Origin: Paracamarosporium sp. OC-R06-R3
Taxonomy: Eukaryota > Ascomycota > Dothideomycetes > Pleosporales > Didymosphaeriaceae
Length of the DNA stretch: 64,000 nucleotides
Assembly (NCBI GenBank): GCA_019828545.1
Contig: JACVRA010000190.1
Span: 1-64,000, forward strand
Direction: 5' to 3'
Below the pieces are notes generated by a model. That model did no database searches. It was not told the origin of the DNA and worked only from the letters and a program-made list of their open reading frames with translations. The position numbers and the translations under genes are program-made. Shown in pieces: positions 1 through 64,000 of this stretch; within the stretch, counting starts at the first letter, position 1, and every line of letters starts with the position of its first letter.

Positions 1-952
1 CACAGACCTTTTGACTACCTGCGCCGATACACATTACACATCAACCTGGTGACAATTTTTCAATGCATTACATTACGTATTCACAGCGCAAAGAAACGAA
101 ATCCAACATATCTATACCATTGAGAGCTCCTGGTCTTCATCGCCTCACTTACCTCGCAAACAGTCATAACTGACCGGGGAAGCCAGGATAACATCAGTCG
201 TTTCGAGCACGTGCGCCGTTATTGGCGAGTCTATCCTGTCCATAATTGGATCAGAAAACCTTCTTGGCTGAACAACATACTCTTTCCTACAATCTGTATC
301 GTATATAGAGATCCGTACAATTTATGCTGAAGCTCATATCGAAAACGCTGTCTGAGCAACAAATAGTCCGCTGCGTGATAAACGGACCCTCTGTACGCTA
401 GAGGGAAGAGGAACAATAAATCCATTCAGGACTAGCATTCCAATAGGGACTAACTAGCGATTCTTAGTGTGGTTCAGCTACTATTGACTTTCGAACGGTG
501 CCTAGATTGGTGTCCTTATATTCATCTAGCCTACACTAGTACTAGTTCTAGCGGCGAGGCAAGCCGATGAGTTGGACCGACAGAGCGATATCTTGCCGAG
601 GATCAGATTATAATTGTAAATAATTGGCAAGGATTAGCAATTGCATCGTAAAGGACACAGCGCAACGTTAGAGAGAGAAACCTGCTGTAAAAACAGATCT
701 ATCAACCGTGCCTTTAGATCATCGAGTGTGATAGACCCATTTACTCATCCTTCACTGTTCTCCTACTATACGTAACACAGCATCAACATAATTATATCAA
801 AACACCTTGTACCAATATTGATTATGGTATCAACTTAGGAAGAACATCTATTTAAAAAGAAAAATTGATAGCGTAGAGTTCTATATGAGTCACAGTGGAC
901 CTGGCGATCGTTCAATATGCACAGGATCAGGCCATCATGCCAGCTTTTGATT
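1..952. other. Intergenic, no gene seen
   Basis: AT-rich sequence with stops in all frames and only short chance reading frames. I see no splice-linked coding signal and no repeat family. It is the 3' flank of the minus-strand gene that ends at 953. Confidence 0.6.
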
Positions 953-2882
953 TCATGACTGTTCATTTTTCCATCGCAAGAATGCAATCCAAAATGCTAC
1001 CCTCGCCTTCCATACATTTTCCCACTCGATCATCTGTCCTTTGACTGGATATCCTACGTAAACCTGATTCGGATGAAACATAGCTAGAGGCCATAGGTCT
1101 ATAGGCCGCTGCACAAGGCCGGAAATCAGCGGATACAGGTCGTCAAATATCAGGCTTCCAAGCACCCTGATTTGATTTTGGAAGCCTGGTGAAGTCGAAG
1201 CAATAATTTCTGGGTTATATGTGGCGGTATCAATGAGCTTGAGGTAACCGTTGTTGTCACTAGAGCATTTGATACTTCCGAACTTAGGTTTTGGATTCAT
1301 ATAGGAAGCGAAGCATTCGGAGTCGACGACTAGGAAGTCCATCATCCAGACGCGCTTGCGTATATTTGGAGAAGCGCTGAAGATACGGAAATGGCTAAAT
1401 AAAGTCAGTCAGGTTCAGGTCCTATATTATGGACAACAAACCGTTTGGCTGCTTCGATGTCATCGTGAGGTATGCCGCTGCTTTTGCCATCTATCCATTG
1501 GATATCCATGTTTGGTTTGACTGTTTCGAATCCTTCAACCCCTTCTCCAGATTGTTGGAAGTCGGCATACAGTTTTGAAAGAAACGCTTCCCATGCTTGC
1601 TGCGATGGCTGATGTGTCAGCATGTACCCAACAAATCCCCATCTTTGATCCTGCGGTCCACCATGACTCAGAGACCACTGCGTTCGAGAATGGACGATAG
1701 AAATCCAAGGTTCACGCTGAAGGGACCTCGGCTCGCCTCGGTGTAGAACACGCACGTAATCATGGTTTCTGCTGCTCTCATCGAACATCGCGTAAAGTTT
1801 GGGGCGATCCGTGAATAACGTATCAACAACGTCCGCGTATCGTGTGGCGACCGGCCAAGGTCTTTCCTCCGTAAGTTCCCTTCGTAAACTCCACCGAAAT
1901 GGAAGTGAATAAAGAGAACCGACGACCTTAGAGTCGGAAGGCGAGGAGACAAATCCTGCGTATCCGTTCAATGGCATCATGATGTAGCTGTCGGCTCTAT
2001 GCAGCGCTCGCTCGAGATCTGACCAAATCTCGCCGCACCTCTTAGCTTCTGCGCGAGAATTTTTGTCTCCGTTCTCATCTGCAACAGCATCATATTCTGC
2101 CCTTGCTTTTGCGACCGTCATTTTCACGCTTCTGATGAAGAACGCATGCGTTCGAGCGACCATAGTGTTGAATAAGGACGTAATGTACTCCAACCAAAGT
2201 GCACGCATGTCGAGCTTCATCTGTCCGCCCTTCTCTTCTCTCCTTGCATTTATGGCAGACTCGAACGTTTCCAGTTCGCGGGCAATATGATTAAAGTTAT
2301 CCTTCAGTGCTACTTGAATGTCCGGATGTCCTAGCCATTCAAAAGTGTGGATGATATCAAATAAGAATTCTAATAAACTCTGCCGGTTGGCGGTGTCATC
2401 AAACTTCCTTGCTTTCCATTGGGAATCCGACATTGGCGTCATGCCTTCCCACAGTCGAGCTCGCATTGACGAGATTCTCCGCGGAACGTCCGCACGGAAA
2501 CGGTCTGGAGTGTCGGATAGACGCTTTTGCAGGTTGGAAGATGTGCTACTCCATGGAGTCTTCGCCCACTGGGCATAAGGTTTCACAAGAAGAGGTACTT
2601 CGTCTTCAGTTATCAACTGAAGCTTCGTTTCGTCACCACTAGGTAGATGGCCTTCGAAACTGAAATCGAGGAAGAAATATAGCGTGCTCAAAGGAATAAG
2701 GCGCTCATCTAACTGTGTAAGACCTACATTGCACACAGACAGGATTGGATGTCGGGCAAAAGCTGCTTACTGACTTGTATCCGATCCACGGATTCGAGGT
2801 TGAAACCCCTTGTCCTTGCGTTCCGGGGTGTGGGGAGTGCCAAGATGAAGTCGAGGAATCCCCCAAAATGTCCGGAATCCAT
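953..2882 (-). CDS. Uncharacterised fungal protein, 3 exons, about 606 aa
   Basis: I do not recognise the family. Exons on the minus strand are 2771-2882, 1442-2708 and 953-1394. Intron 1 (2709-2770) has a GTAAGC donor. Intron 2 (1395-1441) has GTTTGT, a CTGAC branch site and TTAG. The joins give continuous frames, and without intron 2 the frame stops at 1405 just before a clearly coding stretch (RKRVWMMDFLVVD). The start is the ATG at 2882; the upstream frame offers only a GTG. The protein is soluble-looking, rich in Trp, Arg and charged residues, with no signal peptide, membrane segment or nucleotide-binding motif. The middle third is helical and charged. Alternative: a more distant 5' exon upstream of 2882 cannot be excluded. 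Confidence 0.7.
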
Positions 2883-3072
2883 GGTCACGTCGCGAACAAC
2901 CTCTACATCGGTGGTGGTGGAAAAGTGCAATCCAAGGAAAGATATACACACGGAGATTGAACCTATCTGCTCCAGGCAGTGACGCCACACGACGTGACTT
3001 AGCGCGTGTTTAGCGTGTCTGCCTAGTTTAAGCGCTCCAGCATCCCGAGGCCATTCGCTACAAACATGAAAT

Positions 3073-4279
3073 CTAATCCTGCCTTGCCGGATCCAGTTCT
3101 ATCCTACCTACAATCCCATCGATCTCAGCCAATACTTCCGGCGTGAATTTATCCAGCACTTGCAATGCCTGGCAGTTTTCCACCACTTGCTCTGGCCTGG
3201 AGGCGCCCGTGATGACGGACGAAACGTTTGGATTTTTCAAACACCACGCCAACGCAAGCTGGGACTGGGTGACACCCAGCTTGTCGGCAATAGACTGGCT
3301 CTTGTTAATATCAAGCATTCTCTCAGCAGTGTATTAGCATACCTTGAGCTTCCTAGAGCTCTCAATCATTCCTTTCCAGCTGTCGTTCCCGTACGAATCC
3401 CTCATGTTGTTGACAAATCGGTCCTTGCCTTCAGCAAAACGAGATCCGGCAGGAGGCTTCTCCGGGCTATCATCATACTTTCCGCTCAAAATACCAAACT
3501 TGAGCGGCGAGAAAGTAGTCAGACCAATACCAAAACGTGAGTACAGCCGTTGAAACTCTCTTTCAACTTTTGTTCTTGCAAGTAGGTTATATTGTGGTTG
3601 CTCCACAACTGGTGGGATAAGACCTAATTGCTTTGCAATGCCGCATGCCTCAGCAATCTCGTCCGCCGACCACTCGCTCGTACCCCAGTACAAAGCCCAT
3701 CCCTTGATCTCAATGACGTGATTAAACGCTCGCACAGTTTCCTCCATGGGTGTCAAGCGATCTGGTCGATGCGCATACACGATGTCCACGTACTCGAGGT
3801 CCAGCCTTTTTAGTGAGGCACGCAGTCCCTCGATGATGTGCTTCCTCGACAAACCGTGATTATTGACGAGAACTTCGCCGTTAACGGCGCCCCAATTCAA
3901 CTTCGTACTAATGACAATGTCACTGCGATTCCATCCGAATTTCTTGATGGCTTGACCCATGACAATTTCGGATTTTCCGGCGGTGTAGTTCTCAGCCGTG
4001 TCGAAGAAGGTCATCCCGCAGTCATATGCCTGCTTCATGCAAGAAAATGTGAGCTCTTTTACTAGTCTCAGCGCCAATGTACCGCCTCCTATACTCCAAT
4101 TCTCTTACCATTTTCAACGTGACCACCAAACCTAAGGAATCTGTCAGTAGCCTACAAGAAGCTGTACTTGGGACAACTCACGTGAGCCAGCCACCGAGAC
4201 CCAGAGCAGAGACGTGCAGTCCCGAGTTCCCTAGACGACGGTACTGCATACCCGTCTTTCGAGGTTCCTCCCAAGCCAT
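3073..4279 (-). CDS. Aldo-keto reductase, voltage-gated K+ channel beta-subunit type
   Basis: NAD(P)H-dependent aldo-keto reductase of the Kv-beta/AKR6-like group, 351 aa, presumably cytosolic. Exons are 4182-4279, 4109-4131 (a 23-nt microexon), 3343-4055 and 3073-3294. The N-terminus reads YRRLGNSGLHVSALGLGGW, the usual first strand. FFDTAENY supplies the Asp and Tyr of the catalytic tetrad, ISTKLNWG the Lys and VYAHRPD the His. The C-terminal ITGASRPEQVVEN segment is the family's cofactor-binding region. Introns are 48-53 nt with standard ends. The substrate cannot be read from sequence. It lies tail-to-tail with nothing obvious, 361 bp from the stop of the MFS permease gene on the same strand. 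Family assignment is firm; the physiological role is open. Confidence 0.9.
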
Positions 4280-4640
4280 ATTATGGATTTAATCTTGTGG
4301 TAAATTCGTAACTTGAATGGGTAAGAGAAACGATATATTCAAACAAGTCGACACTGAAGACATTCAGTATGACAGTGTGACAAATTTTCACTCCAAGCGG
4401 GGATATTGCTGGATCGAGGAAAGCGACGAACGTCTGCGCGAATTCGAAAAAAGGGCTGCATGCATGCGAGATCTGTAGTTCGGCATAAAGACCTTCCGTA
4501 TTCTTACAAGTGTACCATAAAAGATGGGGAACGTGGCAGACCCCACCAAAGCTAGGAAGATTGATTCCTCCGGCATACAGCCGCCACTACGAGGAACCGC
4601 CGAGCCTCAATATTTGCTCAATAGTTCACAAGCTAGTGTT

Positions 4641-6280
4641 CTAAATAACGAATCTAAAATCCAGCCTTTTGTTGCCGTCTCGCTCACGTGCCTCGAGATC
4701 TGATTGGTATAATGCCTTCTCCTCCGTTGTCATTGCCTGCCACTTCTCATCTTTTTTCTTGTTCAAGTACACCAGCACCTGGCGTTGGATCACCATAGTT
4801 ACTAGGGCAAGGGCACAGATCGCGACGCAAACTTTATTACCTTGCTTGTAATAAGGTGCGTCATACTTTCGATAGATCTGGGACCCGATGAGCGAGCCTA
4901 CTTGCACGATGACGTTGTAGGTAGCAGCTGTGATAGCCCGCTTTTTCACATCGAACGTATTTTCCGAGATCCAGGACGATATCAGAGGATGGAAGTACGG
5001 GTAACCTGAGATGAGAGTAATCAGGGTAAAGCGGGACCATTCACGGCCGCCATCCGGAATCGTGAGAAGAGCAATCAAGAGTGGCATTATCCAGAATTCG
5101 CCGAAAATGATATGCAAGGTACGCTCGTTGAAGTAGTCGCTGCTATATGCTAGAGTCAACATGGTTATGATTTGAAGTGCAGCCGAAGGTATGGTAAGCA
5201 TGTTCGAGTTGAAGGTCGAGAAGCCGAGACGCTTCAAAGTCAAGCTGAGGTATCCAGTGACGGGCGTAGCAGGAATATAAGCAACCAGTCCGAGGAAGTA
5301 GAGTCCCCACATAGCAGGGTCACTCCATGCTGCTTTGATGTCTTTGAATGTTGCAGGCTCCTGGAGCGCTGTAAGACCCTTTGCGGGGTCATCGCGGAGG
5401 ATGCGCTGCACTTGTCAGTCCTATTCAATCTGAGCTAAGTCCTCCCACTCACATTGACCATGATTACCTCCTCGCGTTCAGTGTACCACCCTTTACGGAA
5501 CAAAAGTCCTTTGGTTCCCACTGGCGAAGACGGAAGGTAGATGAAGGAAACGAGAGCAATGGCAACTGTCAATAATCCCTCGATTAGAAACAGCCAGAAC
5601 CATCCAGGTTTCCCTTGAGTGCCACGCATCTCCAAGATACCAGCTGCCAACAATGCGGAAATCACACGTGCAACATTCAGCGTGGACCAGAAAGCTGCCA
5701 GACGGATCGCCAACTCCTTGGACTTATAGAAGTACGTCGCGAATAGAATAACACCAGGAATGAAGCCACCTTCACACGCACCGATCAATGCACGGGTGAT
5801 GTAGAATGAAGTGCGGTCGTGCATCCACGCTTGAGCCCAAGAAACCGTGCCCCAGAGGAACATCATCGTGGGTAGTATGTATTTGAATCCATAGCGCTTG
5901 GTGAGGAACTGGACCGGAAACTCGGCAGCGAGGAAACAGACGAGCTGGATTGTGGTTCCATTGTTGTAATCGTCAGTCGTCAGATTGAGGTCGTCCAATA
6001 GCTTGTCGGTGAGCGCGTTGCCTAGGTTGCCTCGATCAAGTTGCAAACCGAACATCATGACGCAGAGCCATGAAAGGAGGAACAAGTCTGTTTTGAGCAC
6101 AACGTGCTTTTCCTCTGCATCTGTCCATATCGCCGTTGGGTCAAACCGATGTCGACCTTCGTATGTTTCGTGAGGCGGTGTTATATCGGCGAGTTCACTA
6201 CGTCCGACCTTCAGGGGTGCCTTGAGTGAGCTAGCGTCCTCGCTCACTCTCGCCGGGGCAATCTCGATATCGTTTCCCAT
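4641..6280 (-). CDS. MFS permease, Dal5/allantoate-permease (ACS) family
   Basis: Twelve-segment major facilitator transporter, 530 aa, exons 5453-6280 and 4641-5405 joined over a 47-nt intron (GTGAGT, TGCAG). The N-terminal cytoplasmic tail is followed by a first segment (DLFLLSWLCVMMFGLQLDRGNLGNAL) typical of the anion:cation symporter family. FITRALIGACEGGFIPG-like sequence (here YITRALIGACEGGFIPGVI) is the family's segment-4 signature. The C-terminal tail is short and charged. Family members carry allantoate, vitamins, nicotinate, or sulfate and sulfonates. It is divergent from a TauD-type dioxygenase gene (485 bp between starts), which makes an organosulfonate substrate the best inference, like yeast Soa1. 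The substrate is inference; the family is certain. Confidence 0.9.
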
Positions 6281-6597
6281 CTTTCAAACGGCCAATTGCT
6301 ACCTGCGTGCTTGGATATGCGGGCCTGGCCTGACTTTACTCCACTCACGCCTCTAATAAACATCCCCAAATGAATGTCGCAATTGCGTTGGCTGGATACG
6401 TGATTGACACTTGAACGACTGGGGCAGTGAAGCCGCCGTAGTGCTGCGATAGTCGAACGGCCACCGCGCCGAGGTTGTTCTTCTTTTCGGTGCATCTCCC
6501 TCCTTGTAGCCTCGGTCTAGCTGTTCTGGGTAAATTGAGCGACTAACCAACCCATATATCCTAAAGCGGAGAGACTACCGATGACGTGCTCGAGTTA

Positions 6598-6618
6598 CAC
6601 GTGGATGAACACCACGTG
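6598..6618. promoter_or_regulatory. Pair of CACGTG boxes in a divergent promoter
   Basis: Two CACGTG hexamers lie at 6598-6603 and 6613-6618, 15 bp apart, in the 485-bp gap between the divergent MFS permease and TauD genes. CACGTG is bound by bHLH factors, including Cbf1 of the sulfur-regulation complex in yeast. A role in co-regulating the two genes is inference. Confidence 0.45.
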
Positions 6619-6765
6619 CGAGCCCAGAAAATCTTCATCCATAAAGAGTGCTAAAGTTCCAGATGCTGTCCAAGGGTGCACACGTCCGCCGATCTAGCCG
6701 CCAGTAACATTCACTGTCCGTTCTGTGGTGTAACATCAGACGAATCTGTGCAGCAATCCACCAAG

Positions 6766-8164
6766 ATGCCTGCCGTCAAGCGCGTGCATCTCGACGATGA
6801 AAATGCTGCTGACAGCAACATAGTGGGTGGTAATCCAAGCGCCCGCAGCAGGCTTCTTAAGCCATTGTCGTACACTGGTTCGCTCGACAGCTTCAAGCAT
6901 CAAGATCTTACACCCGTCATTGGAAGGGAATATGAGGGCCTCCAAGTGACCGACCTATTGAAATGGGGAGATGACATGATTAGGGATTTAGCCGTTACCA
7001 GTTTGTCTTCATACGCTACTTATCTAGCTCCTGTCTAAAAGTCCACAGTTTCGCAGCGCGGAGTTGTCTTCCTTCGAGATCAGCATGTGACACCAACTCA
7101 AATGAAAGATTTGATGATACACATAACTGACTTGGCTGGGTGTGTATGTACTCTCTCTGCACATGTTATCGGCACTCACTGAGCCATTCTTAGCCCGAGT
7201 CCTCTGGCCTACATGTCCACCCCCTGACAGAAGAAGGTTCCGAGCTTGGCGACCAAATTTCAGTCATAAGCAGCGAGAAACAAAAGAAGGGTGGTGGCCT
7301 CACGCACCAGCTGTCCGACGTGAGTCGGTTCGCCTCTGCTGGGTGGCATTCTGATAGTAAGTAATGCCAGAGTACAAAGTGGGTGCTCGTGCTGGCGATT
7401 GTCTAAAACTCTCAGACTTTCTACTTAAGTCTGAAGTTTTCAGACACTGACAGCTAGCTAAGGCACCTATTTTCGCCCGTTCGTTTAGTTTTTAAACGTT
7501 ACGCTGACTTTGCGTCCCCGACTTTAGTCACTTTCGAGCCTGTGCCATCCGATTACGCTATGTTGAAGATACACACTCTCCCCGCAACTGGTGGAGATAC
7601 TTTATGGGCGTCAGGCTATGAAATATACGACCGTTTATCACCTGCTATGCAACAGTTTCTGGAGGGACTGACAGCGACGCACGACGCAAAGTTCTTTTTG
7701 GAGGAGGCAGAGAGGCTGGGAAATCCAATTAGAAAAAGCATCAGAGGGAACCCGCTCAATTTCGGCGAATCTTTGACGGCTGTTCATCCAGTTGTGCGGA
7801 CAAATCGTAAATGAAGCTTTAGTCTTACACGTTGATATATGCTGACCAATCCGCAGCTGTTACAGGGTGGAAGTCAGTTTACGTGAACAAGGGCTTTACC
7901 AAACGAATCAATGGCGTTACAAAGGACGAGTCAGACTTGCTTCTTGGCTATCTCTTCAACATCGTTACTCAAAATCACGATGCACAGGTTAGATTCAAAT
8001 GGCGAGTGAACGACTTGGCTATCTGGGATAACCGAAGTATGTGGCACTGTGCTACATATGATTACAACGATCCAAGAGCAGGCGACCGCGTGTGCAGCCT
8101 AGGAGAGGCGCCATACCTGGACTTGAGCAGCAAGGGCCGGAAGGAGGCTCTTAATCTAATGTAG
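6766..8164 (+). CDS. TauD/TfdA-type Fe(II)/2-oxoglutarate dioxygenase
   Basis: 2-oxoglutarate-dependent dioxygenase of the taurine/sulfonate dioxygenase family, 359 aa. Members hydroxylate the carbon next to sulfonate, releasing sulfite and an aldehyde. Exons are 6766-7000, 7049-7143, 7194-7356, 7528-7806 and 7857-8164; all joins keep frame. The fourth intron boundary follows a 171-nt intron, long for this genome. Iron ligands are visible as the HxD motif (GWHSD, His162 and Asp164) and the distal His321 in MWHCATYDY. PATGGDTLWASGYE is the typical core after the first motif. The start is the ATG at 6766 (context CAAGATGCC) rather than an in-frame ATG 90 nt upstream. Without splicing it looks like a broken gene; the splices restore a full-length enzyme. 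The exact substrate is unproven. Confidence 0.88.
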
Positions 8165-8588
8165 ACTTGATAATTTGTCCGAAAGTGACTACGCATAAAG
8201 GGCACTTTGAGCATCAAAAGCAACTAGTTCGTTAAGAACAGAAACTCGCATCTCAACGGGCTCATCATTGTCTAGGCGAATAAGATTCATTCCTTAGAGC
8301 ACAGTAAAAGAGATTTGGGCTATGTTATCGAATCAACAAGAGCGTTCCACGAGCTTAAAATTCTACATAATACAAGGCACGCAGAGTTGACCGTATTTAT
8401 TTTGCCAGGGGATTCTTCACTTTCATCACAGTATACTCACAACACAATCCGCCGAAAAATTGGTCCTGGAGAAAGTGTCGTCTTGGGGTAAAAACTTAGC
8501 TAGATCATCGAAACAACTACCCGCATAGCACGACAGAGCACATCTGAGGGGGCCTAGAAGACAAGGCGAAACTCTCACTGATGTNNNC

Positions 8589-8619
<31 letters not shown>

Positions 8620-9260
8620 AGGAATAAAACGGGGAGTACAAATGAATACAACTACAGGAGTTTCTGATAACTTTCACGTCAAGTTACTAAATAATTTGAT
8701 GTTATGGACGGATGTCTAGATGCTGAGCGTGCAATTTACAGTAATTCACTTAGGGGACTACAATTCTTCAGACGAGCTCTAGGAGCTTATAAAGCTAATA
8801 TATAAGTATAGGTTTAATTATTTCTACTCTACTAGATCACTTTCCTACATCTAGCGTAATTATGTTCTATTTCTACTATCGCTAGCAGACAAAGGTGTTT
8901 TGGGATTCAACAATGGATTCCCTGATTAGTGCACTCATAAAGTATTCAAGATCTCATGTGTTGATAAGTCCATCAAAAATGGCTTCCCTTGACTTGATTG
9001 TTAATCCTTTTGGGAATAGCGTTAATATCCTTTCGCTCACATTGAATATGAGGGATGAACAAACTCATTCTTCGCATTTACCGATGGATCCTTTCTGGCC
9101 ACGTGCCAGAGGGTGCGTTTCTTCAGTAAATGAGAACATAATAACATTGCTTGGATTAATTCACAATATCTGCACCTATGGGTATCGTGAGCTGAGCCTT
9201 GTTACCTGCATAGCCTCGCTGCCCTATCATAGCCTTCGTTGGTAGCCATCCATCATTTCC
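8165..9260. other. Intergenic with assembly scar; AT-rich
   Basis: No gene recognised. The stretch lies between the 3' ends of the TauD gene and the peptide transporter gene (convergent). It contains the N/poly-C/poly-A block at 8585-8620 and an AT-rich patch around 8700-8890. A 116-codon open frame at 8895-9245 shows no recognisable protein character. Confidence 0.55.
8585..8620. repeat. Ns followed by poly-C and poly-A run (gap or artefact)
   Basis: Three Ns at 8585-8587 are followed directly by about 22 C and then about 11 A. Such a run beside Ns is more likely a sequencing or gap-closing artefact than genuine sequence. Any reading frame through it (poly-Gly) should be ignored. Confidence 0.8.
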
Positions 9261-11233
9261 CTAGTGCATGCCAGTCTTCTCGCTCTTCTCGTCTCTTACA
9301 CTGCTTTGGACATCGACCTCATTCTCAACATCGCCAGATTTGTTTCCGAGATAGGCGGACGTCTTCAGGGCGTTCAAAGCATCTTCCTCTTTATCGGCCT
9401 TGCGGAAGGTGAAGTAGAAACCAATCGCACCGAACATAGCAACAACAGCCACAGCGCCGTAGTTCCATTCGAGTAGAGGGTCTTCGGACAGAGAGACGAG
9501 AGCCTGACCAAGCGCAGAAGAGACAGCAGACGTGAAGAGGGCAATAGCTTGGACGGTGGACTTCATGTTGGCGGGAGCTTTGGTGTAAGCATATCTATAT
9601 GAGCTGTTAGTAAACCTTCGATGGGTGAAATGGGGACGAAACCTACTCAAGTTTGGTGATGGAAGCAAGGACCTCAGACATGCCGATGAGGCCATAGGGG
9701 AAGACTTGCACCCAGACTGAGATGTCTGCATTGCAGTCTTTGCGGGTCTTGCTCAATACGTTGATTTGTTTTCCGCAAGGCGACATCTTATAGATGTAGT
9801 ACTGGATGACGCAGGCAGAAACCATAGCCAAAGAGGAGAGCGTGAAACCAGCAGTGATCTTTTTGATGGGAGAGAAGACAATGCCTGCCTTGCGAAGACC
9901 AGGATAGACAATGAAGTCCATGATAGGTATAACAATAATGATAAAGATGGGGTTGAGCTTAGCCACAATGTCATTAGGCGTGGAGCCCAGGTTCATCGTG
10001 TTGGCTTGAGACACCAGGTTGTTCAGCATCTGGTTGTATGAAAGAAAGTAGAGAGGATACCAGACAAATACTTTACAAGCGACCACTCCACGTCTTACTT
10101 CATCGACCCAAGCGTCGTCGAAGTTCATCCAGGATGGAACATCCTTGCCACTAGCGCGCAGCGCGCTCGGCTTGACGCGCTCCCAGAAGAGCTCGTCTTT
10201 CCAAATGTTCGTCCTGGAAGAGTTTTTGACGGCTAGTCGAATGAGCTTGAACGCTTTCCCGAAAACGGAGCCGGTGGGTGGCGTCAATTTGTAGTGCTTC
10301 TTGAAAAAGATCAGAATGAGCGGGCACAGAAGGTAACAAATCGTTGGCAGCGTAAACGAGAGCCAGAACCCTACGAAATGTTCCGAATAGACCATAGCGA
10401 GGGAGCCAGTCAGAGATCCGCAGTTGATCAGAAAGTAGAAGTAGATGTAGATCCGCGCGGCCGTGGTAGCAGGGTCGACAATTTCTTTGCTACCATTCTT
10501 CTTGGTTCGAACGTAGGCTTTCCGGTTCTTGTACTGCTCTGCGATCAAGGGTGAGATGTTCGACTTGAATCCGCCGGTCCCGATACCCATAATGACGAGT
10601 CCAACAGAGAAGATACCAATGGCGGCGTTGGGCTTGGAGATGACCTGAGGAATCGCAGAGAAGATGAGCAGGATGTGCCCGATAACCGCGATGATATTGG
10701 CGTACTGGATCGTTTTGTAGCGGCCCCAATACTCATCAGCAAGCCAAGCACCGAAGAGAGGTGTGAAATAGGACCAGAACTGGTTAAACTGAGTCAGCCC
10801 GGTTGAAGCACGTTGTCCCATCCCGAGTGCACCAGAGCCTGGCTTCTTCAAGAACCCAGCTCCTGTCTTCGAACCAGGAGGGAGGGACTTCTGAATGAAG
10901 TTAACGACTTGCACAAGGTCAGCGAGTTCTCGAGAAGCCCATCCAGATGAGGAGTGGCTTACAGACTGCGCTGGTACCGTAGTAACTGAAGCGTTCCACG
11001 AACTCAACAGAGGCTACAGTCCATGCGGTCCAGGGAATACTGCCAGCGACACGGGGAAGTGTCGCCCATTCTTCGTCTGTAGGGAAAGGCCCCAAAAGGT
11101 GTTCATCGTCTTCAATGATCGAACTCAGGGTACTGGTATCCAAGGGTATGGGATCAATCGCAGTCGCGCCTTTGGTCACCTCAAGGCTGGCGCGCGTGTC
11201 GACAGCCATCGTCGGAGAGTTGAAAGTCTTCAA
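9261..11233 (-). CDS. ptr2: Proton-coupled di/tripeptide transporter (POT/PTR2 family)
   Basis: Plasma-membrane peptide/H+ symporter of the POT family, 621 aa. Exons are 10963-11233, 9647-10907 and 9261-9594, with introns of 55 and 52 nt. The first exon ends in WTVASVEFVERFSYYGTSAV, the POT signature of segment 1 (ERFxYYG). GIGTGGFKSNISPLIAEQY and YFYFLINCGSLTGS (the PTR2 FYxxINxG signature) follow. The large cytosolic domain lies in the middle (about residues 290-350), and the C-terminal tail after the last membrane segment is charged. The start is the ATG at 11233; MAVDTRAS nine codons in is an alternative. Function follows from strong family resemblance; the peptide range is not deducible. 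Confidence 0.92.
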
Positions 11234-13010
11234 AGTTGACAGTGGGCAAGGATTTAATCACCCAAGTCGCACATATACGGTCGTGCACGGGGCCAAGGCT
11301 GATAAATGCCAAGGGGTAAAAGTCGAACGAGCAAACGCACGCCATATGATTGCAAGTCAGGGTGAGTCTTCATATAGAAAGTCGTAACTGTGCCTAGATC
11401 GAGGCGTAGGCCTGATGGGCACAGGGTTGCCATGCGCCTCAGTCAGTACACCCCCGTTCTTTAGCTACTGAGGAGGGCATCGGTCTGCGTCGTTTACCTG
11501 TTATCGCGGGTCTAGTGCCGCTTATGGAGTCCCAAGAGTTTGGTATTTGGCTGGTCCATTCAAAAGAACGCTGTCGTGATTTGATAGCTTCTGTAACCGC
11601 AGGTAAGCGCACCGCAAGAGGTTTCCAAGCCCTTGGCCCAAGACCAGAACGCCGGGGGTAAATCTAGATAGGGAGGAGGCAAGGTCACTCAGGCGCCACT
11701 CTGCGCAACCGTGCCGTTAGAACGTCTCGATAGAACGTTCGAAGCAGCAGCGCCAAGGGCACAGAAGCACACGAGAGATAAGGCTCAAGCCTTACATGTT
11801 TCGGTAAATCTACAAACGATGGTATAGAAGAGGCCTAATGTATTCTGATCCAAACTTGCCATTCGTGTTTGGTTGTTCGCGATCAGATGGCTGCTGCTGA
11901 GTAGCATCATACACGACTCCAAGTGTTGCAAGCAGATGGCATGGTTCTCTGGAGGCGGGGCAGCGCATCTTCTGTAGCGTTTCCAAGCTGTCGGTGAAAT
12001 GTTGCCCAGATTTGCCAAGGGTTCCGCAATCGTGCTGCATCATGACCTTCCTATTCAGTACACTTTGATTGGAAGCTGCCAAGGTACAAGGCACATAGCC
12101 AGGAACATTATCACAGAAGAATAATCATCGCCACCCGGGCAATTGATTACCGGTCGAGACAGAAGGGAATCGTCCACAGGGCGGGTTTGGCAGGAGACTG
12201 AACGGAGCGAATCGCCTCACACGAGACGCTATACAGTAGCGATAGGCGCACAGGTCATCTGCGTATTTCATCGGTTGCATCGTCGAGACGAGGTGGCAAG
12301 AGGCGGCTGGAGGAGAGGAGAGCCAAAGCCAAGGACGGCAAAAGCCGCGAAGGATGACAAGTCGAATTGGAATTATCGTGGTCACGTGTGAAATATACTC
12401 TACTGCAAAAGCTCGGCACGTCGCAACCTGAATACGATTGCAGGATGAGTTTACAGGTGTTGCACTTGTATGTATTTAACATGGCCAATGTCTACAGTAC
12501 GTCGGGTATCCTCACCAGCAGTAGACCACTAAACACTACGCCCCCATGCCGCTCTCGGCTCAACAAGGATGAACGCCTCGTCGAGAATTTACTTCTCACA
12601 ACATTTTTGCGATTTTGCTTTATAGTCGCGTCAGTCGTATCGAATGGTTCACCCAATCAAAACACGCTCTAATGATTGTTCTGAGCAGATATATTTTGAA
12701 TTTCTCGTCTAAATAAGAACGACCTAAAGCTCTATATGTACCTTCACTATATGCTGATTCAATATTAGCTAAATTCATACGACACTAAGCAACTCTAGAT
12801 TGATTAGAGAGCGCATTTAGGACGACCAGCACAAGTAAACGTTCGAGATCAGCTATGCCAAATTTTTGTGGAGCAAAACCCATTGTGGCATCTGGCGAAC
12901 CAGTCAGATGCGTATAATTGACCAGGGGTCTGTCAGCCGCATGTCTCGAGGGCAGCGCGGTAGCCCCGCGTTTAGGCAGGCAACGCACACGAACAACTGA
13001 TTTCACCGTC
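11234..13010. other. Intergenic, 1.8 kb, no gene seen
   Basis: Divergent upstream region of the peptide transporter (minus) and the HET-domain gene (plus). It has short frames on both strands, none with family character. A CACGTG lies near 12384. No repeat or RNA gene was recognised. Confidence 0.5.
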
Positions 13011-15981
13011 ATGCCTCGATATCACGGCGATGAAGAAGGTTATAGCTCATGGGGTTATGGCCACGACTTTCTCAGTCCAGATCCTCCGTCACGCCCACTA
13101 AATCGCAGACGTCGTTTTTCAAAAGAGCAACGCGATGAGGAAAGGCCTCAGCTGCAGCGCAATTATCACTCTGATAATGAGGCCTACCGTCAACAAACAT
13201 TAGACGAGTGGGAGGATGATCAGCAGTCGCTTCGTCGGTCAGAGAGTCGGAGACACAGGCAACGGTCGAGCAAGCAAGTCCCTTCACCACCACGCTTCGA
13301 TCGTGGCTGGGAACGGATACCAACACCTTCTGAAGAAGTTAGCGGAAAACGGGTACCCTCTCCACCACGACCAAGGGCAGGTTCACAACGCAGCGAGAAG
13401 CGCCCCAGCAGAACGCAGGTGCCATTTTCACCAGGGCCGACCGCTAATACCAAAACCGAATCTCATTACGAGTATGACTTAGCTATTCCGGATTCTCCAT
13501 ACGGTGGATGGGAAGCACGTCCTATTGGTAGTGGTGATAGTCATGTACAAAGACTTGTAGATACTGATGGCGAGATTAGAGTTCGTGTCGACACTTCCGC
13601 TCCAATATCTCTAGGGTATCGTGTATCGCCACCCTTGCCCCCTACTATTCTCCCCACTATCTCGGAGTCGCATGCTCGAAGAAAGAAGCCCTTTCCTAAG
13701 GCGGAGTCTGGAAAACGAGTTCCCTCATCAGATGTATCATGGCGGGAAAGGAAACCTTCTCCAACAATCGACACGCGCTGTGTGAGATACCAGATACCCT
13801 CACCTCCTGCCATTAATCGGCGCAGACATTCAGATATGGATGTACGTCAACACCGCTAGGCCTTTTACTGGGTCCTTTCTGTCGGCGACTCTTACTGACA
13901 AGCATCGCACATAGGTACCGTTGACGCACCTCGAAGTTGAAAACACCCCAAGGGCAGATGATCATCGCTCCCGTGGCTCTCAAGCACCTGGAAGTCTACG
14001 GGACAGGACCACACCCCACAGGAATCGACAAAGTCTGCAGGTCCCCTTAGCTGTTCCTGGTAGTTTTCCTTCTCCACCTGACACAATTCATCCCGAAGAC
14101 TCCAGATCCGAAACGTCACCCTCCAGGAACAGGGTTTCGTCTGGAGACGCTCGTTCCCTATCCTCGGGGTCAACACTCCGGCAATCTGTCTCGCCCTCAG
14201 TGTCTGGCGTCCTTGGAGAGAATGTATATCGATACAAGCAGCTGGATGCTTTTCAGTTCCGGCTGGTTAGGATTCTACCCAGAACGATGTCTCTCATCAA
14301 GTGTGAACTTGTGCACTACTCACTCGAAGATCCCCCAGGCTACGTCGCAATCTCATATGCTTGGGGTGACGCCGACGAAAAGAAAAGAATCCAACTTGAA
14401 GGAGCTGATATCCCGGTTTCAGCGAGCCTCCATGGTGCACTCTTTGCGCTACGGGCTAAGAAAGAAAGCGTGCTGGTCTGGGTGGATGCCTTGTCAATTG
14501 ATCAGCAGAACACTTCCGAACGCACCCAGCAGGTGCAATTGATGACGTACATCTACTCGCGTGCGATGTCCGTTGCAATATGGCTTGGTCCTGAAGCGGA
14601 TGACAGTAACACAGCAATGGAAACCTTGAGCGAAATGACCGCACAAACCCTGGACAGTGAGCGCATAAAATCAATCATAACGTCCAAGGCTGGAAAGGCA
14701 AAGATTTCTTCCGTGGTTGCACTTTTCGAAAGAGAATACTGGTCACGCCTCTGGGTCGTACAGGAAGTCTTCAATGCTCAAGAGATTACTGTCTATTGCG
14801 GCGCTATGACGCTCCCATGGTCGGTGTATCGATTCGCATCCAGTATTTTCTGGAGCCACAAGAGCTTGATCGATTACCAGTTTCCCGGTAGTCTAAGTCA
14901 CGGCGGGCTACGAGCATCATCTACTCAATTCACCTACTCGCAGGTGTTAGTCTACCACGGCCCTAGTAGTATACCCGACGTCAGTTCCTTCCATGGCCTC
15001 GGAGAAGAATCCCTACTAGAAGTCATGCGTGTATGTCGAAGAAAACTATGCACAGACCCTCGGGACAAGCTCTATGGCATTTTGGGTCTGCTGGACGAAG
15101 ACATTCGAAATGAATTTCCAGTCGACTACGGCCTTTCGGTAAAGGAGGTATACGTGAGGGTATTCGACTACCTTCTTTGTACAACAGAGCGCTTGAACGT
15201 GCTCTGCGAAGCTGTACATTTCCCGTTACATACAAGCTCTAACCTGCCTACTTGGGTACCAGATTGGTCTCACAACCCCGAAACAACGGCTCTGGGTCGT
15301 TCATGTAATTTTTCGGCAGCAGGCTCGGTCAAAGCCGTGGCAAGAGTGCTGGATGATCGAAGGAGGCTGGAGATATCCGCGATACATCTTGACACCATTC
15401 GTGGTCATGGCATTGCCGTCGGTACCCTATGTACGTTGGCCGACTACGTCATGGCATTTATCCACTGGAGAGCGCAGCTGCTTAGTAACACGGAAGATGG
15501 CGAGAGCCAAGCACGACAAGAAGAGTTCTGCAGGACATTGTCTCTCAATCAGCTACCCCCAGGGTGGAAGAAAGGGTCGTGGAGAGCGGCGTGCTACCAC
15601 GTCTTTGCCTCGCTAGCTCACGAACGGATACCGCGGCTCCCGCTCGATGAAGAGCTGTGGCGCTATGTCGACGTCAATGTTGGCGTCAAGGCGGAAGATC
15701 GGAGGCGCTTCCTACAAGAACACTTCGGCTCGCGGATGATGGGTCGCTGTTTTTGCATCACCGAAGACGGTTCCATAGGAATGGGATCAGGGTTCATGGC
15801 TGCTGGTGACACGGTAGTAGTACCACTGGGTTGCGCCACGCCTATTTTGCTTCGACCAGAAGGACCGCGGGGTGAATACAGATTTGTGGGCGACGTGTAC
15901 ATCCATGGGTATATGGATGGCGAAGCGGTCAAGCACTGGCAAAAGGGAGAACGAGAGCTGCGCAAGTACGTGCTGCACTAG
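13011..15981 (+). CDS. HET-domain protein with Arg/Ser/Pro-rich N-terminus
   Basis: Heterokaryon-incompatibility (HET) domain protein of 965 aa. Exons are 13011-13841 and 13915-15981, joined by a 73-nt intron (GTACGT, CATAG) phase 0. Residues 1 to about 370 are low-complexity and Arg/Ser/Pro/Glu-rich, with recurring (K/R)xVPSPP-like units. The HET domain begins near residue 385 (FRLVRILP), with the hallmark GYVAISYAWGD, VWVDALSIDQQN, SRAMSVAIWLG and EYWSRLWVVQEV. The C-terminal part carries the CTDPRDKLYGILGL block and ends in the common GRCFCITEDGSIGMG segment. HET domains are TIR-like and linked to cell death on non-self recognition; whether this one is active there is unknown. The start is ATG 13011 (MPRYHGDEEG); an in-frame ATG lies at 12918. 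Confidence 0.85.
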
Positions 15982-16138
15982 GACCATGTAACGATGATGC
16001 TTGGGAGACGACTACGGGTCATGCGTGCCGGGTCAGTAGTCTCGAGCGTAAGGCTGGTCCACTCCAGGCTCTGGCTCCGAAAAATCGGACGCAGGCTGAG
16101 TCCTGAAGTGGAGCACATACGACGGCCACTGCAAGCGA

Positions 16139-16204
16139 CCATCTAATCTGATCTGGAGCGCCGGATCTGTGCCGAATCAGCGCCCGCCATCTAATCAGAT
16201 CGTA
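16139..16204. promoter_or_regulatory. Direct repeat with GATA-type cores upstream of siderophore transporter
   Basis: CCATCTAATCTGATC begins at 16139 and CCATCTAATCAGATC at 16188, differing at one base. Both contain ATCWGATC, seven bases of the ATCWGATAA site bound by the iron-responsive GATA repressor SreA/SRE. They are about 300-370 bp upstream of the transporter start. Function is inference. Confidence 0.4.
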
Positions 16205-16506
16205 CGATCAAGCCTGCGCTACATCCTATGTTACCTAACGCGTTTCCCCATCCGGGCTAGCGCGCCGCGACAAGCTTTGGGGACGACTCCTTGACTGGGT
16301 CAAGAGTTGCTCGCATCCCAATAGTTGTAGCTCGCAGCCACGGCGATGGTTTTTTACGGCCCCCGACACTCGGGTGATGGTGGCTCCAGAACGGCTAGCT
16401 TCCGTCCAGCGGGAGACGAGGCAGAAATCCCTGCAGAATGGGTATATAGACGGGATCGCGTACCGCTCAACATGGGAGCATCACGCCTCTTCAGACGACT
16501 TCCACC

Positions 16507-18398
16507 ATGCCCTCGTTCTCCAAGTTTCGACCGACCTTTCGTCGGACGGCTACCGAGGATGTGACCGCTGCCCCGGATTCCATCGAGGTCGCGGAGCAGC
16601 CCAAGCATGGCGAGGTCGAAGCCCAGCCGGACGACATCGCTGAGTGGAAAGCCCAGCAGCCAAACGAAGATGCCCAGCGCGGTGTTCGTATGGTCGAGGG
16701 CATTACCCTTACCTGGTCCAAAGGATCCCTCATCTGGATCTTCATCAAGTAAGTGCCTCGGTCCATGCCGCAGTTGGGCGTTTGTCTAATCAATTCAACA
16801 GCATGTGGCTCTTGTACTTCGTCAACGGTTTCCAGTCCTCGATCCTCAGCAACCTCACGCCTTACGTCACGAGCGAATGGGAGGAACATTCCCTGTTGAC
16901 CGTCATTAGCGTCATCTCATCTTGCATGTCAGCCGCGACATATATTCCTATGGCCAAAATCCTTGACATTTGGGGTCGTGCGGAAGGATTTGCATTGATG
17001 ATTGCATTCGCGACGCTTGGTCTTGTCTTGATGGCTTGTGCCAACACGCTTGCCATCTTCTGTGCGGCCCAAGTCTTCTACTCCATTGGTTTCGCCGGCG
17101 TCATCTACTCCATCGATGTCATTACCAGTGATGCCTCGCACCTTCGCAATCGAGGTCTGGCTTTTGCCTTTACCAGCTCTCCCTACATCATCATCGCATT
17201 TGCTGGCCCAAAGGCGAGTGAAGGCTTCTATGAGAACATTGGATGGCGCTGGGGCTTCGGAGCTTTCTCAATTATCCTGCCTTGTGTCGCGCTACCTATG
17301 TTCATTGTCCTAAAGTTGAACCTGCGCAAGGCAAAGAAAGAAGGCAGAGTCATCAAGCGGGAGACACAGAGAACATTGCTACAGAGCATTTGGCACTACA
17401 CTAAAGAGATCGACGGTCAGTACTTTCCCTCCCTGCTGGTAAACACGTTGCTAACTATCCACGAAGCATTCGGTTGTTTTCTGTTTGTCTCAGGTCTCGT
17501 CGTCTTTTTGTTGCCCTTCTCAATTGCCGACTCAGCGCCCAACGGATGGTCCACCGGCTACATCATCGCTATGATCGTTGTCGGGTTCATTGTCCTGATC
17601 TTGTTCGGTCTGTGGGAAGCGTTCTTCGCACCGCATCCGTTCCTGAAAGCACATCTTTTGATGAACCGCACAGTCGCCGGCGCATGTCTCCTCTCTTTCA
17701 ACTACCAGATCGCGTACTACTGCTGGGCCTCCTACTTCAGCTCCTTCTTGCGGGTGGTTAATGACCTTTCCATCAGCGAAGCAGGCTACGTGACGTCTAC
17801 ATTTGACGTTGTGTCTGGCGTCTTGCTGCTTGGAGTCGGGTTCCTCATCCGCAGGTTCGGTTACTTCAAATGGCTTCTGTGGATCGGTGTGCCCCTCTAC
17901 ATCTTCGCGCAGGGCCTGATGATCTATTTCCGACGTCCCGACTCTTACATTGGATACCTGGTCATGTGTCAGATATTCATCTCAGTTGGTGGTAGCGTCA
18001 TGATCATATGTCAGCAGCTCGCCGTACTCGCAGCCGCCGATCACCAGCATGTTGCTGCCGTACTCGCGCTGCTAAATGTCATAGGCACAATTGGCGGAGC
18101 TGTAGGTAATACCATCTCGGGCGCTATCTGGACGAACACTTTCGGCCAAGCTCTAGCTCGCTATCTGCCCGAGGATGCGCAGGCCAGTCTTGAGGATATC
18201 TACGGTGATATTGATGTTCAACTCAGCTATGAATGGGGCTCGCCTGCTAGAATCGGAATACAACAGGCGTACGGATACTCTCAGCAAAAGATGCTGATCG
18301 CCGGGACAGCAATAATGAGTTTGTCGTTGGTGTGGGTCTTCATGATTCGGAACATCAACGTCAAGACCATCGAACAGGTCAAGGGTATGCTTTTCTAA
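16507..18398 (+). CDS. MFS siderophore-iron transporter (Sit1/MirB family)
   Basis: Siderophore-iron/H+ symporter type MFS protein, 612 aa, 14 predicted membrane segments. Exons are 16507-16748 and 16802-18398, joined across a 53-nt intron (GTAAGT, AACAG). The N-terminal 60 residues are cytoplasmic and acidic. SLIWIFINMWLLYFVNGFQSS is segment 1. MAKILDIWGRAEGF is the segment 2-3 signature, and GWRWGFGAFSII and AAVLALLNVIGTIGGAVGNTISGAIWT are typical of siderochrome transporters. The C-terminus ends shortly after the last segment. No siderophore-synthesis gene is nearby, so xenosiderophore uptake is possible. Which siderophore it carries cannot be told. Confidence 0.9.
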
Positions 18399-18975
18399 GA
18401 GACCAAGACTTCGTGTATTAGTTAGGTGGTAGGGATGTACACCGCATCATTAGATTGTATATACTGTGTTCCGGACAAGCCTGTGACTACCTGCCGCAGG
18501 TCCAGCTGGATTTTCACTGCTCAATAATCACTATTATTGTACTACCATTAGTTTCGCTTCTTTGGTGCCAAATTCCCTATAATGATTCGCTCCGGCCTCA
18601 GAATTTCATCACTTTCTTCTTACCATACGGCAGAAGATGGAATCTGATCGTCTCCCTCGTCGATTATGCAAAGCATGTCATGATCTGATCAAGGTGACCT
18701 AGTTAAGGTGAGCCCTCAAAAATTGCGTAGACATAACGATTATTCAAGGGTGCCGGTAGTAAGATTTTAGCAATGACAATTGTGCCGCATAACCCTCCTT
18801 TCTTTTTTTAGCAACATCAACGCCCTGCGCCTCTCTCCTAGACTATCTGAATCACGGTGTAAGGCACATTTGTTCTACAAAGCAAGGAATGTCTAGAACA
18901 TCTATGCTCCAAGACAAAGTATGTAAATGAGAACCGGAAGTTAATCGCTGATCCTATCTGACCCACATTCCACCT
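18399..18975. other. Convergent 3' intergenic region
   Basis: 577 bp between the 3' ends of the siderophore transporter and the FAD oxidoreductase. AT-rich, with no gene or repeat recognised. Confidence 0.6.
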
Positions 18976-20267
18976 CTACATATACTTCTTAGGATCCAAG
19001 CTACTTAGATTAGCACTCTTAATCTTCCCATCCCATACAAGCTCGCTAAGACACTTCGCAGTGCCAGGCGCATTCTGAATGCCCCAACACGTATGTCCAG
19101 CTCCCATCAACAAACCCTTCACTTTTGTTTCCCCAATCATTGGACCACCGCCCCTACTGACATTTGGCAAGTAGCACGCCTGTTTTGCCGTTACCTCGCC
19201 ATCTCTTAGCTCCTCTGATATAGACGTGACCTCATCTACAATATCCTGACACCGCGACTCATCGACCTGAACGAGGTCTGTGGACGTAGGCAAGGGAATC
19301 AGCGTGTCACCTTCACCGCATGCGTATACTTCGTTGTTGGGGCGGGCGTAAATCTCGGGTGTCACGGTCTTGGATTTGCGAGTGTTTCCGCGTGGGAGGT
19401 CGATGGATGTGAAGAGGCAGTACGCGGAGACTGGGCGACTCGGTCTTATTGTAACGGAGTGCGCGCGCAGAGCAGAGATGGGAGCAGCAGGCCATACCGA
19501 CCTGGTCCAAGGACCCGCAGTTAGAATTACGGTGTCTGCATCCAGACTCTTTTCTTCGGTACCGTCCTTTGGCTTATAAGTTACTGACTTGACAGCTCCT
19601 GCTTCCTGTTTGATGTCTGTCGCGCTCCCGTAGATTACATTGACGCCCTGCTCTTCTGCCAGGGAAGCCATGCTGGTCGTGAACTGATATGGATGCACTT
19701 GTGCTGTTGTGGATGGAGTGCCCATCTCGTCATAGGCTCGAATGCCCTCCGCTGCCACCCAATCCAGCTCTTTCGGCACGCCCGCCGCTCTCAGCAAGCC
19801 CAGTGCTTTTTCGCTCCTCTTTTGTAAAGATACAGAATCCAGCTTGTCTTTATCCATGGAAGAAGGGGCTTTGTTCTTGTGCAGAATGCCGTACATGTCT
19901 ATTTGGCCGCAATGTACAGCGCGATAGCCCCAACGATCCGTACCTCCATGCTTCTCTGCTAGCTCTTGGTGCAGCTTGTAGGATAGAGGAACAATGCATG
20001 TTGGGTATGCCCAGAGAGCGAGAAGACCGCCTGCTTTTCCGGATGCTCCCCCCGCGATTTTAGTAGCTTCGAGTAAAGTTATGCTATCTCTTTCTTTGTC
20101 GAAACTTGGGTGGTGTGACAGGAAATAGGCAGTTGTTGAGCCTATTATTCCACCGCCTGGCATTTCGTTAGTACGGGCCAGGTACGTTTTGAAAAAGTGG
20201 TGGGGCTGCGGGTGAGGGGTAGCGTACCGATGATGACAATGTTGCGCTTTTGTTGCTCAGTAGCCAT
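18976..20267 (-). CDS. FAD-dependent oxidoreductase, DAO fold, TDA3-like
   Basis: FAD-binding oxidoreductase of the D-amino-acid-oxidase (DAO) superfamily, 406 aa, resembling yeast Tda3. Exons are 20228-20267 and 18976-20156 over a 71-nt intron. The splice falls inside the Rossmann loop: NIVIIG joins GGIIGSTTAYFL to make the GxGxxG dinucleotide motif. SGKAGGLLA and, near the end, GLLMGAGHTCWGIQNAPGTAK are the FAD-contact segments typical of the group. The start is ATG 20267 (MATEQQKRN). An in-frame ATG at 20300 would add MLKSSSRLLNI, which has the look of a short targeting sequence. The substrate is unknown. Confidence 0.85.
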
Positions 20268-20674
20268 GATGTTCAATAGGCGTGATGAAGATTTAAGCAT
20301 AAGATTACTATGTGGCGTGCGTGGAGCAGCGGGAGCTTGAGAATCGACGTTTTTAGCCGCAGATTTGAGGATAACGTCATAGGGCGAGAAGGCGAAGTCA
20401 CCGCAACGCAACGCACGATGGCATTGCCACGTGCACACCAAAAATGAATTAGAAAGGGAAAATTACCTCCGTCCAGCTAGAGAGGGTGCCAGTATGACCG
20501 GTCAAAAGGTTTCCTTGTTCGTGAATGAGTGCGCCAGTCTCTACTTCTTCACCACACTAGAACATGAATAACTGCATTAAAAACCTTCGCTACATCCGTA
20601 TCGTAAACGAGGAGGCTACAATAGAATATTTACATAAATTCATAAAACAAGGGATGGATCCTCTCCCACGGCGC

Positions 20675-21650
20675 TTAGAAGTCGCCCCCCATATCACCTC
20701 CCATGTCCCCGCCCATGTCACCGCCATCGTCTCCATAGTCGTTGTTCTCAATATATGTATCGCCATGGTCTCCGGCATCACCCATGGCTTCTCCAATGAG
20801 CCCTCCTGCCAGCAACCCACCACCAAGACCTAATGCAGCCGCACCGCCTGCGCCTAGTCCTCCCGGCTTTCTTTGCGGCTTCCCGTACATTCCACCTCCC
20901 ATTCCACCTCCGTAACCCCCATACCCACCACCCATAGGCTGCCCGTAGCCGGGCTGACCGTACCCACCACCATATCCACCGCCATAACCCCCATGTCCCT
21001 GCTGCGGATACCCTTGCGGCTGCGAAGGATAACCGCCGTACCCGCTTTGCTGTGGGTATGCGTGGCTGGACCCACCACTAGCCTTCCCCATCAACTTGCC
21101 CAAGAAACTCCTACTCTTACCCTTCTCCTGTGTATTCGCATCGCCATACCCAGGCCTCAATCCTGAGGACGAAGGGCCGCCTGGATTCGGATATGCGTTT
21201 CCGGTTGGCGCGGTATTGTAGTAACTGCTCGCTGCACCCGCGCCACCGTGATCGCCCGACGTCCTGGCGCGCGCCTCCTCTTCTTCTTGCAGCTTGCGCG
21301 CTAGACGCTCATCTTCACTGATATCTTGCTGCTGGCCATAGGGATTGTTGCTACCAAGACGGCTCTTTTCTGTAGACGTGCGAGGTGCTGCGCCGGGTCC
21401 TGAGGCGTAAGAGGGAGGTGGACCTTCGGGTGGCGCTTCGCCAGGTGGATAGACAGGCGCAGTGGGCTTGTCCCACTGAGATTTCTTGGTGTAGATGTTG
21501 ACGTAGAAGTATTCGCTGTACTGCTCATTCCAGACGGCTTTCCAACCTTCTGGGACTTTGGGTGGAGGTGGTCCCTGTTATCATTAGCGAAACCATCTCT
21601 AGAGTAGTTCTCAGAGTATTTTATACCGAAGGAGGGGCGAAATCCGCCAT
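20675..21650 (-). CDS. WW-domain protein with Gly/Tyr-rich tail
   Basis: 307 aa, exons 21627-21650 and 20675-21574 joined over a 52-nt intron. The first exon codes for only eight residues (MADFAPPS). A single WW domain follows at about residues 13-42 (VPEGWKAVWNEQYSEYFYVN, then a second Trp in QWDKP), which would bind proline-rich peptides. Then come a Pro-rich stretch, a charged helix (DERLARKLQEEEEARAR) and a long GYGG/PQQ low-complexity region (residues 170-240). A small hydrophobic GAGGAAALGLGGGLLAGGLIG segment precedes an acidic tail of GGDMGGDM repeats. Such tails occur in stress or membrane-associated fungal proteins of unknown role. Function beyond ligand binding by the WW domain is not deducible. 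Confidence 0.85.
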
Positions 21651-22369
21651 GATCTCTTTGATTAGAATCCTCTTTACTAGTTCGCTATCGCAGCAATGAA
21701 GCAATCCGTTACAACGCGCGCGATTTAAATGATGATATGGAGATGTAAGGTCGTAAGCTTGTAAATGGAAAATCAACCAGGCACCGTCAAGACTTTTGAC
21801 GACCAGATATACCTGACGTACGTCAACCGGAGGGGCACAGCGGAAACTAGCGCAGCTGCAGTTGCATGCTTCATGGTCATGTGCGTCATCGTGGCAATCA
21901 ACGGCTCTGCACAGCCACTTTGCGCCACCCGCGGTCTTACCACCATCACTCAACCTTTTCAAATCACTGCGAACCAATCGGGCTTCCACAGGTCAACCTA
22001 CTTACATTCGGAAACAGAATTATCATAAATTACTACCGAGTATGTGCAGAGCGAAAGCCATTCGTGACCTTCCAGTTTCCCGACAACCTCCCCCAACTAT
22101 GTCCAAAAGAATGCCAAGCGACAAGCAAACAACAAACCAGATCGCGGGTGGTACCTCGGTAGGGGTATCAGGTTATGTTGTGTAAATGCGTGCGCGCTGA
22201 GTATGCTCATTCAAAGAATCAAGACCAAACGCTAGGAGCGAGCCGAGTCCAACCGTTTGTATAGTAGACGCAAGCCATGCAGGGAACAATTATTCTTACA
22301 GCTCAAATCAACCCAAGGTTCCTCTAGTGCAAGAGGTTACCAAGTATGCATTCTTGAACCGACGCATTG
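21651..22369. other. Intergenic, no gene seen
   Basis: Upstream region of the WW-domain gene and downstream of EDE1. Overlapping short frames exist on the plus strand (about 21765-22185) but look non-coding. Confidence 0.55.
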
Positions 22370-25300
22370 CTAATGCGAAGATGTCAGGTAATCAGCAGCC
22401 TATAAACGTGTTAGTAGAGCATCAACAGTACAGCTAAGGGGAAAGAAACGAAACTAGTATGTCTTCTATTACTCATTCTGGAGTAACATAGGACACTTGT
22501 CCCTAGTGCCGTAACCAGAAAAATTTCTCACATACCTTGTTAATGTCGTAGTCGAACTTCTCTAAGGCGCCTAGAGCAACGTCCCGGGAGTATCCCATTC
22601 CCGTCAACTTCTTCAAAATCGGATCGTCGTGTTCCGTGCCCGTGCTGATAGCGCGTCCCAGTTGAGGCATTGTGGGCGACTTCGTCGAAGATCCAGCACC
22701 TTCGTCGCGGTCAAGCGAGTCGAAAACAGACTTGCTGAAATCGCTCGGCGCTTGTTGTGAACCCTTGTCTTGAGAAGACTCCATGTTGGAGAAAATTGCA
22801 TCCCAATCTTGAGACGAAGCAGCTGGCTGGGGTGCTGCCGGCTGCCCGAAGCTCCTGGAAAGGTGCTCGAAATCGCTGAAACTATCTTCGCCACTGTGAG
22901 CTTTGCCGGTGGGCGTCTGCTGCGACTGCATGGTATTGGCCTTGGATGCTGCCGGAGAATCAAAGACGGGGTTGAACTCATCAAATCCTTCGCGGTGTTG
23001 GGAGGCGAATAGATCATCGTCCGTCTTGTCATCTGCTTCCTTGGCATCGGTTAGGTCATCAAACCCAGCGTCAAAGTCGTCGTTGAAAGTCGATTTAGGC
23101 TGAGGCAGAGCTGTTATATCACTAGGCGGTTGAGAGACAGCCGAGTGATAAGCGTCTGAAGGCACCGTGGATGATGGGGTATCCGCAGGAGGCGGCGATG
23201 TCGTGGGTGGCTTTGCAGTGGAAGAGCTGCCAAAGAGAGCAGCACCATGCCCTCCCGCGGGCGAAGCAAACGACTTTTCTGGGGATTGGGAATTGGGTGG
23301 TGATGTGGGATCAGTCCTAGCAGGAAGGAGGCCTCCAAATTCTGGCGGGAACTGGTTTGAGCCGCTTCGATGCGGGCTCACCGTAGATTCGTAGCTTGGT
23401 GGTGATTTCTGTGCGGTTGGAGAAGGCAGTCCGCCTACTGTCGAATCCAGGCGAGTGGTAGGGGGTGGCGGTGGCGCATAGAGATCGTCAGGTGAAGCGT
23501 CTCCACCCGCCGGAGCGATACTGGGCTGCGGAGCCTGATTCTGACCGACACTCGACCGGTGCTGTTGAGGAGAGGCTGATGTAAAGTTGTCGGCAAAGCC
23601 TTGCTCGCTTGCGCTGTCGCTGTCATCATCACGGCTCAAGTCTTCAATTGGAGGGAACTCCTTGTTGAATTTGCTCGCAGCGCCATTCGAGTCTCCATTT
23701 GTTCCACTAGGCTCAGTGTTCTGACGTCCTGAGCCGAATCCAGCGAACGCCGCATCAAAATCGACCTTCTGACCAGGACGTGGTTGGTCGTTAGTTGCGG
23801 GTGAAAATGGGTCACCACGACCATTTGCCTTACTCTGCTCGCTGAAACTGCTACCACCGGTAGGCATTTGCTGAAGCGGAGAGCTGGTGTCTCTTGGGAA
23901 AGCTCCGGGAAGATCTTTGCTGGGCAAGGGGCCACCGAAGCCAGAGAAGGCATCCTTACGGTCTTCACCTCTGGTGGTAGACTTGGTATCGCTCGTGATG
24001 CTTGCGACTGGCGAAGCTGTAGAAATACGATCAAAAAGCGACGGATTAAAGTTGTCTGTCTCGGTCCTTTGAGTGTCAGAAGAAAGGGTGCGTTCCACGA
24101 CAGGCTTATCTTGTACGGGTGTTGCAGCAGGTGAAGCTGCTGAGATGGTAGGAGTTTCGTTGCCTGTTCCGCTAGGTCCACCATACCTGCTTGCAGGGGC
24201 TGACACCTTGACTGACGAGCTAAATGAGTCTGAGCGAGGAACTTCATTCCTCAAAGGAAGGAACGATGATCCGAATTGACGTGACTCGGGAGGAGCAGGT
24301 AGTTCACCGGCTCGTGGAGATTCCTGATAGGATGACAACGGCGGAGAGGTGGACGGGGTCGGCACATCGGGTCCCTCTGAGGAGCGGACAGAATGGCCAG
24401 AAGGAGCTGAGAATGTCGGTACCTGACTTTGACTATCCGCGCGGAAAGAAGTTGGAGGGGCCGCGCTCTGGGGCGAAGCAAAGGAACCAAAGACACTGTC
24501 GAAATCTTTGTGGGGACCAGCTTGGGCAAAGCCAGAGGGTGACATAGTGTTCTCGGAAGGTGGCTGAGGCGATTTGCGGAAAAACGGGTTCGTGTTATGA
24601 CTTGCAGTAGATGTTGCAGGACTTGCTACGTTGGAAGTTGGTCCTGCAGGGGGGCTACGATACTCCTCAGCGGCCTTGGATAGATCGTTCATCTCGTTCT
24701 TAATCTTGTCTCGCTCGCCTTCGTTAGTAGCAAGTTGTTTCTTGTTGATCGCTACCATGCCCTTCTGCTGCCTGGCATCGTTCCTCATTTTGTCAAGCTG
24801 AGGCCGCAGGTTTCCAATCTCGGCATTGGCTTGCCTGATACGTTCCTTCAGATTATTGTTCTCGCGTTGGTCTGACTCCAGGGCCGTTCTCACTTGCTGG
24901 TGTTGGTTCTGGAGGTCCTTGAGGGTGCCTTCAATTATAGCTAGGTCCTGCTGGAGCTTCCGTGTGTCGTTCCTGGAGGTTGCCAACCGATCTTCCAATG
25001 CCTTCACGTCTTTGACCTCCTTCTCGTATGCAGCTTTGAACTGAGATAACCTAAGCTCCAGTTCGCGCTTCTGGTTGCTCACGCTGTTTAGGTCGCCCTC
25101 TGTAGCGCTCTTCTTGTTCTGAACCTCCTGCATTTGATTCCTCAGGGTGGTCATCTGGTTCGACATGTTTGCCAGCTCTGTGGAGTCCTGGGTTAACTTC
25201 TTATTAATCTCGGGGTCGCTTTCACCCAGAAGATCGTCCATCGCTGACGGTGGGCCCCGTGGCGGACCGGAGCCCGCAGAAGCGCCTGTAGACTGCGAAG

Positions 25301-26921
25301 TGAGCGTCTGTCCAAACGAAGAGGTAGGCAAGAAGGGCTTGAAAGTTGAAGCCGGATTACGCGGTGATGGCTGAAACGGTTGGGGCGATGTGGGCGAGGC
25401 AGTCTTGCTTGCGAACGGATCGTTGTCGAAAGGTTTGGAGAACGGCGCCGACCCACCAGTCGTCTGCTGCAGTTGCAAAGGCGCAGGTGGTGCGGGAGCA
25501 GAGAATGCGTCGAGTCCAAAAAGATCGTCCGCGGCAGACTTGGGTTGCGGAGCTGCAGGTGGGTGTTCGGGCGCAGCAAGTGGTGCTTGTCTAATCTGGT
25601 TCCGCATGCTCGGGGGGATGAGGTGTGGAGGCAGCTGAGCAGGCAACGGAGTACGGTCTTGTTTCCGCTGTTGTCTGATGAGGTACATGGCAACCGCGAA
25701 TTCATCTCTCGAGAGCTGACCCTCGGAATTTATGTCTGCAAGATCCCAGATACCGGCCAGCACATCCTCGGGAAGACCAGAGTCGCTGAAGAAGTGCACT
25801 GCCTGCTCTCCAGTGATAAAGCCACGGCCTGTTGTGTCGACCTTGTTGAAGAGGTTGTCGTAGGAAGTCTTCTCTTGTGGGCTGATGGCCCAGTCGCTTC
25901 CCGTCGCTTGAACGGACTGCGGCGGGGTGTTGTATTGGTTGCGCAGAGGGCTGTGGGTGCGCTGCGGTCCTTGTCCGCTGAACTGCCTCGGAATAGGCGC
26001 AATGGGATCCTGGCGGCCCATGGGCGGAACGGGTCCTCGTCTAGCTGCAGCTTCGTACAAACCAGCGGGCAGGGTGCTGGGGACCTGCTTCATGGCACCC
26101 GTGCGGAACGAGGCGAGGAGATGCATCGCTATGATGAACTCGGTCACACCAAGGGCTCCGCGCTGCTCCGTGTCTGCCAGGTTCCATATGCGTCCCAGCG
26201 TCTCATTCGGTAGCCTAGCCTTCTCAAATATCTGTTTTGCGTTCTCGCCTGCATTGCTGCGTTAGCTCGTCCTTGGCTAGTTGCAACGCAGTGCCTTACC
26301 GGACAAGAGGCCATTGGAGGCACCTGACTTCTCGAACAGGCCTGCATACTCGGCAGCTTTGGCAGGGAGCAGCGGGGGCACGCGGATGGGACCTCCCCCG
26401 CTGACTTGGGGGGTGATGTTGGTGGCAGGCGGCTGTGCGAAGGGCCCCGGTGCGGGAGCCGCGGGAGCTGGCACGGATGGGATGGAGAGGCCCTCAAACT
26501 TGGGCAAGGTAGGGGCGGCTGCAAAGGTTAGCCGGCAGTGAGCAAGCTAGGGGCAGGGCATCTCACGCTGGAAAGCAAGCTCTGGCGAGGGGTCGCGGCC
26601 TGCCTGGTAGTGGCCGATCAAGCGCAACACCTGGCAGAAGCCGGCCGACGTCAACAGGCCGCGGTTCTCCGTGTCGGCGATCTGCCATATCTCGCCCAGC
26701 ACGGCAGGCTGCAGCTTTGTGCGTTCGAAGAACTTGACGGCGACCTCGCCTGTTATGACGCCGAGCTTCTCGGTGTCGGCCTGCTGGAAGAGGTACTGGA
26801 AGGCGCGCTTCTCCTCAGGCGTGAGGTTCAGGCTGTTCTCTGCGGTGGACGTCAGTGTGCGGCCCGCTGTGGGCTCAGGAGATGGCATACCGAGGGCGCC
26901 GTTGGCCGCGAGATCCGCCAT
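22370..26921 (-). CDS. EDE1: EH-domain endocytic scaffold, Ede1/Eps15-like
   Basis: Early-arriving scaffold of clathrin-mediated endocytosis, 1438 aa. Exons are 26567-26921, 26300-26518, 22536-26248 and 22370-22399. Three EH domains lie at about residues 33-115, 165-250 and 312-390, each with EF-hand-like LADTE/LADIN segments; they bind NPF peptides. A Pro/Ser/Phe-rich linker is followed by a long coiled coil (about 530-725, KKLTQDSTELANMSNQ onward) for dimerisation. A second disordered region of some 650 residues precedes a C-terminal UBA domain (KKLTGMGYSRDVALGALEKF) that binds ubiquitin. The last exon is only 30 nt and completes the UBA helix (AADYLTSSH, stop). It is reached over a 136-nt intron with a CTACTAAC branch site; reading through instead gives a wrong tail. 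The start is ATG 26921 (MADLAANGALG). Confidence 0.93.
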
Positions 26922-27678
26922 GTTCGCTTTGGAGCTCTGGCGATGGCAAGCATGCAACGGTGGATGAGGCTGGAGCTGCCGTGCGATGGCGCGGGTGGGG
27001 AAGCTGGACGTGCGCGGCCGGCTGGGGGCTGGCAACGCCTGGGCGGGCTGGGTCGATTCCAACGACGACTGGCGACTGGCGATTGACGATTGACTGCGAC
27101 GGCCGTGCCCGCGCAGAGAGTCGTGCTATCGATGCTGTCGAGGTGCAAGAGAGCCGGCCTCCAAGGATGTTGCTGCTGTCCAGCTCCCGCACAAGCCAGC
27201 TGCTAGCCGTTTCCTGGGCCGGCCTATCAAACGTGCAGATGGCCTGCTGCACCACCTGTCATGCTGCTTCACTTTCACCTCTACGTGGGCGTCCGTTCAC
27301 GCGTCGCTTGTCCATGCACGCCGCCGCTTCGAGTCGCACATGCATCGGGTGAATGGAGAGTCGTTGCATTGCTGTCGCTATCCTACACAGCGCCGTTTGA
27401 CGCAGCCGCCCGATGGTTACACTTTATGTACAGTACAGCTCCCGAACATGCATGCACCGGCAAACCCAATCGCCCCGCCAGACGGAGTCCCACGTCCCAC
27501 CCACGCTAGGAAGGTTTGGTGAATATACCTCTCCAACGTGTTGGGATTCTCACCCAAAACAAAACAACAGCGGCCGTTGCAATTCGAGCGTCTGGAAAGC
27601 GGAGAAGCTGTTTACGCCTCCCCACGTCAAACACACTCGTCAAGAGTCTCCAACCTTCCGACCGGTGACGAGACGCAG
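26922..27678. other. EDE1 upstream region, no gene seen
   Basis: GC-rich 757-bp stretch between the EDE1 start and the stop of the next minus-strand gene. Long open frames here on both strands are overlapping, compositionally driven and have no family character. Confidence 0.55.
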
Positions 27679-28605
27679 TCATCGGTACCCAAGGTGCCGT
27701 TGCGCCTGCTTCGGCTTCGAGCTCTTCACATACGCTAAGCTTGGCGCTTGCTCTTCGCGCCGTCCCCAGGCGCGCCCGAGCAACCAGTCGGTGACGGATA
27801 TGACTTTCGCAGTCTTGTCCCACTGGCCGTTCTCCTCCACATGCTCAATGGTGTGCTTCGCAAGCCTGCCCTGCTCATCGAACTCGAAGAGGAAAAGCCC
27901 AGAAAACTTCTCGTCTTTCTTGTGCGGGCGATTGATGATGCTGGTGATCTTCTCCACAGCTTCGCTGACGGGCCCATGCTCCTTCTCAGATGTGCACGTT
28001 TCCCACTTGACTATCAATCTCTCGTTCTGTGTGTCTGCCGAGGTGGCTGCGCAGCCGTTCTTGATCATACGCTCTGACAATATCTTCAACTTGACATTGC
28101 CGACCACGGGAACGCGACCCCATGCCATAGGCGCAGTCCATAACGCGGCTGTATATGCAATCTTGCCGCTCACTGTAGGGAGGTGTGGATGTGAGGATGG
28201 AAATAAGTGGAGGCTGATTTGCGGCGAAAGAATATCTTGTGGAAGCGGCGACACTAGCAGCGTAGGGAGACGTTCGTGGAGTATTCGTATAGCTATACAG
28301 GTGTCAACACTTGGCTCTTTGAATAAACCCATGTGCTATGCGTGGTCCATACTGTTTCCGAGTTTCAGGTTGCGCTCGTTGGGCCGGCGATCACCGCCAC
28401 TCTCCGCGTGGAGAGACGTCGCGGAAGCCGTGAACCATGTTCGCGACACGGAAGCCTGGCGGGCGCGTACGTCGGTGATGGTCCGCTGGTACTGCTTCAG
28501 GCCAAGCAGCCGCGGTGCGGTCAAACAGGTGGAAGAGGCGGATGGGATTTGGAGGTTTGCGCGCGTAGATGAGGAAAAGAGCCGCCGCATTCGACCGGTG
28601 GTCAT
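27679..28605 (-). CDS. Conserved fungal mitochondrial-looking protein, NTF2/DUF2358-like
   Basis: 288 aa, exons 28353-28605 and 27679-28292 with a 60-nt intron (GTATGG, TATAG). The start is ATG 28605; the first 60 residues (MTTGRMRRLFSSSTRANLQ onward) are rich in Arg, Ser and Thr and lack acids, like a mitochondrial presequence. The body begins LHERLPTLLVSPLPQDILSP, continues with a strand-rich core (NVKLKILSERMIKNG, ERLIVKWETC, GLFLFEFDEQGRLAKHTIEH) and ends with SVTDWLLGRAWGRREEEAP-like sequence. The order helix, then WxAP, then VKW, then FxFxEDGRIxxHxIE resembles the NTF2-like fold of DUF2358 proteins. That link is by pattern only and tentative. No function is known to me. Confidence 0.75.
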
Positions 28606-28955
28606 CGGTAGGAGTATGCGACCATAGAGGACCGATGCGGTTTTAGGGTGCCGAAACGTCAAGAGCCCTGGTGATGGCCGCTGGTGCTGGTGGATAATTA
28701 ATTGGTGTCGGATGAAGGTAGCACAGAATCGATAGGCGAAGGATGACGTTGGGACTACCACATGAGGCAAGTTCCTACCAGCCGTTGACCATTAGAATGC
28801 ACCCCGCGTTTCAACCTGTGGTTAAAGACGGCAGTCAAGTACTGTGGATTTCCATACGCGTCGAAAAGAGACACTCGGATATCTGTCTCCTCTTCACAAA
28901 ACACACCTCAACACCAAATCCGGTTCATTGAAATCATCAAGCCGTCTCCAGTGAA
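28606..28955. other. Divergent promoter region
   Basis: 350 bp between the start of the mitochondrial-looking protein (minus) and the SDR epimerase (plus). No specific element recognised. Confidence 0.5.
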
Positions 28956-30084
28956 ATGGCACCACGCATTGTATTTACCGGCGGCTCTGGCAAAGCTGGA
29001 CGGCACGCGATACCTGAATTGATCAAACGTGGCTATGAGGTGCTCAATGTTGATCTGATCGACTTCCCAGATAAGGAAGCAAACGTCTTCACTCTTAAGA
29101 CCGACCTTACAGATAGTGAGTGACCCCAGAGTACGCCCAGAATCAAAATATAAACTAAGCGAACATCCTCAACGCAGGTGGACAATGTTTCAATGCACTA
29201 ACAACCCACTTCAACTTCTCTGGGTACGAGGGTCCTCATATCCCTGGACCTCCAGATGCGGTTATCCACTTTGCCGCGTACGGTGAGTCCTTGTCCTGTG
29301 TAAATCTAAGAAGCATGCGACTGACATCTCATCTCTACAGCGAGAAACATGCTCGTCCCAGACAACGAGTGCTTCAAGGGAAACGTCACATCGACGTACA
29401 ATGTAATTGAGGCCGCATGTACGTGGTGACGGGAATGCTTGCGTTCTGCAACTGACTCGTGTAGGCAAGCTTGGAGTGAAGAAAGTCATTATTGCCAGTA
29501 GCGAGACTACGTATGAAGTCTGCTTCGGCCAGGGCGATCTCGATTATACGTCTTTCCCTCTGGACGAGGAGGCCGTAAGCCACCTAAAGATGCAAGAAGA
29601 TGGAGCAAATGCTGATCGTGTGTTTACCTAGGATGTCAATCCCATGGATACATACGCTATTTCCAAACTCTGCGGCGAACGCGTCGCTCGGGGGTTCGCG
29701 CGCAGGTTTGATGCCGACATATATGCGCTCCGCATCGGTAACGTAGTCGAGCCGCACGAATATGCGCGGGACTTTCCAAAGTACATCAACGATCCCAAAG
29801 TGCGGAAGAGGAACGCATGGTCGTACATAGACGCCAGAGATCTTGGTCAGATATGTGACTTGTGTATCAAGAAAGACGGGCTTGGTTTCCAGGTCTTCAA
29901 CGCGACAAACGACACCATCACTGCAACTTTCCCCACGCGACAATTCTTGGAGCAGTGGTGTCCCAACACGCCTGTTACACGTGAGTTGGAGGAGTGGGAG
30001 GCGCCGTTGAGTAACCGAAAGATTCGCGAGGTGCTTGGGTTCAAGGAAAACCACAACTGGAGAAAGTACTACACTCCGGAATAA
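28956..30084 (+). CDS. NAD-dependent epimerase/dehydratase (extended SDR)
   Basis: Extended short-chain dehydrogenase/reductase of 301 aa. Exons are 28956-29115, 29178-29282, 29341-29418, 29465-29574 and 29632-30084. The N-terminal Rossmann motif is TGGSGKAG (residues 8-15). DAVIHFAAYARNM follows, then VIIASSETTYEV, with Ser/Thr of the catalytic triad, and the active-site YxxxK in DTYAISKLCGE. It resembles fungal NAD(P)-binding epimerases related to UDP-glucose 4-epimerase or uronate dehydrogenase, but it is shorter than true GalE. ATNDTITATFPT and GFKENHNW near the C-terminus are substrate-side segments. The sugar or other substrate is unknown. Confidence 0.88.
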
Positions 30085-30324
30085 TAAGGCGTTGTAAACA
30101 GGCAAGGATGCGAGGTGTAGATAGCAATCGTCTCCGATAATCGCGCTGTGCTAGCGCCTTGGCCGCTCCTCCCCTGGTCATGTCGCAACTTTTTTGTCTT
30201 CGTTGAATCGTCAGAAATCCATCTCAGTCACTGGCGCACGATACCCATCCGCTGCATTTGCTGTCGCTCTTTGCAATTCGCTCACTTCCTTGTCCTGTCA
30301 ACATCACACCTACGTACCGCCAAA

Positions 30325-31492
30325 ATGACTGTGCCGTCCGCATCAGACGCCGCGGCGAAGGTCGCCAGTGTCGCTGCTGGTACTCAGTCGTCGGCAAAGG
30401 AGTTCAAGAAGGAATCGACAGCGGCGCGTTTTCTAGGCGCTGGTATGCCCATTGGAGCTGGTCTTGTAAAAATGCATCAAATCTGATCAGAGCAGGAACG
30501 GCCGGTATCGCAGAGTTGATGATTTTCCATCCCGTTGACACCACCGCAAAGCGATTGATGAGCAACCAAGGCAAGGTACGGCTCTCCGCATACGCGGCCA
30601 TGGAGTTTCGCTAACCGCGACGCTGTCAAGATTTCTTCGGCCTCTCAATTGAACCAAGTCATCTTCAAGGACAAGGCACAAGCGTCAGTTGGGGGTCGCT
30701 TTTTCTCTTTGTTCCCTGGCCTGGGCTACGCAGCCGCATACAAGGTACATGAACTCCAGGCGCAGCTCCGGTTACCTTCCTAACTCAGTCAGGTTCTCCA
30801 ACGTGTCTACAAGTATGGCGGTCAGCCCTTCGCTCGGGATTACCTCGCAAAGCACTACGGTGACAGCTTCGACCGCACATTTGGCAAGGGTAACGGCAAG
30901 GCGATAATGCATGCCACGGCAGGCAGTCTTGTTGGTATTGGTGAAATCGTCCTGTTGCCGCTGGACGTCCTCAAGATCAAGCGACAGACAAACCCTGAAG
31001 CATTCAGAGGACGAGGGTTGTTCAGGATCATTGCGGACGAAGGATTCGGCCTGTACCGTGGTTGGGGCTGGACAGCAGCACGTAATGCTCCGGGTTCGTT
31101 CGCAGTACGTCAGACAACAGCATTCTGGTGGGCATCTTACACTAACCGTTCGACAGTTGTTCGGTGGCTCGGCCGCTGCGAAGGAATACCTCTACAAGCT
31201 CAACGACTACAACTCCGCCAGCTGGGGCCAAAACTTTGTCGCTTCTATTGCAGGTGCTAGCGCATCTCTCATCGTTTCTGCTCCCCTAGACGTTATCAAG
31301 ACAAGAATTCAGAACAGGAACTTCGAAAACCCCGAGAGCGGTTTCCGGATCGTGTCCAATATGATGAAGAATGAGGGTTTCACTTCGTTCTTCAAAGGGC
31401 TGACACCGAAGCTCTTGATGACAGGCCCCAAGCTCGTCTTCTCGTTCTGGCTGGCCCAAACGCTGATACCTGCTTTCAACAAGGTCATGTAA
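30325..31492 (+). CDS. GGC1: Mitochondrial GTP/GDP carrier
   Basis: Inner-membrane solute carrier (SLC25 family) exchanging GTP for GDP, orthologous to yeast Ggc1/Yhm1, important for mitochondrial iron balance and nucleic-acid synthesis. 319 aa; exons 30325-30442, 30496-30575, 30631-30744, 30793-31104 and 31157-31492. Three carrier repeats carry the Px[D/E]xx[K/R] signatures: HPVDTTAKRL, LPLDVLKIKR and APLDVIKTRI. KYGGQPFARDYLAKHYGDSF, KIKRQTNPEAF and GWGWTAARNAPGSFALFGG are segments specific to this carrier. The start is ATG 30325 (CCAAAATGAC). One of the firmest assignments here. Confidence 0.95.
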
Positions 31493-32212
31493 AAGTAGTC
31501 GCATTACGCTTTCTCAGCTGTATAATAGTAGGGCACGGGGTTTGGGGTTACGTAGAGGGGATTCGGGCGCCAATGAAGCGTCATACGGGCAACATGTACG
31601 GCTTATCTACGAGCCTTCGGTCAGGCTATCATCTTCTAATACACTCTTCTCCGCCGTGCACACTGCCGTTGCCGTGAACTGGCCGAACTGGCCGAACTGG
31701 CCGCTTTAACATATCATACAATTCGAAGCCTCGCCTTCTAGCTCAGAAACATTTACAAGCCCACCCCACGGGGCATGGGCTGCATCAAATGCGAAAGATC
31801 ACGTGATAACACTGCGCCACAAAGTCGTCAGGGAGCGTGCTTGGACCCGTGCTGGGACGCCGGCAACTCTTCATGACCCAAAGGGCGGTAGTCAACCTGT
31901 GCCCATGATATTACACCGCAGGGAGAGTCCACGCGACACTAAAGTAGAAAGCAAGGCAGTGCGTTGCCATTGTGACGTCTCAGTGAAGAGAACCAGTGAC
32001 CTGTTGTGAGGTGGCTTGGCGGTTGGCGGCTGATTGCGCGCACTGGCCTACCCAAGCCCTCTTGCACCTTTAAACATCACCACGACCGCCTGTTACCCTC
32101 TCAAGCACTGATAACCCCGACCGTCGCCGTCTCCCACACTTCTTCCTGAGACACACCCTGATACGCATACACCACCCACGATCAGCCAGTTCTTTTACCC
32201 TCGCCCGCCAAT
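31493..32212. other. Intergenic, YPT1 promoter region
   Basis: 720 bp. It holds a 3 x 9-bp tandem repeat (31676-31702), the 10-bp palindrome ATCACGTGAT at 31798-31807 and a C/T-rich stretch just before the YPT1 start, typical of strongly expressed fungal genes. No gene seen. Confidence 0.6.
31676..31702. repeat. Tandem repeat, 3 x GAACTGGCC
   Basis: Three exact copies of the 9-mer GAACTGGCC in tandem. Short, no known role. Confidence 0.9.
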
Positions 32213-33146
32213 ATGAATCCTGAGTAGTACGTAACGTCGGCCTCGGTTTCAGCGCCGCTCTCTGCTTGGCCTGGACCTTCGCTCTACTCGCAACTCCTGA
32301 CTGACTGTGCTTTCTAGAGTACTCCCAACGGTCCGCGTAGCGCCAGTTTTGGCCATCGTACTACTCCCTCCGCAGCCGCGCTAACGCCTCCCTCCCAGAT
32401 ACGATTACCTTTTCAAGCTCCTCCTCATCGGCGACTCCGGTGTCGGAAAGTCCTGCTTGCTGCTACGATTCGCAGATGACACATACACCGAGAGCTACAT
32501 CTCCACCATCGGTGTCGACTTCGTATGTGCTCGACGCGCGGCACCTACGATGAGACGACGGCTAACTCGGGCGTAGAAAATCCGAACCATCGAGCTCGAC
32601 GGCAAGACCGTCAAGCTTCAAATCGTACGTATATGCAGCCTTGACACCTGCGCAATACACTAACCGTGCTTAGTGGGACACAGCTGGTCAGGAGCGTTTC
32701 CGCACCATCACTTCCTCGTACTACCGAGGTGCCCACGGCATCTGCGTCGTATACGATGTTACCGACATGGACTCCTTCAACAACGTGAAGCAGTGGCTTC
32801 AGGAAATCGACCGATACGCTACAGAGGGAGTGAACAAGCTGCTAGTGGGCAACAAGTCCGATATGGCTGATAAGAAGGTGGTCGAGTACACCGTAGCGAA
32901 GGCATGTTTGACATCGCACCGTTGAAATCGTTTACTGACAGAGCGGTGTAGGAATTTGCAGACAGCCTCGGCATTCCATTCCTTGAGACGTCGGCAAAGA
33001 GTGCAACCAACGTCGAGCAGGCCTTCTTGACCATGGCCCGCCAGATCAAGGAGCGCATGGGCACAACCACGGCCAACACCAAGCCCACAGTGCCTATTGG
33101 GCAAGGCCAGGGTGTGCAGAGCGGGTCCGGCGGAGGCTGCTGCTAA
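32213..33146 (+). CDS. YPT1: Rab1-type small GTPase Ypt1
   Basis: Rab GTPase for ER-to-Golgi transport and autophagy, 201 aa. Exons are 32213-32223, 32399-32522, 32577-32624, 32674-32901 and 32952-33146. The first exon has only 11 nt (MNPE, split codon), followed by a 175-nt intron. P-loop GDSGVGKS, switch I with effector Thr ([11 protein letters not shown]), WDTAGQERF (G3), GNKSDM (G4, NKxD) and ETSAKS (G5) are all intact. The C-terminus ends in GGCC, two prenylatable cysteines. Intron 4 (32902-32951) begins GCATGT: a GC-AG intron. No GT nearby keeps the frame, and reading through hits a stop. The assignment is near certain. Confidence 0.96.
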
Positions 33147-33900
33147 AGCGGTGGCGTGTGGTGATGCGTACACAGATCGGCGTGGGTGTTATATCGGCTC
33201 GGTTCTAATGCTCGTGGTCACGATCTTCTTCCCCAGCACACCGCTGTTCATGTCCGTTGTCCCTCGGTCTTCCTTGCATGGCTTAGATGGAGTGGATAGG
33301 TCACGTTTATATCCCGTTTGTTGGAATACTCTGGATCTCGGTAGCGATTTTGCTGCATCCTAGGGCTTGGTGGCCGGTTCGCGCAGGGGCTGGACGGTAG
33401 AAGAGACTGCTATCATGGCCATTTTGTGTTGATCACGGGGGTCTTTCTTCTGTGTTTCTTGGGTTGTTTCCTAGGCTTGCAAATCATATATTCCCTAATC
33501 GGTCTACGTGCAGGTTTCTCTCTTTATGCATGACGTTTCATACAATGTGACTGTTCATAGATTCATTAACCGGTATCAACACACTTCAACGTATTGAAGC
33601 CACACCTTTGTGCCTTTCTACCGAGCACGAGCAGCGTTTTGCGAAGAGCGCATGCTGTAGATCACCTTCCTAATATGGTGGTAAGCGTAGACAAAGCTGA
33701 CGTACACAGTATGGCGCGCTTCCATCCTCTTAGGCACCCAGCGACATCATATTGAATGAAGTCTGAACATGGCTGTGCAAATTCTCGTCTACGCATTTCT
33801 CGTGAGGTAATGGCAGCACTCACTTGATCCGAGTCAAAGCTAGCGTTCTTTCCTGCAACACAAAGCGATCCCCCGCCAAAACTATTCGCGGAAGCACCGC
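33147..33900. other. Intergenic, no gene seen
   Basis: 754 bp containing the YPT1 3' flank and the promoter side of the next MFS gene. No element recognised. Confidence 0.55.
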
Positions 33901-35660
33901 ATGAGAGCCTCCAACATCACGGACTCTTCACCTCTCGATTTTCCATCCCATGTAGAAGAGCGATGCAGATCGATTCGAAGATACAACCACTTGTTTTCCA
34001 CCTACGTTCTTCGGAATAGAATGTCTGTCAAAAACGGCTTCTCGAGCGCGCTGCGATGGCTCGCCAACGAACTCGGCCTTCACACTATGAGGTCTGCAGG
34101 AAAGGACGTGTACATCCTTGTCTTAGCGCGGTACCTACGCCTTTTTGCCTACGGCGCTGTAGCGCTCATCCTTGCACTGTACTTCGAAGAGCTGGGTTTT
34201 TCGGACGCGCAGATCGGTTTGTTCATGACGTTGACCCTGTTGGGCGACGTATTTATCAGTCTACTCCTCACTCTGATTGCGGATGCTCTGGGACGGCGCA
34301 GGACGCTTTTTCTCGGCGCAATTTCCATGGCTCTTTCGGGTGCCGTGTTCGCGCTGACGAGTAATTACGTCGCGTTGCTTTTCGCAGCCATTGTTGGTGT
34401 CATCAGTCCCACGGGCAACGAGATCGGACCGTTCCGCGCGATTGAAGAGTCGACACTTGCACATCTTGTCTCCGAAGACAAGCGGAGTGATGTTTTTACT
34501 TGGTATGTAGTCTTGGCCGTATTGGGAACGTCGACGGGCCTTATTGTAGGAGGACTGTCGGTGGATAGGATGCAGAGCTTAGAGGGATGGACAGAGTTAG
34601 ATGCGTATAGAGCCATGTTTTGGATATATACGGCGCTAGGGTGCGTTAAGGCTTTTATGACACTGTTTTTAAGTTGGAGATGTGAGCATGGCGCAAAGGA
34701 AGAGCCAAGAGAGGAAGGCAATGAGAGAGAGCCGTTGCTGAACGGACATGATGCGAGGGACGACACCAATCCTCAGTTGCCTATCAAGAAGAAACCAAAA
34801 TGGTGGAAATCGTTTTCTCAGATATCGAAACCCACGCGCTGGACCTTACTCAAACTATGTAGCGTCTTTTTCTTAGACTCGTTGGGGAGTGGTATGGTAC
34901 CATTCTCTCTCATCAACTTTTATTTGGAAAGAAAGTTTGGCCTGGAGAAGGGGAAGCTTGGTGGGATAATGTCAGCTACTTGGTAAGTACAAGCGGAGGC
35001 CTATCGTACTTTTGATAACAGTGTTGTAGGTTCATCTCAACGATTGGCAACATCTTCGCAGCCTCGCTCGCGAAACGTATCGGCCTCATTCAAGCCATGG
35101 TTGCCACGCATCTACCAAGTTCAATATTTCTTGCGTTACTTCCTGCGCCATCGGGGCTGCCATTCACGATCTGTCTTCTAGTTGCACGAGCAGTACTGAA
35201 CAGCATGGATCAAGCACCCAGGTCTGCCTTCCTATCCATCGTAGTTCTCCCACAAGAACGCACCGCCGTCATGGGCGTCGTCAACATACTCAAGACGCTC
35301 TCGCAATCAGCCGGACCGTGGGCCACAGGACTACTCGCAGGTCACGGCCACTTCTGGATTGCCTTTGTGGCGGCAGGGTCACTCAAAGGCACCTACGATC
35401 TGCTACTACTTGCCTTCTTTGCAGGCCGAGTGCATCAGCCGTCTGACATGGGCCTAGCGAGCGAAGCAGACAGCGATGCCGTGGGGCCGCAAAATGCGGA
35501 TAGCAGCCGAGCCCCTGAGACGGACCCAAGCACTGCAGAAGACGAATCGGACGTAGATGACAGCTCGGCGACGAAGATCGTTCCTGTGGCCGAAGACGGA
35601 GCGGTGGCGGCGAGCTCCCTTGGGGCGTCAGGGTCGAACCCATCACACTCTCGGTCATGA
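33901..35660 (+). CDS. MFS transporter with long central loop and acidic tail
   Basis: Major facilitator of 570 aa, exons 33901-34982 and 35030-35660 (47-nt intron, GTAAGT, GTAG). Membrane segments start near residue 75 (RYLRLFAYGAVALILALYF). LIADALGRRRTLFLGA is the segment 2-3 motif with the conserved D-R-x-GRR pattern. A charged loop of about 70 residues separates the two halves (REPLLNGHDARDD onward). The second half includes RAVLNSMDQAPRSAFLS, resembling uncharacterised fungal MFS proteins. After the last segment comes an acidic disordered tail of about 85 residues. The start could instead be the ATG at 34021 (MSVKNGFSSA), which drops 40 residues. The substrate is unknown. Confidence 0.87.
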
Positions 35661-36225
35661 GGAACAGCCGAAACAGGCAGGGCTGGTGCGACCGAGGACA
35701 GATCTGGGTGGTCTTGGTGGAATAGTGGAGGGGTGCACAGGACGGGGTGTGGTGTTTGATCGGCCGCGTTGTACGCTATTCCTGATGAGGACTGAACAGC
35801 CTGGACCCTGCATGACAAGCGTCCGGGGCTTCGGTTCGGGCCATTTGCGACGATAAGTGTTGGCATCACCCACCGGGGAACAGTCATCTTTCCCTCTTTA
35901 ACAGAGACCTTGCTCTTGCGTGCGTCCTCCTTGCTTGCTGCATTTGCGCGTGGCTTCAGTGCTTCCGAATCCCTCTTTTGGCTGGGCTTGCAGCCTGACA
36001 CTCCTTCATTTCGCGGCGTTCTGGAACATTTTCAGGGTCCAACACGACTCAGCCCTACACGCTGGCTGACACTTTTCGAGATCTCCCTCACAAATCTTTT
36101 CCGGCTCGCCAGATACCGCATCGTCTCTTAGCCGCCCACTTACTCGGTGCTTGGTGCATTCTGAGTCCCAACACTGCCATCTCCCTTATCAGCATCGCCG
36201 AGGATTCCCGATTGGTCCAGCAACC
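35661..36225. other. Intergenic, ADC synthase promoter
   Basis: 565 bp without recognisable gene or repeat. Confidence 0.5.
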
Positions 36226-39017
36226 ATGGCTTCGGCCGTCCTGTCAAGGCGCTCTAGGATCTTGTACCTGGACGCATACGACTCCTTCTCAAACAACATC
36301 ATCGCTCAAGTCCAGCAGGGCATTGATGCTGAGATTGTCAAATGCTACATCGACAGTGATCCAGACTCTTGGATCATCCCCAATGCAGCCAAGGCACATG
36401 CTGCTACCCCTGCAGCATTCATGAGCTACGTCAAAACCTTCGACGCTGTCATCGCCGGGCCAGGTCCTGGCTCAGCAACTTGCGATGAGGACGTGGGCTG
36501 GATGAAAGTGTTGTGGAAGCTTCAAGAAGAGGACACGATACCCGTCCTTGGTATATGCCTAGGTTTCCAGTCAATGTGCCTGGCCGCTGGAGCGAGTATT
36601 GAGAAGCTTTCAGAACCACGGCACGGACTCGTTGCTGAAATTCTTCACAGCGGTGCATCCATTTTCAATGGTGCCAAGCAGTTGCATGCCACGCAGTACC
36701 ATTCACTACAAGTCATGCTTCACCATCGAATACAAACAAAGAAGGCTGTTCGTTACCCTGCAGAGTTGTGGGAGCCCACCGAATCGTGTCCATATCTCCA
36801 ACCGCTGGCTTGGGATTTTGACAACAAGCAAAATGGCGCTGTCCTGATGGCTGCAAAACATACCACTAAGCCGTTTTGGGGCGTACAGTTCCATCCTGAA
36901 TCGATCTGCACGAATGACGAAGGCGCGAGAATCATCCAAAATTGGTGGAGCGAAGCGAGATTGTGGAATCGTAAACGTGATCTCGCGACGCCTTCCAACA
37001 CCGAAATTCTTCAAAATGGTCAACCGCTTCAGCCCAAGTGTTCCTCAATCGAGGCGCTAGTCATGCGTCTGTTACACGTAGACGGACTAGACGCGGCTCA
37101 AGCTAGGGTTCTCGATATACAATGCGCTACTACGGGAAGCGGCCGATTGATAGTGTCGGACATTGTGGAACTCTTTGACAGCCCCCGTGGAGAAGCGATA
37201 GTGCTTGAATCAGGCCTACATCGGGACCTGCGCCCGGTGGCAGCGGGTACTGGCCGGCATAGTATTGTTGGACTAGTTATTCCTGGAGAGACAATGCGCT
37301 TGCACTATTACATCAATACCCAGGTAATGGAGCTTAGAGATGGCAATGATAAGACTTTGCAGAAATGGCATACTCAAGACCCATGGCAGTGGATAAGGGG
37401 TGTCATGTCGCACCTCAAAGGGATGCTTGGGCAAAAGCCGAAAACTCCGACGTGGGCGCCTTTTTGGGGCGGTTTCATGGGTTACGCATCATACGAAGCA
37501 GGACTGGAAACAATTAATGTTAGCTCTAAGGAAGAGACAGACTGTCCAGACATTTGCTTCGCTTACGTCACGCGAAGCATCGTGGTAGATCATCAGCTGA
37601 AGAAGATATACGTCCAAAGCATTCGCAGCGAAAATGACCAACCTTGGGTTAGCGAGTCGCTAGAGAAGCTTTACGATGCCGTGGGCAGGAAGAGCTTAGA
37701 GTCGACGCCAAATCCAACACCCCTACCCAAGCCCAATCCATTCGAACAACAAGACACGACACTCAGCTCCTACCTCAACTCATGTACGCAGTCCACTGTC
37801 AATCGTGCCGACTACTGCGCTTCTGTTGAATCATGTCAAAAGCATATCGCAGATGGTGAGTCAATCCACTAAGGCCTTACATAGAACGAATACTTAATTT
37901 GATTTTGCATACAGGCCAAAGCTACGAACTCTGTCTCACAACCACGAATAAAATCAACGCGCGCAGACCCCGCATTTGCCGCCTTTCAAGGGCAGACGAT
38001 AACGAGCTCTCGTGGAAACTCTACAAAGGCCTCACTGCGCACAATACTGCACCTTTCAGTGCATACATGCGTCTACACAACGTGCATATCCTGAGTTCCT
38101 CACCAGAACGGTTCATCAGTTGGGATCGTCAGCAGACAACACAGTGTCGCCCGATTAAAGGCACCGTAGCGAAAGCCTCGGGTGTTACGGCTGCGGATGC
38201 ACACGCGATCCTATCCACTCCCAAGGAACGTGCCGAGAACCTGATGATCGTCGATCTTGTCCGGCATCAACTTCACGGCGTGTATGGCGCAAATAATGTG
38301 CATGTTAGTCAACTTATGCAAGTCGAAGAGTACGAAACACTCTGGCAACTTGTGTCTGTAGTCGAAGGCATTCCTTCCTCCCTCGCTACCCAGCATTCGC
38401 AGACGCCGGACGGCTCATGGGTGGACGAAAAAACCCCGGCATACTCGTCCATCTCACAAAATCAAGAAGGAGAACAAATGCTTGGCTTCGACGCATTCAC
38501 ACAATCGCTACCTGCAGGTAGCATGACTGGCGCACCCAAGAAGCGCTCCTGTGAACTTCTCCGGGGCCTCGAAAGTGGCAGGCGGCGCGGCATATACTCA
38601 GGCACTCTAGGGTATCTTGACATTGGTGGTGGTGGCGACTTCAGCGTTGTCATCCGTACCGCAGTCAAGATCGACACTCCAAATCCAGCCTCCGCCGTAG
38701 AAGATATCTGGAGTATCGGTGCTGGCGGCGCTATAACTGCACTCAGCGACCCGCAAAGCGAATATGATGAGATGTTGAGCAAATTTCAAAGTACGGCGGC
38801 GGCTTTTGAAAAGAGCTACGAAGTCGAAGAGGTGGAGAAGGGAACTGACATCAGGGGGATATGGACTAGACTAATGGAGATCGAGGAGCCCGAGGACGGA
38901 GAAGATGGTGATTTACCGTCTGCGCCGTTGCTGCTCAGGACGTTACAGGATTTCCAGGCAGGCCTCTTATCGGGAGTGGTACGAACTACGGACGGGATTG
39001 TGAGAGGTAGACAGTAA
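36226..39017 (+). CDS. ABZ1: Aminodeoxychorismate synthase (PabA-PabB fusion)
   Basis: Makes 4-amino-4-deoxychorismate from chorismate and glutamine, the first step toward p-aminobenzoate and folate; cytosolic. 910 aa, exons 36226-37855 and 37915-39017. Residues 1 to about 250 are a class-I glutamine amidotransferase: nucleophile Cys111 in GICLGFQ, and the His/Glu pair in VQFHPES. The chorismate-binding half follows, with an N-terminal anthranilate-synthase-I-like region (FWGGFMGYASYE). After it come the catalytic segments ELCLTTTN, RPIKGTVAKASG (with the PIKGT signature of ADC synthases), ENLMIVDLVRH and GSMTGAPKKRSCELL. IYSGTLGYLDIGGGGDFSVVIRT closes the active site. The fusion is normal in fungi. 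The intron is 59 nt. The start is the ATG at 36226 (CAACCATGG), not upstream in-frame ATGs. Confidence 0.95.
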
Positions 39018-39517
39018 CGAGATGCGCGGTAGGTTTCGTATTGACGGAGTTTCGGGATACAGGAGATACAGGATATACCATAGTGTGCACATGCACGATA
39101 CCCCATACAGCGATACATCAATAGAACAATTAGACGGTACTCGAAAGGTTGATCTAGGAATGCGGGGCAGCAACTGAGATTTTGTGGCTCACGTGTCGTC
39201 CGAGCATCACCACATCTGATGCATCCATTCACGGTTACACAAAGTGAGCCTTAATTCACATATGCTCGCCAACAAACACGAAGAGGGGTAGGATCCAGTA
39301 GGAAGCCCGTCATTTACCGTGCCTAACCGGACTAGATGTCAGAATTTAAGGATCCATGAGTCAGAACATCCGATATGGATTGATAATCTGATTCACATAT
39401 CTTCTCGTCTTCGGTTGTTTCATCCGAATAGACTGCTCTAGCAATTCATATCTATGATATCGTCTCCGAGCATTGTACCACTCAATAGTTCCGCAGGGCG
39501 CCCTAAATCCTGACATC
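39018..39517. other. Intergenic, no gene seen
   Basis: 500 bp between the ADC synthase stop and the acetyltransferase start. A CACGTG near 39191; nothing else recognised. Confidence 0.5.
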
Positions 39518-40255
39518 ATGCCCACACTCCAAGTCCAACCCCTCCAGCTCTCAGACTTCGACGCTCTAGTCTCACACGCACTTTCCTATCCTCCAGGCGA
39601 GGACCTCGTTGGTCCTCCAACGCCCATATGTTGCCCAGTAAATACGCAAGAAGAAGCGTCATCCCGCCTCGCCTTCCACTTCGCTAAACAACGCGCTCGA
39701 TTCCTCGGCGATCCCACAGTGAGGTACATGAAAGTGGTTGAGAGGGACTCTTCTAATGCGGAGGGCGACGGGAGTATCATCAGTGTAGCGCGCTGGCACT
39801 TCTACCCTGAGGGTTACGACTTCGATCGCGATATCCACTGGGAAACGCACAACGGCGCTGATCCCGACTCTATTCCGAAAGGCTTCAACATTGTCTTGCA
39901 TAATCACATTCTTACAGTTCGCGACGCAGCGCGGAGAGAATGGATTACCGAGAAAGAACCGTGCTGGATATTGATGCATATGGTGACGCATCCTTCCCAT
40001 CGCGGGAAAGGCGCAGCGGGCATGTTGATCAAATGGGGGATTGAACAGGCAGAGAGGGATGGGGTGCCAGCGTATCTTGAGGCCGGAGTCATGGGGAGAC
40101 CAATTTATGAAAGATATGGATTCGTGCAGGTTGGTGAGCTGTTGGAGGTGAACCTAGTCGATGGAGGCGGGAAAGGCGTGTTCGTGATGTGCAAGATGGG
40201 ATATTTTCCACGAAGAGGGACCGCTGAAGCGCAGATAGAAACGGCTAGCAATTAA
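39518..40255 (+). CDS. GNAT-family N-acetyltransferase
   Basis: Single-exon protein of 245 aa with the acetyl-CoA-binding fold of GNAT enzymes. The diagnostic motif A is MHMVTHPSHRGKGAAGMLIKWG (strand, then R-x-x-G-x-G/A loop), followed by the motif-B segment PAYLEAGVMGRPIYERYGFVQVG. The N-terminal half is typical of fungal stand-alone acetyltransferases with a long insertion before motif A (DRDIHWETHNGADPDS). The start is ATG 39518 (ATCATGCCC); an upstream in-frame ATG at 39473 is less likely. The acetyl acceptor is unknown. Confidence 0.9.
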   Translation: MPTLQVQPLQLSDFDALVSHALSYPPGEDLVGPPTPICCPVNTQEEASSRLAFHFAKQRARFLGDPTVRYMKVVERDSSNAEGDGSIISVARWHFYPEGYDFDRDIHWETHNGADPDSIPKGFNIVLHNHILTVRDAARREWITEKEPCWILMHMVTHPSHRGKGAAGMLIKWGIEQAERDGVPAYLEAGVMGRPIYERYGFVQVGELLEVNLVDGGGKGVFVMCKMGYFPRRGTAEAQIETASN

Positions 40256-40713
40256 AAAAATGGCATACAATTTACATTGCCTTCGATATTTGGATGGATG
40301 AGACAATATAAGAAAGACACGCTTAGAGTTGGAGAGACAGGACCATACGATGTATTCTTCCCCGCCCATGAGTTCTGGCCAGCTCCGTCGTCGACACATA
40401 CGATTTCAATGTACACCCTCGTAGTCTAGCTATTCAACGTCACACTATAGAGTTACGTGATCTGAGTACTGACTGGATGGTATGTGGCGAGCTGACGTTA
40501 CAGTACATGGTGTAGGAAGTAGCCGGTGTCTCGCTCACTTGGTCCTAATGCTACAAACCTGCTCATCACTACTATCCCCAGTACTCCGGTCTTATATATT
40601 CACCATTCTCGCCGCTATGATTCAATCTCCACAGTTCTACTTCATTTTCATACAAAATGCATGTAACGCACCATATCATTCCATTGTATTGCAGCTTGGG
40701 TATCTATGCCGTG
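40256..40713. other. Convergent 3' intergenic region
   Basis: 458 bp between the acetyltransferase and COG1 stops. AT-rich, nothing recognised. Confidence 0.55.
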
Positions 40714-43220
40714 TTATGCCAACAACGCAAAAAGCAGATACGTCTTCCTCGCATATTCGCCTGCGCTCTTCCTCAGCCTTGCTTTGCTGTTTTCATCTAG
40801 GGTAGAGCTGCCTGAGTTGTTGACTATGTCATCGATGGCGTCAGGAGACTGATGTGGGTTCCCAATGAATCGCTGAATGTACAACATGTCGAAGAACGCT
40901 TGTTTGAGCTTCTGATCTCTAAGCTCGGTCGCAGTGGCCGTGTCAATATCGCTTTTTCTGGGTTTTCCGTTTTCAGCTCCAGCTTCATCTTTCTTGTCGC
41001 CACCAAGATCTATCTCATTTCCATTAACCTTTTCGTCGATCCCTTTTTGAGCAGAATCCATGCCTAGTTGGTGGAGTGCGTCGAGGTTCGATTTAAGAGG
41101 GGCGGAGATGAGCTCGACAGCTCTAGCCTTAATCTGCTCCACAGCCAGCGGCGCCCACAAATCACTTCCATACGCTGCCATGGCTCTCGTCAAGCTCTGT
41201 AGATACCTGACGGCACTAGGCGACGGTTGAGCCGGTAACGCGGGATTACCTTCCCACAGAATATGACTCTTAGTCTTCAAGTTCACCCCAGTAGAGAGTG
41301 TCTTCCCATACGCATCTGTGGACGGTTGAGCAACGTAAAAGGCTAGAGCCTTATGTAAAGGTTGTAGTAATGTAGGCGTGAATGGCGTGGCAAGCGGCGT
41401 TGCTTTATCCTGCAGTTTAAGCTTGGGAATTCGCTCTCCAATTTCCCGTATGACCCTTAGCACGAAGCATACCTTCGGCACTTCGATTTCATCGCTATCT
41501 TCCACCACCTGTGCAATGATTTGGCTAAAGCTTTTGCCTAGGTTTTGGAGCGCGTGGGCAAGCGCTTCATGCGTGACCTCTTCCAGCAGCTGCGGATCAT
41601 CATCGCTAAGTAGCGTCTGCTTCGAATCAGCCAAGTCGTCGTCATCCGACTCATCGACGTCGTCCGCAAATGTGTCATCCCACCGCGCTTCCTTCATAGA
41701 TTTCACAATGCTCTTTACTTCGAGAATGGAGTCCGTCCATGCATCGAATGCGGAGAATATACCCACTACAGAGTTGTCGCGGCCTTGATGAATATTGACG
41801 AGTGTAGATTTGAATGCTTGTGCGCCATTCGATATGTCCGCTGACTTGGGGTATGTGCCCCACAGAGATAGGCTAGATGACTGGGCAAGAGAATGCGATC
41901 CAAGCACAGTCGACAGTTGGACAACAACAGTTTTAAGAGTCTGTGAGCGTTGACGGACGATGTTCTCAAGGTGACTGTTCATTATATCCCGCAAATCGTC
42001 TAACACGTTTGCAGATTTGACACCTGCCATGCGCGAGCCAGAGAGGATCCAAGTTTCAATTAGTTCCTGCCGAAGTGATGCAACTTCCTTGAGTCGAGCT
42101 TCGTTCTCCAGTGCGTCTTTCGTTCCTTTGAGGAAGGAAGACATGGCTTGTCGCGACCACTGATGTAGTATTCGCTCTGCGTCAGCCCGCTGAAGCTCGT
42201 CATGGCGTGGCCAGGGTGTATAGTTGCGTGCTTCGTCGCCGATCCAACGGTCGTGGATATCCAAGTTGAGTTCATATAGAGCACGAACATCGGGATCTTG
42301 GACCAACGGATGGGTCTTGAGCTTCGCTAACGATTCTGCCAGTCTTCGAGGGAAGATTGTCTGCGTATCCAGACACGTCTGTATACACAGCTTCAACGCA
42401 CCAGTCCCATGCTTAGCGAGTTCATTGTCGTGATGCTGGAGCGACTTGACAACCCTCTCTAACCGAATTTTGTGGAAGTGATGCAGAACGTCTGTGGGCG
42501 TTGAGCTCGTTACAAGGGCATAGGCACACATGCACTCGACTAGGTCTGTGTTGTCGCCTTCTGAACTACCCATACGCTTCTCTATTCGCTTTATCAAGTT
42601 TCGACGGGCCGACAGCAGACGTTCCCAAAGTCGATCCACAATGGGTGGCTTGTTAGTTGACTGTGACAAGGCCTTGTGCAGGAGTCGCGATATGACCAGC
42701 ACCTTTGCAACGAGCAAATATGACCCTTCGCTCTTCATGAGGCGAGTCATGACGACGGGCGAGCTTCGGAGAACAGCAAGCTGCGAAGCAAACGTGTAGC
42801 GCTCCTGATCTGCCGCCGTCAGCATCCATACACCAGTCTGGCGTCTAGGAGCCTAACCGCGACTTCTTTTGTACGTATCCAACCTGACCGCACTGTTCGT
42901 GATACGTTCCAAAGTCCTCGAGTTGCAATTGTGTGCGACCCTTGCCAGCTTGCCCTCGACCTGCTCCATGCGGACTTCCATGTCGATTATCGTTTCGGCG
43001 GTGTCGAGGAGATTACGGTAGCTCGCACTGCACGCAGTGTTAGCAATATGCTGCAAACCCTCAGACGTACGCCTTACCCTACGAGCGAGCGCAGCTTCTC
43101 GCGGTTCTCGTCGGCGTTGGAGCGCAACTGCTGCTCCAACTTGCGAACCACGGGGACGGGATACTGGAAGGCATCTTCCCAGCTCTCAAACGTCCGTGGA
43201 TCCGGCGCTTCGGCCGCCAT
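40714..43220 (-). CDS. COG1: Conserved oligomeric Golgi complex subunit 1
   Basis: Golgi tethering-complex subunit for retrograde transport inside the Golgi, 802 aa. Exons are 43078-43220, 42858-43027 and 40714-42809. Exon 1 begins MAAEAPDPRTFESWEDAFQ. Exon 2 carries the Vps51-like helix (RNLLDTAETIIDMEVRMEQV) shared by tethering subunits. The exon 2-3 join (48-nt intron, GTTAGG, GGCAG) gives KRSRDQERYTFASQLAVL, which matches the family's expected sequence. A plain read would hit TAG right after KRSRG. The remainder is helical with an acidic linker (DDVDESDDDD). The C-terminus contains FFDMLYIQRFI and ARKTYLLFALLA. Assignment rests on N-terminal Vps51 features, size and overall resemblance. 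Confidence 0.87.
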
Positions 43221-43421
43221 GTCTGCGTGCGCAATGGGACGCGATGCAGTTTGGAGGGGCCATGTGTCGACGACACGCGGAGGTTCACCATGCGGCGGAA
43301 CAATTAACCGAGCTTAGTAACATTCACTTCTGGCATGTCAAGCCTCCCCCAACTCTGACGAAATACTATTGTAATTGTGCGATTCACCGTGCAGTTAAGA
43401 AAGGATCAATTGACGTGGGCG

Positions 43422-44641
43422 CTAGTCGTCTTCGCTGTCCTCATTTCCCTGCTGCTCCGCAAGCCTCTGTGCCTCCTTCCACTGCTCTGCGAATTCCCGC
43501 ATCATACCTTCGCCTCCTCTACTTGCGTCCACCACATCTCTAGGCAGCTTATGTGCACTGTATTGCGGAGTCGTGAAGCCATACGCTTCAGGATCATCCC
43601 TGCGGACCAAGCGGAACTCAGGCTGCCACAAATCGATCACGTCTTCTTCTTCATCGTCCTCCTGATCCTCCGGAGATGCTTCGGGAAGTATTGGGTCTTC
43701 TAGTGTCAATAGCTCCATCCAACTGAACAGGAGCGGATCTGTTCGCAGAGCCCATGGGTTGAAATCCACCAGCCACACGCGATCATGTGGCGGCGGTATA
43801 TAAACATCAAATGTAAAGTTCGGATCGGGGAAAGTGTCGCGAAGTTTTGCATCAAAGAACTCCTGGATAGTCTGTCGCAGTTTATCCTCCATTTTGAACA
43901 GAAAATCGAAGTGGTTCAGATCTCGCTGGCAAATGGCGATCAGCTTTCGATCACGCACGAAGCACCGGAACTCGACTGAGGGGTTGAGCACGATCCATTT
44001 CCGCAGAACTAAGTGGTAGGGAATAGCCGGACCACCGTCTGTCGACTCGTTACTGTCGGCAGTGTCGTCAAAAGCGTGCTGGAGATCGTGTGTGACAAAG
44101 TCGCTTGACTTGAGCAACAGGTAGATGTCGTTTGGTGTCCTGCACTCCATGCTGTTGGTTGCTGCGATCCACGTCGCATCCTTTGGTGCAGACCAATTCA
44201 GCTTCGGGGCTACCTTGCCTCCCAGCTCCTCGATGACAGCTTCTATGGCGTCGTGTGTCTCCCTCCAGTGCGTGGATGGATCGTAGGTCGGGCCCTCGTC
44301 GTCGCCGTCATTATCGGCACCCGAGAATATGCCGCTGTCGGCATCGGACCATTCTGGGTTGTCGTTGTCTTCGGGTGGGAGCACAATGCCATCCTCGCGC
44401 AGATACGCTAGGAAGGCGTCGGGTAGAGGCACAAGGCGCGCTTTCGGTGTGATGGCTCGGTATCTTGAGCAAATTAGTACCGCGTGGTGCTGTGGCTGAC
44501 CGACACTTACTTAGGATGCCAGGTGTGATATGAGCAGTTCAAAATGTGCTGCCTGGTAACGGGTGGAAATGGCAGCTGCTTTGGTTGGTCTGGCGGGGCA
44601 GCCACGGCAGATGCCACAGGTTCTGCTTGTTCGGTGCTCAT
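43422..44641 (-). CDS. CDC123: Cdc123, eIF2 assembly chaperone (D123 family)
   Basis: ATP-grasp-like chaperone that promotes assembly of translation factor eIF2 through its gamma subunit; cytosolic. 390 aa, exons 44511-44641 and 43422-44463 (47-nt intron). The N-terminus has [20 protein letters not shown], the D123 start block. [19 protein letters not shown] and [18 protein letters not shown] are core ATP-grasp strands, and [19 protein letters not shown] holds the metal/nucleotide ligands (DxNP). An acidic insertion occurs near residue 310 and the tail is acidic (EDSEDD), as in orthologs. It shares a 235-bp divergent promoter with CWC21. Confidence 0.94.
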
Positions 44642-44876
44642 AGTGGGTGCGGCGATGATAGCGATAGACTGTAAGAGCGAACAGACGGGCGGAGCGCGTG
44701 TCGGGTGTATGACTCCATTGTGTGCAGTGACTGATGAATCTTCGCCGTACCACTCCAACAGATTTCGCGGGGCAAGCGCGACCTGCCAAGCCACACCTCC
44801 GAGAGCAACTCCGCACTCGAAACATCGTCATCCACCACCTGCAACATACCAACTTGTCTGCATCAACCGCGTCAAC
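44642..44876. promoter_or_regulatory. Bidirectional promoter CDC123/CWC21
   Basis: Only 235 bp separate the ATGs of the divergent CDC123 and CWC21 genes, so both core promoters must lie here. No TATA box is evident. Confidence 0.6.
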
Positions 44877-45535
44877 ATGTCTTCAAACGTCGGGCTGTCA
44901 ACGCCCCGTGGGAGTGGAACGTCAGGATACGTGCAGAAGAACAGGTCCCTGCTAAAGCCACGCGAAAAGGCTGCACCATACTCCAAGGACTGGGAGCAAG
45001 CAAAGCACCGCCAGCGGCAGCCAGACCCCGAGATTCTCGAGCACGACCGCAAGCGCGAGATCGAGGTCAAGGTTCTTGAACTACGAGATAAGCTCGAAGA
45101 CGAAGGGTACGCACATTTTGCAAGTCACATGCCCCAAAGCTAACCTTGAAATTACATGTAGTGTCGACGAAGATGAGATAGACGATCGCTGTGATGGCCT
45201 ACGCAAGAAGCTTGAAGAAGAACGTAAGGCAGGAAAGGACGCGGGTCCGGACGCGCGCAACCTGAAAGCGCACCAGGTGCATGACCTGGCCAAGGTGAGA
45301 GGCCCAAGGAGGCGTATTCGCCCACGCCATGTACTCACTGTGTCCTTAGGCCAAGATCGAGGAGAGCGAAAGGCTGAGAAAAGCATTGGGCATCTCTGAG
45401 GACTACGAGGAAGGGAGCCACTGGCGAAAGCAGGAAGAGCGCCTCCGAGAGTCACTGGCGCAACGCGAGCGGGAGGACGAGGAGCAACTGCAGCAGGCTA
45501 AGGAGGCGCGCCGCCATCGCGACGACTCGGAGTGA
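44877..45535 (+). CDS. CWC21: Pre-mRNA splicing factor Cwc21
   Basis: Spliceosome (NineTeen/activated B complex) protein homologous to yeast Cwc21 and the N-terminus of human SRRM2, 182 aa. Exons are 44877-45106, 45162-45294 and 45350-45535. It starts SSNVGLSTPRGSGTSGYVQ, the highly conserved N-terminal motif that contacts Prp8/Snu114. The cwf21 domain follows: ILEHDRKREIEVKVLELRDK, then EIDDRCDGLRKKLEEE. The tail is charged and helical (RESLAQREREDEEQ). Nuclear. Confidence 0.94.
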
Positions 45536-46215
45536 TGTGGTAAACCCCGCAACATTGATGGCGTTCGACGGCGTGACTGATACCCTTGGAATTTTATCAC
45601 TATCACGAGCATATCCCAAATAAACAAAAACGATGGCCTGATTCACAGTGGCCGGCTTGACATGACAAAGCGCGATTTGCTAATGTGAACGTCTAGTCGT
45701 CAGCTCAACACCAAATGCGAAACCAGCCAAGGCTGGGTGGGATTGACAGCTCTATCGCCCGAGAAGCATGTGCGACAAACTCGAAGTCTCTGGAAAAGAT
45801 ATGGAGGAGGCATCAAGATTCGAACAGCATGCGGGAAGATTCAGCCCTATATATACGCCATCCGTGGCCGTTGCGACTGTGGGGAGCGTTTCTTCGACCT
45901 CAACCCAGATCTGAGGCCAAATGTACGCCCAACGGGTGCGAACAGGCTTCAGGAGCTTATTTTGACCACAGACGCGGCCAAGGGGACAAGACGAAAGCGC
46001 CCGGCTCAGCTTCTTGTGCGTCTTGGAACCAAAGCTTCTTGTCGCTCTTGTCGCGAAGCGTAACTCAACCTCATTGCGTTCGTACGCGCAGAGTGGTCTC
46101 CAATCTTCCAATGCACCGCCCAACCCGGGCCCTTTCGGACATTGCCACTCGGTTGCACGGCACCAGCGCATGGTGAAGGGTGATATGCTCGAGGGACTGG
46201 CTGGTGCTCGACGAG

Positions 46216-46223
46216 CACGTGGG
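46216..46223 (+). promoter_or_regulatory. CACGTGGG, Pho4/NUC-1-type site
   Basis: CACGTGGG matches the high-affinity site of the phosphate-response bHLH regulator Pho4 (NUC-1 in Neurospora). It lies about 980 bp upstream of the phosphate transporter start. A single site at that distance is suggestive only. Confidence 0.3.
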
Positions 46224-47041
46224 GGGACAATGGCCGCTTCAAGCTGGGCCGCGGCTGTCAGCTGCGAAACACTGGGTGTGGCGCGGCCGCCGTTCGCCAG
46301 ATTCGATATTGCGCAGCTGCTTGCTCGTCATGGGTGCCAAAGCCTACTGACTACCACTTCTGTCGGTTGCGGCACAGTGCCTGCAGACGTGAGCGGCGAG
46401 AGAAGGGCACTGCCGTCATTGAGATCTGCCAGCCATGTACGCATGCCCAGGGGAGTAGGGGAAATCGCCACGCCCTCGAAGAAGGCGAAGCAGTTCTTGG
46501 ACGGCACTGGTATGAGGACAAGCATGCGGCAATGTGCTTAGCTAAGGTCCAAAGGGATGATCCGGGCGCTCGGGCACCAGGCGAACGACATGCAGCGTCA
46601 CGGCGCACCATCTCCCAGGCTCGCCGGCGGGCCTTGACAGGCATCCTTTCGGGGTCGTCGAGGTTCCAATTGCCCACGAGTCCAATCACGACCAGGCGAG
46701 CCCGCTGCGCTCGCGTCCTTCGTCTCTCGTAGACGCGAAGGCCGCATGCCCCCGGTGAGACATCCTCTTTGGGTGTCCACGTTGTGCAACGGAGCACTGT
46801 TATTGGCGAGATGCGTTTGTCCTACGCCAAGCGCCAAGTATTCCGCCCAGAACAAAATACGGCTTGTCCTGGAGCTTCGCTACGCTCGCTGCAATGGATC
46901 CAGAATACGCCTCTGGTGGGTGTGAAAAGCTCTTGCCCGCTATGGGGGACCTGGTTTGCCTGCGTGTCGCACATGTCGGTTGCGGGGATCCTGATTGGCT
47001 ACCGGCTTCCAGCGTGAGTGGTGCACCACCGACGCCTCAAG

Positions 47042-47047
47042 TATAAA
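47042..47047 (+). promoter_or_regulatory. TATA box upstream of PHO89
   Basis: TATAAA about 150 bp before the ATG, followed by a C/T-rich stretch (47067-47165), as in highly inducible fungal promoters. Confidence 0.45.
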
Positions 47048-47197
47048 CACCTGCGCTGAGCCCTGCTCGTCTTGCTCCTGCAGCCTGCGCAATCATTTAA
47101 TAGCACGCCTGTGCCCTCTGGCCCCTCGTTTCTTCCATCGTCGACAACAGTCGCTCGTCTCTCTCTAACCGACAACGCCAGAGAGCCAACCGTCAAC

Positions 47198-49063
47198 ATG
47201 GCCGTGCTCAGCGAATACAACTATATCATGGCCATAGGCACCTTCTTTGCCTTGCTCGATGCCTACAACAACGGTGCCAACGATGTCGCCAACGCCTGGG
47301 CCACCAGCGTCTCCTCGCGCTCCATCTCCTACCGCCAGGCCATGGTTTTCGGTACCATCTTCGAGATGGTCGGAGCCATCACCGTCGGAGCCCGTACTGC
47401 TGAGACCATCAAGAACGGTATCATTCCTGGCACTGCCTTCAAGGGCGATGCTGCTGTTCAGATGCTTGCATTCACCTGTGCCCTCGCTGGTGCCTCGACC
47501 TGGGTCATGTGGTGCACCAGACACTCTGCTCACGTTTCTTCGACTTACTCTCTGATCTCGTCCATTGCTGGTGTCGGTGTCGCTACTGTTGGAGCTTCCA
47601 ACGTGCAGTGGGGATGGAACAATGGTAAAGGTCTCGGTGCGATTTTTGCTGGTCTAGGAATGGCTCCCGCTATCGCCGCTGGTTTCGGTGCCAGTATCTT
47701 CATGCTCATCAAGGTCGTCGTTCACATGCGCCGGGATCCCGTCAAGTGGGGTGTCTATACTGCTCCCTTCTTCTTCCTCGTTGCTGGTACTATTTGCACG
47801 CTCTCCGTCGTCTACAAGGGATCTCCTAAGCTTGGTCTCAACAAGAAGCCAGCTTGGTATGTCGCCGCCGTTACTATGGGTACCGGCGCCGGTGTTGCCC
47901 TTCTCTCGGCCATCTTCTTCGTTCCTTACGTCTACACAAAGGTTATTAAGAAGGACCCCAACATCAGGTGGTACCATGCTATCATGGGCCCTCTCCTGTT
48001 CAACCGACCAGCTGTCCCCGAAGGCACCCAGGCTATTGTTCCGAACTACGCTGTCGTTCAGGAGGATGACCTACCCCCGAACAGCACCCGTGCTTCTTCT
48101 CTTAGCGGTTCCGAGGACCTGAAGAAGGGTGCAGCAGACGACACTATTACGCCTGCTAACCAAGAGAAAGCTGCCGCCCGTGCTGAGTCCAAGCAACTCA
48201 CGTACCAGGAATTGGTCGCGGAGGGCGAGGCCAGGTTCCATGCGAAGCTCAGGCAGAAGCGCGGACCGATCGGTTGGGCCATGCGTACTCTTCACAACAA
48301 CCCCATGGGCGCTGGAGAGATCTACGAGCGCAAGAACATGAAGACCTTCCTCATCCGTCTTCCTGCCATGATCACCGCCGGTCTGCTTTACGGTCTCCAC
48401 TATGACATCCACGCCGCTCAGTCTGGCATTCACGGTACCCCCGAAGGTGCTCGCATGGAGCGTGTCTACGCCCACGCTGAGAAGTATCCCAACGAGGTCG
48501 AGCACGTCTACTCGTTTGTCCAAATTATCACGGCATGCACTGCGTCATTTGCTCACGGCGCCAACGATATCGGTAACTCTGTCGGCCCCTGGGCTGTCAT
48601 CTACCACTCGTGGATGTACGGCGAGGCCTCTACCAAGAACGCCCCTGTTCCCATTTGGCAGCTCGCGGTCCTCTCCGCTACTATCTCTGCTGGTCTCATC
48701 ACCTACGGCTACAACATCATGAAGGTCATGGGCAACAAGATTACCTACCACTCTCCTTCTCGAGGTAAGCTCGCTCTACTAGCATTCGTGACAATTCACT
48801 AATTTTGCATAGGTTCCTCTATGGAGATGGGCGCCGCCATCACCGTTCTCGTCTTCTCGCAATATTCTCTCCCCGTCTCTACTTCCATGTGCATCACTGG
48901 TGCTACCGTCGGTGTTGGTCTCTGCAACGGCACTCTCAAGGCTGTGAACTTCCAGCGTGTAGGCTTGCTCCTGTTCTCTTGGATCATGACTATCCCCGTT
49001 GCTGGTACCATCGGTGGTGTGCTCATGGGCATTGTGCTTAACGCTCCTCACTTCAAGTCATAG
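47198..49063 (+). CDS. PHO89: Sodium/phosphate symporter, Pho89/PHO-4 family
   Basis: Plasma-membrane Na+/inorganic-phosphate symporter of the PiT family (Pho89 in yeast, PHO-4 in Neurospora), 605 aa. Exons are 47198-48764 and 48813-49063 (48-nt intron). Two inverted PD001131-type signatures are present: DAYNNGANDVANAWATSVSS near residue 22 and CTASFAHGANDIGNSVGPWA in the second half. A large hydrophilic loop of about 130 residues (KEPNIR to KNMKTF region) separates the halves. Ten to twelve membrane segments are predicted. The final exon encodes SSMEMGAAITVLVFSQYSLPVSTSMCITGA, characteristic of the last signature. The start is ATG 47198 (TCAACATGG). Likely induced by low phosphate or alkaline pH, judged from family knowledge. 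Confidence 0.95.
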
Positions 49064-52000
49064 ACGGTTCATGGATTACGCGATGTGGTGAGATGATGAT
49101 GATGATGATGAGAGAAAAGTTGAGATACCCAATGTTGTTGATGTTTGTTGTGGGCTTCGAGCATGATACGGTTTCCTGTTGTACGAGCAGCATAGACTTT
49201 GTTTAGTTTGGTCTTCCCATTGTCCATCTTTTTCATCCGTTGCATCCACGGCAAAGCGTGTACTTGGCAGGCATACCATCTTTAGCATAATAATTATTCG
49301 ATCACTCAAACCTTCAAGATGCTCGGTCTTTGCTACTGGCAACCTAAGACTAATCAAGAACGCACAAGCTCGCTCGGTTCTGGGCAGCAGCAACATCGTG
49401 TTGGGCACATGTTGCTTCGCATTGCTTCGCACGTAACGTGCATAGAAAGCGCATTTGAGCCCATCCCCAAGTAGACAAGTCTACGCAGAGTCTACGTCCG
49501 TATCAAAGTTTCACCACTCACTGACATTGATTACCACCTACGTAAAGGAATCGTTCGACACGGCAACGCATTTCCGAGCAAAAGCTCGATCGGCAACAGA
49601 GCGGAACATGGCGCCCCTCCAACCACCCACCAGCGCACACTCGGTTCGGCCTCAAAGATAGAACACGCTCAACAAATCGCTCACGCGACACACGCATGGC
49701 GACTACTGCATCGAGAATGCATCGAGTGGGACCCCGGACCCAAAGTCACTGTATCCCACCACGCCGGCGGCGCCCCGAGTATCCACCAATACAGCACAGT
49801 ACCCACCACGGCGACGCGCATCAAGGCGTAGGTGCAGGTCCACCTTCCTTCCCCATGCCGAAAGTGAAGACCCCACGCGGCCTCCGCCCATGTGCCGTGC
49901 CGCCAAGAAAGCTTAAAAGGCTTGGTTCCGCGCCGGGGTTTGGGCGAAACGGACGGCGGAATGGTGCACGTGGGCGAGGCATTGGTCGGCGGAGATACCG
50001 CGTGCCAAGACGATTATGCTGTGGGATGGTTGTGGGCGGATGAGAGTCTGCGATGCAATGCCATGCCATGCGATGCGATACGTGCACGGGTTGGATGAGA
50101 GGGGTAGGTGACCGAGGATGTATGGAGATCATGCCATGGTTGGTTGGTGGAGACTGTGTGTGTGGTGAGCAGCATGTTCAAGTGGAGGTTATCGATCGTG
50201 GAAGCCTTCTCGAATGTTGCTATGCTAAGCGAGGCGTTGATGCACCACTGTGCTAGACTAGCGTTCGGATGTCCCATATCTTTCATCTCGTATGAGGTTC
50301 TTGCACAGACTATTGATTCGGAGACGTGCTTGAAGGAGCTCGTTTTTGTTGACTATTCGGTCACAGCGCTGCGGCCACTCAGGCTGCATAGTCAATCAAA
50401 ACCGGCTCCTTCGTATTGTGTGGCTGGGACGTCACCGGTGCATCTTTGATCGTGGCTGTTCGCCTTTTGGTCTCATCGTTATGTCACTGATGCCTGGCTG
50501 TGTGGTGCACGACAGTGCTGCGGCGAGGCCGCGTGCCACACAGCCCGACCAACGACGAACAGCAGACGGATGGCTGTGAACATGCCTGCACCTTCAAGTC
50601 GAAGCGCCGGTATTCGTTGTTGGTGTGAGGGTGTATGTCGTGCAATATCGGCAGGTCGTACTGTCGCTTGAGCTTGCCCATGCATGGCTGTACAACATGC
50701 ACAGCCTCGTGTCCGTGTGTCGAGGGTGTCGTGTCAGTAACTGCGTCGAAGGAGATTGGTCCTCAGTGATTTGATCTGCTATCAAGCGCCGACTGCCTCT
50801 TTGAAGATATCGTATTTCAGATAGTATTGATTGAGGTGCCGTGTTCATGTCCGCAAGGATATCAACATGAGTTTCCTAGCAAGCCAATCGGCAATTCCAA
50901 CATATTCTCTATCCACATGTTATGTCACGTTCACTGTCATCAATATTGAAGGGAAAATGTAGTGGATGGGATCAATCATATCCTGGCCTAACGTTGAACT
51001 GCCTTCTTTGGAACATTCAGCATCAGGCACACGCCTACTCATCTTTAACTCATTCCATCTTGTGGTTTTAGTAACTAGGCCTCAAGATAAAGTATTTGTG
51101 GACTCATTTGCAATATGTCTATAGGATAGGCTTGAATAAAAAACATTGAAGTTTTGCGGTTAACCGCGGACCATCGCTCACTGCTCACCATATTACTCAA
51201 ATACAACACATGCTACTAAGCCTAGTGACCTGACAGTGGTCTCCTATTCAACAATCAGTCCGCAAGGACGTTCTTTCCGCCGCGCGTCACATGGCCAGAT
51301 GAGGGGTCTTGATGCGTAAAGTCCTGCGTAGTATAGCCTATAATTACCCATGGTATGAATTGTAAGACCCTTTTAGTAAAGCAGTAGTCCACAATATAGT
51401 CCTCACCACTGCGCTCAAGTCGTTGTTGGGCCAGGTTTGGACCCAGTAGGTTGGCTTTAGGCTCCAAAGTGGAGCTAAGCACTGAACGCTTTGTAGTTAC
51501 TAATCTGTAGTTTTGTATGGCTCTGCTCGTCTCACCACTGCACTGCTACTCAAATATCATCACAGGAGCAAGAATAACATGGAGCCATAGTGCGAGCTTC
51601 ATGAATTCTAGATATCGGCCTGGTAACTCGTTTGAACATGCTATGTTACAAGTGTGGGTGAGGCTCTTGAGAAACCTTTGCCGCGTAGCTTCCCAACTGT
51701 GGACATGAACGTAATATTCGCCTCCGTGGTGGATTAGATAGTGATAAAGCATGAACAGAAGTGAAGAGACTTACGTGCGTAAATTATCCTAACTCACACG
51801 CTTATCAAAATGGTTACAGTATTTTCAGAGCGTCAATTGAATGCCTAATCAAACGTTATGTGAACATCTACGAGACAATTAAAGTAAAGTCGTCAAACAC
51901 ATACATTGACTTGCAATCTCTTGAGGCTTCCGACACCGATTGGGACAAATGATAATTAAATTAAATTCTGGAAAACCTAACGTTATCACATCGCATATCG

Positions 52001-52428
52001 AAGTTACAACTGACCCCTACAGCAAGCCACATTTATGGGAAGGCCCTCTAGAAAAGGGAGCTTCTTCTGCTGGTCTGCCCAATATGGAAGAGAGCAAAAA
52101 ACCCTTCAAAGCACTATGTTTATTTCTTGAGCATGGGTGCATTGGAAGGGAACTGCGTTAGTTTTATGAAAGAATCCGTAGTACACCTTCATTCAACCAT
52201 TCGTTCTATAAACGCCGTAACATGCATTCATTTAAGCTAATTTACAATCCTAAAAGTCGTGTGTTGTATTGCGGAGTCTTTCGGACTACTACATTGTAAT
52301 TACCTTGAGAAGGTATGTCAGTGAATGAAGTGGCGTGAAAGAATGGCTCGTAGGACTCACATGTATGAATTCCGTCCCAATAGTTTGATAGACAAGGAGA
52401 CGGAAAACACACTCGATCTTGGGCAAAT
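49064..52428. other. Gene-poor 3.4 kb region
   Basis: No gene supported. The left part (49.1-50.8 kb) has mixed composition with overlapping short frames on both strands. Around 50050-50090 there is a run of ATGCC/ATGCG-like units. The right part (50.85-52.4 kb) is distinctly AT-rich with stops in all frames. I found no terminal repeats or transposase motifs; a heavily mutated old element cannot be excluded. Confidence 0.5.
49092..49110. repeat. (GAT)n microsatellite
   Basis: About six GAT/ATG triplets in tandem, 30 bp past the PHO89 stop. Confidence 0.8.
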
Positions 52429-55400
52429 TTATCTCGACCAAGGACTCCACATCGACCAAAGACTGACCGTCTTTTCCTTGCCGCCAAAAGATATCTCGCT
52501 AACACTATCACCTACTTCGCTCGCAAGCTCTGTGATATCAACCTTAGTCTGCAATGCTCGCAGTTGCGTATTGCGGAATCTTCTACGATATCTTCCCTCG
52601 CGGGCCAAAAATGACCGCGCGACAATATGGTCAATGTCTTCCTATGAGATTTGTCAGCTTTCGCACCCATCGGAGCATTGTTGCATGATAGGGTGTTAGT
52701 ACCGATGTAAGGGTAGGGTCGAGAAAGATCTTTCCCTCAATTTCCTTGTATATGTGGCCCAAGAATTCGAGCTCCTCGATCTCCACAAGATCTTTGCTGA
52801 TGATGAGAGATTCCTTTTCGGTGTCGGGTCTCGCGTGAGAAATGCGATATGCGCCGACTTGAGGTTTATACATGTCTGGGCGGAACTCAGCTTAAAAATC
52901 GCTTCGGAATGCCTAGATAACGTACCGCTGAAGAACTGGGCATGCACAGGCTGCGCACCAAAGAACCATGTTTGCCCTGACACTATCGACATCAAATTAG
53001 ACCTGGTATCAAATATGACAACCGCTAGAATGAGACGTACCTGTAGTCCTCACATACGTAGGTCTCCATCCGGAGCTGCGAAGTGATTTGTAAAGGTCTG
53101 CTTCAGCTGTCGATGCGGGAGGCTGCCAGAACAGCGTTCCGCGTAAGACGTTTCCGCCAGTCCCTATCTTTTCGAATCGTCCGGCTCCATCCTGGGCTGA
53201 AGGCTCTCTTTCTTCAAAGTAGGGCGTGAACCCACTCATGGACAAGTAGTTGCCAAGTTGGTTGTGCCCTAAATCACTCCAACCTGCACGCGGTGGAAAT
53301 ACGATGACGTTTGAAGATTCTCCGCTGGAGGGTGCGGTTTCAGATGGCGCTGTAAATCTTCTGATGCGAGGCTGCGGTATTGAATGCATATACGGGTCTC
53401 TGTCACCCCATTTGTTCTCGAAAAGTTCGCTTTCGGCACTGGCCTCTTCAGTCTCGGTTTCATCTTCATGATATGAACCCAAAGACGAGTTCTGTGCCGG
53501 TCTCTCTAAGTAGTCAAAGACGTTTAGGTGCTCTTGAGATGCCTTTGTGGTGCCGGATATTGTAGAAGGCTCCTTAGGTTTGCGAGCAGCAAATTCATCA
53601 TTATACTTCTTGACGTAGACTTCGGCACGCATGTTCGCTTCTTGGGTTTTCTTTTGTTCGGTCTTGATAAGATCCTCGTAATACTGGCGGCTCTCCTCCA
53701 AAGCTTCTTCCAACGCTTCCTGTTGTTGCTCTTCGCACTCTTCGATCTTGCGGCTGAGCTCTTGGTTGGCATACTTCTCTATCCGCTCTCTTTCCACGGT
53801 CTAATTGTGTATGGAACCCAATGGTCAGTCTTTATCTCGTATGTCTTAAAAAAGGGAGGGAAGAGAATGTGAGTCGCCACGAGAGACCTCAGTAGCGCCG
53901 CAACTTAGTCGGGATATTATGAGTTTCCTCAAAGCACCAGGATTGGTAAATCCTAACTGTAGGAAGACGTTGAACTCACCCACTCCTGGTTTTTGTCATG
54001 ATTGAACCTCTCTATGATCCCATATAGCCGATCTATTTCTTCTTTATAATACGAGGGCGGCGTGTTCGTAGTTTCGGTCTGTTCATTTAGCATCGCTCGC
54101 AGATACATTGTATTTTCGAGCATTCGTTTTTCGTCCTTCCATTTTTCTGCTTCTTGTCGGGCACTCTCTTGCAGCTCCATTATGGTCTTCTTAAGCTCCT
54201 CTTCTCTTTCTTTGTGTGCCGTAAATACTTTTTCATCCTGTTGCGCTTTTACCAAGCCATCTTCTTTTCTTGCTTCCTCGGTAGCCCGACGTACTTTTTC
54301 GCCTTCTATGTAATCGCTCAACTGCTTTCGTAATTCAACTATATCAATATTCTTTCTGTCATCTGAAGGTCCACTCTGCTCATAAAAACTGATTGGATAG
54401 TGGCTGCCATATGGGACCATCTGAGGACCAATCAATTGGGATGCAGTGGGATACGAAAAGTGAGGTAGAAGACCAGCTGGTAGGAGAGTACTGGTGCTAT
54501 GCGAGTTCATGACTGCCCCAGTCTGCTGAGTCTTATGATCGGGTACAATAGTGGTGGACAGATGTCGTGCACTTGGGAGGTTACGACGTGTAGAGACGCG
54601 TGAAATCGCTTCATCACCCCCTACCCCATTGTGAGACCCAACATCCTTTCTGTGGCTACTAGACTCGCGTGTTGAAGCACGCTGGTCCCGAGACCTGCGA
54701 TCTGAAGTACGCTCAGGATCCAAGAACTCTACTCTGGAGGAGTTGTGATGACCTGTGTGTCTCTTGGCGCTTTGTGAACGGCGACTACTGCCCTCGCCAG
54801 TTGACTGCTTTGTTATAGTCGACTTCTTCGGTGCCGGTTGCTGTTCCGTAGCTGTTTTTCCAACGATTATCCTAACTTGTTGACCTCCTACCGTCTGGGT
54901 TTCATCCATTCCTTGCCGAATGATGATGGGCTTGTTCGTAGAAGACTCTGATGTTCTCGGTAAAATAATATCAGGAGATGGAGCTCGACTTGCAACAGTA
55001 ACAGGGGCTTTCCCTTTGGATGCTGTTGAATTCAAGTCCAGGACAGAGATCTCTTCGACTGAAATACCGGTGTCTTTTGGATCCTGGCCGGTTTCAGGGT
55101 CTGAGTCAAGCCACGGGTTGTCTCCAAATTGACCTAATATACTGCTGGTTGTATCAGGACTCCGAATCGAACTGTCGTTAAGCTTGAGAGTGGATTCAAC
55201 GGCTTCGCGTTTTTCAGTAGCCCCTGTCGATGGCATGCGAGACTCGCCGAAAACGAAGGCTTTAGAATTATCCTCTGCGGATGATTGTGCTTCAGTTGCA
55301 CCTTTGACCTTTTTCCCTTTTTTTTTCTTAGATTTACTTGAGCTGCCAAAGTTAAAACCCCAGTCATCACCCCAGCCGTCATCGTCGGCGACTTTGCCAG

Positions 55401-56670
55401 CCTCTCGGTTTTCTTGAGTGCTCCCCACAAGAGCGGTGGATTGACTTGAGGAAGTCTTCAGCAAGCCAGGAGGCGTTGGCACTCTTGGAGGGGGCTCGTT
55501 GTCCACCTTTTTGGCATCTGAACTCTGCGATAGGTTGACTGTGGAGCCATTCAGGTCTTTGTCGTTTTCCGTCGTTTTGCTACGGTGTCGGGTTGGCGGA
55601 GAGCTCCCGTCATCAGAAGAGGATTTCTCATTCTTCAAGTACCATTTGATGACGCGACGGGCGGTGCTTTGAAGATGCGATCGTCCTCGGTCACTCGATT
55701 CGGCAATCTGTCGGATGTCATGGAAGCTCAGGCCCGTCCATCGCTCGAGAAGTTCATTGACCACCCTACTTCTTACGTTACTCAGGTCAAGCTCCCTCTC
55801 CAGATCAGGAGGGATCGATCCTGTATCATCTTCTTGTTCGCTATCAGACGCTGCTCCGTTTCCGTCAGCTGTGGCTATTGTTCTAACGCGTCCACCTCTA
55901 GCTGTGAGACGGTGTTCATCAGGCTGGGCACTTAGGACTTTGTGAAAGATGAGATCGTATATCCACCCTGCAGTAGATCCGGGAGACTCAGTCCAGTAAT
56001 GGAGTTGGAATACTTCGCGAGGGAAACCCTTCTGTATGCGGCGTTCCGAATTCATAAGTGCCTTGATGACCTGCCTGTTCGTCTCGACCCAGCTCTCGGC
56101 ACACTCGCACTCCATTGCCATTAACATGGCCACTTCTTCGTTCCTTTTCTTCTTCTTCTTAGACCTGTTGAGGTTAGTCTGTAACAAAATGCATCATTGC
56201 TTAAGAACATACGTCTTGTTGCTGGATTGACGAACGTCTGCAATCTTGAGTATGGACAATAGCAAGCGCAGGGGCTCCTTGATTGAATGACATTTGGTTA
56301 TTAGATAGGCGCTTTCGTTCTGGAAGAGTCCTTTGAGCCATCGAGGAACTCGTTTGGGGACGAAGTCGTTCAGCGCATCTTCAAACTCTCTGACAAGCAT
56401 GTCGAGCCGCCCAAGAATAATGCCGGCATCGCCTTTCTTCCCGCGCACTTTGTCTTTCTCGAGCAGAATACACGATTCTGTACATAGCTGAGCGATGTCG
56501 GCGAATTCTCGCGCAATGTTGCAGATTGCTTGCGGGATGGAAGAATCAGAGTCGGTATCTACGACGAGGCCAGAGGCAATGTCGAAAAGTGTATGCGACA
56601 ACTGGCTGGTTCGTTTCGCAATATCGGCAACGCCGTCAACGGCGGCCTCTGCATTGAGGCGCGTTTTCAT
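52429..56670 (-). CDS. Large multidomain protein: helical N-domain, coiled coil, ubiquitin-like-type C-terminus
   Basis: 1284 aa in six exons: 56213-56670, 53980-56164, 53041-53800, 52926-52976, 52703-52890 and 52429-52641. Function unknown. Residues 1-150 are all-helical (DGVADIAKRTSQLSHTLFDI, then LVREFEDALNDFVPKRVPRW) and resemble the fungal N-terminal domain found on STAND/NLR proteins. A Lys-rich patch follows (SKKKKKRNEE). Then comes a globular part (SERRIQKGFPREVFQLHYW), a disordered Ser/Thr-rich middle of about 450 residues, and a coiled coil (EEARKEDGLVKAQQDEK through IEECEEQQQEALEEAL). The C-terminal region has WFFGAQPVHAQFFS and EELEFLGHIYKEIEGKIFLD, like C-terminal blocks of fungal proteins labelled ubiquitin-like. 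Intron 4 is only 35 nt (52891-52925), the least certain join. It neighbours the SesB/NLR pair. Confidence 0.7.
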
Positions 56671-57437
56671 GCGTGCTTCGCGATCAAAGCAATCAAGAGC
56701 ATCTCATCGTGAGAAAAGTGTGCTAGCCGTTCAGTTTCCAGGCAGGCACCGTCAAACTCATGTTCTGTTCTGATGGATGAATTTCTCAGCCTTGTGGGTG
56801 GCGGAGCAGACGAGGCTCTGCCTCGTGTCTTGTCTCACAGATTACATCCCGTCAGACGCCACCCTACATGGTACAGGTGCGCTCATCCCTGCACGGGATT
56901 CTTGGAAGGATGACAATCCCCGCACCACAGTCGAATCAGAACCTCGCGCCTATCGTGAACATGTTCAATGTCCGTGTCTGCCCCGCTTCAGCTGAAACAG
57001 TTCCTCATCTTCGAACGGTTGCCCTGTGCTGCTTAAGGTATGGCGATTGACATACGTGTCGGCTTGAACTGCTTATTTTGATTTATAGACAGAATATTGA
57101 TGTGAGATTGTAACCTGAAAGCCGATTTTACTGAGCACTGTTAATATATGTGTAAAATCACAGCGACACAACTTTTGAGGTAGAAGTTTTCGGCCTTTAA
57201 TCCGCTTTCTCTGGAATCTTGGAGGGTACCTGAATCTCTGTTCAAGTACTGTAGCGTGTAAGCTTGCTACAGTGCAATGAGTTCAGTCGAATCTATCACT
57301 GCAAAGATGTCGAAAGTAGGCTAAAGAATGCACTTGCTCGGGTTCGAATATCAGCTCCTCAGCATCCGGTTGCTGCCTGCTTTTCTGTCCAAGCCCTAAT
57401 GGCAGCTTCAGACGCTGATGTCCCTTGACCAATTGAA
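56671..57437. other. Intergenic, no gene seen
   Basis: 767 bp between the start of the multidomain gene and the stop of the SesB-like gene (same strand). AT-rich toward 57.2 kb; nothing recognised. If the last SesB intron is longer than modelled, a further small exon could lie near 57.3-57.4 kb. Confidence 0.5.
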
Positions 57438-58768
57438 TTAAACTGGTAGTAGTTGTTTAGCGCTGTACTCTGAGTAATTCACCAAGCCACTCACTGTATG
57501 TGAAACGCTCAAATTGTTCGCGTTCTTCACGGTCGCTACGACATGACCAGTAACAATTCCATAGTTGAGGACATTGTCGCCTTGCTTCACGTTTCCGAGG
57601 CTTATCGATATATTCCCATGCTAAACAAATGTCATTTTAGTAAGGAAGGTCATGCATGACGTGGAAATGAAGTTCTGCGAGCTCTTACCTCCTTGCTAAC
57701 AGTCTTCTGGCCCCAATTTTCAATCATCAATTTCATTGTGTCAGTCGCATCGATATAGCCGGTAGTTTGCGCGTCCGTGAACCTACACACTAATTTAAAA
57801 CGCGTAGAGTAAGCTAAAGCACATCCATCTTGTGTTCAAGATTTACGTACTAGCGCGATGATCTGCATTGATAGGCATAGGCTGGTATCCGGCAATTGAT
57901 GCGGACTGTTTGGTTACAATGAGACCCAAATCTTTTTTCTTCTTCCACATAGTTGATTTAGTTTCGAAGAAACACGCAACTTGGATTGGGCTGAGTTCTT
58001 TCGATTCATAACGTTGTTGCAGTAGCAAATGAAAGTCGGAGCTAATCTGTTGCAGTTTGGTGCTTTTTGTATCAAGATCTTTGATGATCTGGTCGTTACT
58101 GTCACCTAGCATGCTTAGCACTTTCTCCGCAAGACCGGCCCATGAAGCTTTGTCGGAACCCTTGAAGGGTGTACCCAAGAAAATGGTCCCACACGTATTG
58201 GCTATGACTTCTTGACGTTGTTCGTTCGAGCCACTTTGGCTTGAGAGACCGTTCGCAACAACAAGACCGCCAAGCGAATGGGCCACAAATACAATAGGAC
58301 GATTCGTCTGTATTGCAGATATGTCAGTACGAAACCATGGCGATAACGAAAAAAAAAACATACAGTAGCTGTCTCTCGCCTACGGTTTCCCAACTTAACT
58401 AACAACGCAGTCGAGTTGTCGTCGATATTGGTGTGTGCGACTGCGTCCGCCTTTATCACAGGGTAGAATGTAGCAAATTCCGTTGGGTAGCCGAAGCTAA
58501 ATATCCGACTTTCTGGAATAGTCGACGGTAGAAGCTCCTTTGGCCAGTATACTCGATCTCCATCAGCGTCACAGGCTTCCCATGTTGTTTGAGGATGGCC
58601 CCGCAATCCATGAACAAAGACAATACTGTAGGGTTAGTTTTCGTACCCCGCGCATAGGGTTGACATGTCTCACTCGACCTTTGCCTTCTCGCCAGCATCC
58701 CACAATTGATTCAAGCCATCAGGTATAATCTTGTCAAACTGATCGCTTGTAGCTTCGAAGCGCATCAT
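57438..58768 (-). CDS. SesB-type alpha/beta hydrolase with C-terminal amyloid-like motif
   Basis: Predicted serine lipase/esterase of the SesB kind, 365 aa. Exons are 58674-58768, 58364-58625, 57851-58307, 57689-57789 and 57438-57620. The fold starts VDIVFVHGLRGHPQTTW (oxyanion region, His37). The nucleophile is Ser130 in VFVAHSLGGLVV, and His269 in MPINADHR is the likely catalytic His. After the hydrolase domain the last about 60 residues are Gly/Asn/Val-rich: LGNV (313-316), GDNV (319-322), NYG (324-326), GHVV (330-333). The same pieces occur in order at the N-terminus of the divergent NLR gene. In known fungal systems such paired motifs form a shared amyloid that carries the NLR signal to the effector. 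The C-terminus after residue 349 is uncertain because a GTGAGT donor occurs there (SHT, then GTGAGT). Confidence 0.8.
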
Positions 58769-59554
58769 TTTCGACGAACCGGCTAAAGTAGTACTGGATT
58801 AGATGATGATTGAAAAGAGTGTAAGAGACACGAAAGGGTGAGCATCGCAGCTCTCAGAAATAGTCGGCAGAGTCGTAGCCCATGATAATTGGGTCCTGGA
58901 TACATGTTTGCACCTGTACTGCCCCTAGTCATTTCAGCCCGAGTGAAAATCGACCATGCATGCATATTGCAGATGCAATGTGACACGGAGTCATATCTCC
59001 TTCAAGCCAAAAACGCCACCAATTGGGCATAGCTGGCTGAATTAGAGAACGCCCGACCGACAACAACGAACCGCTACGCGTACCAATGAGAGAGCCTGAT
59101 GTCGATGGCAGGGTTAGGTCAACGTAACAATACTAGTGTTAGTCATCCGAGATAGGTCCTCCGATCAATCTAGAGTTGCTTCAGTATCGTATGGGTTTAG
59201 CTATTTAGGTTGGATCAATATATGACAGAGGCGGATGTGGAGCTTTACGTTATCCTTAGATGTAAACTTATATTTTTATTCGCTCAGAACACTCACCGGA
59301 GCGTGTCTTGATTGAGTGACCAGTAGCTGACGCTGCCAGTAGCTGAAGCTGTTATCTTTGCATTGTTGGGGGCTGAATCTCACAAGCGGGGTATGTGGTT
59401 CGATGGGAAGGCTGAGTTGCAAGGCTGAGAAGGCGGCCACTCACCTGAGTCAGCTTGTCGACAAGGGTCACGTATCAATTTTGAGAAACAACCCCTCAGG
59501 TTACGCAACATCAACACAGAGATTGCATTAGGATGATTTTCTCCTACTACTCTG
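58769..59554. promoter_or_regulatory. Divergent promoter of the SesB/NLR pair
   Basis: 786 bp separate the two ATGs, which point away from each other. A shared or facing promoter is implied by the layout. No specific regulatory site recognised. Confidence 0.5.
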
Positions 59555-62500
59555 ATGGAAGATTTCCCAACAGCTGGCTTCATGGCATCGTCGCTTGAAA
59601 GGATCCCGTTAGCGCATAGGCGGCTTAGCGAGACCGGCGGGCCTGGTGAGCACCTGAGGCTAGGAGACGTTGACAACAGAGGCGACACAGTCGCTAGTCC
59701 GAACTACGGCTCTCGTGTAGATGGCCACGTTGTTAACCTAGGACATGGTGGAATTAGTGCGCGCCCTTATTCCTCTGTGCATTGTACGCTTATTTATGGC
59801 CAGATATTGAAACAACTAATAGCCACAATTACTCGCTCGAAGCGGGTGCGATCTTAAACGTCCACACAGAGCCAAATGATGAACGGACCAAGGTACATGT
59901 AACCTACATCCCATTTGCGTGTTCCTACTGACTTTAATGTGAAGGTACGCCATCCTATTTGACGTAGAGCTGACGTAGGTGGACTGATTTCCCTACTTCT
60001 CATTATAGGTCATTTCGTGGCTTGATCGGTTGGGTGGCTTGGATTTCGTTCCCTTTCACCGAGCAAATCTAACACAAAAATGTGACGGGGTAGGTACGTG
60101 GATGCTCGAGCACGAGCGATTTCAAGCTTGGTTTAATGGAACTTGTCGAACTCTTTGGGTTCATGGCATTCGTAAGTTGTCAATGGTAATATCTAGAACA
60201 CCCAGTTTACCACTGAATAGTCGGTTGCGGCAAAACGATTCTGGCGTAGGTGCTTTCTATCGAACATACAAAGGAGCTCATTTTTATTGATTATTCAACC
60301 TGGGTAGCCTCAGTGCTATGACCAAATATTCAATAGAAACGAGCTCCTTCGTATACTGGCTGATTGTCGTATCTAATTGTATCAGATCAACAATCATCGA
60401 ACATCTCGAGACTAGAAAAGATGGATCGGTCTGTCTGTTCGTCTTCTTTGACTATATGCAAAAGGCCGTGCAGACGCCCTACAATATTACCGTCAACCTA
60501 CTGAAACAATTGGTCCAACAGCATGCCGATCTCTCAGAAACAGTGAGAAACATGTACACGGACTTCAAGCACCTAGCTACCCCTCCTAGTACCCCTCAGC
60601 TCATAAACGTCATTAAATTGGAAAGCAGGCGTTTCAGAAATGTACGTCTTGTTATTGACGGCCTTGAGGAATGTCCGGCGCATGCGTCCGATAACGCTAG
60701 GGCAGCATTTCTTCACATGGTTCTCAGCTTAGCGCCAGAAACAAGCCTACTGTTCACTGCTAGAAGTCGTGAACTTGAGAGCCATGATGTAGGAGAGGTA
60801 ATTGAACTGGAATATGTACCAAGAACCGAGGATTTGGATCGCTATCTGCGAGCTCAAATACAAAAGCACTGCGCCTACAATGAGCATCTTGCCAGAACAA
60901 ACCACGATGAACTCATCGAGATAATCACAGAACAGGCTAAAGGCATGCTGCTACTTGCGCGATTGCACATGAACGCGATTGCAGCGCAGCACACGTCGGC
61001 AGACCTCCGGTCAGCTCTAACGAGTTTACCATTTGATATCAAACACACGTACGGGAAGGCGATGCAGAGAATAGCGACTCATGATCTACCAATTGCAGAG
61101 CGGGTATTGATGTGGCTCACCTTCGCTACACGCCCACTGACCGTGACGGAGCTCCGATCAGCCTTGGCAATTAATAACAATGTCGTAAGTATGCGAACGG
61201 CTGAAGAGTACATGTATAGCGAAAGGCGACTTCTAGATGTATGTGAAGGACTGGCTGTCGTGGATTGTCGAAAAGAGGCAAAAATCGTGCGTCTAATTCA
61301 TCCAACAGCACTAGATTATTTCGAAACCTATTTCGACAATAATGAGGTGCACAAGTCGTTGGCAGTGACCTGTCTTCTATATCTTCAGTTGGAAGATTTG
61401 GGAACTGAGGTCCATGATCGAGATCACATACTCGCACGATCCAAAGAGTTGCCGTTCCTTCGGTATGCCGCTCTAAACTGGGGCCATCATGCTCGTCAAA
61501 CGCAAGATACCGATGTTATAGACATGGCTATTGAGTTGCTACAGAGTAAAACATACTTGATGTCTACTGCACAAGCCATGGATCCTTGGGATTATGACCC
61601 GGTCTCTGGCCTTTACGTTGCAGCTTATTTTGGCCTAAGAAAAGTTGTCGATAAACTTCTTTCGCAAAATCCTAAGAGCATTGGGGGGTCAATGTATGGA
61701 GAGACATCTATGCATACGGCTTCGCGCGAAGGACATACCACCATTATAAGAATATTACTCGATCACGGACTGGACCCAGACCACGTTAGTAAAGAAGGCC
61801 GTACGCCTATTTCTCTAGCAGCAGAGAATGGGCATCTCACTGTTGTCCAACTCTTAATAAGCTCCCACAGAGTAAACATAAATTCCCAAAGCACGACTCC
61901 TTTCCATAAAGGACGTACACCGCTGTCATGGGCATCCGGCAATGGTCACCATGCCATAGTCGAGTATCTGCTGACCCAAGACGACACGCAGGTGGGTACA
62001 CCAATTTCAAACGGACCTTACCTCGGCCGCACCGCCCTCATGCTTGCAGCACGCAACGGCCACAAAAAGGTGGTCAAGCATCTCCTTGAGAAGGAACAAA
62101 CAGCTGCTAGTGCGATCGATGGGGAGGGTATGAGTGCACTCGCGCTTGCCGCTCAGCAAGGTTATGCTGATATAGTCAAGCTCCTTCTACCTGCGGATGT
62201 GGCTACTGCTAAACGAAAAGATGACATTGATAAGAAGAGACCTATCGACTGGGCGTTATGTAACGGCCATGAAACGGTTGTCAGGGTGCTGCTCACCTAT
62301 CCCAGTTTCGACTCCAAAGATGGCGCAGAACGTACAGCACTGTCATACGAAGCACAATACGGGAATCTTGATCTCGTCCGACAACTGCTCGATTTAGGTG
62401 CGAATCCAAACTCGGAAGATGAGGAAGCCTGGACGCCCCTATCCTACGCTGCAGAATTCGGACACGTACACGTGGCCGAGCTTCTTCTTCAAATGGGCGC

Positions 62501-62903
62501 AAATGCAAATGCTCAATCAATCGACCGTCGCTCCCCGTTATCTTTCGCATCGCAAAAAGGACACACTGAGATCGTTGCTCTACTCCTGAAAAGTGGTGCT
62601 ATGCCAGACAACTTGGACAGGCTCAGTCGTACACCACTCTCATATGCTTCCGGCAGCGGTAAGATCGAGGTTGTGGAAATGCTCTTAAAGCAGGACGTGG
62701 ACGTCAATCTCAAAACAGGCACCACTTCCTGGACTACGCAACCGCCTTTGATGTGGGCAGCTGCAAATGGACACAAGGACATAGCAAAGAAGCTACTTGA
62801 AACAGGGCAGATCATATTAACGCCGGAAGATGAACTATTTGGGGAACTAGCTATCGATTGGGCGAAAACGCACGGGTTTACAACAAAAACCCCACACTCA
62901 TGA
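59555..62903 (+). CDS. NLR: amyloid-like N-motif, NACHT-type P-loop NTPase, ankyrin repeats
   Basis: 998 aa in four modelled exons: 59555-59845, 60009-60171, 60221-60245 and 60386-62903. Residues 33-64 carry LGDV, GDTV, NYG and GHVV, matching the tail of the adjacent SesB-like hydrolase. Exon 2 reads VISWLDRLGGLDFVPFHRAN, then FQAWFNGTCRTLWVHGI, the usual lead-in to fungal NLR P-loops. The 25-nt exon 3 completes Walker A (GILGCGKT, about residues 150-157), and exon 4 continues ASTIIEHLETRKDGSVCLF. Walker B is VRLVIDGLEE (about 245-254), sensor LLFTARSR. A winged-helix part (WLTFATRPLTVTELRSAL) and LIHPTALDYFE precede about 12 ankyrin repeats (about 557-980; for example GRTPISLAAENGHLTVVQLL). 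The exon 1-2 join is the weakest (163-nt intron, GTGCGA donor). Probably a cytosolic non-self or damage sensor. Confidence 0.78.
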
Positions 62904-64000
62904 TGGCCCGGCATCCAATGAAGTAACGGTAGATGGATCGTACTGTCGTGCGATATCCACAGCATTGCTCACTTCGATAAAGTCCTCCAGTTCTTCACTC
63001 GTTGTTTTTAGCTTCTCTTTCACAGCAGTCACGCCCTCGAGTCCAACAATATGTCTCGCAGGTGGATTGTCATGGCCTCCAATAGCTGTGAGCGCATGTA
63101 CAGTCTCCGCTATCAATGACCCCTTTACCATGGACGGCAGAGGCGCATACAGCGATGTGACCGAATCCGAGCTGAGTAGGTCGCCCATGGACGGTTCATG
63201 GATAGTAGCATCAGGACTTGTCGTGGAAATACTATCAGTGGGCGATTTCTCTTCCGGGTAGGGCAAAGGATTGTTGACGCGGTCCAGTTTATCGAGGAGA
63301 CTGGAGAAGATGTCGCGAGCAAGTGGTGCGGGATTTTCGGCTTGGAGGTATTCGTGCATAGGTGGCACGGAGGTTATTTTATTAGTAAGGACGTTGACTT
63401 CCATGTTGGCTTGGACGATAGACATCTTGATATTAAATGGAGCGATCTCGTACGCAAGACTCTTGTTTCACGTTAGAGCAATCATAGTGCCTCAGGGCGG
63501 ATACACACATCGCAGTACCCTTCGATAGCCCACTGTGACGAGCAGTACATCGCCAGGCCTGGCGTTCCCAAATGGCCAGCTACGATATGTTACTTTCAAC
63601 TCAGGATTCACTTGAAGGTAAACTTACTGATTCCTGTCAACATGATGATGTGGCCATTTTTTCTTTCGCGCATAGTTGGTAGTACAGCTTTGATGATGTT
63701 CACATTTGCGAAGAAGTTAGTCTCGAACGTATCCTGAACAAGCGTGATTGTCCGGCTACTTTGAGCCAATTCTTCCACGGCACCGATAACAGCTGTGTAG
63801 AATATTCAGAGTGATCCTACGCAGGGTGGAGTGAAGTGAAGTACCTTCGCTAGTGTTGCCGAGCAGCACATCAACACGCCCAAATGCTTCAACAGCTTCT
63901 GCAATTGCAGCCTGGCATTGACCAACGACCCTCCCATCCAAGCCAACAACTCTCAGTCTTTCTCTCCATCGTTCTGTGTGCTTCACGTCTTCAAGGAACC
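62898..64000 (-). CDS. SDR family protein with YxxxQ active site (5' end outside window)
   Basis: Partial classical short-chain dehydrogenase; its N-terminus, with the TGxxxGxG motif, lies beyond base 64000. Exons seen are 63845-64000 (continuing), 63628-63792, 63509-63579 and 62898-63461. The frame runs through VVGLDGRVVGQCQAAIAEAV, FGRVDVLLGNTSE, FFANVNIIKAVLPTMRERKNGHIIM and TGHLGTPGLAMYCSSQWAIEGY. At the active site Tyr is present but the Lys four residues on is Gln (YCSSQ), and the usual NNAG is GNTS. The upstream Ser region also reads TGITGHLG. After SLAYEIAPFNIKMSIVQ comes an unusually long C-terminal extension containing HALTAIGGHDNPPARHIVG. It overlaps the NLR stop region by 6 bp in opposite orientation. 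A catalytically altered or inactive SDR is likely. Confidence 0.82.

Follow-up and report, generated by a model that had tools for sequence, protein, structure and literature searches.

A candidate amyloid-like motif shared by a SesB-type hydrolase and a head-to-head NACHT-ankyrin receptor in Paracamarosporium, with related motifs on paralogous hydrolases

A SesB-type alpha/beta hydrolase gene and an NLR gene lie head to head in a 64,000-nucleotide stretch of the Paracamarosporium sp. OC-R06-R3 genome (the window), and related motifs occur at the C-terminus of the hydrolase and the N-terminus of the receptor. We consider it rather probable that they form a two-gene signalosome of the sesB/NLR kind, with a motif outside those known families that were testable. 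As read from the DNA, the matched motifs are at the expected ends of the two proteins and on separate exons (inferred splice sites), and the domains are open. The divergent arrangement with a 786-bp gap had been described correctly, and the domain content (NACHT-ankyrin on one side, hydrolase on the other) makes this an NLR adjoining a candidate effector (Table 1).

Table 1. Features of the hydrolase/NLR locus (positions in the window)
Feature	Position	Strand	Basis
SesB-type alpha/beta hydrolase gene, 365 aa	57438..58768	-	five-exon splice model, free of internal stops
Hydrolase exons	58768-58674, 58625-58364, 58307-57851, 57789-57689, 57620-57438	-	splice model
Hydrolase C-terminal motif LGNVKQGDNVLNYGIVTGHVV, start of last exon	57537..57599	-	sequence; profile recovery, E 0.004
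Divergent intergenic region, 786 bp	58769..59554		ATGs at 58768 (minus) and 59555 (plus)
NLR gene, modelled, 994 aa	59555..62903	+	open splice model
NLR modelled exons	59555-59783, 59843-59892, 60009-60171, 60221-60245, 60386-62903	+	994-aa model
NLR alternative first exon, giving 998 aa	59555-59845	+	open model without internal stops
NLR N-terminal motif LGDVDNRGDTVASPNYGSRVDGHVV, 36 residues after the first Met	59660..59734	+	sequence; local tile rank 1/348
NACHT-type NTPase and winged-helix region	60009..61334	+	NPHP3_N 3.5e-33, NACHT 1.7e-12, GPIID_WHD 6.4e-7, spliced peptide
Ankyrin-repeat region, approximate limits	61611..62900	+	Ank_2 3e-74, Ank 9e-67 on frame 60318-62900

The last exon of the hydrolase reads HGNISIS-LGNV-KQ-GDNV-L-NYG-IVT-GHVV, and the first exon of the NLR contains R-LGDV-DNR-GDTV-ASP-NYG-SRVD-GHVV. 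The order of the shared elements and their spacers (2/1/3 in the hydrolase, 3/3/4 in the NLR) are exactly as first noted.

Assignment of the hydrolase to the SesB type, proposed in the preliminary description, holds by homology to sigma-bearing or NACHT-fused alpha/beta hydrolases of the same genome: C89 (1.3e-18) and C131 (2.3e-18), which both end in a sigma motif, and C114 (9.9e-18), in which a single frame encodes hydrolase and NPHP3_N. Its Pfam matches, DUF676 (0.0014) and Abhydrolase_6 (0.0015), are both below the Pfam cut-offs. Comparison with solved structures returned no match for the hydrolase and only two chance-level matches for the motif (E 0.56 and 0.68), and no NCBIfam family was found among five proteins examined.

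The relationship of the motif to known amyloid signalling families was then considered. In 2025, five such families were counted in fungi, namely HRAM, sigma, PP and PUASM 1-2 (PMC12261475). The Pfam sigma, Ses_B and HET-s models match neither the window hydrolase nor the NLR, and sigma and Ses_B loci elsewhere in the genome do match; by this measure, the earlier remark that the motif resembles none of HET-s, sigma and PP clearly is borne out for sigma and PP. The closest parallel in gene arrangement is the sigma system (sesA/sesB/het-eN), in which a SesB-type hydrolase bearing a C-terminal motif adjoins a NACHT-ankyrin receptor that has its motif at the N-terminus, and canonical sigma loci of this arrangement are present elsewhere in the genome. 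Moreover, sigma extensions, like those of the pairs described below, are more alike inside a cluster than between clusters, and at the published loci the likeness within a cluster also exceeds that between orthologs (PMC3321046). However, the window motifs lack, by eye, the published sigma elements GxGxQFN and GGTQNINT. NACHT_sigma (PF17106), run with HMMER filters on, gave no match on the window proteins up to E 10, and sigma membership was discarded on this ground; the same model matches the C131 hydrolase (2e-11) and gives 5.6e-6, just under the cut-off, for the C131 NLR.

The PP system (HELLP/SBP/PNT1) also resembles the window, as a putative lipase (SBP) is among its effectors and an NLR is adjacent (PMC5485727). 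Ses_B (PF17046) was taken to represent PP because its match in the genome (C327:399700, 34.2 bits) agrees, by eye, with the PP pattern as published. Unlike PP, the window proteins show neither a Ses_B match nor, by eye, a GLQL core, and PP membership was rejected. With HET-S/NWD2 and the HRAMs, the proposed system shares the logic of templating from receptor to effector, whereas its effector is a hydrolase and not a HeLo protein as in HET-S. HET-s_218-289 (PF11558) had no match on the window proteins, and the genome search with this model, run without a positive control, was empty. Lastly, PUASM is comparable in that a Gly-rich motif is common to the C-terminus of the effector and the N-terminus of the NLR (PMC9815663). 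Membership of the window in PUASM 1, which is marked by the FxGxGxQxxGxGxF pattern and a PNP_UDP effector, was nevertheless rejected, the comparison being with two PUASM peptides. The motif class is probably undescribed; the comparison covered Pfam models for sigma, PP and HET-s and two PUASM peptides.

Sequence likeness between two protein ends admits more than one explanation. Of the alternatives, the one that survives best, although we judge it rather unlikely, is a matched recognition module of non-amyloid nature: the two motifs would pair through a beta or docking interface of ordinary type, by which the receptor, once oligomerised, would recruit the hydrolase. The motifs are less rich in Asn/Gln than the sigma motif, the copy on the receptor bears several charges, and both length and sequence of the motif differ from pair to pair, all of which agrees with a docking interface. 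On the other hand, position on both proteins, adjacency of the genes, Gly-richness and likeness within the pair all correspond to what is seen in known amyloid signalling motifs (PMC3321046 and PMC5485727), and an amyloid-type motif remains our preferred reading.

Local alignment of the two window motifs with gap penalties 7/1 gave a score of 54, which 8 of 10,000 double shuffles reached; with 11/1 the corresponding count was 57 of 10,000. The C-terminus of the hydrolase was compared with 348 six-frame tiles covering the 10 kb around it, and the NLR tile came first (score 54, runner-up 37). Over 8,470 tiles from the window and the fetched loci, its first rank is shared with an unrelated tile of the window (Gumbel p 1.2e-4 per tile, E about 1). 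The match is therefore significant for the first exon of the neighbour and inconspicuous in a blind search. In other words, likeness between the motifs is modest, yet beyond chance at the predicted place. It is far weaker than in the C131 sigma pair (p 4.1e-11) or the C171 pair (1.2e-7). Used alone in a genome-wide search, either window motif finds only itself, plus one stray match (C50:376063, E 0.27), which was discarded as no NLR was seen in that stretch.

Paralogous loci were searched for within this one genome. Nineteen hydrolase places were located, and C-terminal frames were read in 11 (window, L030-L033, L035, L036, L039, L041-L043); L034, L037, L038, L040 and L044 were covered through BLAST, ORF lists or Pfam only, and C194:118342, C175 and C48 were left out of the reading. 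Related motifs occur at the C-termini of the three nearest paralogs of the window hydrolase (C61, C3 and C306), and each of these genes is head to head with one that bears a counterpart motif in its first exon. Hence homologous pairs without the motif, which the preliminary description had named as evidence against a signalosome, did not appear among the three nearest paralogous pairs, where both sides carry it. No NLR domain was found in the C61, C3 and C306 partners (the tail of the C306 partner was read by eye, outside the domain scan). A further copy of the motif is located at C60, upstream of a RING finger; comparison of the C61 and C60 motif exons gives a dN/dS of 0.14 over 37 codons, and the C60 exon is, by this estimate, under purifying selection.

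Motifs of the four hydrolases (window, C61, C3, C306) are mutually recovered among 7,135 segments with E values of 0.004, 0.0048, 1.9e-6 and 1.6e-10, the first being obtained when the profile was built from the C61, C3 and C306 paralogs. An intron lies immediately 5' of the motif in 4/4 hydrolases, and a phase-1 donor immediately follows it in 4/4 non-NLR partners (inferred splice sites in both cases). Local partner ranks are 1/348 for the window and 1/362, 3/359 (tied second) and 2/402 for the other pairs, with a combined Fisher value of 6.6e-7 (3.6e-7 once a weak C327 pair is added). The latter (L033; rank 22/367, p 0.03) was considered as a fifth pair and set aside as a PUASM-like lead. When the four partners are scored against the four hydrolases, every partner obtains its top score with the hydrolase of its own pair, and of the 24 possible pairings the true one is best; the C306 hydrolase scores 47 with the window NLR and 39 with its own partner. 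A frame at L031:675-809 scored 54, compared with 42 for the C3 partner; it lies past the stop of that partner, is Arg/His-rich and was taken for chance.

Motifs on the partner side are recovered poorly, if at all, by profiles of the remaining motifs, and a profile of the seven others misses the NLR motif. With all eight motifs in the profile, no additional locus emerged among those fetched, and a genome search with the C306 peptide did not find the window motif.

These data bear on a second alternative, chance likeness between two Gly-rich terminal stretches. Failure of the family profile to detect the NLR motif and the E of about 1 over all tiles speak in its favor; first rank at the predicted neighbour, recurrence of the arrangement in three more pairs with the combined probability given above, and the purifying selection on the C60 motif exon speak against it, and we regard chance as improbable.

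The receptor had been called divergent; it turned out to be an ordinary NACHT-ankyrin protein with many ankyrins, and judging from its sequence it is unusual at the N-terminus and ordinary elsewhere. Splicing of its N-terminal exons is ambiguous, as 44 open joins were enumerated, none of them ideal by the scoring used. Two models join the motif exon to the NACHT exons in frame and without stops, and it is in such open models that the motif would become part of the NLR. A separate short gene or a non-coding stretch at 59555-59783 would suit the absence of an ideal join and the ambiguous choice, but it is very improbable given that in-frame, stop-free joins exist and that in het-eN of Nectria the motif was similarly hidden by an overlooked 5' intron (PMC3321046).

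We infer the receptor splice, and likewise the amyloid fold, the templating and the output in the following scheme. Ligand binding by the ankyrin repeats would cause the NACHT receptor to oligomerise, so that its N-terminal motifs gather and fold into a beta structure, probably an amyloid. By templating, the C-terminal motif of the hydrolase would take on the same fold; templated hydrolases would cluster, their lipase/esterase domain would be activated, and the outcome would probably be cell death or defence.

Of the signalosome first proposed, the head-to-head SesB-type hydrolase and NLR with matching terminal motifs stand, while the divergent character of the NLR and the restriction of the class to NLRs do not: in three of the four pairs the partner yielded no NLR domain, and the class does not appear to be tied to NLRs. 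The suggestion of a new or divergent class is upheld in part. No Pfam sigma, Ses_B or HET-s match was obtained and related motifs on four hydrolases fit a distinct class, whereas two partner motifs of the class have a weak likeness to one published PUASM peptide. Because partners with no detected NTPase carry the class, the receptor side appears exchangeable. A tentative interpretation, to which we give limited credence, is that of a further motif family with a SesB-type hydrolase as effector and an exchangeable receptor side: an NLR here, partners in which no NTPase was detected at three loci and a RING-finger protein at a fifth.

If this interpretation were true, NLRs would not be the only route to amyloid-type firing of a lipase. 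A 2022 survey found effector-side motifs through their proximity to NLR genes (PMC9815663); surveys that start at NLR neighbourhoods would then miss most of the class. If the class holds, pair-specific variants on non-NLR partners, among them a RING-finger protein, would extend the range of sensors able to fire such switches. As a single genome contains four paralogous pairs (the window pair at C74 and those at C61, C3 and C306), motif specificity and cross-seeding barriers would be directly testable.

The hydrolase and NLR genes stand head to head, and the 786-bp gap reported between them in the preliminary description was confirmed. The last exon of the hydrolase holds LGNV-KQ-GDNV-L-NYG-IVT-GHVV and the first exon of the NLR holds LGDV-DNR-GDTV-ASP-NYG-SRVD-GHVV, so that reading both exons also upheld the motif spacers. 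The best local alignment of the two motifs scored 54 (gap 7/1), a value that 8 of 10,000 double shuffles equalled or exceeded (57 of 10,000 with gap 11/1). When six-frame translated segments ("tiles") from 10 kb around the locus were compared with the hydrolase motif, the NLR tile ranked first of 348 (54, next 37); among 8,470 tiles from the window and the other loci retrieved, it shared the first rank with an unrelated tile of the window (E about 1; per-tile p 1.2e-4). Genome searches with either motif alone returned only self-matches and one stray match. The likeness is convincing at the predicted place but weak as a blind hit.

Pfam matches of the hydrolase (DUF676, 0.0014; Abhydrolase_6, 0.0015) lie under the cut-offs. 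The name SesB-type is nevertheless borne out, because its homologs in this genome include hydrolases that end in a sigma motif and one that shares its frame with NPHP3_N. The description of the NLR as divergent did not hold: apart from its N-terminus, the receptor is ordinary (NPHP3_N, 3.5e-33; NACHT, 1.7e-12; numerous ankyrin repeats; a winged helix). Among 44 open joins enumerated, two predicted splice models (994 and 998 aa) carry the motif exon into the NACHT exon with no internal stop.

Coordinates of the features discussed
Feature	Location	Strand	Details
Hydrolase gene	window, ATG 58768, stop 57438	minus	five modelled exons, 365 aa
NLR gene	window, start 59555	plus	
Two reading frames	window 53953-56670	minus	744 and 158 aa, downstream of hydrolase
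C60 motif	L052 (G000:C60:313000-317278), 3124-3237	minus	
C60 RING	L052, from about 2206 down	minus	
Tandem array	L046 (G000:C327:395000-404900), 4274-4758		166 bp, 2.9 copies
Ses_B (PP) match	L046, 4701-4781		
Three NACHT_sigma matches	G000:C306:553576-555223		in 1.7 kb

The HeLo, SesA and SesB repertoire of the genome suggests that it belongs to a filamentous ascomycete. In this genome, the window hydrolase gave 28 exon-level matches at 19 places. The three nearest paralogs (C61, C3 and C306) share with it AHSLGG and a late His in A-(N/D)-H context, and their C-termini read MGPTHYNGPIHGNTGVISGNIYSTKQDGVRLVGS, PSISVAGNVTHGDNYGGQQFGHLVATKRDGNRINGS and RVYVSGDITYDRTVNYGGVLTGHVVSTKQNGNRIIGS, respectively, each followed by a short tail. 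An intron is inferred immediately 5' of the motif exon in all four hydrolases. Leave-one-out profiles run on 7,135 segments recovered every omitted hydrolase motif (E 0.004 for the window, 0.0048 for C61, 1.9e-6 for C3 and 1.6e-10 for C306). The C306 peptide matched C306, C3 (1.6e-4) and C61 (0.13) in the genome, and the window motif was absent from these matches.

Each paralog is also head to head with another gene, at 408 (C61), 556 (C3) and 679 bp (C306) as counted from Met codons taken as starts, and the first exon of each partner holds a motif counterpart (INGATIHGASAWNRGAITGNIGGDHNQIIG, NVRGNLDFAGQNNQHGFAAGNIVGNNRITG and GDHIHAGGAQTFQGANKVDGAQAGHVVGDSNTFVG, respectively). Because these counterparts were first spotted by eye, the fair test is their rank over all local tiles: 1/362 for C61, 3/359 for C3 (a tie for second) and 2/402 for C306. 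Fisher combination with the window rank gave 6.6e-7, and 3.6e-7 when the weak C327 pair (22/367) was added. Among the four pairs compared, each partner had its own hydrolase as top scorer, and the true pairing was the best of 24 possible; the C306 hydrolase scored higher against the window NLR (47) than against its own partner (39). Published sigma loci show a like pattern, with extensions that resemble each other more inside one cluster than across orthologs (PMC3321046).

A profile of the other seven motifs failed to recover the window NLR motif, and partner-side motifs were in general poorly recovered by family profiles. Hence, the window NLR motif is linked through its pairwise match and its position.

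Pfam detected no NTPase in the scanned frames of the three partners of the paralogs, and an NPHP3_N genome search found nothing at their places. The C3 and C306 partners are mutually homologous, and their scanned frames gave some coiled-coil-like matches below cut-off; the last part of the C306 partner, which lies in L051, was covered by reading the sequence, outside the Pfam scan. For a related gene at C174, the 4 kb examined held no motif and no hydrolase.

At C60, a second copy of the C61 partner motif shows 72 percent identity (E 1.1e-8). The helical region of the C61 partner recurs behind it (68 percent), and a zf-C3HC4 RING finger above the Pfam cut-off (4.6e-5) lies farther along. The order of the frames and a brief similarity to the C61 partner at the C-terminus (tblastn E 0.061) suggest that RING and motif belong to one gene, which probably encodes a RING-finger protein with the motif at its N-terminus. 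The motif lies about 1 kb from the contig end on its upstream side, a stretch too short to show a hydrolase or paired effector. Comparison of the C61 and C60 motif exons gave a dN/dS of 0.14 (37 codons) and a pN/pS of 0.26 (bootstrap 0.12-0.47), similar to the helical region (0.27). Each of the four non-NLR partners has a candidate phase-1 donor after the motif, at N-x-(I/F)-x-G. The low dN/dS and these donors argue that the family motif behaves as a selected, exon-encoded module.

Other loci were also observed. The C327 array is repeated motif-coding DNA; it runs at its end into the Ses_B (PP) match, and an apparent NLR lies downstream. The NACHT_sigma matches and the C306 hydrolase pair are some 17 kb apart. 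The two window frames downstream of the hydrolase had no Pfam match at E 1 and no similarity to the partner proteins. One further side observation, with no Pfam motif above cut-off, may represent another motif class.

Earlier papers describe five families of fungal amyloid signalling sequences (PMC12261475) and 16 motif profiles at NLR N-termini (PMC9815663). In the latter survey, which sought effector motifs near NLR genes, significant counterparts on the neighbour side were confined to HRAM, PP, sigma and PUASM, together with one rare PNP_UDP motif. A narrow check of an open-access library found no title about RING or other non-NLR proteins as partners of such motifs.

The arrangement of the window pair is that of known sesB/NLR signalosomes. 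The likeliest mechanism, which we favour with some reserve, is that the oligomerised receptor would template the hydrolase through the matching motifs, presumably by an amyloid step. Within this one genome, and at the level of sequence, the family suggests that the receptor side is exchangeable across paralogs, being an NLR, a helical protein or, probably, a RING protein.
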